This document shows, one piece after another, positions 1 through 43,368 of a DNA stretch of 43,368 nt. Where the stretch lies: contig JAUSHX010000004.1 of assembly GCA_030648265.1 (NCBI GenBank), positions 1-43,368 of the forward strand. Direction: 5' to 3'. The translations under genes and the position numbers were made by a program. The notes under the pieces were generated by a model. That model made no database searches. It had not been told where the DNA came from and saw nothing but the letters and a program-made list of their open reading frames with translations. The DNA is from a bacterium (GTDB lineage Bacteria; Patescibacteriota; Minisyncoccia; Phycocordibacterales; UBA2100). Positions within the stretch are counted from its first letter, which is position 1; every line of letters begins with the position of its first letter.

Positions 1-99
1 GAAATCTACGAACGCCTGCAATCGCGCATTGCGACGTTCAAGGAATCGCACACGTACGACGACATCGCGCGTGAATTTGTGGCGTTATTGAAAATATGA
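1..99 (+). CDS. C-terminal end of a gene, probably a glycosyltransferase (partial)
   Basis: The frame is open from base 1 and ends with TGA at 97-99, giving the last 32 residues of a protein that begins upstream of the window. The tail is a charged amphipathic helix ending in FVALLKI, as at the C-terminus of many GT4 glycosyltransferases. That assignment rests mainly on the next gene, whose ATG overlaps this stop (ATGA at 96-99). The overlap suggests translational coupling and a shared operon. There is too little sequence for a firm family call. Confidence 0.5.
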   Translation, partial: EIYERLQSRIATFKESHTYDDIAREFVALLKI

Positions 100-1178
100 A
101 GGTTCTGCAAATAGGTTCAGACAGGTCAATATTTGACGAGAAAAGTGCGTCCGCATCACGCATGCGCGCGTACGGGAAACGTTTCGGTGAACTTGAAATC
201 ATCGTTTTTTCCCTTCGCAGACACAAAGTTCGGGAGGCGCGCTTGAGCGAATATGTGCATGCGTATGCGACCAATTCCTTTTTCCGTTTTTTGTATGTAT
301 GGGATGCGGCATGGCTCGCGCTCAAACTACCGAAGCCGGACGTAGTTTCAGTTCAAGACCCATTTGAGGGCGGAATTACTGGCTGGATTATCGCTCGTTT
401 GCGGGGCGCCCGTTTCCATGTGCAAGTGCACACAGATTTTCTGTCACCGGAATTTGCCAGGATTTCATTCCTGAACCGCGTGCGCGTACTCATTGCCGGC
501 TTCGTTTTACGCCGCGCATCCCGCATACGCGTCGTTTCGGAACGCATCAAGGATTCACTAAAAACTAAAAACTATAAACTAAAAACTGAACCAACGGTGC
601 TCCCGATTTTTGTGGACGTAGCAAAATATCGCAACACACAGCTTGAACCCCGACTTGCGGCACGCGAGCATCTGTTCAGAGCGAAACTGCTCGTCGTGTC
701 GCGCCTGGAGCCGGAAAAGAATGTCGGGCTCGCCATTCATGCGTTTGCCAAGGCCGCATTGGAGAATTCCTGCCTCATTATCATCGGCGAGGGAAGCGAG
801 AAAAAATCACTTATGAAAATGGCGGAAGAGCGAGGAGTCGGCAAGTGGGTATTTTTTGAGGGGCAAGTGGACCCGGCGCAATACTACAAGCTTGCGGATT
901 TGGTTCTTGCTACCTCGCTTTATGAAGGATACGGCATGGTCATTGTTGAAGCGCTCGCATCCGGCACGCCCGTTATTTCCACCGATGTCGGCATCGCACG
1001 CGAAGCAGGCGCGATTATTGCGGAAGAAGATGATTTTGCAAAAGCGATTACCGCGTGGTTTGAGAATGGTCCCAGAGAAGGGAAACTGCAGAACTATCCG
1101 TACAAAACTTTTGAAGAATATGTTGAAGCGTATTGCGCGGACATAGAATCCTCAAAAAATAGCATTCAGATAGGTTAG
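96..1178 (+). CDS. Glycosyltransferase family 4 (GT-B fold)
   Basis: A 360-residue retaining glycosyltransferase that would move a sugar from a nucleotide donor onto a growing glycan at the inner face of the membrane. The C-terminal Rossmann half is clear: a strand and loop with LLVVSRLEPEKN, then LIIIGEGSE, then the donor-site E-x7-E region EGYGMVIVEALASGTPVIS near residues 277-295. Length is normal for GT4. The start is fixed by the ATGA overlap with the preceding gene. The linker near residues 155-165 is encoded by an AT-rich ACTAAAA-type microsatellite (557-590), which is odd for a coding region. Donor and acceptor cannot be read from the sequence. Confidence 0.9.
   Translation: MKVLQIGSDRSIFDEKSASASRMRAYGKRFGELEIIVFSLRRHKVREARLSEYVHAYATNSFFRFLYVWDAAWLALKLPKPDVVSVQDPFEGGITGWIIARLRGARFHVQVHTDFLSPEFARISFLNRVRVLIAGFVLRRASRIRVVSERIKDSLKTKNYKLKTEPTVLPIFVDVAKYRNTQLEPRLAAREHLFRAKLLVVSRLEPEKNVGLAIHAFAKAALENSCLIIIGEGSEKKSLMKMAEERGVGKWVFFEGQVDPAQYYKLADLVLATSLYEGYGMVIVEALASGTPVISTDVGIAREAGAIIAEEDDFAKAITAWFENGPREGKLQNYPYKTFEEYVEAYCADIESSKNSIQIG
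557..590 (+). repeat. In-frame ACTAAAA-type microsatellite inside the GT4 gene
   Basis: Four imperfect copies of an ACTAAAA/ACTATAA unit run through codons for KTKNYKLKTEPT. The tract is far more AT-rich than the surrounding gene and stays in frame. It lies in the loop joining the two Rossmann halves, where extra residues are tolerated. Confidence 0.7.
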
Positions 1179-1203
1179 ATATTTATAACGGCTAGCGAGG
1201 ATC

Positions 1204-1229
1204 CGAAATGAAAGCTTGCTTTCATTTCG
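1204..1229 (+). repeat. Hairpin 1 with G(CUUG)C tetraloop
   Basis: An 11-bp perfect stem (CGAAATGAAAG, loop CTTG, then the complementary arm). As RNA it closes with the G(CUUG)C tetraloop, a known extra-stable loop. It lies after the GT4 stop in a gene-free stretch (1179-1454) that contains three such hairpins. No U-tract follows, so it is not a standard terminator. Confidence 0.75.
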
Positions 1230-1230
1230 T

Positions 1231-1278
1231 CCGAGCGAAGACGGTATACAGGTTTAAAACCCCGCGGCTTGCCGCGGG
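1231..1278 (+). repeat. Dispersed repeat family C, copy 1, ending in hairpin 2
   Basis: Begins CCGAGCGAAGAC and runs through GGTTTAAAACCCCGCGGCT. A second copy occurs at 32641-32699, so this is a dispersed repeat. Its end (1261-1278) forms a 7-bp stem CCCGCGG, loop CTTG, CCGCGGG, again a G(CUUG)C loop. The bases just upstream (from about 1192, TATAACGGCTAGC) weakly resemble one arm of the family B palindrome, and copy 2 directly follows a B palindrome, so B and C may form one composite repeat. Confidence 0.65.
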
Positions 1279-1310
1279 AATTGCGCGAGCAAAGCGAGCT
1301 CCATTTAATA

Positions 1311-1330
1311 CCGCGGGGCTTGCCCCGTGG
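1311..1330 (+). repeat. Hairpin 3 with G(CUUG)C tetraloop
   Basis: CCGCGGGG, loop CTTG, CCCCGTGG: an 8-bp stem with one G-U pair and the same G(CUUG)C loop as hairpins 1 and 2. There is no poly-U directly after it. It may help end transcription of the convergent gene pair around it or may be part of a repeat cluster. Confidence 0.65.
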
Positions 1331-1390
1331 AACCTTTATTAAAGAGACTAGACATCTGCCGATTAAATCATTTGTTGAACTGTTTAATCA

Positions 1391-1430
1391 ATATTCCATT
1401 TCTTACGCCATGGCGTAAGAAATGGAATAT
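1391..1430. repeat. Palindrome family A, copy A1 (perfect, 40 bp)
   Basis: A perfect 40-bp palindrome with arm ATATTCCATTTCTTACGCCA and an NcoI-like CCATGG centre, with no loop. It lies 24 bp beyond the stop codon of the Cas2/PaaX-like gene. Related copies are at 2037-2072 and 5232-5271. Confidence 0.95.
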
Positions 1431-1454
1431 TACGAAATTCAAAACCAGAACAAA

Positions 1455-2036
1455 TTATTGCAGGCCAAAGTGCCGCTTAATCCATGCATCGTTCTCAATT
1501 GAGTCAACAACTGCGTATAGCAACTCTTTTCCAATTCTCATATCCGATTTAACGAGAGTAATCAGTTCTTCGCAATCGTACGGAAATAACCACACGCTGT
1601 TCTGCAGGCGCAAGAACCCGCACTCGCGCAGGATGTGGCGTACGCTGTCCCGCATAGTCTTGCGCTTTTGCGGAATATCAAACATGACTAGCCGATAACG
1701 CTTGTCCCATCGCTTGCCTCGCATGGCCAGAAGCCGCGCTTTTTGTTGCTCAATGGAAAGGGCGCGCTTGCCGGCATCGGTAATTTCAATCCACTTCTTT
1801 CCGTTCTTTTCAACAAACCGTACATGCCCCTTAATGGCGAGACGCGAAGCGGCGGTGCGAGCCTGAAAAGCGAGCTTGTAGCGCTTTTTCCCCATGATGC
1901 GCGGGAGCGCTTGGAAAATATTTGGCGCAATCATTGTTACGGCAAGAATACCCGCAATTCCGATAGTGGCTAGAACTGCTCCCTGAATATTTCTTCTCTT
2001 GCGTCTTTTCTCCGCAATCCGTTCAACGTTTCCCAT
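1455..2036 (-). CDS. Cas2/PaaX-like protein with N-terminal hydrophobic segment
   Basis: 193 residues. Residues 16-45 form a hydrophobic, probably membrane-spanning segment. About 50-95 looks like a winged helix (ending in EITDAGKRAL), and 110-193 is a Cas2-like ferredoxin-fold domain as in the centre of PaaX regulators, with the landmarks RLVMFDIP, GFLRLQNSVWLFP and CEEL. Such proteins are often annotated Cas2 in CPR genomes, but there is no cas1 or CRISPR array here. The ATG at 2036 is chosen because it directly abuts palindrome A2 and a TAGAAT -10-like box lies 7 nt upstream inside that palindrome. An earlier start would translate the palindrome itself. About 44% of the Cas2-like domain is identical to the protein at 35912-36484. 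Function is unknown; DNA binding to the palindromes is a hypothesis. Confidence 0.75.
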   Translation of the reverse strand: MGNVERIAEKRRKRRNIQGAVLATIGIAGILAVTMIAPNIFQALPRIMGKKRYKLAFQARTAASRLAIKGHVRFVEKNGKKWIEITDAGKRALSIEQQKARLLAMRGKRWDKRYRLVMFDIPQKRKTMRDSVRHILRECGFLRLQNSVWLFPYDCEELITLVKSDMRIGKELLYAVVDSIENDAWIKRHFGLQ

Positions 2037-2072
2037 ATTCCATATTCTACGCCATGGCGTAGAATATGGAAT
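2037..2072. repeat. Palindrome family A, copy A2 (perfect, 36 bp)
   Basis: Perfect 36-bp palindrome with arm ATTCCATATTCTACGCCA. It sits immediately upstream of the minus-strand Cas2/PaaX-like start and between two divergent genes. Both strands contain TAGAAT, a reasonable -10 hexamer, so it may be a two-way promoter or operator. Its right flank TTGTTTT is shared with copy A3. Confidence 0.95.
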
Positions 2073-2176
2073 GTTGTTTTCGCGCCTATGCTGTGCATAA
2101 GTAGAAGACATAAGCAAAAGCACAAAGTAGTTTCGTGGGTTGGGGAAAAGATGCGATTGGTGCGAGAAAGCGATGA

Positions 2177-2182
2177 TACAAT
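2177..2182 (+). promoter_or_regulatory. Extended -10 box for the membrane protein gene at 2190
   Basis: TGA followed by TACAAT, ending 7 nt before the ATG at 2190. The predicted transcript would begin at or next to the start codon, which supports 2190 over the in-frame upstream ATGs at 2088 and 2151. No -35 box is obvious. Confidence 0.5.
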
Positions 2183-2189
2183 CAAGATT

Positions 2190-2804
2190 ATGACCACTAC
2201 GAAAATGCCGGGCGAATCAACTATAAGCAAAGATTGGAAGCCGATATACCGGAGATGGTGGTTTTGGGTTCTCGCCACACCGCTTATTCTTTTTATCGCA
2301 ATCGTCATCTATCGCATTCCTTTTGTGATAGAGAAGGAGAAGACGCAACAGGTGATCGCGCAAATTCATGCGCAAAAGCTGACAATAAACGACGTGAACG
2401 GCGAACATCTTCCGCCACCGCCCGACCCCACGCAAGTGGATGCAACGATTGAAGGAGTGGATGCAAATGGAAACGGCATCCGAGATGATGTTGAGTTAGC
2501 GATTTTCAAAAAGTATCCCAATTCCGCAAAAATCCGCGCGGCGGAGTTGCAGTATGCAAAGGCGTTGCAAAAGGAGTTCACGTCTGTGTTTAATTCGGAG
2601 ACGCTAGTTGCTGTGATTCAAGAGGAAGGTAGAGGTAGTGTTTGCATTCTAAATTCCAAGCGAACTCAAGAAATAGAGGATTTGGTATTTAACACAGATG
2701 CTCGCAAGAAAGCCCAGGAGGATTTGTATAGAAAGTTTATGACATCGTACGCTCTTCCTAATTCGGACTATTGTGACATTGACCCCAAAATACTTGCAAA
2801 TTAA
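2190..2804 (+). CDS. Single-pass membrane protein with an EF-hand-like calcium motif
   Basis: 204 residues. A basic N-terminus precedes one transmembrane helix at about 24-46 (WWFWVLATPLILFIAIVIYR), with the remainder predicted outside. A proline run at 75-80 leads to DANGNGIRDDVE at 91-102, the spacing of a calcium-binding EF-hand or dockerin-type loop. The C-terminal part has two cysteines and no family I recognise. It is followed after 2 nt by the large secreted protein, so the two probably act together at the cell surface. The start was chosen from an extended -10 box; in-frame ATGs at 2088 and 2151 are alternatives. Confidence 0.7.
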   Translation: MTTTKMPGESTISKDWKPIYRRWWFWVLATPLILFIAIVIYRIPFVIEKEKTQQVIAQIHAQKLTINDVNGEHLPPPPDPTQVDATIEGVDANGNGIRDDVELAIFKKYPNSAKIRAAELQYAKALQKEFTSVFNSETLVAVIQEEGRGSVCILNSKRTQEIEDLVFNTDARKKAQEDLYRKFMTSYALPNSDYCDIDPKILAN

Positions 2805-2806
2805 AC

Positions 2807-5170
2807 ATGCGGATTCTCATTACAGTAATAGTGCTTGTACTTTTTCCGGTTGCCACCTTTGCTGCCTCTTGTAGTCCGTCTGGTATGACGGTAGTTTACG
2901 TTAATGGAATTCTTACAACCTACCCTGAAGCAAAAAGAGACTTGGGTGTATTACAAACAGAATACATAGCAAGGACCAGTGATTATTCCACTAATTTCCT
3001 AACTGGCTACAACGAATCTCACATCGCTGGCTTTGGCGATACGCTCCAATCAATCGCGCAGGCATTTGGGACTTCAATCACGGACTTTGACCGAAATACG
3101 ATATTGATGCAAATCCAGCCGCAAGTGTCCACGCGGAAGATTCTTCTTGTCGGGCATTCGCAGGGCACTTTCTATACAAACTCAATGTATAAATATCTTA
3201 CTGATAATGGAGTGCCAAAAGAATCAATCGCCGTATACAACCTTGCGACTCCAGCAGACCACGTGGAAGGTAGCGGCGGTTATCTCACTTCTACAAACGA
3301 CAGGGTAATCAATGGTGTTCGGCCGTTGATGGCTAAGTATGGTGCGCTACCACCGCTCGCCGCGAACATCGCAATCTCTATTCCCGCAGACGAAATAAAT
3401 GACAAAAACGGCGGACATCATTTCGGAAGCAGTTACCTCGCAATGGAACCGGACAGAATCGTTTCCGATATCACGAACGCCCTGGGAAATCTGGAAGCGG
3501 GAGTTTCATCGTCCAGTGACGGATGCTTCACCCCTCCGCCCAAAACTCTCGGATACAAAACACAGGCGGCAGTGTTTGCGATTGCCGACCCGCTTTCGCA
3601 AAAAGCGGTCAATGGAATTGGAGCGACAGGAAACGCAATAGTGGCGGCGGCGCGGAAAGCATCTGCGGCTGCTGCATACGCAATGGCACAAATACGAAAC
3701 ATATTTGCCAGTGCGAGCTCGGCGTCCGGTAGTGTAAGTGCGGCAAGCCAAATTGCCGCGATTTCGGCGGCATCGCTCAAATTGTCTCCGGCAACTAATA
3801 ATACTAATCCTCCGAAAACGACTGTTGCATCTGTGCCCACGCCGCCGCCCGCGCCCGTACAAACCGCAGTAATTCCGCTGAAGGAAACACCTGTTACAGC
3901 ACCTGATTCGCCGCCAGTGCAACCGCATATTCAACCGCCAATTCCCACTCCGCCGGTATTTGGGCCGGAACTGATTAGCGTCGCTCCCGGATTTGGAGGA
4001 GGCGGAGCAGGTGCTCCGGTTCCTAGCCCGGTTGCCGAAGCGCCTGCCCCAGCATATGTTCCCCTCTCCGTTCAAGCGCCCCCAGAAGGGGCGCTTTTTT
4101 CAACATCTTCTGTCACATTCACCGGCACGACCACACCCGGCTATTCGGTAGTTGCTTCGTATGCGAGCATCGCAGTCGCGACTGTTGCCGATACAAACGG
4201 CAACTGGTCTATCGCTCTTACATTACCGGAAGGCGCGACCGCGGTTGGCATCGTTGCCGCCGACAGCGCGGGAAATACATCAGATGCCATTACGCGCACT
4301 GTTACCATTGACACCACTCCGCCAGGCGCACCCTCTCCATCTCTTTCAGAATGCGCGGCATCCCTCTCAACAAGTTTTTGCCTCATCTCAACTACAAGCG
4401 CAACGCTCGCCTGGCCGCCAGTCACAGGCACTGCGTATTATGCGTATTCTATAAACGGGTCAACTTTTGCAACGACGACTGAAACCGGAGTAACGCTTTC
4501 CCTCTCACCAAGCGCATCCACGACCATTTCCGTCGCGGCATACGACGTACTTGGAAATGCCGCGACATCTACTCCCGTAGAAACATATGTGCTGACAAAC
4601 CCGATTATCATCAATGAGGTTGCATGGGCGGGGACAAAAGCAGGCGCTCAAGACAAATGGATAGAATTGAAAAATATCTCACCGTATTACATCGGCAGTC
4701 TATCGCACGTAGCAATCATTTCTGTAGACGGTTCGCCATATCTGCAGCTTTACGGTGATATCCCGCCAGGCGGTTTTTATCTTATTGAAAGTCGTGACGA
4801 ATCTACGAGTGCCGCAGGCAATTTCATAACTCCTCTTGATGCACTTTCGCAGGTAGGAGAGGAATTGAAGCTGAATTGGGGCAGTGGAAATGCGACAACA
4901 ACTCTTGATCGTACGCCTGCTGTTTCCGTATGTGGCGGTTGGTGCCCGGGGATGGACGCAAGTTGGCTAGCAAACTTCCTATCTAATCCAATGACCATGG
5001 AACGCAAGGCCACTGGGTCAGACGGTGCGAATGCCGGGAGTTGGCAATTTGGCGCATCGGGTGTTCCGGAGGCGACAGACAGCGCGGGCAATGTGATATT
5101 GGGGACCCCTCATGCCGAAAACAGTGCCGGCGGAATCTGGCCGCCTCTGCTTTTTGATGGCATGCTTTAA
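2807..5170 (+). CDS. Secreted alpha/beta-hydrolase-like protein with Ig-like and lamin-tail domains
   Basis: 787 residues. A signal peptide (1-20, ending TFAAS) leads into an alpha/beta-hydrolase-like domain with the nucleophile elbow GHSQG (Ser118) and a possible catalytic histidine in GGHHFG. Next come an Ala-rich helix (about 270-330), a Pro/Thr-rich linker (about 335-400), and bacterial Ig-like repeats with DTNGNWS and TVTIDTTPPGAP. From about 598 to 760 lies a lamin-tail domain beginning IIINEVAWAGT and including KWIELKN. Such tails occur on extracellular bacterial proteins. The likely role is a surface esterase or lipase-like enzyme held by adhesive domains; the substrate is unknown. 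An intrinsic-terminator-like hairpin lies inside the coding sequence at 4074-4100, at the junction of linker and Ig-like domain. Confidence 0.75.
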   Translation: MRILITVIVLVLFPVATFAASCSPSGMTVVYVNGILTTYPEAKRDLGVLQTEYIARTSDYSTNFLTGYNESHIAGFGDTLQSIAQAFGTSITDFDRNTILMQIQPQVSTRKILLVGHSQGTFYTNSMYKYLTDNGVPKESIAVYNLATPADHVEGSGGYLTSTNDRVINGVRPLMAKYGALPPLAANIAISIPADEINDKNGGHHFGSSYLAMEPDRIVSDITNALGNLEAGVSSSSDGCFTPPPKTLGYKTQAAVFAIADPLSQKAVNGIGATGNAIVAAARKASAAAAYAMAQIRNIFASASSASGSVSAASQIAAISAASLKLSPATNNTNPPKTTVASVPTPPPAPVQTAVIPLKETPVTAPDSPPVQPHIQPPIPTPPVFGPELISVAPGFGGGGAGAPVPSPVAEAPAPAYVPLSVQAPPEGALFSTSSVTFTGTTTPGYSVVASYASIAVATVADTNGNWSIALTLPEGATAVGIVAADSAGNTSDAITRTVTIDTTPPGAPSPSLSECAASLSTSFCLISTTSATLAWPPVTGTAYYAYSINGSTFATTTETGVTLSLSPSASTTISVAAYDVLGNAATSTPVETYVLTNPIIINEVAWAGTKAGAQDKWIELKNISPYYIGSLSHVAIISVDGSPYLQLYGDIPPGGFYLIESRDESTSAAGNFITPLDALSQVGEELKLNWGSGNATTTLDRTPAVSVCGGWCPGMDASWLANFLSNPMTMERKATGSDGANAGSWQFGASGVPEATDSAGNVILGTPHAENSAGGIWPPLLFDGML
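4074..4100 (+). terminator. Intrinsic-terminator-like hairpin inside the reading frame
   Basis: Stem AAGCGCCCC, loop CAGAA, GGGGCGCTT, then a run ending in six T residues. By shape this is a textbook Rho-independent terminator, yet it is fully translated (QAPPEGALFS) in the middle of the large secreted protein. It could attenuate transcription when translation lags or mark an old gene fusion point. Confidence 0.6.
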
Positions 5171-5231
5171 TTGAACATCAGCGCGGAATATATTTCTTTG
5201 CGAAGGAGTAGGTCTTGAAGTGGCATTCATC

Positions 5232-5271
5232 ATATTCCATATCCTACGCCATGGCGTAGGATATGGAATAT
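5232..5271. repeat. Palindrome family A, solo copy A3 (perfect, 40 bp)
   Basis: Perfect 40-bp palindrome with arm ATATTCCATATCCTACGCCA, standing alone between two plus-strand genes in the 5171-5397 spacer. It differs from A1 and A2 at a few arm positions, each change mirrored in the other arm. The rest of the spacer shows nothing recognisable. Confidence 0.95.
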
Positions 5272-5397
5272 TGTTTTGTATCAATTTTGTGAACAGACTG
5301 ATGCAGGGATTGATACACAGATAAATAAATGCGCACTACTGAGAGGGTGCAGGCGAATCTTGCGCGTTCGGGAAAAAACGGCAATAATGCGCGGATT

Positions 5398-6297
5398 ATG
5401 ACAGACAAGAACCGCAAGAAACCGCTTATTGGCTTTGTCGGACAGGGATTTGTCGGCAAGAATTATGCCGACGATATGGAGCGTCGCGGCTATACGACAA
5501 TCCGCTATGCATTAGAAGAACCGTATCGGGGCAACAAGGAGAAGCTCAAAGAAGCAGAAATAGTTTTTGTATGCGTTCCTACGCCGACAAATCCTAAAGG
5601 GTTTGATTCAAGTATCGTTGAGGCGGGCGTTGGGCTCGTGGGCAAGGGCAAAATTGCCGTCATCAAGTCCACATTGCTTCCCGGAACAACGGAATGCGTA
5701 CAGAAAAAGTATTCTGATCGTATCGTGCTGTGCAGTCCTGAGTTCTTAAGTGTCGCGACTGCCGCATGGGATGCCGCACATCCTTTTTCAAACATTATCG
5801 GGATGCCAGTAGACACTCTCAAGCATCGCGCCGCGGCAAAAAAAGTGCACGCTGTCCTCCCGCGAGTTCCGTTCGCTGTAACTACAAAAAGCGTTGAAGC
5901 TGAAATTATAAAATACGCGCACAACGGAAGCGGGTACATGCAAGTGATACTTTTCAATATTATGTATGACCTCGCGCAAAAGATGGGCGCGAAGTGGGAT
6001 GTCATACAAAAGGCAATTGAAGCCGACCCAATGATTTCAAACCGTTACGCAAAGCCGTTGCATAAGAGCGGACGCGGCGCGGGCGGATTCTGCTTCATTA
6101 AAGACTTTGCCGCACTCCGTGCCCTGTACGAGAAACATCTTCCGCATGACGCAGAGGGAAGTGCCGCACTTCGAGCAATTGAGCGCAAGAATATCGCCCT
6201 GCTTCTGCAGACGAATAAAGATATTGAATTACTGCAAGGTGTCTATGGCCACGCTATCGTCGGGCATCGCGCGCGGAAAAGCAAAGCGCGCCGCTAA
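5398..6297 (+). CDS. UDP-glucose/GDP-mannose dehydrogenase family protein lacking the C-terminal domain
   Basis: 299 residues. The N-terminal NAD site is GFVGQGFVG (12-20). The central domain is followed by GGFCFIKD, where Cys232 and the Lys-Asp pair match the catalytic GGSCFPKD of UDP-sugar 6-dehydrogenases. These enzymes oxidise C6 of a UDP-hexose to the uronic acid in two NAD-dependent steps. Family members are usually 400-450 residues; the C-terminal UDP-binding domain is absent and the protein ends in a short basic tail. It may supply a UDP-HexNAcA for the Wbp-like genes at 15541-18864. The start at 5398 gives a normal family N-terminus; an in-frame ATG at 5329 would add 23 residues of poor similarity. 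Confidence 0.75.
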   Translation: MTDKNRKKPLIGFVGQGFVGKNYADDMERRGYTTIRYALEEPYRGNKEKLKEAEIVFVCVPTPTNPKGFDSSIVEAGVGLVGKGKIAVIKSTLLPGTTECVQKKYSDRIVLCSPEFLSVATAAWDAAHPFSNIIGMPVDTLKHRAAAKKVHAVLPRVPFAVTTKSVEAEIIKYAHNGSGYMQVILFNIMYDLAQKMGAKWDVIQKAIEADPMISNRYAKPLHKSGRGAGGFCFIKDFAALRALYEKHLPHDAEGSAALRAIERKNIALLLQTNKDIELLQGVYGHAIVGHRARKSKARR

Positions 6298-6330
6298 CCA
6301 TGCGGTTCTTGGGGCTCGTATTACTTCCAT

Positions 6331-6372
6331 GAAGCTCAAAGGAAATAATTATGCGTTCATTGATGCTTAATT
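6331..6372 (+). pseudogene. Possible remnant of an NYN-domain protein start
   Basis: A 13-codon frame MKLKGNNYAFIDA followed by TAA. The string NNYAFID closely resembles the start of NYN/LabA-type nuclease domains, where YAFIDxxN carries the first catalytic aspartate. Nothing downstream continues the domain. It is best read as a truncated leftover, with low confidence because it is so short. Confidence 0.3.
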
Positions 6373-6410
6373 CATGAACAATTTGCAAAAAATGTTGGAG
6401 TACAAAAAGA

Positions 6411-6450
6411 AAAGCACCGCATGAGGACGGAACCTCACGAAGTGCCTTTC
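6411..6450 (+). ncRNA. Candidate structured RNA, copy 1 (ACGGAA-loop hairpin)
   Basis: Inner stem TGAGG/CCTCA (6422-6426 with 6433-6437) closes the loop ACGGAA. An outer stem AAAG plus CAC pairs with GTG and CTTT around small internal loops. Copy 2 at 6514-6552 keeps the same loop but has stem TGGGG/CCCCA, a covarying base pair. This supports a conserved RNA structure. I cannot match it to a named family. Confidence 0.5.
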
Positions 6451-6513
6451 CCTAGAAATACCCTATAATCATAGGCACCAACATGTCAACTGTCAAGCGC
6501 GCGTTCAAACAAA

Positions 6514-6552
6514 AAAGGACACCATGGGGACGGAACCCCAAGGAGGACTTTC
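6514..6552 (+). ncRNA. Candidate structured RNA, copy 2, leading into a strong Shine-Dalgarno
   Basis: Inner stem TGGGG (6525-6529) with CCCCA (6536-6540), loop ACGGAA (6530-6535). AAAG at 6514 can pair with CTTT at 6548-6551. The Shine-Dalgarno AAGGAGG (6540-6546) begins at the last base of the inner stem and lies within the outer helix, so folding could control ribosome access. This suggests a cis-regulatory leader for the following peptide and glycosyltransferase. Confidence 0.5.
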
Positions 6553-6588
6553 ATGCTGATGAACATACTACATAGGTACGAGCATTAA
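6553..6588 (+). CDS. Short leader peptide with the strongest Shine-Dalgarno in the window
   Basis: Eleven codons (MLMNILHRYEH) then TAA, preceded by AAGGAGG with a 6-nt spacer. The stop lies 7 nt before the ATG of the GT4 gene at 6596, close enough for translational coupling. Most genes here lack a Shine-Dalgarno, so its presence ahead of so short a frame is notable. It may be a genuine leader peptide or the 5' end of a lost gene whose leader now drives the GT4 gene. Confidence 0.45.
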   Translation: MLMNILHRYEH

Positions 6589-6595
6589 TGTCGAC

Positions 6596-7657
6596 ATGAA
6601 ACTCTTGATTTGTACACAAGCCATAGATTTGGACGATCCGATCTTAGGATTCTTTTGCCGTTGGGTGGAGGAATTTTCCAAACACTGCGAATCGGTGCAT
6701 GTCATTTGCTTGAAAGAGGGAAAGCATTCTTTGCCAGCGAATATTCGCGTCCATTCATTAGGCAAACCATCCGTCGCTAAAGCTATGGAGGGCGAGGGAA
6801 CCCGGTTTCTATCGCGTATCAAATATGTATGGAACTTCTATAAATATATTTGGACGCTTCGGAACGAATACGATGCAGTGTTCGTGCACATGAATCAGGA
6901 ATACGTTCTTCTTGGCGGCTTGCTCTGGAAATTCCTCGGCAAAAGAATCTTTTTCTGGCGCAATCACTATGCGGGTTCACTATGGACAGATATCGCGTCT
7001 GCGCTTTCAACCAAGGTCTTTTGCACGTCAAAATTCTCCTATACGGCGAAATTTAAAAAGACGGTCATCATGCCGGTGGGTGTAGATACGAGCACGTTCA
7101 AACCGCTCTCGGGAGAGCGCGACCCCGCAGGAATCCTTTTCTTGGCGCGGATGGCACCTTCCAAGAAAGCTCATATTCTTGTGGATGCCTTGAAACCTCT
7201 CCATGAGCGGGGGACCAATTTCCGGGCATCTTTTTACGGCTCGGCGCTGCCGAGGGATTCTGCGTACTACGCGGAGCTTCAAGAGAAGGTGCGCGTTGCG
7301 GGGCTTTCGGGCGTTGTGCGTTTTCATGCCGGTGTTCCCAATACGGAAACTCCCAAAATCTACAACGAGCACGCCATCTTCGTGAACTGCTCTTCTTCGG
7401 GTATGTACGACAAGACGATATTTGAAGCCGCCGCGTGCGGTACGCTCGTTCTAGCGGCAAGCCGGGATTTTGCCACGCTCGTACCCCTCCGTTTTTCGTA
7501 TGTCGCGGATGATGTCAAAGATATCGCGGCCAAATTGGAAGCACTGCTCTCTCTTTCCGAAAACGAGAGAAAAGAGGCATCAATTGAACTTCTTGAACTC
7601 GCGGATAAAAACAGCCTCGCTACGCTTGGGGCTCGGCTTGTACAAGAAACCGGATGA
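6596..7657 (+). CDS. Glycosyltransferase family 4
   Basis: 353 residues of GT-B fold. The N-terminal half binds the acceptor. The C-terminal half has ILFLARMAPSKKAHILVDAL, then the SSSGMYDKTIFEAAACGTLVL region, where the two glutamates of the usual E-x7-E are partly replaced (one conserved in FEAAA). A retaining sugar transferase in glycan assembly is expected. The gene follows the RNA-like repeats and leader peptide at 6411-6588 and is convergent with the GT4 gene at 7661, with 3 nt between stops. Specificity is not predictable. Confidence 0.85.
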   Translation: MKLLICTQAIDLDDPILGFFCRWVEEFSKHCESVHVICLKEGKHSLPANIRVHSLGKPSVAKAMEGEGTRFLSRIKYVWNFYKYIWTLRNEYDAVFVHMNQEYVLLGGLLWKFLGKRIFFWRNHYAGSLWTDIASALSTKVFCTSKFSYTAKFKKTVIMPVGVDTSTFKPLSGERDPAGILFLARMAPSKKAHILVDALKPLHERGTNFRASFYGSALPRDSAYYAELQEKVRVAGLSGVVRFHAGVPNTETPKIYNEHAIFVNCSSSGMYDKTIFEAAACGTLVLAASRDFATLVPLRFSYVADDVKDIAAKLEALLSLSENERKEASIELLELADKNSLATLGARLVQETG

Positions 7658-7660
7658 TGC

Positions 7661-8773
7661 TTATGCGGAGTTTTCTATGTGATGCAATATTGTTCTAACG
7701 CGCGCATCCCATGTGTATTTTTTGACGGTCTCGCGAGCGAACAGAGCATGTGTCCGCGCTTCGTCGGGGTGCGATAGCGCATATTCTATCTTCTGCGCGA
7801 GGTCTGTGGCGTTGTCCGGCTCAAACAAAAATGCGCTCTCTGTGGTCAGAATTTCGCGAATACTCGGCAGGTCGGATGCAACAATAGGCACGCCGGAGGC
7901 CATGTATTGGAAGAGTTTGAGCGGGGAAGTGTAATGCGAGGAAATCTTGGGCTTTGCGCTGCTTGGGAGCACCAGGACATCAGCCGACATGAGAAACGAT
8001 GGGATTTGCTTGCGCGGCTGATACCCGATTACGTGCACGTGTGAGTTCGCGTATGTTTTTTGAAAGTCGGCAAGCTCCCGGTCAACACCCCCCATGAGTA
8101 CAACTTCTACGTCGGAAGGTAAATGGCGGGCGGCCTCCGCGAGTGTTTCGGCCCCTTTCCAGCCATAAAAATGACCGGTATAGAGAGCTATCTTTTTTTG
8201 CGGATCAACATGATGGACACGCCACACCTCGCGCGATGGAGTGATTCTGAATTCAGAAAGGTCTACCGCGTCCGGTGCGACCACTATTTTTTCTGCTGGT
8301 ACACCGTTTTTAATGAGTGATTGTTTCAGTCCGTCGCTAATCACAACAAGCCGGCGAGCCCGCGCGAGCGCGCGAAGGAATAAAAATGTCCGTTCCGGAA
8401 TACTATGTATCTCAAGTACGATATTGCTTGAGCGCGCGAATAAAGCGATCTGGTAGTCGCGCGTATAGACAAGCGTTTCGCCAAACCGCTTGCCCAAGAC
8501 AGATAGCAAAAATGTAAGTTGGTCAAGCGCAAACGCCGCGCGCGCGTTCTCGTGTTTACCGAGGAAGTCGGTTGCCCAAAGTTTGCGCAACGTGAAATTG
8601 CGTTTGATACCGTAATACTCAAACGGGTCAGCTTTGATTCCGTGATGGCGCGTAGGGACAACCAGCTCCACAGCGGCTTTTTGTGCGGAAAACTCTTCGC
8701 ACATTTTCATAATTGCATAGCCATGCGCGCGATCGGTCGGAAGGCGTACGAGAGTTATATAGGAAAGTTTCAT
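7661..8773 (-). CDS. Glycosyltransferase family 4
   Basis: 370 residues. The N-terminus MKLSYITLVRLPTDRAHGYA is typical of GT4 enzymes with an acceptor-binding loop. The donor half has IALYTGHFYGWKGAETLAEA, then SPLKLFQYMASGVPIVASDLPS. The start at 8773 is preferred over an upstream in-frame ATG at 8827 because a TATAGT box (8792-8797 on the minus strand) would start the transcript near 8785, inside the longer frame. The gene is divergent from rmlB, and the 13-bp inverted repeat GATTGTCACAATC lies between them at 8819-8831. Confidence 0.85.
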   Translation of the reverse strand: MKLSYITLVRLPTDRAHGYAIMKMCEEFSAQKAAVELVVPTRHHGIKADPFEYYGIKRNFTLRKLWATDFLGKHENARAAFALDQLTFLLSVLGKRFGETLVYTRDYQIALFARSSNIVLEIHSIPERTFLFLRALARARRLVVISDGLKQSLIKNGVPAEKIVVAPDAVDLSEFRITPSREVWRVHHVDPQKKIALYTGHFYGWKGAETLAEAARHLPSDVEVVLMGGVDRELADFQKTYANSHVHVIGYQPRKQIPSFLMSADVLVLPSSAKPKISSHYTSPLKLFQYMASGVPIVASDLPSIREILTTESAFLFEPDNATDLAQKIEYALSHPDEARTHALFARETVKKYTWDARVRTILHHIENSA

Positions 8774-8818
8774 ACCAATCATGTATTTGAGACTATAGCA
8801 TTCTGGCGTCGTTTTGAA

Positions 8819-8831
8819 GATTGTCACAATC
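8819..8831. promoter_or_regulatory. Inverted repeat between divergent GT4 and rmlB genes
   Basis: GATTGT-C-ACAATC, a perfect 6-1-6 inverted repeat in the shared promoter region. It overlaps the expected upstream promoter region of rmlB. A regulator binding here could control both directions; it could also be chance. Confidence 0.3.
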
Positions 8832-8847
8832 GTGCTAAAAGATGTGT

Positions 8848-9855
8848 ATGGAAGCCAGATTTCTGGCAGGTAAAAAAATCCTCGTATGCGGCGGGTGCGG
8901 GTTTATGGGGTCCGATTTTATACTCACGCTGCTTGAGCGCGTGAAAGATGCGGAGGTCGTGAACGTCGACGCGCTCACGTACGCGGCCGACCCGAATAAT
9001 CTCAAGGATGCAGATACTCGGCGGTATCGCTTCGTGAAAGGGGACATAGCCGATGGCATGCTCATGCAGAAGCTCATGAAGGATGCCGACGCGGTCGTTA
9101 ATTTTGCGGCTGAAACACATGTGGACAGATCAATTCACACGCCGGCGGAAGCGTTCATACGGACGAACATACTCGGCGTTCATGCGCTTCTGGAAGCTCT
9201 CCGCGCCTCACCCCACATAGAAAGAATGATACACATCTCCACCGACGAAGTGTGGGGCGATCTCCCGCTCGATTCAAAGGAGAAATTCACGGAAGACTCT
9301 CCCTTCCGCCCCAATTCACCGTATGCGGCTTCAAAAGCGGGAGGCGACCTACTCATCCGCTCATACGTGCGCACGCATCACGTGCCGGTCATCGTTACGC
9401 ACTCGGTAAATAACTTCGGTCCGCGACAGTACCCCGAGAAGCTCATCCCGTTTTTCACGATGCGCGCGCTTCAGGGTAAGACCGTGCCGCTATACGGCAC
9501 CGGTAAGAATATGCGTGACTGGTTGCATGTCGACGATCATTCCGAAGCAGTCCTTACTGTGATGGAGAAGGGAGAACTTGGCATGGTATACAATATTTCA
9601 CAGCAGAAAGAGTACTCGAACATTTTTATTGCAAAAAATATTTTACGCATCCTGAAAAAGCCGGAGTCGCTCATAGAGTATGTGAAAGACAGGCCGGGCC
9701 ACGACCTCAAATATGCCGTTGACTCTTCAAAACTGCGCGCGCTCGGATGGAAGCCTCGATACTCGCTAGAGGACAAATTGCCCGAGGTTGTCGAATGGTA
9801 CAAAAAGAACGTGCGCGAGGGCTCTACTGCCGCCAACGCCCATATAGGGCTATAA
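8848..9855 (+). CDS. rmlB: dTDP-glucose 4,6-dehydratase
   Basis: 335 residues. Converts dTDP-glucose to dTDP-4-keto-6-deoxyglucose in the cytoplasm, the branch point to rhamnose and other deoxy-sugars. Seen: NAD-binding GGCGFMGS near 15-22, STDEVWGDL carrying the catalytic Asp-Glu pair, and the YAASK Tyr-Lys pair, followed by the [14 protein letters not shown] substrate loop. Length is normal. ATG at 8848 is preferred because TGC-TAAAAG at 8833-8841 would begin the transcript there; an in-frame ATG at 8842 is an alternative. rmlA follows 7 nt later. No rmlD is visible in the window; an RmlC-like cupin is at 41643. Confidence 0.93.
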
Positions 9856-9856
9856 T
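9851..9856 (+). promoter_or_regulatory. -10 box TATAAT for leaderless rmlA
   Basis: A perfect TATAAT, overlapping the rmlB stop codon, with exactly 6 nt before the rmlA ATG. A transcript starting 7 nt after the box would begin at that ATG. No convincing -35 box. Confidence 0.5.
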
Positions 9857-9862
9857 CAAAAT

Positions 9863-10735
9863 ATGAAAGGCATTATTTTGGCAGGAGGCTCTGGAACACG
9901 GCTTTACCCTCTGACAATGGGGGTCAGCAAGCAATTGATGCCGATTTACGACAAGCCGATGATTTATTATCCGCTTTCAACCCTGATGCTCGCCGGCATT
10001 CGGGACATTCTAATTATTACGACTCCGGAGGATGCAAGCAGTTTCAAGCGGCTTCTCGGCGACGGCACACAGCTCGGTTGTACATTTGCCTATGCCGCGC
10101 AAGAAAAGCCCAACGGCCTTGCGCAGGCATTCGTCATCGGTAAGGAATTCATCGGGAGCGACAGTGTCGCCCTAGTGCTCGGAGACAACTTGTTTTACGG
10201 GTCGGGGATGCGCAAGATGCTGGAGACGTGCGCGCATCCAAGGGGCGGAATCATTTTCGCGCATCACGTGGCCGACCCTGCCCGCTATGGCGTCGTAGAA
10301 TTCAACAAGAAGGGCGAAGCAATTTCAATTGAGGAGAAACCCGCAGAACCAAAGTCATCGTATGCCATACCGGGGTTGTATTTCTATGACAATAGCGTCG
10401 TAAAAATGGCAAAAGAAGTAAAGCCAAGCGCGCGCGGAGAATATGAGATTACAGATATTAACAAGCGTTATCTCAACATGGGTAAGTTGCGCGTACTTGA
10501 AATGGACCGCGGGACGGCATGGCTCGATACAGGCACATTCACTGCGCTCATGGAAGCGGGACAATTTGTGCATGTGATTGAAAAACGCCAAGGGTTCCGT
10601 ATCGGCTGTGTTGAGGAGATGGCCTATCGGATGGGCTTCATTGACAAGAAGCAACTCAAGAAACTCGCCGAGCCGCTTCTTAAAAGCGGCTACGGGGGTT
10701 ATTTGATGAGCATCTCGGATGAGACGTATCTATGA
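9863..10735 (+). CDS. rmlA: Glucose-1-phosphate thymidylyltransferase
   Basis: 290 residues. Joins dTTP and glucose-1-phosphate to dTDP-glucose, the step before RmlB. The pyrophosphorylase signature [19 protein letters not shown] is at 6-24, followed by [18 protein letters not shown] and LGDNLFYG with the metal-binding Asp. The sequence is full length. The ATGA overlap with the next GT4 gene makes it the head of the operon 9863-13953. A TATAAT box 6 nt before the ATG suggests its own leaderless transcript. Confidence 0.95.
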
Positions 10736-11841
10736 ATGCGGGAGAGGAGAAAAAGGTCAAGATCCTTTTCGCAATAGGAAGATTCAGTGTCGGAGGCGCT
10801 GAAAAACTTCTTGTGCGCCAAATTAACGCACTCGATAAAAAGCGCTTCGCGCCCTCGCTCATCACACTGTTCGATGAGCAGAAAGATACGTTCGCAAATC
10901 GTGTTCGCATTGATGAATGTTTCCGGTTCCGCTTCATTCTCGATGTCCCTGCATTTCTTCGGCTCTATCGCTATCTGCGGCGCAAGAATTTTGATGTAGT
11001 CGTCACCTCGCTTTTTTCAGCTAATTTCTTGGTGCGCGTTGCGGCTATTTTTGCCAGAGTGCCCACTATCATCAGCTACGAACATAACATATATCCCAAC
11101 AAGCATGGCTGGCAGATATTTATGGACTGGCTTCTCGCGAAGCGCACCGCCCGCATCATTGTGGATTCGGAAGCGGCGCGCGCTTTCACGGCACGGCAAG
11201 AGGGAATTGCACTCGAGAAATTCGTGACGCTTTTCATTCCGCCGCTCCTTGAGCAGAGGCCGCCGATGGATGCGGCTGCACTGCGCACACGGCTCGCCAT
11301 ACCCCTTCGCGCGCCCGTCGTTCTCACGGTAAGCCGGCTCGTTTCGGACAAAGGACATACGCATCTCATTGAAGCGGCGAAGAATGTGCTCGCGCGCTTC
11401 CCGGACGCCTATTTCCTTATCGTCGGGTGGGGGCCGCTTCAAGACGACCTCAAGAAACAGGCCGAGAGTCTCGGCATCAGTTCGCACGTGCTGCTCCTCG
11501 GGAGAATGGACATTCAGGATGTTCTGCCGCTTGCCGACGTCTATGTTGATTCATCCATTTCAACCGACCTTCCGGTCGCCATCATGGAGGCGATGCGCGA
11601 GGGGAAGGCAATCGTGGCTACATCGGTGGGCGACGTGCCAGTTTTCATTCAGAACCAGAAGACAGGCATTCTTGTCGAACCGAAGAATCCTGCGAGTCTT
11701 GCCGCAGGGATAGAGATGCTGCTCACTGATGCGGCGCTTCGCGCGAAACTCGGCGAAGGAGCGAAGAAAAAAGTTCAAGAATACTCACTCGATGCATACA
11801 TGAAAGCATTTGAAGGATTAATCCACAGTCTTGTTGCATGA
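10732..11841 (+). CDS. Glycosyltransferase family 4
   Basis: 369 residues with an intact GT-B fold. [19 protein letters not shown] at the N-terminus is the acceptor-side glycine loop of GT4; [20 protein letters not shown] opens the donor domain, and [20 protein letters not shown] is the E-rich donor motif. It overlaps rmlA by 4 nt and the next membrane transferase by 4 nt, so translation is probably coupled. It likely builds a lipid-linked glycan from the sugars made nearby. Confidence 0.9.
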
Positions 11842-13499
11842 AGTTCGCGGCACATATTCGCAGTGCTCTTGCAAACGAGCCCATACTGTATGCGCTCCTT
11901 GCACTCGCATTTTTGCTACGCATCGTTGGCGTCGGATACGGGCTGCCGCTCGCGGTCGTCAACGACGAGTACCCGTTTACCTACGCGGCATTGCAAATGC
12001 TCCAACTGCACACGCTCATACCCGCGCTTCATCCGGACTCTTTTGCGAGCATCCTTCCGTACCCGCCGTATCTTTCGTACGTGTTGCTCGTGCCGTTTGC
12101 CATAATCGTTGGGGTGAAATTGCTCTTCTGGCATGGAGCGTCCGCACTTTTCTCGGCATATCTCATCTCCGATCTCTCGGCATTTTTTATCACGGCGCGC
12201 CTCGTCAGCGTATTTCTCGGTGTTTTTTCGGTATACCTTGCGTACCGCATCAGCGAGAGGTTATTTCACTCCCGTATTGCGGCGGGAGCGGCGAGTTTTC
12301 TTCTCGCGACGAGCATTTTGCACGAGGCCCTCTCAATGGTCGGGAGGAATTGGATGCCGACATCCGTTATTTTTCTTCTTATTCTGTTTGTGTTGACGCG
12401 CGAAGCGTGGAGTTTGAGACGACGCTATACGGTAGGTCTCGTGATTGCTGGAATTGGCATGGGAATCACATCTATCGCCGTGCTTTCGGTGGCAATGATG
12501 GGACTGTACTACCTATGTTTTGATGCGCGAGATGCGAGGTCAACGCTCATCGACGCATATCGCATGGTACCGGGCGCGCTTATGTTCTCTGCCCTCGCCG
12601 CAGTGCCATTTCTCCTCTGGCACAGCGGCGGCACAGTCTTTCTTGGCGCGGTCACGCTCTTTGAAGGAAAAACGCTTGTCGGCCTGCTCGCAAGTCCGTG
12701 GGCAGCGCTCAAGCTCGTCATGTATTCAGAGCCGGTTCTCATCACGTTGTTTCTCGGCGGCCTGCTGTTTTTGTTTGAGCGGTACCGGAGGATGAGCATT
12801 TTTATCGGAGGGTGGTGTTTACTGTATGTGAGCGTTTTTTATGTTTTCTTCAGATTTGATTCGCGTTTTCTTCTCCCGCTTATTCCACTCGCTGCGCTCG
12901 CGGGCGGATATTGCATAGCGCGGCTTTGGAGCCGGCGCTTTACCGCTATCCTCTGCATTCTGCTCTGCATTCCGCTTGTTGCAGCGGTGCGGCTTTCATA
13001 TTTGGCGGCCGTTGGCGATACGCGCGCGCATGCGCGGGAATGGGCGCTTGAACATTTGAAGCCAAGCGACCGCGTGCTTGTGTTTTCCTCGGCTATGCAC
13101 GTGCCCACGCAACGGTCGGCGGTGGCCGAATTGCGCGGAGTTGATTCAAGTGCCCTGCGAAAGATAGATGGAGCCGATGAGGTGCTTGACCGGCATGACG
13201 TCCCCTATGCGTTGAACAATCTCACCTCATTGGTAGGGAATCCGTTTATGAGCGGTCTTCCTGCGTACGCGCGGGAGCGCGGATATGAGTATCTTGTCCT
13301 TGAACCGCGTTCTCTTACCGGCACGACGACCATCGAATCGTTTGAGTCGCTTACGAGAAATGCCACTGTTCTGGCCCGGTTTGAAGGATTTGGCACTACA
13401 ATGTCAATGTGGGAAAGCTCGTTTATTGAACCGCTCACGGAACTTTTTGCCGATAAGATGCTCGGACCTGATATTCTGATATATAAACTGCATGAATGA
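11838..13499 (+). CDS. GT-C membrane glycosyltransferase (GT39/ArnT-like)
   Basis: 553 residues with 10 or more hydrophobic helices. An early loop after the first helix holds VVNDEYPFTYAAL, matching the acidic pair in the first external loop of GT-C enzymes such as PMT and ArnT. These use polyprenyl-phosphate sugars and act outside the membrane. The C-terminal 130 residues look soluble. GtrA, overlapping by 8 nt, commonly accompanies such enzymes and is thought to help move polyprenyl-phosphate sugars. The donor is unknown. Confidence 0.8.
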   Translation: MKFAAHIRSALANEPILYALLALAFLLRIVGVGYGLPLAVVNDEYPFTYAALQMLQLHTLIPALHPDSFASILPYPPYLSYVLLVPFAIIVGVKLLFWHGASALFSAYLISDLSAFFITARLVSVFLGVFSVYLAYRISERLFHSRIAAGAASFLLATSILHEALSMVGRNWMPTSVIFLLILFVLTREAWSLRRRYTVGLVIAGIGMGITSIAVLSVAMMGLYYLCFDARDARSTLIDAYRMVPGALMFSALAAVPFLLWHSGGTVFLGAVTLFEGKTLVGLLASPWAALKLVMYSEPVLITLFLGGLLFLFERYRRMSIFIGGWCLLYVSVFYVFFRFDSRFLLPLIPLAALAGGYCIARLWSRRFTAILCILLCIPLVAAVRLSYLAAVGDTRAHAREWALEHLKPSDRVLVFSSAMHVPTQRSAVAELRGVDSSALRKIDGADEVLDRHDVPYALNNLTSLVGNPFMSGLPAYARERGYEYLVLEPRSLTGTTTIESFESLTRNATVLARFEGFGTTMSMWESSFIEPLTELFADKMLGPDILIYKLHE

Positions 13500-13953
13500 G
13501 ATTTTACAACGTATCGCCGGTACGCTTGGGGCTGGGGAGTTGCTTCAGTCGCACTGGCATCATGTGCCGCGCATGGGCCGCGTGCTCATGGTCGGCGGCG
13601 TCGGCTTTATTATCCAAACGACTATCTTCGAACTGTTCGGTATTTGGCTTGGAATCGTGGCGCCAAGTACCGCGACGCTCTTCGGCGGCGAGTTCGCGAT
13701 CCTATCAAATTTTTTTCTCAACAATCGGTTTTCATTTCGTGACGCAGACGACGCATCGCCGCTCTACAAACGAATCCTCAAGTTCCATCTGGTCAGCGGT
13801 GCTTCACTCGCCACGCAATGGACATGCGTATTCATCGCTGAACACATATCACAAAGCGTGCTCTTTTTGAACGGTGCCTTTCTTGTTGGAGTTGGCATCG
13901 GGTTCATCCTCAACTACACGGGCTACTATTTCTTCGTGTGGCGTAAAAAATAA
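13492..13953 (+). CDS. GtrA-family membrane protein
   Basis: 153 residues with four hydrophobic helices and the family landmarks MVGGVGFIIQTTIFEL, FLLNNRFSF-like FFLNNRFSF and a final NYTGYYFFVWRKK. GtrA proteins are proposed to flip undecaprenyl-phosphate-linked sugars. It begins inside the preceding GT-C gene, which fits a joint role. A second GtrA is at 18854-19312. Confidence 0.88.
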   Translation: MNEILQRIAGTLGAGELLQSHWHHVPRMGRVLMVGGVGFIIQTTIFELFGIWLGIVAPSTATLFGGEFAILSNFFLNNRFSFRDADDASPLYKRILKFHLVSGASLATQWTCVFIAEHISQSVLFLNGAFLVGVGIGFILNYTGYYFFVWRKK

Positions 13954-14004
13954 GACATTCTTTTCCACGCCCGCGCTTGACGCGAGTCATCACGTTTCTA
14001 CTGC

Positions 14005-14046
14005 GTATAACTCCAGCTTGTGCGGCCGCACCAGCTAACGCTATAC
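14005..14046. repeat. Palindrome family B, solo copy B1 (imperfect, 42 bp)
   Basis: Quasi-palindrome centred on GCGGCCGC with outer arms GTATA...TATAC and five or six unpaired positions within the 21-bp arms. It lies between convergent genes and includes the stop codon of the GT-C gene at 14041. Other B copies are at 32598, 35864 and 36497; this one is in the opposite orientation to B3 and B4. The remaining 13954-14004 bases show no feature. Confidence 0.85.
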
Positions 14047-15453
14047 AATCCGCTCCTCTCCCTTTCCCCGTATATGCAGCCACACTGTGTACGCACCAAA
14101 GCAGCCGAGCAGTAAGAGAAACGGCTCCAGAGGCATGCGATAGCGCGTATCGTCGCTCACCGGCCCTGTCAAAATAGCAAATGCATTGAGTAAAATAAAA
14201 GCGCAGACGATCCATGACACATGCGCGCTTCGGCGGCGTATCGCGCGTATGGTCGCGTAGAGGGCGCTCACGTAGATAAGAGCCCACAATATCCTTTCTA
14301 TGAGCCGCGGTATGTGGGTGAATGTCTGGATGAACGCATCGCGATATTTATGTTGAGTGAGCATTCCCCACGCGCCTTCTCCCTGCGCATGTTCGCCCGA
14401 GAGAATCCCGAACTGATGCATGTGGTAGGTCACATTAACGATGCTTGAACCGACAAAAAGCTGCGCAGATTTGAAGAGGTGGAACAACATGTATTGAAAC
14501 GGGTGGGCGAGCAGTACCTCGTGCGCGATTGCGACCTCTTCATCCGCGTATTTAAACGAGCGCAGGATGTGTTCATCGTTTGTGCCAAAGCGCTCGTTAA
14601 ATTTTTTCTGGAGCGCGAGGTATGAAGTACCGGTGCGCACTTGTTCAAAGAGCGGCATATTGTTGGCATAGAGGCCATAGGAACCGGTTGACGAGAACGC
14701 AAAGTGACCGGAGAGTATGTAATTGCGCACCATCCATGGACTTATGAGGCATATGAGAGCGATGAAAAAGACAGCTATGTTGCGAATCGCAGTACGCCAT
14801 GATTGCTCGCGCGCGAGCGCCATGCACGCGATAATCGGCGCCACATACAGCCCAATGGGGCGCATATAAACGGAAATGGCCAGCAGAATTCCTGCGGCGG
14901 CAAAGGGCACCCACACGCGCCGCGCCTCTACCCCTATTGCGTACACGCTTCCCATGAGGAACAGCATGAACAGCGGTTCAGAAATCGGGACCCACGCGGC
15001 ATAGATAACTATTGGGTCTATCATATAGATTGCCGCGGCGGCAATCGCAACGGGACGCGGAAAATACCGCACGCCGATTAGGTAAATGAGAGCGACGGTA
15101 CACGCGGTAATAAGGATTTGAAGAAGCGGTACGACAATAAGCGTGCGGAATATAAGAAGAACGAGTGCGAGAAATACCGGATATCCGGGCACGCGCAAAA
15201 ATTCAGTTCCGCTGTCCGGAAGAGAAAACTGCCCCTGTTCCAGCATTGAATGGGCGAGATTAATATATTCTGTTACATCCGACGTGCCGACTTGATTGAG
15301 CGCGAGCATCTTTTCCAGACTCACGCCATTCGCCGACCCCAGGAAAAAAACGACGGAAAAAATGAAAATGTAGAGAACGATGCATGCGCTCGCAAGTAAG
15401 CTGGCAACATACGCGTCTGAGCGTTCACGGTGCAACCCGCTGTCGATAGTCAT
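14041..15453 (-). CDS. GT-C membrane glycosyltransferase (GT39/ArnT-like)
   Basis: 470 residues, with about ten hydrophobic helices. After the first helix comes an external loop with TSDVTEYINLAHSMLEQG and FLRVPGYPVFLAL, the pattern of ArnT/PMT-like enzymes (acidic residue in loop 1 and an R-PGYP motif). It should use a lipid-phosphate sugar at the outer membrane face. The ATG at 15453 has an extended -10 box (TGT-TATACT, 15474-15479 on the minus strand) 20 nt upstream. An upstream in-frame region to 15687 overlaps the divergent gene and is unlikely. Its last codons form part of palindrome B1. Confidence 0.8.
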   Translation of the reverse strand: MTIDSGLHRERSDAYVASLLASACIVLYIFIFSVVFFLGSANGVSLEKMLALNQVGTSDVTEYINLAHSMLEQGQFSLPDSGTEFLRVPGYPVFLALVLLIFRTLIVVPLLQILITACTVALIYLIGVRYFPRPVAIAAAAIYMIDPIVIYAAWVPISEPLFMLFLMGSVYAIGVEARRVWVPFAAAGILLAISVYMRPIGLYVAPIIACMALAREQSWRTAIRNIAVFFIALICLISPWMVRNYILSGHFAFSSTGSYGLYANNMPLFEQVRTGTSYLALQKKFNERFGTNDEHILRSFKYADEEVAIAHEVLLAHPFQYMLFHLFKSAQLFVGSSIVNVTYHMHQFGILSGEHAQGEGAWGMLTQHKYRDAFIQTFTHIPRLIERILWALIYVSALYATIRAIRRRSAHVSWIVCAFILLNAFAILTGPVSDDTRYRMPLEPFLLLLGCFGAYTVWLHIRGKGEERIV

Positions 15454-15519
15454 AATCCGTAAGTGGTATCGGTAGTATAACAGCCCCCATGATGTGCGGT
15501 AATGAACATATTTTCGCGT

Positions 15520-15537
15520 TATGATACAGTGCTGTAT
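15520..15537 (+). promoter_or_regulatory. -10 box TATGAT and operator-like inverted repeat before the oxidoreductase gene
   Basis: TATGAT at 15520-15525 is followed by ATACAG-TG-CTGTAT at 15524-15537, a 14-bp inverted repeat covering the expected start of transcription. The ATG lies at 15541. A repressor site is plausible. Confidence 0.4.
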
Positions 15538-15540
15538 ACC

Positions 15541-16548
15541 ATGAAAATAGGCGTGATTGGCTACGGATACTGGGGCCCGAATGTCCTGCGAAACATGATT
15601 GCGCATACTGATGCGCATGTTTCCGTTGTTGCGGACCAAAACATGGAACGTCTGGCGGTACTTAAGAAAACGTACCCGGCAATACAAACGACGACCGATG
15701 CGCTTGATATAATTAACTCAAAGGATATAGATGCGATTGTCATTGCGACACCCGTACACACGCACCATCCACTCGCTCGCGCGGCGCTTCTCGCGGGCAA
15801 ACATGTTCTTGTAGAAAAACCCCTCGCAGGCTCCTTGCAGGACGCGGAGGACCTCGTTGCGCTCGCTGAAGAAAAACATCGGGTACTCATGGTTGACCAT
15901 ACGTTTCTCTACACAGGCGCCGTCCAGACAATAAAGAAACTTATTGATTCGGGGGAAATCGGGAAAATACAAAGTTTCAACTCCACGCGCTTCAATCTTG
16001 GTTTATTCCAAAGCGATATAAATGTTCTGTGGGATTTAGCGCCGCATGACCTCTCCATCCTGCTCTATCTCGTAGGGCGCATGCCAACCTTCGTCAATGC
16101 CATAGGAGCTTCTCACACAGGAAATGCCATTGAAAATATCGGCTATCTCACGATGCGTTACGACGATGGGATGATTGCGCACGTGAGCGTATCCTGGGTC
16201 TCACCCGTGAAGATTAGGCAGACTCTTATCACGGGAGATAAAAAGATGATTGTGTACGATGACACCGAACCGACGGAAAAGGTACGTGTGTACGAGACCG
16301 GTTACACCGTTCGCAATGATGAGGAAAAACGCCGCCTGTATACGGATTACCGAAGCGGCGATATCCATATTCCCAAAACGAGCACCAAGGAAGCCCTGCA
16401 AGGCGTTGTTGAAGATTTTGTGCGCGCCATACAAAAAGGAACACAACCTCTGTCAGATGCTCGGTTTGGCTTGAATGTGGTTCGCATACTTGATGCCGCG
16501 GAGCGTTCCTTGAAAACCGGCGGTGCCGAGGTGCGTTTTGCTTCGTGA
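15541..16548 (+). CDS. Gfo/Idh/MocA oxidoreductase, WbpB/WlbA-like
   Basis: 335 residues. The NAD site GVIGYGYWGPNVLRNM is at 4-19, the family EKP motif is in HVLVEKPLAGS, and HTFLY follows. In Wbp-type pathways this enzyme oxidises C3 of UDP-GlcNAcA to a 3-keto sugar. The next genes are a DegT aminotransferase and, after a GT2 gene, a hexapeptide acetyltransferase, the same trio as WbpB/WbpE/WbpD. Function is therefore inferred from family plus context. ATG 15541 gives the standard family start; ATG 15502 would add 13 unlikely residues and would start upstream of the -10 box. Confidence 0.82.
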   Translation: MKIGVIGYGYWGPNVLRNMIAHTDAHVSVVADQNMERLAVLKKTYPAIQTTTDALDIINSKDIDAIVIATPVHTHHPLARAALLAGKHVLVEKPLAGSLQDAEDLVALAEEKHRVLMVDHTFLYTGAVQTIKKLIDSGEIGKIQSFNSTRFNLGLFQSDINVLWDLAPHDLSILLYLVGRMPTFVNAIGASHTGNAIENIGYLTMRYDDGMIAHVSVSWVSPVKIRQTLITGDKKMIVYDDTEPTEKVRVYETGYTVRNDEEKRRLYTDYRSGDIHIPKTSTKEALQGVVEDFVRAIQKGTQPLSDARFGLNVVRILDAAERSLKTGGAEVRFAS

Positions 16549-16549
16549 T

Positions 16550-17650
16550 ATGGACCGCGTTCCTTTTTTCGACCTCAAGCGGCAATACGCGCAACTGAAG
16601 GGCGAACTTATTCCCGCGATTAAATCTGTCATGGAAAAGACGGCATTCTCCGGCGGGGAATTCACCAGTCTCTTTGAGAAGGAGTTCGCCGCATATTGCG
16701 GCGTTCAATATGCGCGGGGACTGAATAGCGGCACGTCGGCTCTTCACCTGGCGCTCCTTGCTCTCGGTATCGGTCCCGGGGACGAGGTGATAGTGCCATC
16801 GCACACATTCATCGCGAGCGCCTGGGGAATCTCATATGTGGGAGCAAAGCCGGTGTTCGTTGACTGCCTTCCTGATACATGGGAAATAGATCCGAAGGCA
16901 GTTGAGGACGCGATTACAAAGAAAACCCGGGCGATTATATGCGTCCATTTATATGGAGTGCCATCAGACCTTGGCGCATTAAAGAAAATTGCAAAAAAGC
17001 GGAATCTTTTCATTATTGAAGATTGCGCACAGGCGCATGGGGCGTTGTACAAAAACGTGAAGGTCGGCGGCATTGGAGATATAGGCTGTTTCAGTTTCTA
17101 TCCCAGCAAGAACCTCGGAGCGTTTGGAGAAGCAGGGGCAATCGTCACGAATGACAAAGCGTTGGCAGAGCGTGTGGGAAAGCTCCGCTCGCACGGAGAG
17201 AAAGAGAAATATTCGCACGAAATGGTCGGATACAACATGCGCATGGATGGAATACAGGCCGCGGTACTTTCCGTGAAGCTCCGTTATTTGGATGCGTGGA
17301 ACAAACGCAAGGCGCAGATTGCAAAAAAATATCGGGATGGCACCACTAATCCGGCGGTCACGCTCCAGGTCATTCCGAGAGATGTGACACCGGCGTATCA
17401 TTTGTTTGTAGTCACGACACCAAACCGGCAAAAGTTTATTGAACATTTGAAGTCGCGCGGCATTGACACCGCGCTCCACTATCCCGTTCCGTGCCATCTG
17501 CAAAAAGCATATGCGTCTCTGCGATATAAAAGAGGCGGCCTGCTGAATACAGAATATATAGCCGACCATTGCGTATCACTCCCACTATTTCCGGAAATGA
17601 CGGACCGAGAAGTCAATCAAGTCATTCAGGCAGTCAATTCTTACGTATAA
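16550..17650 (+). CDS. DegT/DnrJ/EryC1 aminotransferase, WbpE/WlbC-like
   Basis: 366 residues. PLP-dependent sugar aminotransferase, with GTSALHLALLALG for cofactor phosphate binding, IIEDCAQAHGA with the cofactor-contacting Asp, and Lys187 in FSFYPSKNLGAFGEAG as the Schiff-base lysine. Opening FDLKRQYAQLKGEL is typical of the WbpE/WecE/QdtB group. It would place an amino group on the 3-keto sugar from the preceding oxidoreductase. The ATG is 1 nt after the previous stop. Confidence 0.88.
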   Translation: MDRVPFFDLKRQYAQLKGELIPAIKSVMEKTAFSGGEFTSLFEKEFAAYCGVQYARGLNSGTSALHLALLALGIGPGDEVIVPSHTFIASAWGISYVGAKPVFVDCLPDTWEIDPKAVEDAITKKTRAIICVHLYGVPSDLGALKKIAKKRNLFIIEDCAQAHGALYKNVKVGGIGDIGCFSFYPSKNLGAFGEAGAIVTNDKALAERVGKLRSHGEKEKYSHEMVGYNMRMDGIQAAVLSVKLRYLDAWNKRKAQIAKKYRDGTTNPAVTLQVIPRDVTPAYHLFVVTTPNRQKFIEHLKSRGIDTALHYPVPCHLQKAYASLRYKRGGLLNTEYIADHCVSLPLFPEMTDREVNQVIQAVNSYV

Positions 17651-17657
17651 AACAAAT

Positions 17658-18374
17658 ATGAGGCAAAGCTGGTCCATCGTCGTATTCTGTTTTAATGAAG
17701 CAGGAATGGTGGGAGAGATTGTAAATCTCATCGTGAGACAGTTTGACGAACACCGAAAGAATCTATACGAGATAATTGTTGTGGACGATGGCTCTACAGA
17801 CGGCTCATATGAAGTGATTGCCGCTCTTAAGCGTGCCCGACCGGATGTGATAAAAATAATCCGGCACGAGAAAAATCTCGGCATTGGTGCGGCGCTGCGC
17901 CATGGCTACGAAGCCGCAAAAAATGAAAATCTGACAGCAGTTCCGGCAGACGGTCAATTTGATGTGCAAGAATTAATACCTCATCTCAATATTGAAAATA
18001 ATACCTTCATATCATTCTATCGTCTGGAAAATGTGCAGTATTCGCCATTCCGCAACGCGTTATCGGCCGCGAATAAATATGTGAATAGAGTTTTTAACGG
18101 CATTGAGTTAAAAGATGTGAATTGGGTCAAGATATACAAGAGAGAAGCTATAAGGTCGTTTCCTTGGAAACTGAAGAGTTCGTTGATAGAGAGTGAGATT
18201 TGCGCGAAGCTCTTGCTCCGCGGGGAGCGGGCTATCGAGGTGTTATCCTATTATCACCCTCGCAAATCGGGGAAGAGCAAAGGCGCTTCACTCCCTGTTA
18301 TCATCCATGCACTTCGAGAAACGATGAAGCTGATATTGGTTGTGCGAGAGTTCAGAAAGAGCTTACTGAAATAA
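17658..18374 (+). CDS. Glycosyltransferase family 2 (DPM1-like)
   Basis: 238 residues of GT-A fold. IVVFCFNEAGMV opens the nucleotide-binding domain, IIVVDDGSTDGSYEVI carries the first acidic site, and NLGIGAALRHGYEAA is the DPM1-type loop. The usual DxD region reads PADGQFDVQEL. There is no membrane segment. It may transfer a sugar to a polyprenyl phosphate, feeding the GT-C enzymes nearby. The gene is visibly more AT-rich than its neighbours, especially in the middle. Confidence 0.85.
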   Translation: MRQSWSIVVFCFNEAGMVGEIVNLIVRQFDEHRKNLYEIIVVDDGSTDGSYEVIAALKRARPDVIKIIRHEKNLGIGAALRHGYEAAKNENLTAVPADGQFDVQELIPHLNIENNTFISFYRLENVQYSPFRNALSAANKYVNRVFNGIELKDVNWVKIYKREAIRSFPWKLKSSLIESEICAKLLLRGERAIEVLSYYHPRKSGKSKGASLPVIIHALRETMKLILVVREFRKSLLK

Positions 18375-18375
18375 C

Positions 18376-18864
18376 ATGAAGAAAATCACCGAACAATCTG
18401 ATAGAAAAAACGTGCGCGACGTAAGCGTGGGAGAAAATGTCCGTATCTTCGATTTTGTAAATTTATACGAGTGCCAAATCGGCGATTCCTCCAAAGTCGG
18501 GTCATTCGTTGAGATCCAGCGGGGAGCTATAATCGGCAAGAATTGCAAGATTTCTTCGCATTCATTTATTTGCGAAGGGGTTACCATAGAAGACGGTGTT
18601 TTTATCGGACACGGGGTCATGTTTATCAATGACAAAAATCCGCGAGCTGTAAGGGATGATGGAAAAATGCAGACAGACGCGGACTGGAAGGTTGTTCGGA
18701 CGCTGGTGAGGCGTGGCGCCTCCATCGGTTCCAATGCTACGATTCTCGCCGGAATTACGATTGGCGAGAGGTCTCTTGTAGGCGCGGGAGCTGTCGTGAC
18801 GAAAGACGTGCCTGATGGCGCGACTGTGGTAGGAAATCCCGCTCGGCCTCTTGCTAAGGATTAG
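18376..18864 (+). CDS. Hexapeptide-repeat N-acetyltransferase, WbpD/WlbB-like
   Basis: 162 residues. Left-handed beta-helix repeats (IGDSSKVGSFVEIQ, IGKNCKISSHSFI, IEDGVFIGHGVMF) are interrupted by a loop with DKNPRAVRDDGK, then continue through RRGASIGSNATILAGITIG to GNPARPL. This layout, including the FxNDKxPRA loop, fits the WbpD/WlbB acetyltransferases that acetylate the 3-amino group of UDP-sugar acids. With the two genes upstream it completes a three-enzyme set. Its end overlaps the convergent GtrA gene by 11 nt. Confidence 0.85.
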   Translation: MKKITEQSDRKNVRDVSVGENVRIFDFVNLYECQIGDSSKVGSFVEIQRGAIIGKNCKISSHSFICEGVTIEDGVFIGHGVMFINDKNPRAVRDDGKMQTDADWKVVRTLVRRGASIGSNATILAGITIGERSLVGAGAVVTKDVPDGATVVGNPARPLAKD

Positions 18865-19312
18865 GACTTGCTTCAGACGCGGCTTCTCCCACAGGCCGTT
18901 TGAAGACAAGCAATTTGTATCCGAAGAAGTTCCCGAGAACAGACACCGGGATTGTAATAAGCACGGCGATATTCGCCCACAGTATCGGCGAAATCCCCGC
19001 AGGGGCTCCGAGACCGTTCACCAGAAATGAAATAATCCCGACATTGAGCAAGGCAACGGTGGTTGAAACCGTAAAGAATAAAACATATTCACGATGCGCA
19101 CGTTCCTTGGATTGGAACACGATACGTTTATTCCAAAAAAAAGAATGCGTGACAACAATCGCAAATGTTGCCATTGAAAAAAAAGTAATCTCAATACCCC
19201 GCGTGATGCCGGAAATCCACATGAAGAAATTAAAGATACCGATGCCGAGCAGTGTGTTTAAAATACCGACGATGCCGTAACGTACAAACTGCCAGTTCAG
19301 GATTTTATTCAT
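18854..19312 (-). CDS. GtrA-family membrane protein
   Basis: 152 residues with four hydrophobic helices; FVRYGIVGILNTLLGIGIF and a final GYKLLVFKRP are typical of GtrA. Proposed role: moving lipid-linked sugars across the membrane. The 3' end overlaps the acetyltransferase gene on the other strand by 11 nt. It lies downstream of the HD-HAD gene on the same strand with a 50-nt gap, so may not share its role. Confidence 0.85.
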   Translation of the reverse strand: MNKILNWQFVRYGIVGILNTLLGIGIFNFFMWISGITRGIEITFFSMATFAIVVTHSFFWNKRIVFQSKERAHREYVLFFTVSTTVALLNVGIISFLVNGLGAPAGISPILWANIAVLITIPVSVLGNFFGYKLLVFKRPVGEAASEASPNP

Positions 19313-19362
19313 AGTGAAGGATATGTGTTGGAATTTAAATCAGAGTAATCGGGATGAAAAAT

Positions 19363-20724
19363 CTATTCTTGCGGCATGATTTCCTTCATTGCCCGTTTTA
19401 ACTGTGCCGGGCTTTCATAGACTACTGCCTTCATCTTAGCGTTTCTGGCGTTTTGTACATATTCAGGATTGTCGTCAATGAAGAGACATCCCTGTGGCGG
19501 AAGCCATAATCTGGTGGCTGCTATAGAGAACGCCTCCGGTTTACTTTTGGTCACCCCGATCTCGGGAGAAAGGATTCTGACGTCAAACGGCTTATACACG
19601 CCGGTTCGATCATAAGCCTCAATATGCGGTTTGACGGTGTCGGAGAAAACCGCCAATTTGAAGCCGGATTTTTTGAGAGTACCTATAAGTCCCTCAAGTT
19701 CGGGGTCAATGTTTGTTTGAAGATGTCTCGTCAATAGATTTTCATAACCAACCGGCAAGGATTTACCGACCATTTGGGAGAACTTTTTCCAAAACTCCTC
19801 TGAATCCATTGCGCCAATCTGAAGTTTGGGCACCAATTCGTCCCAGGCACTCGTCACTACGCGGGTATCAAGGTCGAGACTTCTTGATATGTCTTGCATA
19901 ATTTCCGAATCGGGATTTCTAACCAAGACATTTCCCACATCAAACATCACCGCCTGAACCCGCGTTTCAGATTCCTCCTCCAAAATTTTTGTTCTCATCT
20001 CCTCCAAATCTACGTGACGGCTTTTAAACCAGTCAAAACTGGCACGGTAGATTCTCTCTGAGAAATTTACAACATCCGAATTCAGCTTTTTTTCACTCGC
20101 CCACAAAGGGGCAAGACCAGTCGTCAATCGGTAGTTACTTCTGGAGGATCGATGGTGTTGCATTACTTCCTCAAACGTAAGTATGCTTCCGTCCGCTTTT
20201 CTCTTTCCGCAAATGTCAGCCATCATTATGACTTTTTGCGCAGGCGATAAGCCATTCATCACCTGCTCTACGTCATTCTGATTTCCCGGATTCCGGTTTG
20301 TGAATATCCTAACGTCCGGGGTTTTTTTAAGCAAAGATTCTCGCATGCCCATTCTCCGCAGTGTGCGGTTTTCAATCAATTCTTCACGCAACCAGCGTTG
20401 CGTGATAAATCTGCCAAAATCATGCAGTAACCCGAGACATTCCATCTCATTTTTATCAAGTCCCATCAGTCCCGCCATTTTCTTCGAAAACTTTCCGGCT
20501 AACTGTAGGTGAGCATGAAGTTGAAAATTCTCGACGGTAACCGGGGAAACGGTCTCAATCAATTTTCTCGTCATTTCTACATCCTTTAGGTTGAAATCTC
20601 TATCTTGTACCAAGGCCGACTCGGCTATGATGGGAGTGCCAATTTCAATTGCCCTGCTCGTTAATTGACGAATCATCTGACGCTCACGTAACAACGGTGA
20701 GGAGCTTTTCCCGTGTTCATTCAT
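19363..20724 (-). CDS. HD-domain and HAD-hydrolase fusion protein
   Basis: 453 residues. The N-terminal part (about 60-190) has an HD-type metal site: HAHLQLAG, then LGLLHDFGRF with the His-Asp pair at 101-102, then MADICG. The C-terminal part (about 255-440) is a HAD phosphatase of the YihX type: VMFDVGNVLV (nucleophile Asp262, with Gly replacing the second Asp as in that subgroup), VFSDT, a Lys in TKSKPEAF and FIDDNPEYV. HD domains hydrolyse phosphoesters of nucleotides; HAD-YihX acts on sugar or nucleotide phosphates. I do not know a named protein with both. TGT-TACACT ends 8 nt before ATG 20724, supporting that start. Confidence 0.78.
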   Translation of the reverse strand: MNEHGKSSSPLLRERQMIRQLTSRAIEIGTPIIAESALVQDRDFNLKDVEMTRKLIETVSPVTVENFQLHAHLQLAGKFSKKMAGLMGLDKNEMECLGLLHDFGRFITQRWLREELIENRTLRRMGMRESLLKKTPDVRIFTNRNPGNQNDVEQVMNGLSPAQKVIMMADICGKRKADGSILTFEEVMQHHRSSRSNYRLTTGLAPLWASEKKLNSDVVNFSERIYRASFDWFKSRHVDLEEMRTKILEEESETRVQAVMFDVGNVLVRNPDSEIMQDISRSLDLDTRVVTSAWDELVPKLQIGAMDSEEFWKKFSQMVGKSLPVGYENLLTRHLQTNIDPELEGLIGTLKKSGFKLAVFSDTVKPHIEAYDRTGVYKPFDVRILSPEIGVTKSKPEAFSIAATRLWLPPQGCLFIDDNPEYVQNARNAKMKAVVYESPAQLKRAMKEIMPQE

Positions 20725-20772
20725 AGACGCTAAGTGTAACAACTTCTTTCCTTTGTGCCATTAATCATTTTC

Positions 20773-20801
20773 TTGCTTAGGCGGTAATAACATTCTATAG
20801 T
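20773..20801 (+). promoter_or_regulatory. Promoter with -35 TTGCTT and -10 TATAGT, leaderless aminotransferase gene
   Basis: TTGCTT (20773-20778), 17-bp spacer, TATAGT (20796-20801), then 6 nt to the ATG at 20808. The predicted transcript starts on the start codon. The best complete promoter seen in the window. Confidence 0.6.
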
Positions 20802-20807
20802 CTTTGA

Positions 20808-21956
20808 ATGCGCGACACATTCCTCGTATTCGGCTCTCCGCTCATAGAGAGCCGTGAGATAGATGAGGTTGTTGCAACGCTGAAAAGCGGATGGATTGGC
20901 ACCGGCCCCAAGACCCATCGGTTTGAAGAAGATTTTCGCGCCTATAAAGGCGTGAAATACGCGATAGCACTCAGCTCCTGCACCGCCGCTCTGCATCTCG
21001 CGCTCAAAGTTGTCGGAGTCAAATCCGGCGATGAGGTCATTGTTCCTTCCATGACATTTGCGGCGACGGCGAACACGGTCGTGCACTGCGGCGCGATGCC
21101 GGTATTTGCTGATTGTGATACAAAGACACAAAACATAGATCCTGCGGATATTCGGCGCAAGATTACAAAGCGCACGAAAGCAATCGTGGTCGTGCACATG
21201 GCGGGACGCCCGTGCGAGATGAATGAAATAATGGCTCTTGCGAAGAAGTTCAAGCTGAAGGTGATTGAAGACGCCGCGCATGCCGTTGAGACAGAATACA
21301 AAGGCAAAAAAATCGGCACTATCGGGGACATCGGAACTTTTAGTTTCTATGTAACAAAAAATCTTGTTACGGCAGAAGGCGGAATGGCAATTACGAACAA
21401 CAAAAAGTACGCAGAAGAGATGCGCGTACTCTCGCTCCATGGCATGAGCGCGGACGCGTGGAAACGATACGGCGACGATGGATATAAGCACTACGACGTC
21501 GTTGAGGCCGGCTACAAGTACAACATGACGGATATCCAGGCGTCTCTCGGGCTCCATCAGCTCGCGCGCGTGGAGAAAAACTGGAAACGGCGCGAGAAGA
21601 TATGGAATCGGTACATGAAGGAACTGACCGGACTTCCCGTTATCCTACCCGCTCCCATAGAGAAGGGGACGCGCCATGCCTACCACCTCTTCACCATACT
21701 CGTTGACACCGACAAAGCGAAGGTAAGTCGGGACCAATTCTTGAGCGAAATGACCAAGCGCAACATCGGCACAGGCGTGCACTTTTGCGCTCTGCATTTA
21801 CAGCCGTTCTACCGCAAACTTTGCGGGCACAAGGTCGGAGACCTTCCGAATTCTGAATGGATCGGCGATAGGACGGTATCCATCCCATTTTCGGCAAAAC
21901 TTACTGATGATGATGTGTCGGACGTAATCGCGGCAATCAAAGAGATACTTTCGTAG
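20808..21956 (+). CDS. DegT/DnrJ/EryC1 aminotransferase
   Basis: 382 residues. The PLP lysine is Lys184 in FSFYVTKNLVTAEGGM, with SSCTAALHLALKVVG and VIEDAAHAVE as the other cofactor sites. The TKNLVTAEGG form resembles ArnB/PglE-type sugar 4-aminotransferases more than WbpE, so a 4-keto-sugar (for example from RmlB) is a likely substrate; this is an inference. The gene is isolated: divergent from HD-HAD and meeting the next gene stop to stop with no spacer. Confidence 0.87.
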   Translation: MRDTFLVFGSPLIESREIDEVVATLKSGWIGTGPKTHRFEEDFRAYKGVKYAIALSSCTAALHLALKVVGVKSGDEVIVPSMTFAATANTVVHCGAMPVFADCDTKTQNIDPADIRRKITKRTKAIVVVHMAGRPCEMNEIMALAKKFKLKVIEDAAHAVETEYKGKKIGTIGDIGTFSFYVTKNLVTAEGGMAITNNKKYAEEMRVLSLHGMSADAWKRYGDDGYKHYDVVEAGYKYNMTDIQASLGLHQLARVEKNWKRREKIWNRYMKELTGLPVILPAPIEKGTRHAYHLFTILVDTDKAKVSRDQFLSEMTKRNIGTGVHFCALHLQPFYRKLCGHKVGDLPNSEWIGDRTVSIPFSAKLTDDDVSDVIAAIKEILS

Positions 21957-23156
21957 TCACTTGATTTCGTAGGGCAGTGTTTCAGGCATTGCCGGCTTTT
22001 CATCGTATTGAAGCCGCTTGTGGCCAAAGAGCACTTTCCGGTACAATTCCACCCAGCCGGCAGTAGACATCTCCATAGTAAAGAAGCGGCTCCTTTTTAG
22101 TCCGCGTTCAATCAGCATATTCCGCACTTCCGGTTTGTGCACGAGGGCGAGCGCTTCAGCAAGCGCCTCCGGATTGTGCGGGTCAATAATGACAGCGGCG
22201 TTGCCCGCGACTTCGGGCATAGCCGTGACGCCTGAAGTGATGACGGGAACTTTGCATGCCCATGCCTCAAGGATGGGCATACCGAACCCTTCGCTCAATG
22301 TGACGAATGGGAGTGCGGTGGCACCGCAGTAGATAGATGGCATATCTTCCGTCTCAATATAACCGACGAATTTTATATCAGATGAAAATGGCGAAGCGGG
22401 CACTTCACCGAATGAGCGCAGGTATTCATCTTTCGTGCTTCCAGCAAGTACCAACAGCTCCTTCGTATCAGGATTGTGTTCCCGGTACTTGATATACGCC
22501 ATCACAAGATTGCCGACATTTTTGTGCAAGCGGAAACGCCCCATAAAAAGAATATATGAGCCTTTGACGAGACCGTATTTTCGCAGCACCGAGCAGACAT
22601 GGTCGTCGCTTGGCAGGGAATCGTACATTTGGTCAAGCGAAGGGATAATCGTGAACACTTTTTCGGGCGGTACGCCGTAGGCGTAAATGATTTCTCTGTT
22701 GGCATATCCTGTTACCCCGACCATCGCGTCAGCATATTTGCTGAACCAAATGAGCGTGTAGTTGTACACGGTGCGCGACCACGACCAAATATCGGTGGGA
22801 CTAAGAATATCGCCGCCACCGTGCGTCATAATCACTTTTTTCTTCGCAGGGAAGAGCCAGAAGAAGGGATACACGCGCGGCATGAACCAATGAACGATAT
22901 CAAACTCTTCTTTTGTTGTAAGACAGAAGCGGATAAATGAAATGAAGCGCGTGGCGACGGGCAATTTGATACGGGGCAATAGTATCTCTCGCGCCTGTTT
23001 GTAAAGCGGCTGGTCAGGATTCGGCTCGTAATGTATGAGGGTAATTTCAAAGGAAGGATCTTTGAGAAGCTCTGTAATGAGGCGGCGATAATAGGGCGTG
23101 CGCTCGGGCTTCCTATCAAGCAAATCGGTGATCATCGCCAGCCGTATTTTTTTCAT
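21957..23156 (-). CDS. Glycosyltransferase family 4
   Basis: 399 residues. FDIVHWFMPRVYPFF and VIMTHGGGD lie in the acceptor half; SYILFMGRFRLHKNVGNLVMAY and LSEGFGMPILEAWACKVPVIT (E-x7-E) in the donor half. It follows the small membrane protein by 6 nt, forming a two-gene minus-strand unit. A retaining transferase is expected; the sugar is unknown. Confidence 0.9.
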   Translation of the reverse strand: MKKIRLAMITDLLDRKPERTPYYRRLITELLKDPSFEITLIHYEPNPDQPLYKQAREILLPRIKLPVATRFISFIRFCLTTKEEFDIVHWFMPRVYPFFWLFPAKKKVIMTHGGGDILSPTDIWSWSRTVYNYTLIWFSKYADAMVGVTGYANREIIYAYGVPPEKVFTIIPSLDQMYDSLPSDDHVCSVLRKYGLVKGSYILFMGRFRLHKNVGNLVMAYIKYREHNPDTKELLVLAGSTKDEYLRSFGEVPASPFSSDIKFVGYIETEDMPSIYCGATALPFVTLSEGFGMPILEAWACKVPVITSGVTAMPEVAGNAAVIIDPHNPEALAEALALVHKPEVRNMLIERGLKRSRFFTMEMSTAGWVELYRKVLFGHKRLQYDEKPAMPETLPYEIK

Positions 23157-23162
23157 GATGAT

Positions 23163-23609
23163 TTATTGCCGTGGCGCCACCTGAAATAAAACCAAAGCAA
23201 CAACGGACAATATGATGGCCGCGAGGGAATAGTAGCTAATGGTTGCAAGAGTGCCCGCCCGATACATTTGTACGATGTCATAACCCAGTAGCACAAGCAG
23301 AGTAGAGATGGTTACCGCTAGGAACAGGTACGAAATGAGAGGCGTCATGGTTATCGCCTTGTACTGCAAAACGTTTTGAATAAAGAAAAATGCGCCGGCG
23401 ACGATGCCCATGAGTATGGCGTAACCGGCAATATTCCAGATGTTCTCGCCGCGAACAATTGCCTGCGCGCCAGCTCCGAGCACGTACACTAGCCCCATGA
23501 TTCCGACGAACAAATAGGACGCCATACCGGAGCTGACTGCCCCTCGTGCGAAAATCAAACCGACACCTGCGAGAATTCCAGCAATAACCGATAGAGGAAA
23601 CCATCCCAT
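23163..23609 (-). CDS. Small EamA/DMT-like membrane protein
   Basis: 148 residues with about five hydrophobic helices, including GWFPLSVIAGILAGVGLIF and PLISYLFLAVTISTLLVLLG. This is about half an EamA/DMT transporter and resembles small flippase-like subunits. The start at 23609 is chosen because TGC-TATAAA (23617-23625 on the minus strand) ends 7 nt before this ATG. The in-frame ATG at 23639 lies inside a terminator-like hairpin. Its promoter and first four codons are repeated at 24824-24848, beyond the Fic gene. It probably shares a transcript with the GT4 gene downstream. Confidence 0.65.
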   Translation of the reverse strand: MGWFPLSVIAGILAGVGLIFARGAVSSGMASYLFVGIMGLVYVLGAGAQAIVRGENIWNIAGYAILMGIVAGAFFFIQNVLQYKAITMTPLISYLFLAVTISTLLVLLGYDIVQMYRAGTLATISYYSLAAIILSVVALVLFQVAPRQ

Positions 23610-23634
23610 GGCGGTATTTATAGCATAAAAAAAG
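23596..23634 (-). repeat. Promoter-and-start repeat, copy 1 (functional copy at the EamA-like gene)
   Basis: On the minus strand: a U-tract, extended -10 TGC-TATAAA, 7 nt, then ATGGGATGGTTTC. Copy 2 at 24813-24848 shares the -10, spacing and first four codons (MGWF). The copies flank the Fic gene as imperfect direct repeats. Confidence 0.65.
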
Positions 23635-23656
23635 GGCATCTTGCGAGATGCTCTTT
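23627..23656 (-). terminator. Orphan terminator-like hairpin upstream of the EamA-like gene
   Basis: On the minus strand, an 11-bp stem AAAGAGCATCT with loop CGCA, one mismatch, followed by seven U residues. No minus-strand gene lies directly upstream, only the start of the plus-strand Fic gene. It looks like a terminator separated from its gene by the Fic insertion. Confidence 0.5.
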
Positions 23657-23662
23657 CGCGAC

Positions 23663-23711
23663 TTGTTAGAAACGTATCATTATGCTAGTATAAACGTATC
23701 AATGTGATACG
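23663..23711 (+). promoter_or_regulatory. Fic promoter with three CGTATCA operator half-sites
   Basis: -35 TTGTTA (23663-23668), 17-bp spacer, extended -10 TGC-TAGTAT (23683-23691). CGTATCA occurs at 23673-23679 and 23695-23701, exactly 22 bp apart (two helical turns), and inverted at 23705-23711, making a CGTATCA-ATG-TGATACG palindrome over the start of transcription. The Fic protein begins with a winged helix, so autoregulation is likely. Confidence 0.55.
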
Positions 23712-23717
23712 AAAAGT

Positions 23718-24779
23718 ATGGATATTTCCAAAAGAGAGCAAAAGGTTATCTACATCTTGCTAGAGCATCGCTCTCTCCAATCTTCCGAAATTCATAAAAT
23801 GCTTCTGGAACGGAAAGAGGATGTCTCGCTCGTGACCGTCAAGCGCGCGCTTGCCAGTATGACAGCGCAGGGTATTCTCACCGCAAGCGGAGCGGGCCGT
23901 TCTTCCTCGTACACAATCAGCGCTCTTGGCAGGCTCTACGCGGATATCGACGCGCAGGCATATTGCGCCATCGAACCCGACCGTCGTTACGGACAGAGGC
24001 GATACGACCAGAATTTGTTTGCGGCGATACCCGCTACAATTCTTTCAGAAGAGGAATTGCGGAAATTGAAGCATGCGACGGCCGAATATATCCGACGCAC
24101 AACCAACCTGCCTCCCGCCATAGAAAAGCGCGAGCTCGAGAGGATGGTAATTGAACTTTCTTGGAAGTCTTCGAAAATCGAGGGTAATACCTACACGCTT
24201 CTTGACACGGAAAAACTCATTCTTGAAAACAAAGAGGCTCCGGGACACACTCGCGACGAAGCTCGAATGATTCTCAATCACAAGGATGCCTTCAACTTCG
24301 TGCTGGAACATGCCGCTTCTTTCAAGTCGCTTTCACGCGCATATATAGAGAAGTTGCACGCCATCATCATAAAAGACCTCAATGTTGGGACGGGACTTCG
24401 CAAGAGAGTGGTAGGAATCACCGGCTCCATCTATCAGCCGCTTGACAACCAGCATCAAATCCGCGAAGGATTGGAGGAGCTTATCGCCGCCGCCCTGCGT
24501 TTGAAAACGCCGTATGAAAAAGCGCTTATCGCGCTCCTCGGCATTAGTTACCTGCAACCATTCGAGGACGGCAACAAACGGACGGCGCGCCTTCTCGCCA
24601 ACGCCATCCTTCTTGCGCACGCGTGTTCCCCTCTTTCGTATCGAAGCGTTGAAGAGGGAGAGTATCGCGCGGCAACGCTCGTGTTCTACGAGTTGCACTC
24701 CATTGTGCCGTTCAAAGCGATATTTATTGAACAGTATGTTTTCGCCGCAGGAAACTATGCTGTCAAAAGCGGGAGGTAA
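23718..24779 (+). CDS. Winged-helix Fic-family protein with catalytic His replaced by Gln
   Basis: 353 residues. Residues 1-75 form a winged helix. 100-170 is the Fic N-terminal region with the inhibitory motif SSKIEGN (151-157). The Fic core motif reads LQPFEDGNKRTAR (279-291); everything matches HxFx(D/E)GNxRxxR except that Gln280 (codon CAA at 24555) replaces the catalytic His. Normal Fic enzymes AMPylate target proteins; without the His, that activity should be lost or altered. The gene has its own regulated promoter, sits between imperfect direct repeats and is unrelated to the glycan genes, all signs of acquisition. Confidence 0.88.
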   Translation: MDISKREQKVIYILLEHRSLQSSEIHKMLLERKEDVSLVTVKRALASMTAQGILTASGAGRSSSYTISALGRLYADIDAQAYCAIEPDRRYGQRRYDQNLFAAIPATILSEEELRKLKHATAEYIRRTTNLPPAIEKRELERMVIELSWKSSKIEGNTYTLLDTEKLILENKEAPGHTRDEARMILNHKDAFNFVLEHAASFKSLSRAYIEKLHAIIIKDLNVGTGLRKRVVGITGSIYQPLDNQHQIREGLEELIAAALRLKTPYEKALIALLGISYLQPFEDGNKRTARLLANAILLAHACSPLSYRSVEEGEYRAATLVFYELHSIVPFKAIFIEQYVFAAGNYAVKSGR

Positions 24780-24812
24780 ATTGCGGAGTGCCTGACACCG
24801 ATTCCGAGATTC

Positions 24813-24848
24813 CGAAACCATCCCATGGGGCATTTATAACATAAAAAG
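24813..24848 (-). repeat. Promoter-and-start repeat, copy 2 (truncated)
   Basis: On the minus strand: CCTTTTTATG, TGT-TATAAA, 6 nt, ATGGGATGGTTTC, after which similarity to copy 1 (23596-23634) stops. It contains a promoter and four codons of the EamA-like gene but no gene. It follows directly after the terminator hairpin at 24850-24877. Confidence 0.65.
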
Positions 24849-24877
24849 GTTGAGCCTCCCGCACGCGGGAGGCTCAA
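24845..24877 (-). terminator. Intrinsic terminator of the hypothetical gene at 24987-25325
   Basis: On the minus strand, TTGAGCCTCCCGC and its complement form a GC-rich stem of 11-13 bp with a very short loop, followed by CCTTTTTAT. It closes the minus-strand unit upstream. A TGA at 24874-24876 in another frame lies in the stem (see the frameshift note). Confidence 0.75.
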
Positions 24878-24986
24878 AGGTAAAGATCATTGCCGTCACG
24901 GGTCGTCTCAATGTCAGGCGGCAGACAATCTGTGGCTCCGTGAATGTTGATGCTGCAGTCGGCAAGATAGACAGAGCCGCCCTGCT

Positions 24987-25325
24987 TCAGTGCGTGTCGG
25001 GACTTCCTTGTTCCAAATGGATAGCATCCTGATAGGCGTCGGTCCAGTCGTCAACGTGAAATAAACTAGAAGTCGGAACTTGCTCAGCGGGAGTATTGGG
25101 CACTGGAGCAACTCTTGCTGTATCGTTTTCCAAAAGTTCAACCAGCTTCATGCCCACGTGAGGATGCGGTCCTTCGACCGTGACTACAATATCACCCACT
25201 GCAATCGGCCTTTTATGCTCAAGTGTTCGCAATACATTTGCGATGATTTCCTGGCGTTTTGACCGAGTTGCTTCATCAGTCTTAATTTTCGACGTATCAA
25301 TAATAGACGGGACACGCTCTTTCAT
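24987..25325 (-). CDS. Hypothetical protein, possibly frameshifted near its 3' end
   Basis: 112 residues, acidic C-terminal half, no family recognised. The N-terminus has KTDEATRSKRQEIIANVLRTL (probable helix), the middle PIAVGDIVVTVEG. After the TGA at 24987 a shifted frame stays open, reading ALKQGGSVYLADCSINIHGA and on to a TGA at 24874-24876, right in the terminator stem. One indel near 24990-25010 would give a protein about 37 residues longer ending at its terminator. That could be a sequencing error, recent decay or coincidence. The 24878-24986 stretch holds only this tail. Confidence 0.5.
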   Translation of the reverse strand: MKERVPSIIDTSKIKTDEATRSKRQEIIANVLRTLEHKRPIAVGDIVVTVEGPHPHVGMKLVELLENDTARVAPVPNTPAEQVPTSSLFHVDDWTDAYQDAIHLEQGSPDTH

Positions 25326-25373
25326 TATCTCTTGATGGTATTACGCAAAAGAAATAACACAAGGTCACTGTTA

Positions 25374-25505
25374 CTATTTCACCCGCAACGCAGGCACAGT
25401 ATAAGTTGACCCAAGCGAATGCAAATAATAATCGGCAAATGCGCGGTGGGGGTGGTTGGGTGCCATATCTTTTGGACCGAGAAAATGGAGATAGTCATGA
25501 TACTC
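25374..25505 (-). pseudogene. Remnant of a second Nudix-like gene (C-terminal 43 codons)
   Basis: The minus strand encodes HFLGPKDMAPNHPHRAFADY and a short tail before TAG at 25374. It is clearly related to LALGPKDMVQNHPHRAFADQ at the C-terminus of the intact Nudix-like gene at 26295-26864. An in-frame TGA (25506-25508) lies just upstream and the rest of the domain is missing. A paralog was probably lost, or a partial duplication occurred. The 25326-25519 gap holds nothing else. Confidence 0.65.
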
Positions 25506-25519
25506 TCACGGCTAACTCT

Positions 25520-25909
25520 TCATCGAATCTGATTAACTAGCGCCCTAAGCACGGGGGCGTATTCTATTGTTACTTTCCGCAAAAGTTCTACAGCATACCC
25601 TTCGCTGTAATCGTGAACCATTCTATTTCTGTCGTCTATGACTGCAAGCAACGTTGACGCCTCGTTCTCGCCAACTATATCCGCCGCGCGTGCCGACCGC
25701 ACGACATCTTTTGGGAGTGCCGGCGCCGCACCGCGCTCGCTCAAAATACGCTGCAAGACTTTGGGCATGAGCTCGGCTGTCAACTCAAAGCGAAGGAGCA
25801 CGGCATCGCGCTCCGCGTGTTCGGGCAGTTCCCCCAGTTTGAGAGCCTTCTCGAGCGAGGTGACCGTCTTTTCAAAACGCAATACAGTACGCTGCGCTAC
25901 GGTATCCAT
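25520..25909 (-). CDS. HepT-like HEPN toxin
   Basis: 129 residues, all-helical. The HEPN RNase motif R-x4-H-x-Y is present as RNRMVHDY (Arg94, His99, Tyr101). It pairs with the nucleotidyltransferase gene that overlaps it by 13 nt. In characterised MntA-HepT systems the HEPN protein cuts RNA and the partner blocks it by adding AMP to the motif tyrosine; Tyr101 is in place for this. Downstream of its antitoxin in a minus-strand operon. Confidence 0.85.
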   Translation of the reverse strand: MDTVAQRTVLRFEKTVTSLEKALKLGELPEHAERDAVLLRFELTAELMPKVLQRILSERGAAPALPKDVVRSARAADIVGENEASTLLAVIDDRNRMVHDYSEGYAVELLRKVTIEYAPVLRALVNQIR

Positions 25910-26187
25910 ACTATGGGTTCATTATGAAGGACATATTCTTGAAAATCTTTATCGGCCGCGTCAAAATCAACGACATCCACTTTGTAAGGGATATTTGAAT
26001 CGTAGAAAAGGTCGCGCAGTTCCGAAAGCCTTGTCCGCGACGATTTATTGCCTACTACGGCAAGGTCGATGTCTTTAAATTCTTCTTTCCGAACAGAAGA
26101 ACCAAACAGAAAATAACGGTTCGAGCCACGGGAATCAAATGTTGTGACAACTTTTTTAACCTCATCAATATAGCGGCGCTTCGTCAT
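25897..26187 (-). CDS. MntA-like nucleotidyltransferase antitoxin
   Basis: 96 residues. Minimal nucleotidyltransferase with GS at 29-30 and the metal-binding pair Asp39-x-Asp41 in FLFGSSVRKEEFKDIDLAVV. The spacing between GS and DxD is 8, shorter than the usual 10. It would AMPylate the HepT partner encoded downstream with a 13-nt overlap. An extended -10 box TGA-TATAGT ends exactly 6 nt before the ATG, so the transcript is probably leaderless. Confidence 0.85.
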   Translation of the reverse strand: MTKRRYIDEVKKVVTTFDSRGSNRYFLFGSSVRKEEFKDIDLAVVGNKSSRTRLSELRDLFYDSNIPYKVDVVDFDAADKDFQEYVLHNEPIVWIP

Positions 26188-26193
26188 ATGCGT

Positions 26194-26202
26194 ACTATAT
26201 CA
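26194..26202 (-). promoter_or_regulatory. Extended -10 box for the leaderless mntA-hepT operon
   Basis: Minus-strand TGA-TATAGT with 6 nt to the ATG at 26187. No clear -35 box. Confidence 0.5.
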
Positions 26203-26294
26203 TGAGCATGAAAGGTATTAAACCTCGGCGCAAACTCTTAGCTATTTTCCAGACCACATATTGACACGAAATATGCCCATCAGCAACCCCGATA

Positions 26295-26864
26295 CTACAA
26301 TGGAGAAACAGGGTCACCTGACTCAAGTTGTTTTAAGTATTGGTCGGCAAATGCCCGATGCGGGTGATTTTGGACCATATCTTTTGGCCCGAGGGCGAGC
26401 ATCTCTTCTCGCGTGAAAAGTCTTCGATTTTCTTGAAGCGTAATTGCGCTAAGCGGACGGCAAGCGACGAACACGGAGAGAAGGTGACTGCCAATGGGAG
26501 ATTCTTCGGACGTCCATTTGTGGATTCCGAGCACTCCTTGGTATTCAACATCCACACCAAGTTCATTTTGTGCGATACGGGAGCATGACTCTTTGATACT
26601 CTCGGGAAACTTTTCAAAACCTCCCGCGATGTGAAAGTTCCCGCGATGTTCCGGAACCCCTTCACCCGCATATCGCGAGAGGAGAATTCGGGGCGTGCCA
26701 ACACCATCTTTGTCGGCGATGACAATCTCCGCCGCCCAGCGCGAGAATGTGCGCTGCACCTCCTGCCACGCTTGGAGCGATGGCACCCAATACTCGTTCT
26801 GTTGAATCTTTTTCAGGAGGCGCACAAATTCTTGCTCCTCGGCTGAAGTGAACTCTTCTTTCAT
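26295..26864 (-). CDS. Nudix-like protein with a degenerate Nudix box
   Basis: 189 residues. A Nudix-type fold is suggested by AAEIVIADKDG, then GGFEKFPESIKESCSRIAQN and ELGVDV at 81-106. Against G-x5-E-x7-R-E-U-x-E-E-x-G-U, Gly82, Glu88, Arg96, Glu101 and Gly103 match, but the first catalytic Glu of REUxEE is Ile97 and the next is Asn100. Metal-dependent pyrophosphate hydrolysis may therefore be weak or lost. A decayed relative of its C-terminus lies at 25374-25505. It overlaps the DUF6165-like gene upstream by 4 nt. Confidence 0.65.
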   Translation of the reverse strand: MKEEFTSAEEQEFVRLLKKIQQNEYWVPSLQAWQEVQRTFSRWAAEIVIADKDGVGTPRILLSRYAGEGVPEHRGNFHIAGGFEKFPESIKESCSRIAQNELGVDVEYQGVLGIHKWTSEESPIGSHLLSVFVACRPLSAITLQENRRLFTREEMLALGPKDMVQNHPHRAFADQYLKQLESGDPVSPL

Positions 26865-27652
26865 TGTGTATGATTTGCCTCCGTCTTTACCTCATAGAAA
26901 GGTGCATTGATAGCAAAGGCGACTTTATTTTTCGCCGGAATACGCTCCTGCATTTGAATATCGCGCAGTTCCAATGTCCGCCGCCCCATTTCCTCAAGTC
27001 CGAACTCGCCCTCTTTTCCTTGCCGTATCGCTGATTCCCGGTCCCACACGCGGCCGTTGGCGGTCTTCATATCGGCAATCCATTCTTGTTTGACATCAAT
27101 ACCATCTCTACGGAATGCGTCTACGACTTTGGAATAGAACGCGTACTCCCGCTCGAATGAAGCATAATTCTTATTTCCTTTCAGGCGTTCCAGTTTGAGC
27201 TCAGTGATGGAAAGACGGTCCACAGTCTCGTGGAGTGGCAATTTTAGGGACGTATCGGCATCAATTTTGTCGCCTGTGTCAAAGAAATCCGTCCCAAGTT
27301 CCTGAACCATCTTCTCCCGCTTTCCTACTCGCTCGTCGTTTGAGTCGCGCAGTTGGACGGCGAGCTTTCCCACCTCTTCATTCGTGAGCTTATCTTTCTT
27401 CGCGTTTCGGATTGCCTCCTCCACATCCCACAGCCGTCCGTTTGCCTCCTTCATAACCGCAATCCACTCGTCTTTGACAGGCACACCGTCTTTGCGGTAT
27501 CCGTCCAACACGCGCTTCCAAAAAGCTATTTCATTCGCGATAGATTGCCGGTTCTGCCCGTTTTCTGCCCGTTCATGCTTCAGTTCGATGATGGTGAATT
27601 TATCGATTGCATCTAGGAGAGGAACTTTAAGGCCATTGTTGATGTATCTCAT
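26861..27652 (-). CDS. Tandem DUF6165-like protein
   Basis: 263 residues made of two copies of one domain (about 8-110 and 130-240). Each copy starts with a short strand then D-K/R-hydrophobic-T/S-I-x-ELKxER (DKFTIIELKHER; DRLSITELKLER), continues to NGRLWDVEEAIR or NGRVWDRESAIR, and ends LRDSNDERV or LRDIQMQERI. This pattern matches DUF6165, usually a single-domain protein of unknown function found in polysaccharide loci. Duplication within one chain is unusual. ATG 27652 was chosen; an in-frame ATG at 27679 would add 9 residues. Confidence 0.6.
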   Translation of the reverse strand: MRYINNGLKVPLLDAIDKFTIIELKHERAENGQNRQSIANEIAFWKRVLDGYRKDGVPVKDEWIAVMKEANGRLWDVEEAIRNAKKDKLTNEEVGKLAVQLRDSNDERVGKREKMVQELGTDFFDTGDKIDADTSLKLPLHETVDRLSITELKLERLKGNKNYASFEREYAFYSKVVDAFRRDGIDVKQEWIADMKTANGRVWDRESAIRQGKEGEFGLEEMGRRTLELRDIQMQERIPAKNKVAFAINAPFYEVKTEANHTQ

Positions 27653-27700
27653 ATTCTGAAGAGGCAAGTGTACCATCATGAAGTGAGATTACAAGATTTT

Positions 27701-27709
27701 TGCTATCAT
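27701..27709 (+). promoter_or_regulatory. Extended -10 box for leaderless methyltransferase gene
   Basis: TGC-TATCAT with 6 nt to the ATG at 27716, predicting a transcript that starts on the start codon and ruling out the upstream in-frame ATG at 27668. Confidence 0.5.
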
Positions 27710-27715
27710 GGCACG

Positions 27716-28690
27716 ATGGGAGAAACAACAGAATCGCTCGATCTCTGCACATTTATAAAGAATGAATTGGGGCCGCGTGGACTTCCCACTTTTGCCGTTA
27801 CTGCGCGCAAAGAGCAGATTGCGTGGCGCACAACCGGATGGAGAGCATGGCGTGCGGGCGAGATACGCTTTCATGATTTTTTAAGAAATCTGTTGCCGGG
27901 CCGGTTCAAATCCGCCGCGCTCCAGCGCAAACTCCAGACATTTCTTCATGGGGAAGTGGAGGAGGTTTTCCGGCGTGCCGGTCTCTATCGCGGAACGGCC
28001 ACGCTTTTCGGAGAACCGTTTTCCGCTACGAGTCCACGAGGATTCAAAAACTGGCTTCTTGCCATCAAGTTGATAAACGAAGTTATTCTTAGAGACGAAT
28101 ATCAGGCGCGGTTGCATATTGCAGATGGTGCCGTTGTGATTGATGCGGGCGCGAACATCGGCACATTTGCCGTCCTGTCTGCGACACTCGCTCCACGCGG
28201 GCGAATATATGCATTTGAACCGGCGCACACAACATTCCAAACTCTGGAAAGAAATCTGAAGCCCTATCCGAATGCTGCCGCGGTGCACAGCGCGCTCGGA
28301 AACCGTATCGGAAGCGCGGAACTTCTCGTTAATGAATCTTTTGACGCAGGGAACTCGCTTACCGAGTCCGGCGTACCGGCTGAACTTATCGGGAGCTATT
28401 TTCACGACAAAGAGACCGTTCCAATCACGACCATCGATGCTTTTGTCCGCGAGCACAACCTGCCGCGCGTTGATTTCATAAAAATGGATACGGAAGGATT
28501 TGAAAAACAAATTTTGGAAGGCGCCAAGGAAACCATTCATACACACCGCCCGGCAATGTCATTATCCGCTTACCACAAGCCGGGAGATCCCGAACGCCTC
28601 AAGGCGATAATCGCCGGTTACTGCCCGGAGTATCGGTTCGTGCTCAAGAATAGCCCCGAACTGGACCTCATTTGTACTGTCGCCCGGTAA
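27716..28690 (+). CDS. FkbM-family methyltransferase
   Basis: 324 residues. The SAM site reads VVIDAGANIGTFAVLSA, followed by GRIYAFEPAHTTFQTLERNL and the family landmark VDFIKMDTEGFEKQILEGA. FkbM enzymes methylate hydroxyls of sugars or polyketides and are common in glycan loci. The N-terminal 120 residues are not part of the core fold. It is convergent with the heptose-kinase-like gene. Start chosen from the -10 box. Confidence 0.88.
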   Translation: MGETTESLDLCTFIKNELGPRGLPTFAVTARKEQIAWRTTGWRAWRAGEIRFHDFLRNLLPGRFKSAALQRKLQTFLHGEVEEVFRRAGLYRGTATLFGEPFSATSPRGFKNWLLAIKLINEVILRDEYQARLHIADGAVVIDAGANIGTFAVLSATLAPRGRIYAFEPAHTTFQTLERNLKPYPNAAAVHSALGNRIGSAELLVNESFDAGNSLTESGVPAELIGSYFHDKETVPITTIDAFVREHNLPRVDFIKMDTEGFEKQILEGAKETIHTHRPAMSLSAYHKPGDPERLKAIIAGYCPEYRFVLKNSPELDLICTVAR

Positions 28691-28702
28691 AAGCCCGACC
28701 GG

Positions 28703-29470
28703 TCAGTTTTGTTTGGCCGAATTCGCGGACGCTTTTGGCCGCGTGATGACTGATACGCCTTTTTTCTTTACAACCTGCGATGCGCACAAGTTGGCGAAAA
28801 CAATCGCCTCTTCGATATTTTGTGTTTCGGCATAGCGCACGAGCAGAGCCGCGAAGAAACTGTCACCCGCTCCCGCAACGTCTTTCACCTCAACGAGACT
28901 TACCGGATATGTTTTGCCGCGAAACGATACGCCCCCGCCGCCGCGCGTACAGATGATTTTTCGCCCTATATCGCGCGGAATGGGCAGAGAGTGCTCGTAT
29001 TCAAATTTGTTGATTTTGATGTACTTAGCGCCTTCCAGAAATCGGCCGACCGGTTTTTTCGTATCTACGAAGACGCACGGATGGTGTTCGCAGACATACC
29101 TGATGTCTTCCTTGGTCAAGAATCCTTTGTTGTAATCAGAGACACCGATTATGTCGTATTTCTTGAGCGGGATTTTTCTCACGTCGGCGCGAGGCATGCG
29201 GTTCTCGGTATCCACGCGGAAAAACGCCTGCGGCGTTTTCTCGTGCATGAAGCGGGTCTTGGTAATTGCGCGCCAATTGTTATTCGTCACAATGTCGCAC
29301 AGTTTGTGAAGTGCCTTCACGTTGCGTTCTACATTTCTTGCCATGCCCGGGTTTTGTGTCTTCTTCCTGACCTTCAAAACGGGCACCGGAATATCAGGCG
29401 CCAGCCGCTGCGTATCGCAGTATATGAAAATATCCCGACAACTTTCTCCAATGATAAGTATTTTTTTCAT
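28703..29470 (-). CDS. PfkB-family kinase, HldA/RfaE1-like (D-glycero-D-manno-heptose 7-phosphate kinase)
   Basis: 255 residues. KKILIIGESCRDIFIYCDTQ, RLAPDIPVPVLKV and NPGMARNVERNV match the N-terminal kinase half of HldE (RISPEAPVPVVKV, GGAANV). The ATP/anion-hole signature DVAGAGDSFFAALL is present near the end. The chain is shorter than usual (about 310): roughly 45 residues of the lid region after NVKAL are missing. It would phosphorylate heptose 7-phosphate at C1; HldC-, GmhA-, GmhB- and HldD-like genes at 34947-38229 cover the other steps. It overlaps E1 beta by 4 nt and is last in its operon. Confidence 0.72.
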   Translation of the reverse strand: MKKILIIGESCRDIFIYCDTQRLAPDIPVPVLKVRKKTQNPGMARNVERNVKALHKLCDIVTNNNWRAITKTRFMHEKTPQAFFRVDTENRMPRADVRKIPLKKYDIIGVSDYNKGFLTKEDIRYVCEHHPCVFVDTKKPVGRFLEGAKYIKINKFEYEHSLPIPRDIGRKIICTRGGGGVSFRGKTYPVSLVEVKDVAGAGDSFFAALLVRYAETQNIEEAIVFANLCASQVVKKKGVSVITRPKASANSAKQN

Positions 29471-30498
29471 ACTGGGTGTGTGTAACTCGGCGCAAGATGC
29501 AATTCTTCGAACGAGAGCTTGCGCTTGATAGCGGGTTTGCCGAGCATGCGCAGTATTGTGCCGGCGATATCGGCTTTGGTGGGATACCAAAATTCTGTCA
29601 GCGCCGTCGAGGTGGGGCAGGGAACATCGGGAGCGGCGAGCGAAACGGGTTTTTGCTTGAGAGCCAGTTCTTTCATTACGCCAGCTATCACTTCGGACCC
29701 AACTCCGAATGCCTCGCTGGTAGTGTCAATACACAATAATCGCCCCGTCTTCATAACAGATTTTTTAATTGTTTCATGGTCTATAGGATTGATGCTGACT
29801 ATATCAATCAATTCAATACTCGCATCCTTCCCGACAAGATCGCACGCTTCCAGCGCCGCGACAAGCCCGTCACCATACGCGACTACCGTTATATCCCTTC
29901 CTTTCCGCACGACTTTTGCCTTGGAGAGCGGCTCCTCAAACATTTCTGCCGGCACGTCCTGTTTTGTCTGATACAGCCACCGCGGTTCAAGAATAATAAC
30001 CGGGTTAGGTTCCCGCACCGCAGAAATAAGAAGCCCTTTCGCCATTCGCGGCGTTGACGGGATAACCACTTTCAAACCCCGGACTGCGCCAAACATGGAA
30101 TAAAGAGCTTGCGAATGTTGCGGGCCGTTTCCCCACTGTCTTCCCACAACGATGCGGATGGTAATCGGCACAGAATTTCCGCCGCCGAACATGTAATTCC
30201 ACTTCGCAGCTTGGGTAAACATCTGGTCCGCCGCGAGGAAGCTGAATTCCACGCGGTCGTGATGGACTATCGGGTGCAGCCCCGAAATCGCTGAACCAAC
30301 GGCAAGTCCCGTCAGGGCCGCTTCGGAGGTCGGAGTGTCAAGCACTCGTCCAGGATACTTGCTATGTAACCCCGTGGTCGTACCGCCCGCGCCTTGAGGG
30401 ACGCCCAAGCCCAGAACGAAGACCCGCTTATCGTCCGCGAGCAACTGGTCGGTCGCTTCTTTTATCGCTTCTGCGTATTTGATAATTCGTTCAGACAT
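29467..30498 (-). CDS. TPP-dependent dehydrogenase E1 beta-subunit-like
   Basis: 343 residues. A transketolase-like pyrimidine domain is followed by a C-terminal domain (KGRDITVVAYGDGLVAALEA). GLAVGSAISGLHPIVHHDR and EPRWLYQT are typical of E1 beta or transketolase C-terminal subunits. It overlaps E1 alpha by 8 nt. No E2 lipoyl acyltransferase or E3 is present, so a role in a standard 2-oxoacid dehydrogenase is doubtful. Its place between an alcohol dehydrogenase and a heptose-kinase-like gene suggests a part in making an unusual sugar precursor. Confidence 0.83.
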   Translation of the reverse strand: MSERIIKYAEAIKEATDQLLADDKRVFVLGLGVPQGAGGTTTGLHSKYPGRVLDTPTSEAALTGLAVGSAISGLHPIVHHDRVEFSFLAADQMFTQAAKWNYMFGGGNSVPITIRIVVGRQWGNGPQHSQALYSMFGAVRGLKVVIPSTPRMAKGLLISAVREPNPVIILEPRWLYQTKQDVPAEMFEEPLSKAKVVRKGRDITVVAYGDGLVAALEACDLVGKDASIELIDIVSINPIDHETIKKSVMKTGRLLCIDTTSEAFGVGSEVIAGVMKELALKQKPVSLAAPDVPCPTSTALTEFWYPTKADIAGTILRMLGKPAIKRKLSFEELHLAPSYTHPV

Positions 30499-31462
30499 AC
30501 ATATCGGTATACAAAGCTCTCTTTACGGGAAACGGCGACGTTAGAGCAAACCCGATATCTTTAAGGATAGAGGCACGCGTAGAATCCTCGATGGCGGATA
30601 ACTTCTTTTCAGAAATTCCGTGCTCAATCAACTGATTTGATATCCTTTTTAACGAATCGTTCTTGAGCCTGTGCTCCAATGTATCTTCATCGCGATAACT
30701 TTCTTCGGTAAGCGGCGTGCTGTGGGCCATATGCCGGTACGTCATACATTCCAATACGGCCGGCTCTTTTTTCGCGCGTATTTCTTGCACAAGCGCCTGT
30801 GCTTTTGAATGCACATCATGGTAGTCGTTGCCGTCGGCTCTCTCATACCGCAGACCGAATCCTTCAACGATGGTTTTAAGGTTATAGCGGGCCGAACGGC
30901 GGTCTTTGAGTTTTGAGTTGATGGAAAAACGGTTATTCTCTATTACAAGCAACAACGGCAGTTTATACAGTGCCGCAAGATTATATGTTTCGTACACCAC
31001 GCCCTCTTCCGACGCGCCGTCTCCGTAGAAAGCCGCAGTGATGGCGTTGCGGCCGTTATATTTTTGTTCAAACGCAACTCCCGCCGCAATCGGCGCGACA
31101 CTTCCCAAAAGCGGCGTGGAACCTATGAAGTTTACGGACTTGTCTATCATGTGCATCGAACCCCCCTTGCCATGAGCGGATCCGTTTGACCTTCCGAGAA
31201 GCTCGCACACCAGGCGGCGGAAGCTTCCGCCCTTTGCGAGATAGTGCCCGTGCGACCGGTGATTCCCAAGAACTTTGTCGCTTAGCTGGAGTGCATCGCA
31301 AACGCCAACCGCCACCGCTTCTTGCCCGATATAAAAATGGACCATGCTGAATATTTTCTTCTCCATGTACAGCTTCACAAGCTCCTGTTGGGCAACGCGC
31401 AGGAAAAGCATTCTCTCGTAGGCTTTTATTAGCGTTTTTGTATCTAAGGCGGTGCCGGACAT
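30491..31462 (-). CDS. TPP-dependent dehydrogenase E1 alpha-subunit-like
   Basis: 323 residues. The thiamine diphosphate motif runs from GDGASEEGVVYETYNLAALY to ENNRFS (GDG to NN spacing about 30). HFYIGQEAVAVGVC and HRSHGHYLAKGG match E1 alpha of pyruvate or acetoin dehydrogenase. With the beta subunit it should form an alpha2-beta2 enzyme that decarboxylates a 2-oxoacid or transfers an acyl unit. The lack of E2/E3 partners nearby leaves the acceptor open. It follows the alcohol dehydrogenase gene by 20 nt. Confidence 0.85.
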   Translation of the reverse strand: MSGTALDTKTLIKAYERMLFLRVAQQELVKLYMEKKIFSMVHFYIGQEAVAVGVCDALQLSDKVLGNHRSHGHYLAKGGSFRRLVCELLGRSNGSAHGKGGSMHMIDKSVNFIGSTPLLGSVAPIAAGVAFEQKYNGRNAITAAFYGDGASEEGVVYETYNLAALYKLPLLLVIENNRFSINSKLKDRRSARYNLKTIVEGFGLRYERADGNDYHDVHSKAQALVQEIRAKKEPAVLECMTYRHMAHSTPLTEESYRDEDTLEHRLKNDSLKRISNQLIEHGISEKKLSAIEDSTRASILKDIGFALTSPFPVKRALYTDMYV

Positions 31463-31482
31463 ATGCGTACGATTTTTTTTTG

Positions 31483-32520
31483 CTAGTTCTGTATGTCTAT
31501 CATAATGCGACTCGCCTTGCCATACCGCATGAGAGTGATTGCATCGTTTATTTTGTCGAGCGATGTGCGGTGCGTAATGAGATTATCTGTATTCAATTTT
31601 CCATCGCGATACATTTGCACGTAGCGGGGAATATCCTTTGTGGGCGAGAACGCCCCTCCCTGGGTAGCCTTGATCATTTTTCCTTCTCCGCCGAAGAGAT
31701 GATTGGCGTTCGTGACTTCAATGCTTGCTCCCGGCGGGAGCTGGCCTACCATGATATAGCGTCCTCCGCCTGCAAGGAGAGGAAGCGTATCGCGTATACT
31801 GTCGACATTGCCTGAAGTTTCAACAATCACATTGACCTCTTTGATGCCGAGTGCGTTTTTGAGGGTTTCCCCGATGTTTTGTGTTGCTCCGTTGATGAAA
31901 AGTTGCGCGCCGAGGGAAGCCGCAATGTCTTTTTTGTCGTGAATATCAATCGCGATGATGGGGTTTGCGCCGGCAATTCGGGCCGCTTTGATGAGGCACG
32001 CGCCGAGTCCTCCCTGTCCCACGATCATGACGCTCTCGCCCGGCCGCACTTTGGCTTCATTCTCTATCGTGCCGAGCGCGGTTGAGAGACCGCATCCCAA
32101 AAGCGCGCACAAATCATTTGGCGTATCAGAGGAAACAGGAGTTATCCGATTTTCCGAAACAATAGAATATTCGCTAAAGGTCGTTACTTTGCCGCTCGGC
32201 ATGCTCTTTCCCTTGTATGTGTATGTCGGGAACCCTGATTCAATGCCATCGCCCTTGCGCCAGTGTAAAATGACCTTATCGCCTTTTTTAACTCTCGTGA
32301 TATCCGGTCCCACATCCTCAACAATTCCGCACCCTTCATGTCCGAGAAGGTGCGGTACAAACTTAGCATTCCCTTTGTTTCCGGCTATTTCCTGCAATTG
32401 GGCGCCGCATATGCCGCTCACGAGGATTTTGACGAGAACCTGTCCCGAGGAAAGTGCGCCTAATCCGACGTCCACCACGGCAAGAGGAGCGTTGATTGTT
32501 TCTAGCACGGCCGCTTTCAT
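31483..32520 (-). CDS. Zinc-dependent alcohol dehydrogenase family protein
   Basis: 345 residues of the MDR fold. GICGAQLQEIAG holds the usual catalytic zinc Cys, GHEGCGIVEDVG the conserved His-Glu, and VMIVGQGGLGACLIKAA the NAD(P) site. The structural-zinc four-Cys lobe seems absent. It heads the operon with E1 alpha, E1 beta and the heptose-kinase-like gene, so it probably oxidises or reduces an intermediate of the same pathway. ATG 32520 is supported by TACTAT ending 6 nt upstream (minus strand 32527-32532). Confidence 0.85.
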   Translation of the reverse strand: MKAAVLETINAPLAVVDVGLGALSSGQVLVKILVSGICGAQLQEIAGNKGNAKFVPHLLGHEGCGIVEDVGPDITRVKKGDKVILHWRKGDGIESGFPTYTYKGKSMPSGKVTTFSEYSIVSENRITPVSSDTPNDLCALLGCGLSTALGTIENEAKVRPGESVMIVGQGGLGACLIKAARIAGANPIIAIDIHDKKDIAASLGAQLFINGATQNIGETLKNALGIKEVNVIVETSGNVDSIRDTLPLLAGGGRYIMVGQLPPGASIEVTNANHLFGGEGKMIKATQGGAFSPTKDIPRYVQMYRDGKLNTDNLITHRTSLDKINDAITLMRYGKASRIMIDIQN

Positions 32521-32526
32521 GCGCGG

Positions 32527-32532
32527 ATAGTA
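32527..32532 (-). promoter_or_regulatory. -10 box TACTAT for the leaderless ADH-E1-kinase operon
   Basis: Minus-strand TACTAT with exactly 6 nt to the ATG at 32520. No clear -35 box. Confidence 0.45.
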
Positions 32533-32597
32533 CATCATGGAATTTACTCTGTCATCTTCCGTTTCATACTCATTTCATCTTGATGCATAATTGAGCG

Positions 32598-32639
32598 ATA
32601 TAACTCCAGCTAATGCGGCCGCATTAGCTGGAGTTATAT
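32598..32639. repeat. Palindrome family B, solo copy B2 (perfect, 42 bp)
   Basis: Perfect 42-bp palindrome with arm ATATAACTCCAGCTAATGCG and a GCGGCCGC centre, in the spacer between divergent genes. It is the only perfect B copy. Repeat family C copy 2 begins 2 nt later. Confidence 0.95.
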
Positions 32640-32640
32640 G

Positions 32641-32699
32641 CCGAGCGCAGACAGTAAAGGTTTAAAACCCCGCGGCTCGCCATGGGTTTAAAACCTTTC
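32641..32699 (+). repeat. Dispersed repeat family C, copy 2
   Basis: CCGAGCGCAGAC, then GGTTTAAAACCCCGCGGCT, shared with 1231-1278. Within it, AAAGGTTTAAAACCC (32656-32670) and GGGTTTAAAACCTTT (32684-32698) form an inverted repeat with one mismatch and a 13-nt loop. It is different from copy 1 after the shared core. Confidence 0.7.
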
Positions 32700-32718
32700 A
32701 TGCTAATATGCGCCCAAT

Positions 32719-33681
32719 ATGAAAATCGAGAAGCCAGGAAATTGCCCTTTATGCGGAACCTCTTCCCCGAAATCATTGGGGCGCACCCACACTGACAGGG
32801 GGGACCTTTATACGCAGTATGAGTGCGACGCATGCGCCGTGCAATTCTGGTGGCCGCTCAAAAATCCGGGAGCAGAGTGGTATAGCTCTGGAGCCGGCTA
32901 CAGCGAGCGCAACTGCGATCCTGTGTGGAATGCGACATGGAACCACAGAAAGACACTCTCGTTCCTCGCGTCTCACCGCGGCAAGGTTTTGGATGTCGGG
33001 TGCGGCATCGGTAATTTTCTTTCGCTCGCGCAGGCAAAAGGTTGGGAATGCGCGGGAGTTGATTTTGACCCCGATGCGATAGAAGCGGCGCGAAAAAAGA
33101 CCGGCCTCGCCACGCTTGAGGCGACGGATGTCGTTTCGTACGCGAAAGCGCAACCCGAAAAACGCTACGACCTCGTCACATTCTTCGATGTGCTTGAACA
33201 TGTGGACAACCACAATGAATTCATCGCATCGGTACAATCAATTCTGAAGACGGACGGATATGTCGCGATGAGCATGCCATACCGCACGCATGCGCTCTGG
33301 TTGATGAAGGGCGATGTGCCGCCATGCCACCTCACGTGCTGGGACATGGCATCGCTCAAGCGTTTTCTTGAAGCGCGCGGCTTTGACGTTGTGTATATGC
33401 GCCGCTCTTCCGAGGGTGTATGGCCTATCGTAATGAAGCTGCGATTCAAATTCGGCGCATGGGTATCATTCGGCGCGGTCTCCGCGGCGCGGCGCACGGT
33501 CGGCGATGTTGTCGCACGGCCCGGCAAGCGGCCGCTTTTGGTGCGCGTGGTGCACATATTTGCCAAGATAAAAGACGGGCTCATCTTCGGCCTGCCGGCG
33601 CTTGTGATATGGCTCGTCATGATTCCGTCGCCAAGCAGGTACGTCGATCTTTTTGCGATTGCACGATTACGCAACCGCTGA
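32719..33681 (+). CDS. Zinc-ribbon class I SAM methyltransferase
   Basis: 320 residues. The N-terminus has two Cys pairs (CPLC near 9-12 and CDAC near 35-38), a zinc ribbon seen on sugar C-methyltransferases and related enzymes. The SAM site VLDVGCGIGNFLSLA and DLVTFFDVLEHV follow. The C-terminal third has a hydrophobic stretch (GLIFGLPALVIWLVMIP) that may touch the membrane. It probably methylates a glycan or lipid-linked sugar. A TGC-TAATAT box lies 9 nt before the ATG. Confidence 0.82.
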   Translation: MKIEKPGNCPLCGTSSPKSLGRTHTDRGDLYTQYECDACAVQFWWPLKNPGAEWYSSGAGYSERNCDPVWNATWNHRKTLSFLASHRGKVLDVGCGIGNFLSLAQAKGWECAGVDFDPDAIEAARKKTGLATLEATDVVSYAKAQPEKRYDLVTFFDVLEHVDNHNEFIASVQSILKTDGYVAMSMPYRTHALWLMKGDVPPCHLTCWDMASLKRFLEARGFDVVYMRRSSEGVWPIVMKLRFKFGAWVSFGAVSAARRTVGDVVARPGKRPLLVRVVHIFAKIKDGLIFGLPALVIWLVMIPSPSRYVDLFAIARLRNR

Positions 33682-33699
33682 TATATACTTGCCGTATTC

Positions 33700-34950
33700 A
33701 TGGAATATTCGCGGCTTGTGCGCGTTGTTGACCGATACATCGGCTCGTTTCTCTGTTTTCTCTTCTCGCTATTTCACAAGCTACGCTCGACTCCCAAAGA
33801 CAAAACCATCAAAAAAATCCTCCTGATAGAACTTGTGGAAATGGGCGCTGCGGTCATGGCGTATTCCTCCATTCGCTACATACGGGGACAGATACCGGAT
33901 GCAGAGATACACTGCCTGTGTCTTGAGAGCAAGAAAGAATCGTGGATGCTCATTGAGGAAATAGCGAAAGAGAACGTGCACGTCATTGACGACAGGAGCA
34001 TCGGAAGGTTAATTTTATCGCTCTTGATGCAGGTTCTCGCTCTCTCTAAGAAGAAATTCGACCTCATTATTGATTTTGAACTGTTCTTGCGCATATCCGC
34101 GGTCATCGCATTTCTCATCAGAGCAAAATGGAGAGCGGGATTTTATCGCTACACGATGGAGGGAATGTATCGTGGAACTTTCTACGACGTAAAATGCGCA
34201 TTCAATCAGAACATGCACATAGCAAAGAATCTGCTCGCGCTTACAAAGTCGGCCGTACCGTTGAGCGCCGGCTATTACAACTACGACGGACCAATCTCAA
34301 ACACGGAGATAAAAACGCCGCGCTACGCCTCCGACAATGCTCTGCAAAAGACAGTGGCGGCAAAATTGGATCGCGCATCCGGCGCGGCGCGCGGGCCTCT
34401 CATTATCATTGCGCCGACGGTGGGCTCGGCGCTTCCCATACGCGATTATCCCAAAGAACAGTACGTTGATGTCATCAAAAAGATTCTGAAACTCTATCCG
34501 ACGCACCGCATCGTACTCGTCGGCTCGCAGGACCACAAAATGGCGTGCGCTTCTATTCGTGAGAATGTCGCCGACGCTCGTTGTGTAGACTTCGCCGGCG
34601 AGACCGCGTCTCTGCGCGAGCTCATGGAATTATTCTGCATGGGGGAGCTGCTCATTTCCAACGACAGCGGTAACCCGCATTTCGCGGCAATGGTAGGACT
34701 TCCAAATCTCGTGCTCTTTGGTCCCGAAACGCCATTTATGTACGGTCCCATAGGAAAGTCGGTCTGCCTCTTTCAATTTTTCCACACGAGTCCCGGCCTC
34801 ACGGCATACAACCACAAGAATGACCCGGGTATGACCAATCGCTGCCTCGCAAGCATCTCGCCGGAGCGTGTTGCAGAAATGGCCGGACTCATCATGGCGG
34901 GAAAGGCGGTATACGGAACAGTTAATAATGAGATACCATACCTCGTATGA
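33700..34950 (+). CDS. Glycosyltransferase family 9 (heptosyltransferase-like)
   Basis: 416 residues. ILLIELVEMGAAVMAYSSIR opens the N-terminal Rossmann half of the ADP-heptose:LPS heptosyltransferase family. The C-terminal half has YPKEQYVDVIKKI, HRIVLVGSQDH and the donor-site stretch ELLISNDSGNPHFAAMVGLP. GT9 enzymes usually use ADP-heptose, and the window holds genes for making it. An N-terminal hydrophobic segment (about 8-25) may anchor it. It overlaps the HldD-like gene by 4 nt. Confidence 0.86.
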   Translation: MEYSRLVRVVDRYIGSFLCFLFSLFHKLRSTPKDKTIKKILLIELVEMGAAVMAYSSIRYIRGQIPDAEIHCLCLESKKESWMLIEEIAKENVHVIDDRSIGRLILSLLMQVLALSKKKFDLIIDFELFLRISAVIAFLIRAKWRAGFYRYTMEGMYRGTFYDVKCAFNQNMHIAKNLLALTKSAVPLSAGYYNYDGPISNTEIKTPRYASDNALQKTVAAKLDRASGAARGPLIIIAPTVGSALPIRDYPKEQYVDVIKKILKLYPTHRIVLVGSQDHKMACASIRENVADARCVDFAGETASLRELMELFCMGELLISNDSGNPHFAAMVGLPNLVLFGPETPFMYGPIGKSVCLFQFFHTSPGLTAYNHKNDPGMTNRCLASISPERVAEMAGLIMAGKAVYGTVNNEIPYLV

Positions 34951-35846
34951 GAATACTCGTAACGGGCGGTACGGGATTTATCGGTTCGAACATTGTTCGG
35001 GAACTTATCGCTCGCGGCGACGATGTCATTATCACGGGGCATGACGCCGAGCAGAAGATACCGGAATTCAGCGGCAAGATGTTGCAGCCGTCGTTCCTCG
35101 GGCTCGATTGGGAGGCATTGGACGCGGTTGATGCAGTCATCCACGAGGCGGCCATAAACGAAACGCAGTCTATGGACGAGCGCGAGATGCTCCGCGCGAA
35201 CGTCGATTCCCCGCTCGCGCTTTTTGAGCATGTCGTAAAGGGCAGATGCAAACGTATCGTGTACGCTTCATCGACCGCTGTCTATGGCGATGGCCCGACG
35301 CCCTACACAGAAGACCAGGAATTGCATCCTTTGACTCCCTACGCGGTGTCAAAGAAAAAGTTGGAGGAGGAAGTAACGCGCTTCGCGTCCGCACACGCCG
35401 GTGTTACCGCTGTCGGGTTGCGGTATTGCAACGTCTACGGCGCGGGAGAGTCGCACAAAGGCAGGCGCGCGAGCATGATTTATCAAATTGCCAAGCAGAT
35501 GCAAAAGGGAAATCCGCGTCTTTTCAAGAATGGGGAACAGAAGCGCGATTATATCTACGTGAAAGACGTCGTTACCGCCAACCTGCGCGCGCTCAAAGCG
35601 AAAGAGAGTGCCGTTGTGAACTGCGGTTCCGGCACTGCGACATCGTTCAACGATTTGGTGGCCCTTTTGAACGCGGTGATGGGAGTGTCGCGCGTACCCG
35701 AGTATTTCGAGAATCCAATCAAGTCCAGCTACCAAGAACACACCGAGTGCGATATGTCGCGCGCGAAAGAAAAAATCGGATTCGTTCCCGCTTTTAATAT
35801 TAAAAAAGGAATCGAAGACTATTTTGCGAGTGGCCTCTTGGATTAA
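34947..35846 (+). CDS. HldD-like ADP-glyceromanno-heptose 6-epimerase
   Basis: 299 residues, extended SDR fold. NAD site TGGTGFIGSN at the N-terminus, SSTAVYG, and YAVSK with the catalytic Tyr-Lys. The stretch GLRYCNVYGAGESHKGRRAS matches the HldD hallmark (NVYGPxExHKGxMAS), as does KRDYIYVKDVVTANL. HldD converts ADP-D,D-heptose to the L,D form. Overlap with the GT9 gene supports a heptose role, although some neighbouring epimerases share parts of the motif. Confidence 0.75.
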   Translation: MRILVTGGTGFIGSNIVRELIARGDDVIITGHDAEQKIPEFSGKMLQPSFLGLDWEALDAVDAVIHEAAINETQSMDEREMLRANVDSPLALFEHVVKGRCKRIVYASSTAVYGDGPTPYTEDQELHPLTPYAVSKKKLEEEVTRFASAHAGVTAVGLRYCNVYGAGESHKGRRASMIYQIAKQMQKGNPRLFKNGEQKRDYIYVKDVVTANLRALKAKESAVVNCGSGTATSFNDLVALLNAVMGVSRVPEYFENPIKSSYQEHTECDMSRAKEKIGFVPAFNIKKGIEDYFASGLLD

Positions 35847-35863
35847 TCTGCATTCGCTAGCAT

Positions 35864-35901
35864 ATAACGCTTGCTAATGCGGCCGCATCAGCTAGAGTTA
35901 T
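35864..35901. repeat. Palindrome family B, copy B3 (left boundary of element B)
   Basis: 38-bp quasi-palindrome around GCGGCCGC with 3 of 19 pairs mismatched. It reads ATAACGCTTGCTAATGCGG on the left arm, identical to copy B4. It ends 10 bp before the Cas2/PaaX-like ATG. The right edge gives TTATGT, a possible -10 box 8 nt before that ATG. Confidence 0.9.
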
Positions 35902-35911
35902 GTAGTTACTT

Positions 35912-36484
35912 ATGAGTCGTGAAAAATCTATGCGACTGAAGAAACGTGCCAGACAGCTCGGTCCCATTGAACGAGAGGTGTTGAACGAGCTTTCTTTCGG
36001 CGACCTGATCTACGGCTTCCTTCTTTCCGCAAGATCGACGAGGCGATTTTACAAGCTTGCGCGCGAGCGTGCCAACTATCGCTATCGCCGCAAACTCGCC
36101 GTGGAGCGTTTGGTGGAGCTTGACTATATCCGTGAACGCGGAGAACGATTGAACATTACTGCCGCCGGACAGAGCGCCCTCGGACAGGTCATCGGTAAAA
36201 CTCTTGAACTGCTCAAAACAAAAAAATGGGACGGAAAATGGCGCATCGCCGTTTTCGACATTCCGGAAGTATACGCACCGCTGCGGAATAGAGTGAGAAC
36301 TATTTTGAAAAGAGCAGGATTTGTTAAGCTTCAGCACAGTATTTGGATATTTCCGCACGAGTGCGAAGAACTCGTACGACTAATCAAAGAAGAATCGAGA
36401 CTATCACAGTACATCCTGTATGGAGTGTTAGACCGAATTGAAGACGAGAATCGGTTGAAGAAGTTATTTCATCTGGATGTGTAG
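35912..36484 (+). CDS. Cas2/PaaX-like protein without membrane segment
   Basis: 190 residues. A basic N-terminus (1-20) and winged-helix region (20-100, ending RLNITAAGQSALG) precede a Cas2-like domain (106-190) with RIAVFDIP, GFVKLQHSIWIFP and CEELVRLI. The C-terminal domain is about 44% identical to that of the protein at 1455-2036, while the N-termini differ (no hydrophobic segment here). No cas1, array or other cas gene is near. The architecture resembles PaaX-type regulators without their last domain. It may bind the flanking palindromes; unproven. Confidence 0.75.
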   Translation: MSREKSMRLKKRARQLGPIEREVLNELSFGDLIYGFLLSARSTRRFYKLARERANYRYRRKLAVERLVELDYIRERGERLNITAAGQSALGQVIGKTLELLKTKKWDGKWRIAVFDIPEVYAPLRNRVRTILKRAGFVKLQHSIWIFPHECEELVRLIKEESRLSQYILYGVLDRIEDENRLKKLFHLDV

Positions 36485-36496
36485 TCAGGCAATATC

Positions 36497-36536
36497 TATA
36501 ACGCTTGCTAATGCGGCCGCATTTGCTGGAGTTATA
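36497..36536. repeat. Palindrome family B, copy B4 (right boundary of element B)
   Basis: 40-bp quasi-palindrome around GCGGCCGC, with three mismatches and one G-T in 20 pairs. Same left arm as B3; it starts 12 bp after the Cas2/PaaX-like stop. Confidence 0.9.
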
Positions 36537-36546
36537 TACTCGATTC

Positions 36547-37029
36547 CTAGTTCTTTCGTATGCGCTTGATGATGTTGGTTGTTGATTTGTTTTTTATATA
36601 GGGTACGAGGACGAGACGGCCGCCACTCGCCTCAACGACCTTTTTTTCAACGACTTGGTCCACAGTTCTGTCTGCGCCCTTAACGTGGATATGCGGCTTG
36701 AGTTGTTTGAGCCATCGTATCGGCGTTGCATCATTGAAAATAAACACGGCGTCGACTGCCCTCAATGCCGAAACAATTTCCGCGCGCTCGCGCGCGGGCA
36801 CGATCGGGCGGCCGGGACCCTTCAGCCTGCGGACAGACGCATCGGAATTGATTCCAACGACGAGCATGCTCCCCAGTTTCCGCGCACCTTGCAGGTAGCG
36901 CACATGCCCTACGTGCAGAATGTCAAAGCAGCCATTGGTTGTAACGATTTTTTCCCCCGCGGCCTTAGCGCTCCTGACCATTTTGACGACCGACCCCAGT
37001 GTTCGCACGGTAATCGCTCCTGTTTTCAT
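36547..37029 (-). CDS. D-glycero-beta-D-manno-heptose 1-phosphate adenylyltransferase-like (HldC/RfaE2)
   Basis: 160 residues. Nucleotidyltransferase of the cytidylyltransferase fold with TTNGCFDILHVGHVRYLQGA (HxGH at 39-42) and GINSDASVRRLKGPGRPI, both close to HldE C-terminal and stand-alone HldC enzymes. KPHIHVKGADRT and the late KSTTNIIKRI complete the site. It makes ADP-heptose from heptose 1-phosphate and ATP. It is divergent from gmhA, with 50 bp between them. Confidence 0.88.
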   Translation of the reverse strand: MKTGAITVRTLGSVVKMVRSAKAAGEKIVTTNGCFDILHVGHVRYLQGARKLGSMLVVGINSDASVRRLKGPGRPIVPARERAEIVSALRAVDAVFIFNDATPIRWLKQLKPHIHVKGADRTVDQVVEKKVVEASGGRLVLVPYIKNKSTTNIIKRIRKN

Positions 37030-37079
37030 AAAATCGGTTTTTGGGTTAGACTGACCTCACGGTACAGACCGAGCATACC

Positions 37080-37655
37080 ATGAAGCGAAATAAGGATATT
37101 ATACGTGAAGCATTTGGACGTCATACGAAAGCCGTTGATGAGAGTATGCGACATATTCTTCCTGATGTCGAACAGGGGGCGGCTCTCATCATGCATGCCC
37201 TGCGCCGAGGGAAGAAGGTGCTCGTGTGCGGCAATGGCGGCTCTGCGGCGGACAGCCAACATTTTGCGGCAGAATTAGTCGGTCGCTACAAGGCCGAGCG
37301 TCGGGGCTTGCCGGCAATAGCGCTTACTGTTGATACGTCGGCATTGACTGCTATCGGCAACGATTATGGTTTTGAGAATATTTTCAAGCGACAGATAGAA
37401 GCACTCGGAGCCGCTGGCGATGTGCTTGTCGCCTTCTCCACGGGCGGGAAATCCAAAAACATTCTTGCGGCCGTAGCGCAGGCGCGAAAGCAGAAATTGA
37501 GCATCATCATTCTGACAGGCGCAAACGGAACGCGTTTTGCAAAGACAGCCGATACGGCGATCGTCGTGCCCACTACAGAAACCGCACGCATACAAGAGGT
37601 CCACGAGCTCGTATATCACGCATGGTGTGAATATATTGATTTGAAGCATGTCTAA
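37080..37655 (+). CDS. gmhA: Sedoheptulose-7-phosphate isomerase
   Basis: 191 residues with a SIS fold. NGGSAADSQHFAAELVGRY, TSALTAIGNDYGFENIF and AFSTGGKSKNIL match GmhA closely, and EVHELVYHAWCEYID ends the chain with the active-site His. It turns sedoheptulose 7-phosphate into D-glycero-D-manno-heptose 7-phosphate, the first step to ADP-heptose. It overlaps gmhB by 8 nt. Confidence 0.92.
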   Translation: MKRNKDIIREAFGRHTKAVDESMRHILPDVEQGAALIMHALRRGKKVLVCGNGGSAADSQHFAAELVGRYKAERRGLPAIALTVDTSALTAIGNDYGFENIFKRQIEALGAAGDVLVAFSTGGKSKNILAAVAQARKQKLSIIILTGANGTRFAKTADTAIVVPTTETARIQEVHELVYHAWCEYIDLKHV

Positions 37656-38229
37656 AGAAACTGTTGGTGTACGAGCTGTGTTCCTGGATCGCGACGGCAC
37701 TATCAACGAAGATACTGACTATGTAAGCGATCCGAAAAAAGTGTGTCTTATCCAGGGAGTTAGAGAAGCAATCCGAACTCTCAACGAGCACTCCATTCCG
37801 GTGATCGTTATCACGAACCAATCCGGTGTTGCGCGCGGACTTCACACGGAATCTGACATTGAACTCGTGAACGCGGCCATCTCCAAACAGTTGAAAAAAG
37901 GGGGCGCGCACATTGACCGCTTTTACCACTGTCCTCACTATCCTGAAGGAAAAGGAAAATATGTTGTTGACTGTGAGTGTCGCAAACCAAAACCCGGCAT
38001 GCTCCTGCGGGCGTCTAAAGAACTGAAGCTGGATCTTTCGCGCAGTATTATGATAGGCGATAAGGCAAGCGATATTGAGGCGGGTATTGCCGCAGGATGT
38101 CGGACTGTCCTTGTCATGACAGGACAAGGCCATCAAACGCAAGATACATGGCATGAATCATTTAAAGCGTCGCATATCGCACAAAATCTTCCGGAAGCCG
38201 TTGCGTGGTTTCTGGGAGAAGGTGTATAA
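37648..38229 (+). CDS. gmhB: D-glycero-D-manno-heptose-1,7-bisphosphate 7-phosphatase
   Basis: 193 residues, HAD fold. FLDRDGTINED carries the nucleophile and acid Asp (14, 16), VITNQSGVARGLHT is motif II, the zinc-binding loop includes CPHYPEG and DCECRKPKPG, and MIGDKASDIEAG is motif IV. It removes the C7 phosphate of heptose 1,7-bisphosphate, after the kinase and before HldC. Start codon ATG overlaps the gmhA stop, so the two are coupled. Confidence 0.92.
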   Translation: MSKETVGVRAVFLDRDGTINEDTDYVSDPKKVCLIQGVREAIRTLNEHSIPVIVITNQSGVARGLHTESDIELVNAAISKQLKKGGAHIDRFYHCPHYPEGKGKYVVDCECRKPKPGMLLRASKELKLDLSRSIMIGDKASDIEAGIAAGCRTVLVMTGQGHQTQDTWHESFKASHIAQNLPEAVAWFLGEGV

Positions 38230-38293
38230 ACGGTGGCATGACGTATTGGTTCTATGAAGCATGTTGTCTTGTAATGTGCTAACTTTACACACA

Positions 38294-40096
38294 ATGGAAG
38301 CAATTAAAACAGTAAATATATACCGGCAGATGGCAGCCGTCGTACGGCTCGCGAAGCGCGCGTACAGCCCCTACAAAGTCCAAATACTGGCGCTCACGGG
38401 CTTGGGATTCGTGGGCGGGATACTGGAGGGCATCGGTATCAATGCGGTTATTCCGCTGCTTACTTTCGTGCTTGGCATCCACGATCCGGCGACCGATACT
38501 ATCTCGCTCGTAATTCAGAATTTTTTCACATGGATGCATGTTCCATTCGTGCCGAAATTCCTTCTGACCTTTATAGTTGTTCTCTTTATTGCCAAGGCAT
38601 GCATCACGCTTCTCATAAGCTACATACAAATACTCATTGCGACCGAATATGAGCGCGCCACACGCGCGAAACTTTTCAAAATGGTGTTGAGCGCTTCGTG
38701 GCCGTACCTGTTGCGCCAAAAACTCGGCAATCTTGAAACAGCGCTCATGATTGATACGCCGGCGGCAACGGCGATGCTCTCGAAACTAAGCTTCACGATA
38801 ACGATCGCTACGAGCCTGCTGATGTATCTCATCGTGGCATTCTCTATTTCTGCTCCCGTCACGCTGGCCACATTCCTGCTGGGAGTCATCGTGTTCGTAA
38901 CACTCCGGCCTCTGATGGATCGCGTGCATGCGATTTCCGCGACGCGCGCAAGCACCTACCGCGACACACTGCATCACGTGACCGAACACGTCGGGGGACT
39001 GAAAACCGTGAAAGCACTGGGAGTGGAGACACAGGCCATTACGCGCGGAGAACGTCTTTTCAGCGCCATCAAGCAACTAACCATCCGCATAGGTATTCTT
39101 CAGACCGTGGCGACGCAGTCTGTCTCGCCGATCGGTGTAATTTATATCGCCGCCATACTCACCCTGGCTTTCAAGACGTCATTCTTATCTCTCGCGGCGT
39201 TGCCGGCAATACTGTATCTCATCTACCGTATCTTTACCTATGTTCAACAGTTGCAGAATAACATCCAATATATCAGCGAACTCGCGCCGCATCTTGAGCG
39301 CGTGATTATGTATGAAAATAGCGCGGTGCAAAATGTGGAATCCGTGACGGGCACGCTGCCGTTCTCATTCCAAAAAGAGCTCGCTTTTAAAGACGTATCT
39401 TTTTCGTATGAATCCGGGCGCGCAGTTCTTCACAATCTCTCATTCTCTATCCCGAAGGGGCGCATGGTCGGCATTGTAGGCCCCTCGGGCGCGGGAAAGA
39501 CAACAAGCGTTGACCTGATGCTCCGGCTTCTTGAGCCGTCGAAGGGCGCGATACTGCTTGACGGCGTTGATAGCCGCACTATTTCACTTTCAGAATGGCG
39601 AAAGAATGTGGGATACGTCTCACAGGAGTTCTTTCTGATACAGGATACGATTCGCAACAATATCCGTTTTTACGACGAGACTATTACTGATGACGGTGTC
39701 TTGGAAGCGGCGCGAATGGCGCACATTGATACATTCATTAAAAATAGTCCGAAAGGTCTTGATACAATGGTGGGTGAGCGCGGCGTTATGCTCTCCGCGG
39801 GAGAGCGTCAGCGTATCGTTATCGCACGCGCGCTCGCGCGCAAGCCTGCGCTCCTCATTCTTGACGAGGCGACGAGTGCCTTGGACAACGAATCGGAAGC
39901 GCATATCAAACGCGTCATTGAAGAACTGAAGGGACGCATCACCATCGTCGCGATAGCCCACCGCCTATCCACCATAATGGATTCCGATACGCTCATTGTG
40001 CTTTCTGACGGGAAGGTGATGGAAACCGGAAGCCCTAAGAACCTGCTTGCCGATACCGATTCGTATTTTTATAAAGTGTACTCCATTAATCAGTGA
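38294..40096 (+). CDS. ABC exporter (fused permease and ATPase), MsbA/PglK-like
   Basis: 600 residues. Six hydrophobic helices in the first 330 residues, then the ATPase with Walker A GPSGAGKTT (about 397-405), a Q-loop, the signature LSAGERQRIVIARAL (about 498) and Walker B LLILDEATSALD. Half-transporters like this dimerise to flip lipids or lipid-linked oligosaccharides; in this context export of the glycan is likely. ATG 38294 gives the usual N-terminus; ATG 38261 is an alternative. Confidence 0.9.
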   Translation: MEAIKTVNIYRQMAAVVRLAKRAYSPYKVQILALTGLGFVGGILEGIGINAVIPLLTFVLGIHDPATDTISLVIQNFFTWMHVPFVPKFLLTFIVVLFIAKACITLLISYIQILIATEYERATRAKLFKMVLSASWPYLLRQKLGNLETALMIDTPAATAMLSKLSFTITIATSLLMYLIVAFSISAPVTLATFLLGVIVFVTLRPLMDRVHAISATRASTYRDTLHHVTEHVGGLKTVKALGVETQAITRGERLFSAIKQLTIRIGILQTVATQSVSPIGVIYIAAILTLAFKTSFLSLAALPAILYLIYRIFTYVQQLQNNIQYISELAPHLERVIMYENSAVQNVESVTGTLPFSFQKELAFKDVSFSYESGRAVLHNLSFSIPKGRMVGIVGPSGAGKTTSVDLMLRLLEPSKGAILLDGVDSRTISLSEWRKNVGYVSQEFFLIQDTIRNNIRFYDETITDDGVLEAARMAHIDTFIKNSPKGLDTMVGERGVMLSAGERQRIVIARALARKPALLILDEATSALDNESEAHIKRVIEELKGRITIVAIAHRLSTIMDSDTLIVLSDGKVMETGSPKNLLADTDSYFYKVYSINQ

Positions 40097-40097
40097 T

Positions 40098-40220
40098 ATG
40101 CGGATACTGCTGATGTGGCCGCTACCGAACGTAACGAGAAAGAAATTGTGTTCGGGCACAGCGCATATGCGTTGTCGGAATCACAAGTCTTTTTCCAACG
40201 TGTTGCGGAGCGTGAGATAG
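40098..40220 (+). pseudogene. Possible truncated gene start after the ABC transporter
   Basis: ATG 1 nt after the transporter stop opens a 40-codon frame starting MRILLMWPLPNVTRKKL. The first ten residues look like the first strand of a GT-B or cobalamin/radical-SAM protein (MRILLxxPLP). The frame then runs into the 3' end of the convergent CBS-epimerase gene and stops. It may be the stump of a gene cut by a rearrangement; evidence is weak. Confidence 0.25.
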
Positions 40221-41548
40221 TTGCTATATTTTTTCTTCTTCCAGTCCTTAAATTTGCCGTTCTGCATTTGCCGCACCATGCCGATGATTGAATGTCGAAG
40301 CGTGTGTTTCACCTTGAACCTCAAGACCTTTCGCATTTTTGCGAATGAGACGCGATAATCGCGGCGATCTTTCACCGTATCGAGCTGAGCGATTTCAGTC
40401 TTTGGAAGGCAGTGGCGCACCTCTTCGGCGATTTCGGAAATTTGATAGTTCTCGTCGCTGTCGCCCACGTTGAATATCTGCCCCGAGACGTGCCCCAGGG
40501 GGGCATTGAGTGCCGCGCGTAACGCGCGCGCCGCATCGTCCACATGCACGAGTGGCCGCCACTGCGACCCGCCGTCCACGGTGATGTGTTTGTTGAAGAA
40601 CGCGCGCGCCGTCATGACGTTGACCACCAGGTCGAATCGCATGCGGGGAGAGTACCCGTATAACGTCCCGAAGCGCAGAATGACCGGATGGAAATTTGCT
40701 CCCGCCGCGCGCAGCAGCTCGCGCTCCGAATACATTTTACTTTGCGCGTAGAGCGATACCGGGTGTAGCTGGCTACGCTCATCGGACCGCGACGCACTCG
40801 TCCCGTATACGCTGCATGAAGACGAGAATATGAAGCGCGACACCTGATAATACTGGCAAAGGTCAATCATCATCTTTGTGGAGAAATGGTTTTCTTCCAT
40901 TGTTTGAATGGGATTGAGTGCGCACGCTGGGTCTCCCACGATGCCTGCCAGATGCACGACAGAATCAGCACCTTGGATTGCCTGCGTCAGTGTGCCGATA
41001 TCGCCGATATCGCCATGTATCAATGTGAAATTTTTATCGGCGTAGAGGTCTTTGATACCCGCATCGCCAAAGAGAAGTTTGTCAAGGACGACGACACGGT
41101 AGCCGTCTTTGAGGAGATGACGGCAGAGAAGCGACCCCATGTAGCCCGCACCTCCGGTGACGAGGACGGTATGCGGCGCGGGTGCGGGCGCTTTGGAATC
41201 CATGTACAAAGCGACGAGACGTTTGCGCTCATCAAGGAGCGGAATACTGGAAAGTGTCCCGGTTTTGTATCTCGACGGTTGCGATGCCGTCTTTTTCAGT
41301 GTCGTGAGTGGGGTTCCGGCGAGTGCCCATGTGAAATCGGTATTCATGATTGACCGCAATGGCGCGTGCGGGTCTATCCCCTTGAGGAGTCCCTGTTTAA
41401 TATCTGCCATCGTGACGACGCCGAGAAGCCGGCGGCGTTTATCGCACACAAGACAAATGGTCGTGCCCTTGCGGTATAAATCGCTTATGGCCCGCTTTAC
41501 CGGCGTTGAGGGGGTATATATGTGCCTAGTAACGTCTCGTTCGAGCAT
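40181..41548 (-). CDS. CBS-domain and NAD-dependent sugar epimerase/dehydratase fusion
   Basis: 455 residues. Residues 1-125 form a CBS pair (VTRHIYTPSTPVKRAISDLY, LLGVVTMADIKQGLL, SIPLLDERKRLVALY). From 127 follows an extended SDR: VLVTGGAGYMGSLLCRHLL (NAD site 131-139), SSSCSVYG (242-249) and YAQSK (267-271). CBS pairs sense adenine nucleotides; joined here to a sugar epimerase or dehydratase they could link precursor supply to energy state. The SDR half resembles epimerases such as those acting on UDP- or dTDP-sugars. The tail is very basic. I know of CBS domains on sugar nucleotidyltransferases but not commonly on SDR enzymes. Confidence 0.82.
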   Translation of the reverse strand: MLERDVTRHIYTPSTPVKRAISDLYRKGTTICLVCDKRRRLLGVVTMADIKQGLLKGIDPHAPLRSIMNTDFTWALAGTPLTTLKKTASQPSRYKTGTLSSIPLLDERKRLVALYMDSKAPAPAPHTVLVTGGAGYMGSLLCRHLLKDGYRVVVLDKLLFGDAGIKDLYADKNFTLIHGDIGDIGTLTQAIQGADSVVHLAGIVGDPACALNPIQTMEENHFSTKMMIDLCQYYQVSRFIFSSSCSVYGTSASRSDERSQLHPVSLYAQSKMYSERELLRAAGANFHPVILRFGTLYGYSPRMRFDLVVNVMTARAFFNKHITVDGGSQWRPLVHVDDAARALRAALNAPLGHVSGQIFNVGDSDENYQISEIAEEVRHCLPKTEIAQLDTVKDRRDYRVSFAKMRKVLRFKVKHTLRHSIIGMVRQMQNGKFKDWKKKKYSNYLTLRNTLEKDL

Positions 41549-41625
41549 AGATTATTGGACTAGCTTCTTATTTGGCTCTGGATTATATACCAGTATGAGT
41601 GATGGTAAAACACGTGGCAGTACCA

Positions 41626-41631
41626 TATAAT
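41626..41631 (+). promoter_or_regulatory. -10 box TATAAT upstream of the RmlC-like gene
   Basis: Perfect TATAAT; predicted transcript start about 5 nt before the ATG at 41643, so almost leaderless. It also rules against a TTG start at 41631. Confidence 0.45.
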
Positions 41632-41642
41632 TGCCTGCACAT

Positions 41643-42101
41643 ATGGCACACGCATCACGCACCCCGGTCATCATTGAAGGAGGTCTCGCAATTGACGACC
41701 GCGGGCATATTTCTTTTGTAAACGGTTTTGCGTTTGAAGGAGTCAAACGCATGTATCAGGTCGGCAATTTCTCGCTGAATACGGTCCGTGCATTTCACGG
41801 ACACATGAAAGAAGCGAAATATGTATATGTCGCCGCCGGCTCGGCAGTAATCGCCGCTGTAGAAATGGACGACACAAAGAACCCCGGCACCGATAAAAAA
41901 GTTGAACGGTATATTCTTTCGGCGCGGAAACCTTCCGTCCTCTACATTCCTCCCGGCTATGCGAATGGCTTCAAGCCATTGGAAGGGGGGACGGTGGTAC
42001 TCTTTTTTTCCACCGCATCGGTAGAGGACTCAAAAAAAGATGACTACCGCTTTCCCTACGATTATTGGGGAAGCGGTGTCTGGGATACCGAGAACCGCTA
42101 G
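41643..42101 (+). CDS. RmlC-like sugar epimerase/isomerase (cupin)
   Basis: 152 residues, cupin fold. GNFSLNTVRAFHGHMKEAKY, VAAGSAVIAAVEMDD, VLYIPPGYANGFKPLEGGTV and a final KDDYRFPYDYWG resemble RmlC (LPPGFAHGF), with the catalytic His likely in FHGH. It may invert C3/C5 of a keto-sugar made by RmlB or move the keto group as in FdtA-type enzymes; the first is the safer guess. Divergent from the CBS-epimerase gene. Confidence 0.75.
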   Translation: MAHASRTPVIIEGGLAIDDRGHISFVNGFAFEGVKRMYQVGNFSLNTVRAFHGHMKEAKYVYVAAGSAVIAAVEMDDTKNPGTDKKVERYILSARKPSVLYIPPGYANGFKPLEGGTVVLFFSTASVEDSKKDDYRFPYDYWGSGVWDTENR

Positions 42102-42106
42102 TGGTA

Positions 42107-42226
42107 CATCCGCTTAATTTTGGCACATTACTTCGTTGCGCTACGACATCGGCGCTCACCGTACGCACAAGTACGGCTCGCTTGAACCTCTTGCGCGCCT
42201 CGTACTGCGGAAAAATTAAGCGGATG
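42107..42226. mobile_element. MITE-like element with 15-bp terminal inverted repeats
   Basis: Perfect inverted repeats CATCCGCTTAATTTT (42107-42121) and its complement (42212-42226) enclose 90 bp with no gene. Inside, CCGTAC-GCACAA-GTACGG forms another hairpin, with CGCTC/GCTCGC around it. Size (120 bp), structure and position suggest a miniature non-autonomous element. No target duplication is evident. Confidence 0.6.
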
Positions 42227-42253
42227 GGGCACTGGAATATATAAAAGGTCGCA

Positions 42254-42262
42254 TGATATAGT
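42254..42262 (+). promoter_or_regulatory. Extended -10 box for the PseC-like gene
   Basis: TGA-TATAGT with exactly 6 nt to the ATG at 42269; leaderless start predicted. Confidence 0.5.
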
Positions 42263-42268
42263 GCGCGC

Positions 42269-43368
42269 ATGATTCCGTATTCAAAGCAGTCCATAAATGC
42301 CGCCGATATCGCCGCCGTCGTCAAGGTGCTCAAATCTCCTCTCATCACGCAGGGTCCGACCGTCCGTCAATTTGAGGCGGAGCTTGCGCGTTATTGCAAG
42401 ACCGCGCACGCAGTCGTTTTTAATTCCGGGACTTCCGCGCTCCATGCGGCGTATTTTGCCGCGGGTGTGGGCACGGGTGACGAGGTCATCGTACCGGCGC
42501 TCACCTTTGCGGCGACGGCGAATTGCGCCCTGTATTTAAGTGCCAAACCTGTTTTCGCGGACGTTGATCCTAGAGTCGGAAACATGAGCGTCGCGAGCGC
42601 AAAAAAACTCATCACCAAACGCACGCGCGTCATTGTGCCGGTGGATTATGGCGGCCGTCCGGCCGATGTTGCACCACTGCGGGCGCTCGCGCGCAAACAC
42701 AAGCTCGTATTCATTGTGGACGCGGCGCAGAGCCTCGGCGCGACCTACCGGGGACGACCGGTCGGTGGCCAGGCAGATATGACCATGTTCAGCTTGCATC
42801 CTGTAAAATCAATCACTTCGGCCGAAGGCGGGGCAATCGTGACCGATAGCAAGCGATATGCCTCGGCGTTGCGTTTGTTCCGCAGTCACGGCATCACCAA
42901 TGACCCCGCACTTCTGGTCCGCAAGGGACAAGGCGCGTGGTATCAGGAGATGCAGGCGCTCGGATACAACTACCGGATGACGGAATTGCAGGCGGCCTTG
43001 GGTCTTAGCCAGATGAAACGCCTTGACGAATTTGTCGCGAAGCGCCGCAAACTTGCGCAGCGGTATCACGCGTCTCTTGCCGATATACCCGGAATTATTC
43101 TACCCGTTCCCGATCGCGCTCTCGCGCGTTCGGCATGGCACCTCTATCCCATTCGTCTCTCGAATCCGGCGATACGCAACGAAGTCTTTGACAAGCTGCG
43201 CTCTGCTGGGATTGGCGTACAAGTGCATCATATTCCCGTCCACCGGCATCTTTATTACGAACGGCGCGGTTACAAAAAAGGGTCGTGCCCGCATGCCGAG
43301 CGCTTTGTTGATGCGGAGATTTCCATTCCGTTGTATCCGACTCTTTCAAAAAGAGACCAGAACACGGT
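42269..43368 (+). CDS. PseC-like DegT/DnrJ/EryC1 aminotransferase (partial, 3' end outside window)
   Basis: 366 residues are visible; the frame is open at the window end and a few tens of codons are probably missing. The PLP lysine is Lys180 in FSLHPVKSITSAEGGAI. The HPVK-x-ITxxEGG form is the hallmark of PseC (UDP-4-amino-4,6-dideoxy-N-acetyl-beta-L-altrosamine transaminase) and close relatives. FNSGTSALHAAYFAAG and FIVDAAQSLGA are the other cofactor sites. No pseB-like dehydratase is in the window, so the substrate may come from genes beyond the edge. Start chosen from the extended -10 box. Confidence 0.85.
   Translation, partial: MIPYSKQSINAADIAAVVKVLKSPLITQGPTVRQFEAELARYCKTAHAVVFNSGTSALHAAYFAAGVGTGDEVIVPALTFAATANCALYLSAKPVFADVDPRVGNMSVASAKKLITKRTRVIVPVDYGGRPADVAPLRALARKHKLVFIVDAAQSLGATYRGRPVGGQADMTMFSLHPVKSITSAEGGAIVTDSKRYASALRLFRSHGITNDPALLVRKGQGAWYQEMQALGYNYRMTELQAALGLSQMKRLDEFVAKRRKLAQRYHASLADIPGIILPVPDRALARSAWHLYPIRLSNPAIRNEVFDKLRSAGIGVQVHHIPVHRHLYYERRGYKKGSCPHAERFVDAEISIPLYPTLSKRDQNT

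Follow-up and report, generated by a model that had tools for sequence, protein, structure and literature searches.

A short PaaX-type gene between two copies of its own palindrome family is a recurrent arrangement in Patescibacteria

The window, which is the whole 43,368-nucleotide stretch of DNA that was analysed, contains a gene for a short PaaX-type protein placed between two long palindromes of one family. This arrangement is a recurrent pattern of which the window is one case. The hosts are tiny, mostly uncultured bacteria, the Patescibacteria. Their genomes are small, and few regulators or mobile elements are known in them; yet the gene family is present in a third of the genomes sampled across the phylum (79 of 240, with a maximum of 11 copies). 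It is moderately probable, in our assessment, that the unit encodes a PaaX-type protein that regulates its own gene and has a dispersed family of palindromes to itself, in a layout that resembles REP/RAYT systems but is not homologous to them. The features of the window are listed in Table 1.

Table 1. Coordinates of the two bracketed genes and of the related palindromic sites in the window.
Feature	Position	Strand	Description
Element A downstream site (D)	1390..1431	no strand	42-bp perfect palindrome, 23 bp past the stop codon
Element A gene	1455..2036	minus	582 bp including stop; 193-aa short PaaX-like protein, winged helix and Cas2-like domain
Element A upstream site (U)	2037..2072	no strand	36-bp perfect palindrome adjoining the start codon
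Solo A site	5232..5271	no strand	40-bp perfect palindrome; the UDP-glucose dehydrogenase-like ORF at 5329 lies 58 bp further on
Degenerate solo B copy	14006..14047	no strand	26/38 identical to the B downstream site; flanking ORFs appear convergent
Solo B site	32598..32639	no strand	42-bp perfect palindrome between divergent ORFs
Element B upstream site	35863..35904	no strand	imperfect palindrome
Element B gene	35912..36484	plus	190-aa paralogue, PF20803
Element B downstream site	36497..36538	no strand	imperfect palindrome, 12 bp past the stop

A sequence-only reading of this DNA had described two perfect palindromes of one family that bound the 582-bp gene with almost no spare bases and a third copy alone at 5232. 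Both observations hold: the bracketing palindromes are 42 and 36 bp long with gaps of 23 and 0 bp to the gene, and all three sites belong to one family. The D site of element A scores 42.9 bits with the covariance model in its 38-bp frame (1392-1429). The U site has TAGAAT at the -10 position and is probably the gene's own promoter and operator. A fourth A copy is located on another contig of the same genome (C20:62934), which was covered by pattern and family searches and by reading of individual stretches. The count of four A copies in this genome (G000) is from the exact-centre search only; the covariance search, with its loose first look, missed known sites. The sequence-only reading had overlooked element B (35863-36538), a second bracketed PaaX_M gene with the same design and a different palindrome.

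PF20803 genes number 11 in the 943-kb genome. A clear palindrome pair of the gene's own family flanks six of them, and others have a degenerate pair. Most of the related genes tested carry such a private pair; matched sites of 38-40 bp at the start codon and just past the stop codon were found in 85 of 120 related Patescibacteria gene entries (the number after removal of a few duplicate records). The same layout was found at loci from 36 of 60 relatives and at 80 loci from a scan of one-per-species genomes, all in Patescibacteria. The scan was run with a 4-protein alignment; an 8-protein alignment was too diverse for that use. As a control, 704 neighbouring ORFs were scored in the same way as the elements. 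Of 111 elements, 42% had at least 14 of 19 positions paired in both flanks, versus 0.1% of the control ORFs, and flank-to-flank similarity (score of at least 20) was found in 80% versus 0.9%. Since the element flanks are far above the controls in both palindromy and mutual similarity, a chance origin of the bracketing palindromes is excluded. The presence of palindromes also follows that of the genes. The covariance model detected them in 15 of 27 congeners with PF20803 genes (Fisher p 0.005, Spearman 0.65), where the zeros are uninformative because the model was built from the same families and takes a loose first look. Palindromes scattered genome-wide with no link to such genes had been named as an outcome that would speak against a mobile element. 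This was checked and was not what was found; none of the 8 congeners without the genes had any.

The 38-bp site, averaged over the 85 matched-flank loci, has symmetric arms at positions 2-10 from each end, with 84-96% pairing at positions 2-8. Positions 11-15 form a less symmetric, variable spacer, and the core at positions 16-18 is 88-100% paired. Central cores seen across the families include CTATAG, CGACCG, CGGCCG, CCATGG and others, and the central hexamer is common to U and D in 72 of 85 loci versus 20 expected on shuffling. The distance from the centre of U to the ATG is 17 or 18 bases in 54 of 62 cases, and a TATAAT-like -10 box is present in U at -12 to -7 from the ATG throughout the family. 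With the box at this position and U ending at the ATG, the promoter is inside the U site and the mRNA is therefore probably leaderless. A tandem gene remnant, of which similarity of U and D past the site would have been a sign, was considered and rejected, since the similarity is at background one base past the site edge.

By sequence and predicted fold, the protein is a short PaaX with a winged helix and a Cas2-like domain. The sequence-only reading had called the gene Cas2/PaaX-like, in agreement with the Pfam matches of protein A to PaaX_M (PF20803, E 3e-16) and Cas2 (PF09827, E 3e-5). The AlphaFold2 model has a mean pLDDT of 83.9 and, among PDB structures, is closest in fold to E. coli PaaX (8a39, with an E of 1.7e-5 over 181 alignment columns). 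The next matches are Rv0674 and a Jannaschia PaaX-like regulator, and Cas2 structures score lower. Protein A reaches 39.9 bits with TIGR02277, the full-length PaaX equivalog, over residues 59-162 only and versus a cut-off of 264.55. With the Cas2 model TIGR01573 (cut-off 24.5) protein A is above the cut-off at 30.5 bits and protein B is below it at 19.3. The PHROGs collection gave no match to the protein.

The protein shares with Cas2 a ferredoxin-like domain with an FDI motif and a Q-x-SVW motif, in addition to the profile matches. It differs from Cas2 in its fused winged helix and in a Cas2 profile match that is weaker than that to PaaX_M, and no Cas1 or CRISPR array was noticed in the element loci, whose neighbours were listed as clusters only. 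The Asp of the FDI motif is invariant in 60 of 60 sequences and is not aligned in the PDB PaaX relatives. We take this residue to be the Cas2 metal-site or catalytic position, where an invariant Asp could indicate nuclease activity. The sequence-only reading had also described the fold as Cas2-like with no visible HUH motif. This agrees with the matches above and with the lack of an H-x-H motif in the sequence; no Y1/IS200-IS605-type transposase was found by Pfam, NCBIfam or fold searches, whose matches were PaaX/Cas2 and winged-helix proteins.

The operator of E. coli PaaX, TGATTC(N27)GAATCA, is a dyad of 39 bp, and PaaX represses its own promoter (PMC9493321). The geometry of the sites described here, which had been found without use of this knowledge, matches that operator: the sites are of 38-40 bp with outer inverted arms, although the arm sequences differ by family. 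The order of winged helix and then Cas2-like domain (PaaX_M) is also the same, and the element has a site on its own promoter, in parallel with the autoregulation of PaaX. PaaX is about 316 aa long, whereas protein A has 193 aa and no match to the PaaX_C effector domain in Pfam or NCBIfam. The element also differs in having a second site past the stop codon and many paralogues per genome, each with its own site, and no phenylacetate genes were noticed near it.

Partial Mantel tests of domain identity against the similarity of site parts were carried out on the 85 loci. The identity of the winged helix tracks the arms, with a partial r of 0.31 (p 0.001), but does not track the core, while that of the Cas2-like domain tracks the core (0.27-0.33, p 0.001) and not the arms. 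The result was unchanged in a repeat on 51 loci thinned to <60% identity. This double dissociation, which is a correlation, is in keeping with a site that is read in two parts, its centre by the Cas2-like domain. Orthologous sites also change in concert across unlinked places. Protein and palindromes have evolved together. The families amount to a natural collection of proteins with their sites, and each of the two domains appears to read its own part of the site. A DNA-reading role for the Cas2-like domain becomes directly testable with them, and the pattern bears on the kinship of PaaX-type repressors, Cas2 and palindrome-linked elements.

The covariation of the winged helix with the arms argues against a reading in which the palindromes are RNA hairpins, either terminators or processing sites, bound by a Cas2-like RNase. 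Perfect stems of 17-19 bp would suit such hairpins, as would the excess of G-T (76) over A-C (45) mismatches in D sites on the gene-sense strand. However, U holds the promoter and is therefore not in the gene's own transcript, and asymmetric central cores occur in either orientation (U and D the same in 19 cases and opposite in 9). An RNA role is therefore considered highly improbable.

In the mechanism that we propose for the autoregulated protein, the unit would consist of the gene and its own family of palindromic sites. The protein would probably bind as a symmetric dimer or higher oligomer, with the winged helices on the outer arms and the Cas2-like domains on the central core. When bound at U it would cover its own promoter and repress it, as PaaX represses Px. 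The D site and the solo copies would be additional cognate sites that keep step with the protein. The whole unit of gene and two sites is slowly gained, lost and relocated and behaves as a semi-autonomous module. Specific binding with autoregulation is the best-supported function because U holds the -10 box and ends at the leaderless ATG.

A rival reading is an ordinary local regulator, in which the solo sites would be operators of a small regulon and D would serve looping or the neighbouring gene. This is possible, and we give it a little over one chance in three. The UDP-glucose dehydrogenase-like gene has the solo A site in front of it both in the window and in L048, and one comEC-linked hydrolase gene is flanked by palindromes in G000, G024 and G019 alike. 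By heuristic gene calls, the 38 classable solo sites fall into 13 co-directional, 10 convergent and 15 divergent gaps, where random intergenic positions give 61, 16 and 23%. Divergent gaps, which are favourable to a regulator, therefore hold 39% of the solo sites versus 23% at random; however, convergent gaps are not avoided (26% versus 16%). Thus, the solo sites prefer gaps between transcription units, yet promoter-less gaps are not avoided. A D site is found with either orientation of the following gene, in counts that pool U and D. Plain regulation does not easily explain the D site, the absence of whole units in relatives, verbatim copies of sites or the solo sites between convergent genes (10 of 38). 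The earlier suggestion of a regulator with dispersed operators is therefore kept in part: the PaaX-like sequence and fold, the PaaX operator geometry and the position of U on its own promoter support it, and D and the convergent solo sites are left unexplained. For these reasons the unit is described here as an autoregulated protein with a dispersed site family, which the protein itself may or may not spread.

The solo site at 5232 and the copy on C20 are identical at 40 of 40 positions, with flanks at chance similarity. Further verbatim solo copies with chance-level flanks were found for L068 (40/40) and L095 (42/42). A solo site of the L007 family on C24 is identical to a downstream site of that family, including its asymmetric spacer, and its flanks are also at chance. 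Verbatim copies of 36-42 bp with unrelated flanks suggest copying and not independent operator evolution. The C20 site lies between convergent genes for a NAD(P)H-hydrate dehydratase-like protein and MiaA and is kept in G024, where its counterpart has mirror-symmetric changes that are the same as in G024's own A-type sites. The counterpart in L048 of the solo A site is at the same place, and a comparison of the window with L048 shows joint change of the sites at this glycosyltransferase-UDP-glucose dehydrogenase locus. Identical solo copies were at one point taken as proof of copying. This was dropped, since the concerted change of orthologous solo sites leaves selection for the best site as an alternative, and an origin of the solo sites by copying is therefore graded as likely.

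Empty sites in relatives had been suggested as a check on mobility. G013 has element A at the corresponding place, and G019 lacks it despite syntenic neighbour genes; the solo A site at 5232 is also missing in G019. The L006 unit is present in G013 and missing in G024 and G019, and the L009 unit is present in G013 and missing in G024 and G003. Whole units are thus missing at syntenic places, in relatives that at 70-82% identity are too diverged for exact junctions; no target-site duplication is visible in the element flanks. Among pairs of related units, 36 have common flanks and 31 have only the unit in common, with at most one in which the similarity starts clearly upstream of the site. The closest homologue pairs are mostly at the same locus. 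The whole-unit absences and unit-only pairs, set against these same-locus pairs, indicate that units are gained, lost and relocated, but slowly. Active transposition is not supported in a simple form, since close homologues are mostly found at one locus, the flanks show no target-site duplication and different species retain orthologous solo sites. Like classical insertion sequences, the unit is short, bounded by repeats, patchy in relatives and missing at syntenic positions. In contrast, its ends are complete palindromes and not terminal inverted repeats, and it has no known transposase domain.

In REP-RAYT systems the gene lies between two cognate palindromes, solo copies are intergenic, protein and palindromes coevolve, the palindromes are tied to the gene and the gene rarely moves (PMC2817692). 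The element is alike in each of these respects. It differs in its PaaX/Cas2-like protein, which is not an IS200/IS605-type transposase, in the few solo copies found per family versus tens to hundreds of REPs, and in the orientation of its sites, as flanking REPs are always inverted and the element sites are not (the asymmetric cores above). The likeness to REP/RAYT noted from the sequence therefore stands for layout, linkage and coevolution; it fails for the protein and any obligatory inversion, and the solo copies found are fewer. No earlier description of a PaaX-type gene between its own palindromes in Patescibacteria was found in the open-licence literature searched.

Another rival reading is a palindrome-spreading element, a functional counterpart to RAYT/REP with a Cas2-like domain as its basis. 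In it the protein would cut or process its palindrome, in double-stranded form or as a folded strand, and thereby copy the site, and on rare occasions the complete unit, into new intergenic places. The bracketing pair on most related genes, the identical copies with unrelated flanks, the syntenic absences and the restriction of homology to the unit in non-syntenic relatives are in its favour. The copy number of 0-11 per congener, the position of 41 of 42 solo sites outside coding sequence and the invariant Asp are also consistent with it. However, the points raised against simple transposition apply here as well, and the conservation of orthologous solo sites across species suggests a function in place. 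Few copies per family were found, the best fold match is a repressor, and no relative was found in viral contigs. Spreading by the protein is therefore doubtful. The mobile-element idea of the sequence-only reading draws real support from the matched brackets, syntenic absences, verbatim solo sites and gene-linked palindromes. It is similarly unlikely, at about one chance in four, that the unit is a new class in which a PaaX/Cas2-fold protein reads the palindrome with two domains and actively copies it, as a system of Patescibacteria that has converged on REP/RAYT, with multiple independent families side by side in a single reduced genome. The gene family also provides names for a class of long perfect palindromes now left blank by annotation.

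The window also has several features beside the sites. The ORFs at 2190-5170 are two, one small and membrane-associated and the other a 787-aa lamin-tail/lipase-like protein by appearance. They separate two genes that are direct neighbours in many congeners, the glycosyltransferase gene and the UDP-glucose dehydrogenase-like one, and recur beside a related unit at another locus (L047). Mobilisation of such cargo between three sites (the window ORFs, L068, L112 and L120) was considered; G019 has the same cargo without the sites, so it is unsupported as a general rule. A dispersed non-coding repeat with small hairpins (TAACGGCTAGCGAGG..., GGTTTAAAACCCCGCGGC...) is located at 1160-1330 and recurs in many congeners.

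Other palindromes were seen elsewhere. On contig C20 the miaA coding sequence contains a 34-bp perfect palindrome (ACACGCAACTCGGACGGCCGTCCGAGTTGCGTGT, at L016:5587-5620) and is unchanged in length, and G024 has no palindrome at that position. A 40-bp relative lies between convergent genes on contig C24 (L220:1538-1577); the cognate gene of this family was not identified in the genome. The comEC-linked metallo-hydrolase gene (L174 on C24, L226, L227) has sites of this type on one or both sides in G000, G024 and G019, and whole units lie near the same comEC-linked genes in L020, L111, L116 and L117. A link to DNA uptake or a tolerant locus are both possible explanations of this association. An 88-bp nearly perfect palindrome near a contig end (L036, G014:C26) includes the D site of that locus and could have arisen as an assembly artefact. 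A further palindrome family, of 32 bp, GTCCACA(A/C)ATAACG..CGTTAT(T/G)TGTGGAC, occurs three times within 6.5 kb in L256 (G015:C11).

What the first reader, a model, noticed from the sequence alone, without database searches (positions are those of the whole stretch)
6411..6556. Tandem covarying RNA hairpins with ACGGAA loops before a glycosyltransferase
Two units of about 40 nt share AAAG, the identical loop ACGGAA and CTTT, while the inner stem changes from TGAGG/CCTCA to TGGGG/CCCCA, a covariation. The second unit runs into AAGGAGG and a short leader peptide. Tandem structured units ahead of a gene recall riboswitch or leader arrangements. I cannot match it to a named class.
Basis: partly seen in the sequence, partly recalled or inferred. 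Interest (0 to 1): 0.7.

Follow-up and report, generated by a model that had tools for sequence, protein, structure and literature searches.

The report
Hidden small-RNA genes beside RNase remnant
The two hairpins belong to two short RNA genes on the opposite strand, members of a previously uncatalogued RNA family that usually sits at the tail of a gene for an RNA-cutting enzyme in ultra-small bacteria; here the enzyme gene is broken, and the pairing looks like a new kind of enzyme-and-RNA partnership.

Summary
The two hairpins are real and covarying, but not a leader of the glycosyltransferase. They are minus-strand small-RNA genes (~54 nt; 6461-6408 and 6564-6511). Each RNA has a ~10-nt leader and a terminator hairpin with loop UUCCGU; copy 1 has a near-consensus promoter (TTGACA-17-TATGAT). 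In relatives 15 of 16 pairs show compensatory change, and wobbles fit the minus strand (G·U 71 against 16). No Rfam family matches.

The RNA is tied to one gene: a convergent NYN-domain ribonuclease whose 3' end meets or overlaps the hairpin. This held in 76 of 80 loci found by protein, and in 29 of 38 strong sites found from the RNA side in 379 genomes. Two more sites carry an NYN remnant, one of them this window; seven have none. In the window the NYN gene keeps only its two ends; the catalytic middle is gone.

Best reading: a horizontally spread two-gene module in which the RNA restrains the nuclease (RNA-antitoxin-like). RNA gene and linkage are well supported; inhibition is inferred. Against it: 65 of 111 NYN genomes gave no RNA hit in a lossy search. 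Eight literature searches found no description.

The parts
6408..6461 (-). small RNA gene 1 (about 54 nt, 5' end near 6461; leader 6461-6451, terminator-like hairpin 6450-6408, loop UUCCGU)
   Evidence: covariance model R2: 64.8 bits, E 5.5e-12 in the window; fold -27.6 kcal/mol, z -6.2
6468..6496 (-). promoter of small RNA 1: -35 TTGACA 6496-6491, 17-nt spacer, -10 TATGAT 6473-6468
   Evidence: 11 of 12; same arrangement at most homologues
6511..6564 (-). small RNA gene 2 (tandem copy, 103 nt from copy 1; three non-standard pairs, so weaker)
   Evidence: R2: 41.1 bits, E 8.7e-7; fold -18.4, z -4.1
6565..6594 (-). weak promoter-like site of small RNA 2: TCGACA 6594-6589, 18-nt spacer, TAGTAT 6570-6565
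   Evidence: 9 of 12; shuffled sequence often reaches 9, so weak evidence
6329..6370 (+). N-terminal remnant of the NYN ribonuclease gene (MKLKGNNYAFIDA, stop)
   Evidence: translation; compared by eye with the intact gene of L005; HMM support is weak (E 0.019)
6371..6424 (+). C-terminal remnant of the same gene (FMNNLQKMLEYKKKSTA, stop TGA 6422-6424 inside hairpin 1), same reading frame; about 137 codons are missing in between, including Asp87, Asp110 and Asp112 of the family
   Evidence: identical to the last 17 residues of the intact NYN P0001 of L005

Best explanation
The feature is two tandem copies of a minus-strand small-RNA gene of a new family. Shown by sequence analysis: each RNA has a short leader and a covarying terminator hairpin with a UUYYGU loop; copy 1 has a near-consensus sigma-70-like promoter; and the family is bound to a convergent gene for a ~165-aa NYN (PIN-like) ribonuclease whose 3' end meets or overlaps the hairpin. 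Together they form a two-gene module. In the window most of the nuclease gene has been deleted and the RNA genes remain. Inferred: the small RNA is a structured inhibitor (antitoxin-like partner) of the NYN nuclease. It is made from a strong promoter while the nuclease is made from a weak, mostly leaderless start. The nuclease recognises the clade-specific middle stem, and tandem copies raise the RNA dose. Loss of the nuclease with retention of the RNA is then a safe way for the module to decay.
For: Linkage: 76 of 80 NYN loci carry the RNA at the NYN 3' end. From the RNA side, 29 of 38 sites with E<=1e-5 in 379 genomes have a convergent NYN (26 at E<=1e-25; 3 weaker or partial), plus 2 remnants. 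Promoter: score >=10 of 12 on the minus strand in 78 of 109 hairpins, against 1 of 109 on the plus strand upstream and about 3 of 109 shuffled. Structure: 15 of 16 pairs change on both sides, 131 cells against 43 shuffled, 0 of 500. Strand: G·U 71 against A·C 16; in the 15 loci where the arm is not coding, 16 against 4. The NYN reading frame through the hairpin varies, so the protein does not drive the conservation. Asp12, 87, 110 and 112 are invariant; fold match to VPA0982. A CRISPR-associated NYN is a non-specific Mn2+ ssRNase (PMC11346440, abstract). NYN divergence correlates with the RNA middle stem (r 0.70) but little with leader, loop, inner or outer stem (0.03-0.23). Patchy: 12 of 52 genus genomes at E<=0.01, 7 of them at E<1e-4. 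No conserved neighbours, tandem NYN copies. Nuclease-deleted copies that keep the RNA: window, L165, L166, L218, L223.
Against: No expression data; inhibition, toxicity and RNA-protein contact are untested. Of 111 genomes with an NYN at E<=1e-25, only 46 have a small-RNA hit at E<=0.01; the filters were lossy, but L044, L103, L109, L112, L183, L184, L194 and L203 show no convincing RNA at the NYN end even with filters off. Seven of 38 sites have no NYN found beside them, and G000, G079, G227 and G363 keep the RNA with no NYN at E<=1e-25, so the RNA may act alone. The r 0.70 may reflect an intermediate rate of change, not contact. Copy 2 in the window has a weak promoter and mispairs. The NYN remnant is as conserved as the RNA between the window and G008 (31 of 34 against 39 of 43), so the decay is too recent to show selection on the RNA.
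Confidence: 0.45

Rival explanations
1. The NYN protein uses or processes the small RNA (guide, cofactor or product), and the RNA acts in trans on other targets through its conserved leader and UUYYGU loop; the nuclease is a maturation enzyme, not a toxin.
For: Loop and leader are more conserved than a plain terminator needs. Stand-alone copies exist with strong promoters: L123 12 of 12, L126 and L145 11 of 12, in genomes some of which lack NYN. An NYN protein is proposed to trim crRNA (PMC11346440, abstract).
Against: No target was sought genome-wide. Recurrent deletion of the nuclease with the RNA kept is not expected if the RNA needs it for maturation.
Confidence: 0.25
2. Cis-antisense control (type I-like): the small RNA pairs with the 3' end of the NYN mRNA, from which it is read on the opposite strand, and triggers decay or blocks expression.
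For: Convergent contact or overlap with the NYN 3' end at most loci. The complementarity is perfect by construction. Convergent antisense antitoxins are known in Bacillus (recalled, no call).
Against: Pure cis-antisense would not need the same loop and stem in different CPR lineages and other phyla, nor a minus-strand wobble bias. Many NYN genes stop at or before the hairpin, so the overlap is then only 3'UTR. No significant excess pairing with the NYN 5' region (cognate -18.8 against -17.4 kcal/mol, p 0.12, 72 loci).
Confidence: 0.15
3. Only a bidirectional terminator between convergent transcripts, with a fortuitous antisense promoter.
For: A-tract and T-tract on both sides of the hairpin; terminator-like on the minus strand.
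Against: Terminators do not conserve a loop and leader sequence across lineages, do not follow one gene family, and do not come with a near-consensus promoter 14-18 nt away.
Confidence: 0.06
4. Ends of a small mobile element: NYN plus the hairpin moves as a unit, and internally deleted copies such as the window are MITE-like.
For: Patchy spread, tandem copies, internal-deletion derivatives that keep both ends, a 100-bp block (93% identical) shared by L120 and L123 in different surroundings, a copy on a predicted viral contig.
Against: No target-site duplication or transposase was searched for. NYN is an RNase fold, and the wobble bias argues for selection on RNA, not on DNA hairpins.
Confidence: 0.07
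5. Riboswitch or attenuator leader of the glycosyltransferase.
For: It lies upstream of the gene at 6596, and the plus strand also folds.
Against: Wrong strand, no Rfam match, no shared glycosyltransferase among the neighbours of 80 loci.
Confidence: 0.02

Closest known systems
Type III toxin-antitoxin systems (ToxIN and kin; features recalled)
   Same: RNase gene paired with a small structured RNA gene; RNA sometimes in tandem copies; patchy, apparently mobile two-gene unit
   Different: RNA is convergent and downstream of the nuclease, with its own promoter, not an upstream repeat array in the same transcript; nuclease is NYN/PIN-like, not ToxN fold; RNA ends in its own terminator
Type I toxin-antitoxin pairs with convergent antisense RNA (e.g. 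txpA/RatA, bsrG/SR4) and SymE/SymR (recalled)
   Same: small RNA read from the opposite strand, with strong promoter, overlapping the 3' end of the protein gene
   Different: protein is a ~165-aa nuclease, not a small membrane peptide; RNA structure and loop conserved across distant lineages
NYN nucleases: VPA0982 (PDB 2qip), CRISPR-associated NYN of Bacteroides fragilis (PMC11346440)
   Same: NYN fold (Foldseek E 4e-10, TM 0.77-0.80) and aligned catalytic aspartates
   Different: no dedicated partner small RNA is mentioned in the abstract and passages of PMC11346440 that I saw; there NYN is proposed to trim crRNA
Guanidine-II (mini-ykkC) riboswitch: tandem hairpins with ACGR loops (recalled)
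   Same: two small hairpins with ACGG in the loop when read on the plus strand
   Different: six-nt loop, minus-strand RNA, NYN linkage, no Rfam match
CsrA-binding hairpins (ANGGA loops; recalled)
   Same: loop ACGGAA read on the plus strand fits ANGGA; SD-like run in hairpin 2
   Different: no CsrA gene found in the genome, 97.66% complete; conservation is on the other strand

Membership tests
Type III toxin-antitoxin | antitoxin RNA repeats upstream of and co-transcribed with the toxin gene | tested here: not met
   RNA is downstream and on the opposite strand at the NYN-linked loci
Type III toxin-antitoxin | toxin of the ToxN/AbiQ fold | tested here: not met
   NYN domain by Pfam, fold match VPA0982
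Type III toxin-antitoxin | RNA binds and inhibits the nuclease | not testable with these tools
   needs purified protein; correlation of NYN divergence with the middle stem is only suggestive
Type I toxin-antitoxin | antisense RNA overlapping the toxin mRNA | tested here: met
   convergent contact or overlap with the NYN 3' end
Type I toxin-antitoxin | toxin is a small hydrophobic peptide (most members) | tested here: not met
   about 165-aa globular nuclease
Type I toxin-antitoxin | RNA blocks translation or triggers decay of the toxin mRNA | not testable with these tools
   no significant excess pairing at the NYN 5' end
NYN ribonuclease (PF01936) | Pfam NYN above gathering score | tested here: met
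   61.6 and 44.4 bits against 24.2
NYN ribonuclease (PF01936) | catalytic aspartates | tested here: met
   D12, D87, D110, D112 invariant in 39 and in 59 sequences; three of the four are lost in the window copy
Known RNA family or riboswitch (Rfam) | match above gathering score | tested here: not met
   none in the window nor at the RNA in five homologous loci
cis-acting leader of the glycosyltransferase | structured RNA on the coding strand upstream of the gene, conserved with that gene | tested here: not met
   minus strand; no shared glycosyltransferase neighbour
CsrA target | CsrA present in the genome | tested here: not met
   PF02599 absent in G000, found in 3 of 14 control genomes

The most novel reading that the evidence does not exclude
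A new class of RNA-controlled ribonuclease module, widespread in CPR/Patescibacteria and also seen in assemblies labelled Nitrospirota, Ignavibacteria and Cloacimonadota: a PIN-like NYN nuclease held in check by a ~54-nt convergent small RNA that it recognises through a clade-specific middle stem. That would be a toxin-antitoxin type with neither type I nor type III layout, in bacteria for which I know of no characterised small-RNA system. Orphan RNAs, as in the window, would then protect cells against incoming modules.
Probability: 0.35. Interest if true: 0.85.

Novelty: new variant of a known kind. Interest (0 to 1): 0.72.

Why it matters
It is a compact, testable RNA-protein pair in a lineage where I know of few small RNAs with a proposed role. 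It gives a family of unassigned NYN nucleases a specific RNA partner. If the RNA inhibits the nuclease, it adds a layout to RNA antitoxins; if the RNA is a product or guide, it opens a small-RNA pathway in CPR bacteria. It also shows that a minimal terminator-sized RNA can be a family of its own.

Tried and rejected
Rejected: riboswitch or attenuator of the glycosyltransferase (strand, no shared neighbour); CsrA site (no csrA); guanidine-II riboswitch (recalled resemblance only; no Rfam match); leader peptide (6553-6588, not conserved in G008). The third GGACGGAACC of the genome (L001) lies inside what looks like dnaK read antisense, so chance (gene name from my own reading of the translation). 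Weak Rfam hits (mir-185 and others) are far below gathering scores. Target search by duplex energy against the NYN 5' region: no significant effect. Complementarity of the loop to a conserved 23S rRNA stretch was considered from memory and left, because a 6-7-nt match is expected by chance. P0001 found only distant NYN proteins (under 60% identity) on plasmids and nothing in phages. PADLOC gave only weak NYN and HEC-09 hits; PHROGs and NCBIfam none.

Rows dropped before counts: L067's upstream hairpin hit (2362) was removed as unrelated before the hairpin counts (there it was excluded when the list was read); one search used the 86 of 109 distinct hairpins that were 43 nt long; A4 used 61 of the 62 non-redundant sequences (L115 copy 1 left out); one search dropped one opposite-strand duplicate (G181). 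Of the NYN loci, only the 30 returned were searched for the RNA: 25 of 30 had it at the NYN end at E<=0.1. The 80 loci were the best 80 of 123, found with an alignment of two NYNs that both have the RNA, so 76 of 80 is biased upward. R2 was trained partly on loci that it then finds; their NYN neighbourhood was not used to choose those taken, but those were fetched by NYN. The 379 genomes and the 80 loci overlap in part (e.g. L053 and L120 come from contigs of the same length and have the same hairpin), so the two counts are not independent samples.

Full report
Observation. The two units are present and exceed chance: GGACGGAACC occurs twice in the window against 0.04 expected, as part of a 43-nt repeat 103 nt apart. 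Plus-strand folds have z-scores of -3.9 and -2.8. Rfam has no match. The only other GGACGGAACC in the genome is inside what reads as a coding region.

From window to family. A search of 52 genus genomes with the region found one clear relative, G008 (82% identity), and a short match in G047. In both, the hairpin overlaps the stop codon of an upstream ORF of 167 aa that Pfam names NYN. In the window that ORF is reduced to MKLKGNNYAFIDA-stop and, in the same frame, FMNNLQKMLEYKKKSTA-stop (6329-6424): about 137 codons are missing, with three of the four invariant aspartates.

A model built from five hairpins (R1) was run on 379 genomes of the phylum and on 80 NYN loci found by protein. Nearly all hairpins lay at the 3' end of an NYN gene. 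The NYN reading frame through the hairpin varies, and in many genes the stop precedes it, so protein sequence cannot explain its conservation.

Strand. Downstream of the hairpin (plus-strand sense) lies a conserved minus-strand promoter. It scores at least 10 of 12 in 78 of 109 cases, against 1 of 109 for the plus-strand upstream control and about 3 of 109 for shuffled sequence, with the -10 box mostly ending 14-18 nt before the hairpin. In 61 non-redundant minus-strand sequences (alignment A4), 15 of 16 pairs change on both sides, 88.9% of cells pair, and no shuffle of 500 reached the observed values. G·U on the minus strand outnumbers A·C (G·U on plus) 71 to 16, and 16 to 4 in the 15 loci where the arm is not coding. 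In the window the minus strand of unit 1 folds at -27.6 kcal/mol against -15.4 for plus (the two stretches differ slightly in extent). The element is therefore a minus-strand RNA of about 54 nt: leader, hairpin with loop UUYYGU, U-rich end. The ~104-nt tandem spacing of the window, of L005/L037 (one locus) and of L105/L144 equals one promoter plus one RNA.

Linkage. With the minus-strand model R2, 76 of 80 NYN loci have the RNA at the NYN 3' end; L044, L103, L109 and L112 have none even with filters off. Of 30 NYN loci taken from 379 genomes by protein alone, 25 have it at E<=0.1. From the RNA side, 38 sites reach E<=1e-5 in 379 genomes: 26 have a convergent NYN at E<=1e-25, 3 more a weaker or partial NYN (G293:C21 and G254; G257), 2 an N-terminal remnant (the window and G102; weak by HMM, read by eye), and 7 none. 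For six of these seven a search of the flank found no NYN (G179 and G119:C22; G363, G119:C30, G079 and G227); for G332:C11:13877 only the table was consulted. Of 65 genomes with an RNA hit at E<=0.01, 46 have the NYN family; of 111 with the NYN, 46 have an RNA hit. The second figure is a real weakness: either lossy filters or NYN subfamilies without the RNA.

The nuclease. Asp12, Asp87, Asp110 and Asp112 are invariant. The AlphaFold model (pLDDT 91.9) matches VPA0982 (E 4e-10, TM 0.77-0.80), and the profile aligns with it. A CRISPR-associated NYN is a sequence-nonspecific Mn2+-dependent ssRNase and its D13A variant failed to cleave (PMC11346440; abstract and found passages read). A non-specific RNase of this kind would plausibly need restraint; this step is inference.

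Module behaviour. No neighbour family recurs beyond six of 80 loci, while second NYN genes do occur beside the first. At L038, L040 and L043 the second hairpin also ends an NYN gene. Within the window's genus 12 of 52 genomes have a hit at E<=0.01, seven of them at E<1e-4. Members occur in genomes labelled Nitrospirota (Magnetobacteriaceae), Ignavibacteria/Melioribacteraceae and Cloacimonadota; misbinned contigs are not excluded. One predicted viral contig has the pair (L206). NYN genes with internal deletions that keep the start and the RNA occur at L165, L166, L218, L223 and in the window. L120 (with NYN) and L123 (without) share only a 100-bp block, the RNA gene (93% identity). The window genome has no other member of the NYN family: its best hit is E 3.4e-10, in a longer ORF.

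Mechanism. Shown: RNA gene anatomy, covariation, strand, linkage. Inferred: that the RNA restrains the nuclease. Supporting hints are the strong RNA promoter against a weak NYN start (SD-like sequence in 9 of 79; promoter scores like shuffled), tandem RNA copies, nuclease-first decay, and the correlation of NYN divergence with the RNA middle stem (r 0.70) but hardly with equally linked segments (0.03-0.23; 62 loci). The last may partly reflect rates of change. The NYN tree only loosely follows the submitters' labels (30 changes, least possible 19, shuffled mean 36.6).

Literature. Eight searches of the held library showed no description of this pair in their listings. Subscription papers and preprints are not covered.

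Noticed in passing
window 96-10735: Polysaccharide-type cluster: glycosyltransferases, UDP-glucose/GDP-mannose dehydrogenase, GDP-mannose dehydratase-like and nucleotidyltransferase genes around the RNA genes.
   Followed up: no
window 6553-6588: Eleven-codon ORF (MLMNILHRYEH) after an AAGGAGG that belongs to hairpin 2; not conserved in G008.
   Followed up: partly
L040 4179-5494: Two further NYN ORFs of the family downstream of the first: a tandem array of modules.
   Followed up: partly
L132 1449-2389: Two small-RNA/NYN units with equal scores 898 bp apart (G252), apparently a recent tandem duplication.
   Followed up: no
L115 2991-3084 and L143 1501-1619: Tandem RNA hairpins only 51 and 75 nt apart, too close for a full promoter and leader between them; one transcript may carry two hairpins.
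   Followed up: no
L183, L184, L194, L203, L044, L103, L109, L112: NYN genes of the same family without a convincing RNA at the 3' end; L103 and L112 form a long-branch clade.
   Followed up: partly
small RNA loop (A4 columns 30-35): The two variable loop positions are nearly always pyrimidines (C or U), the others nearly fixed; unexplained.
   Followed up: no
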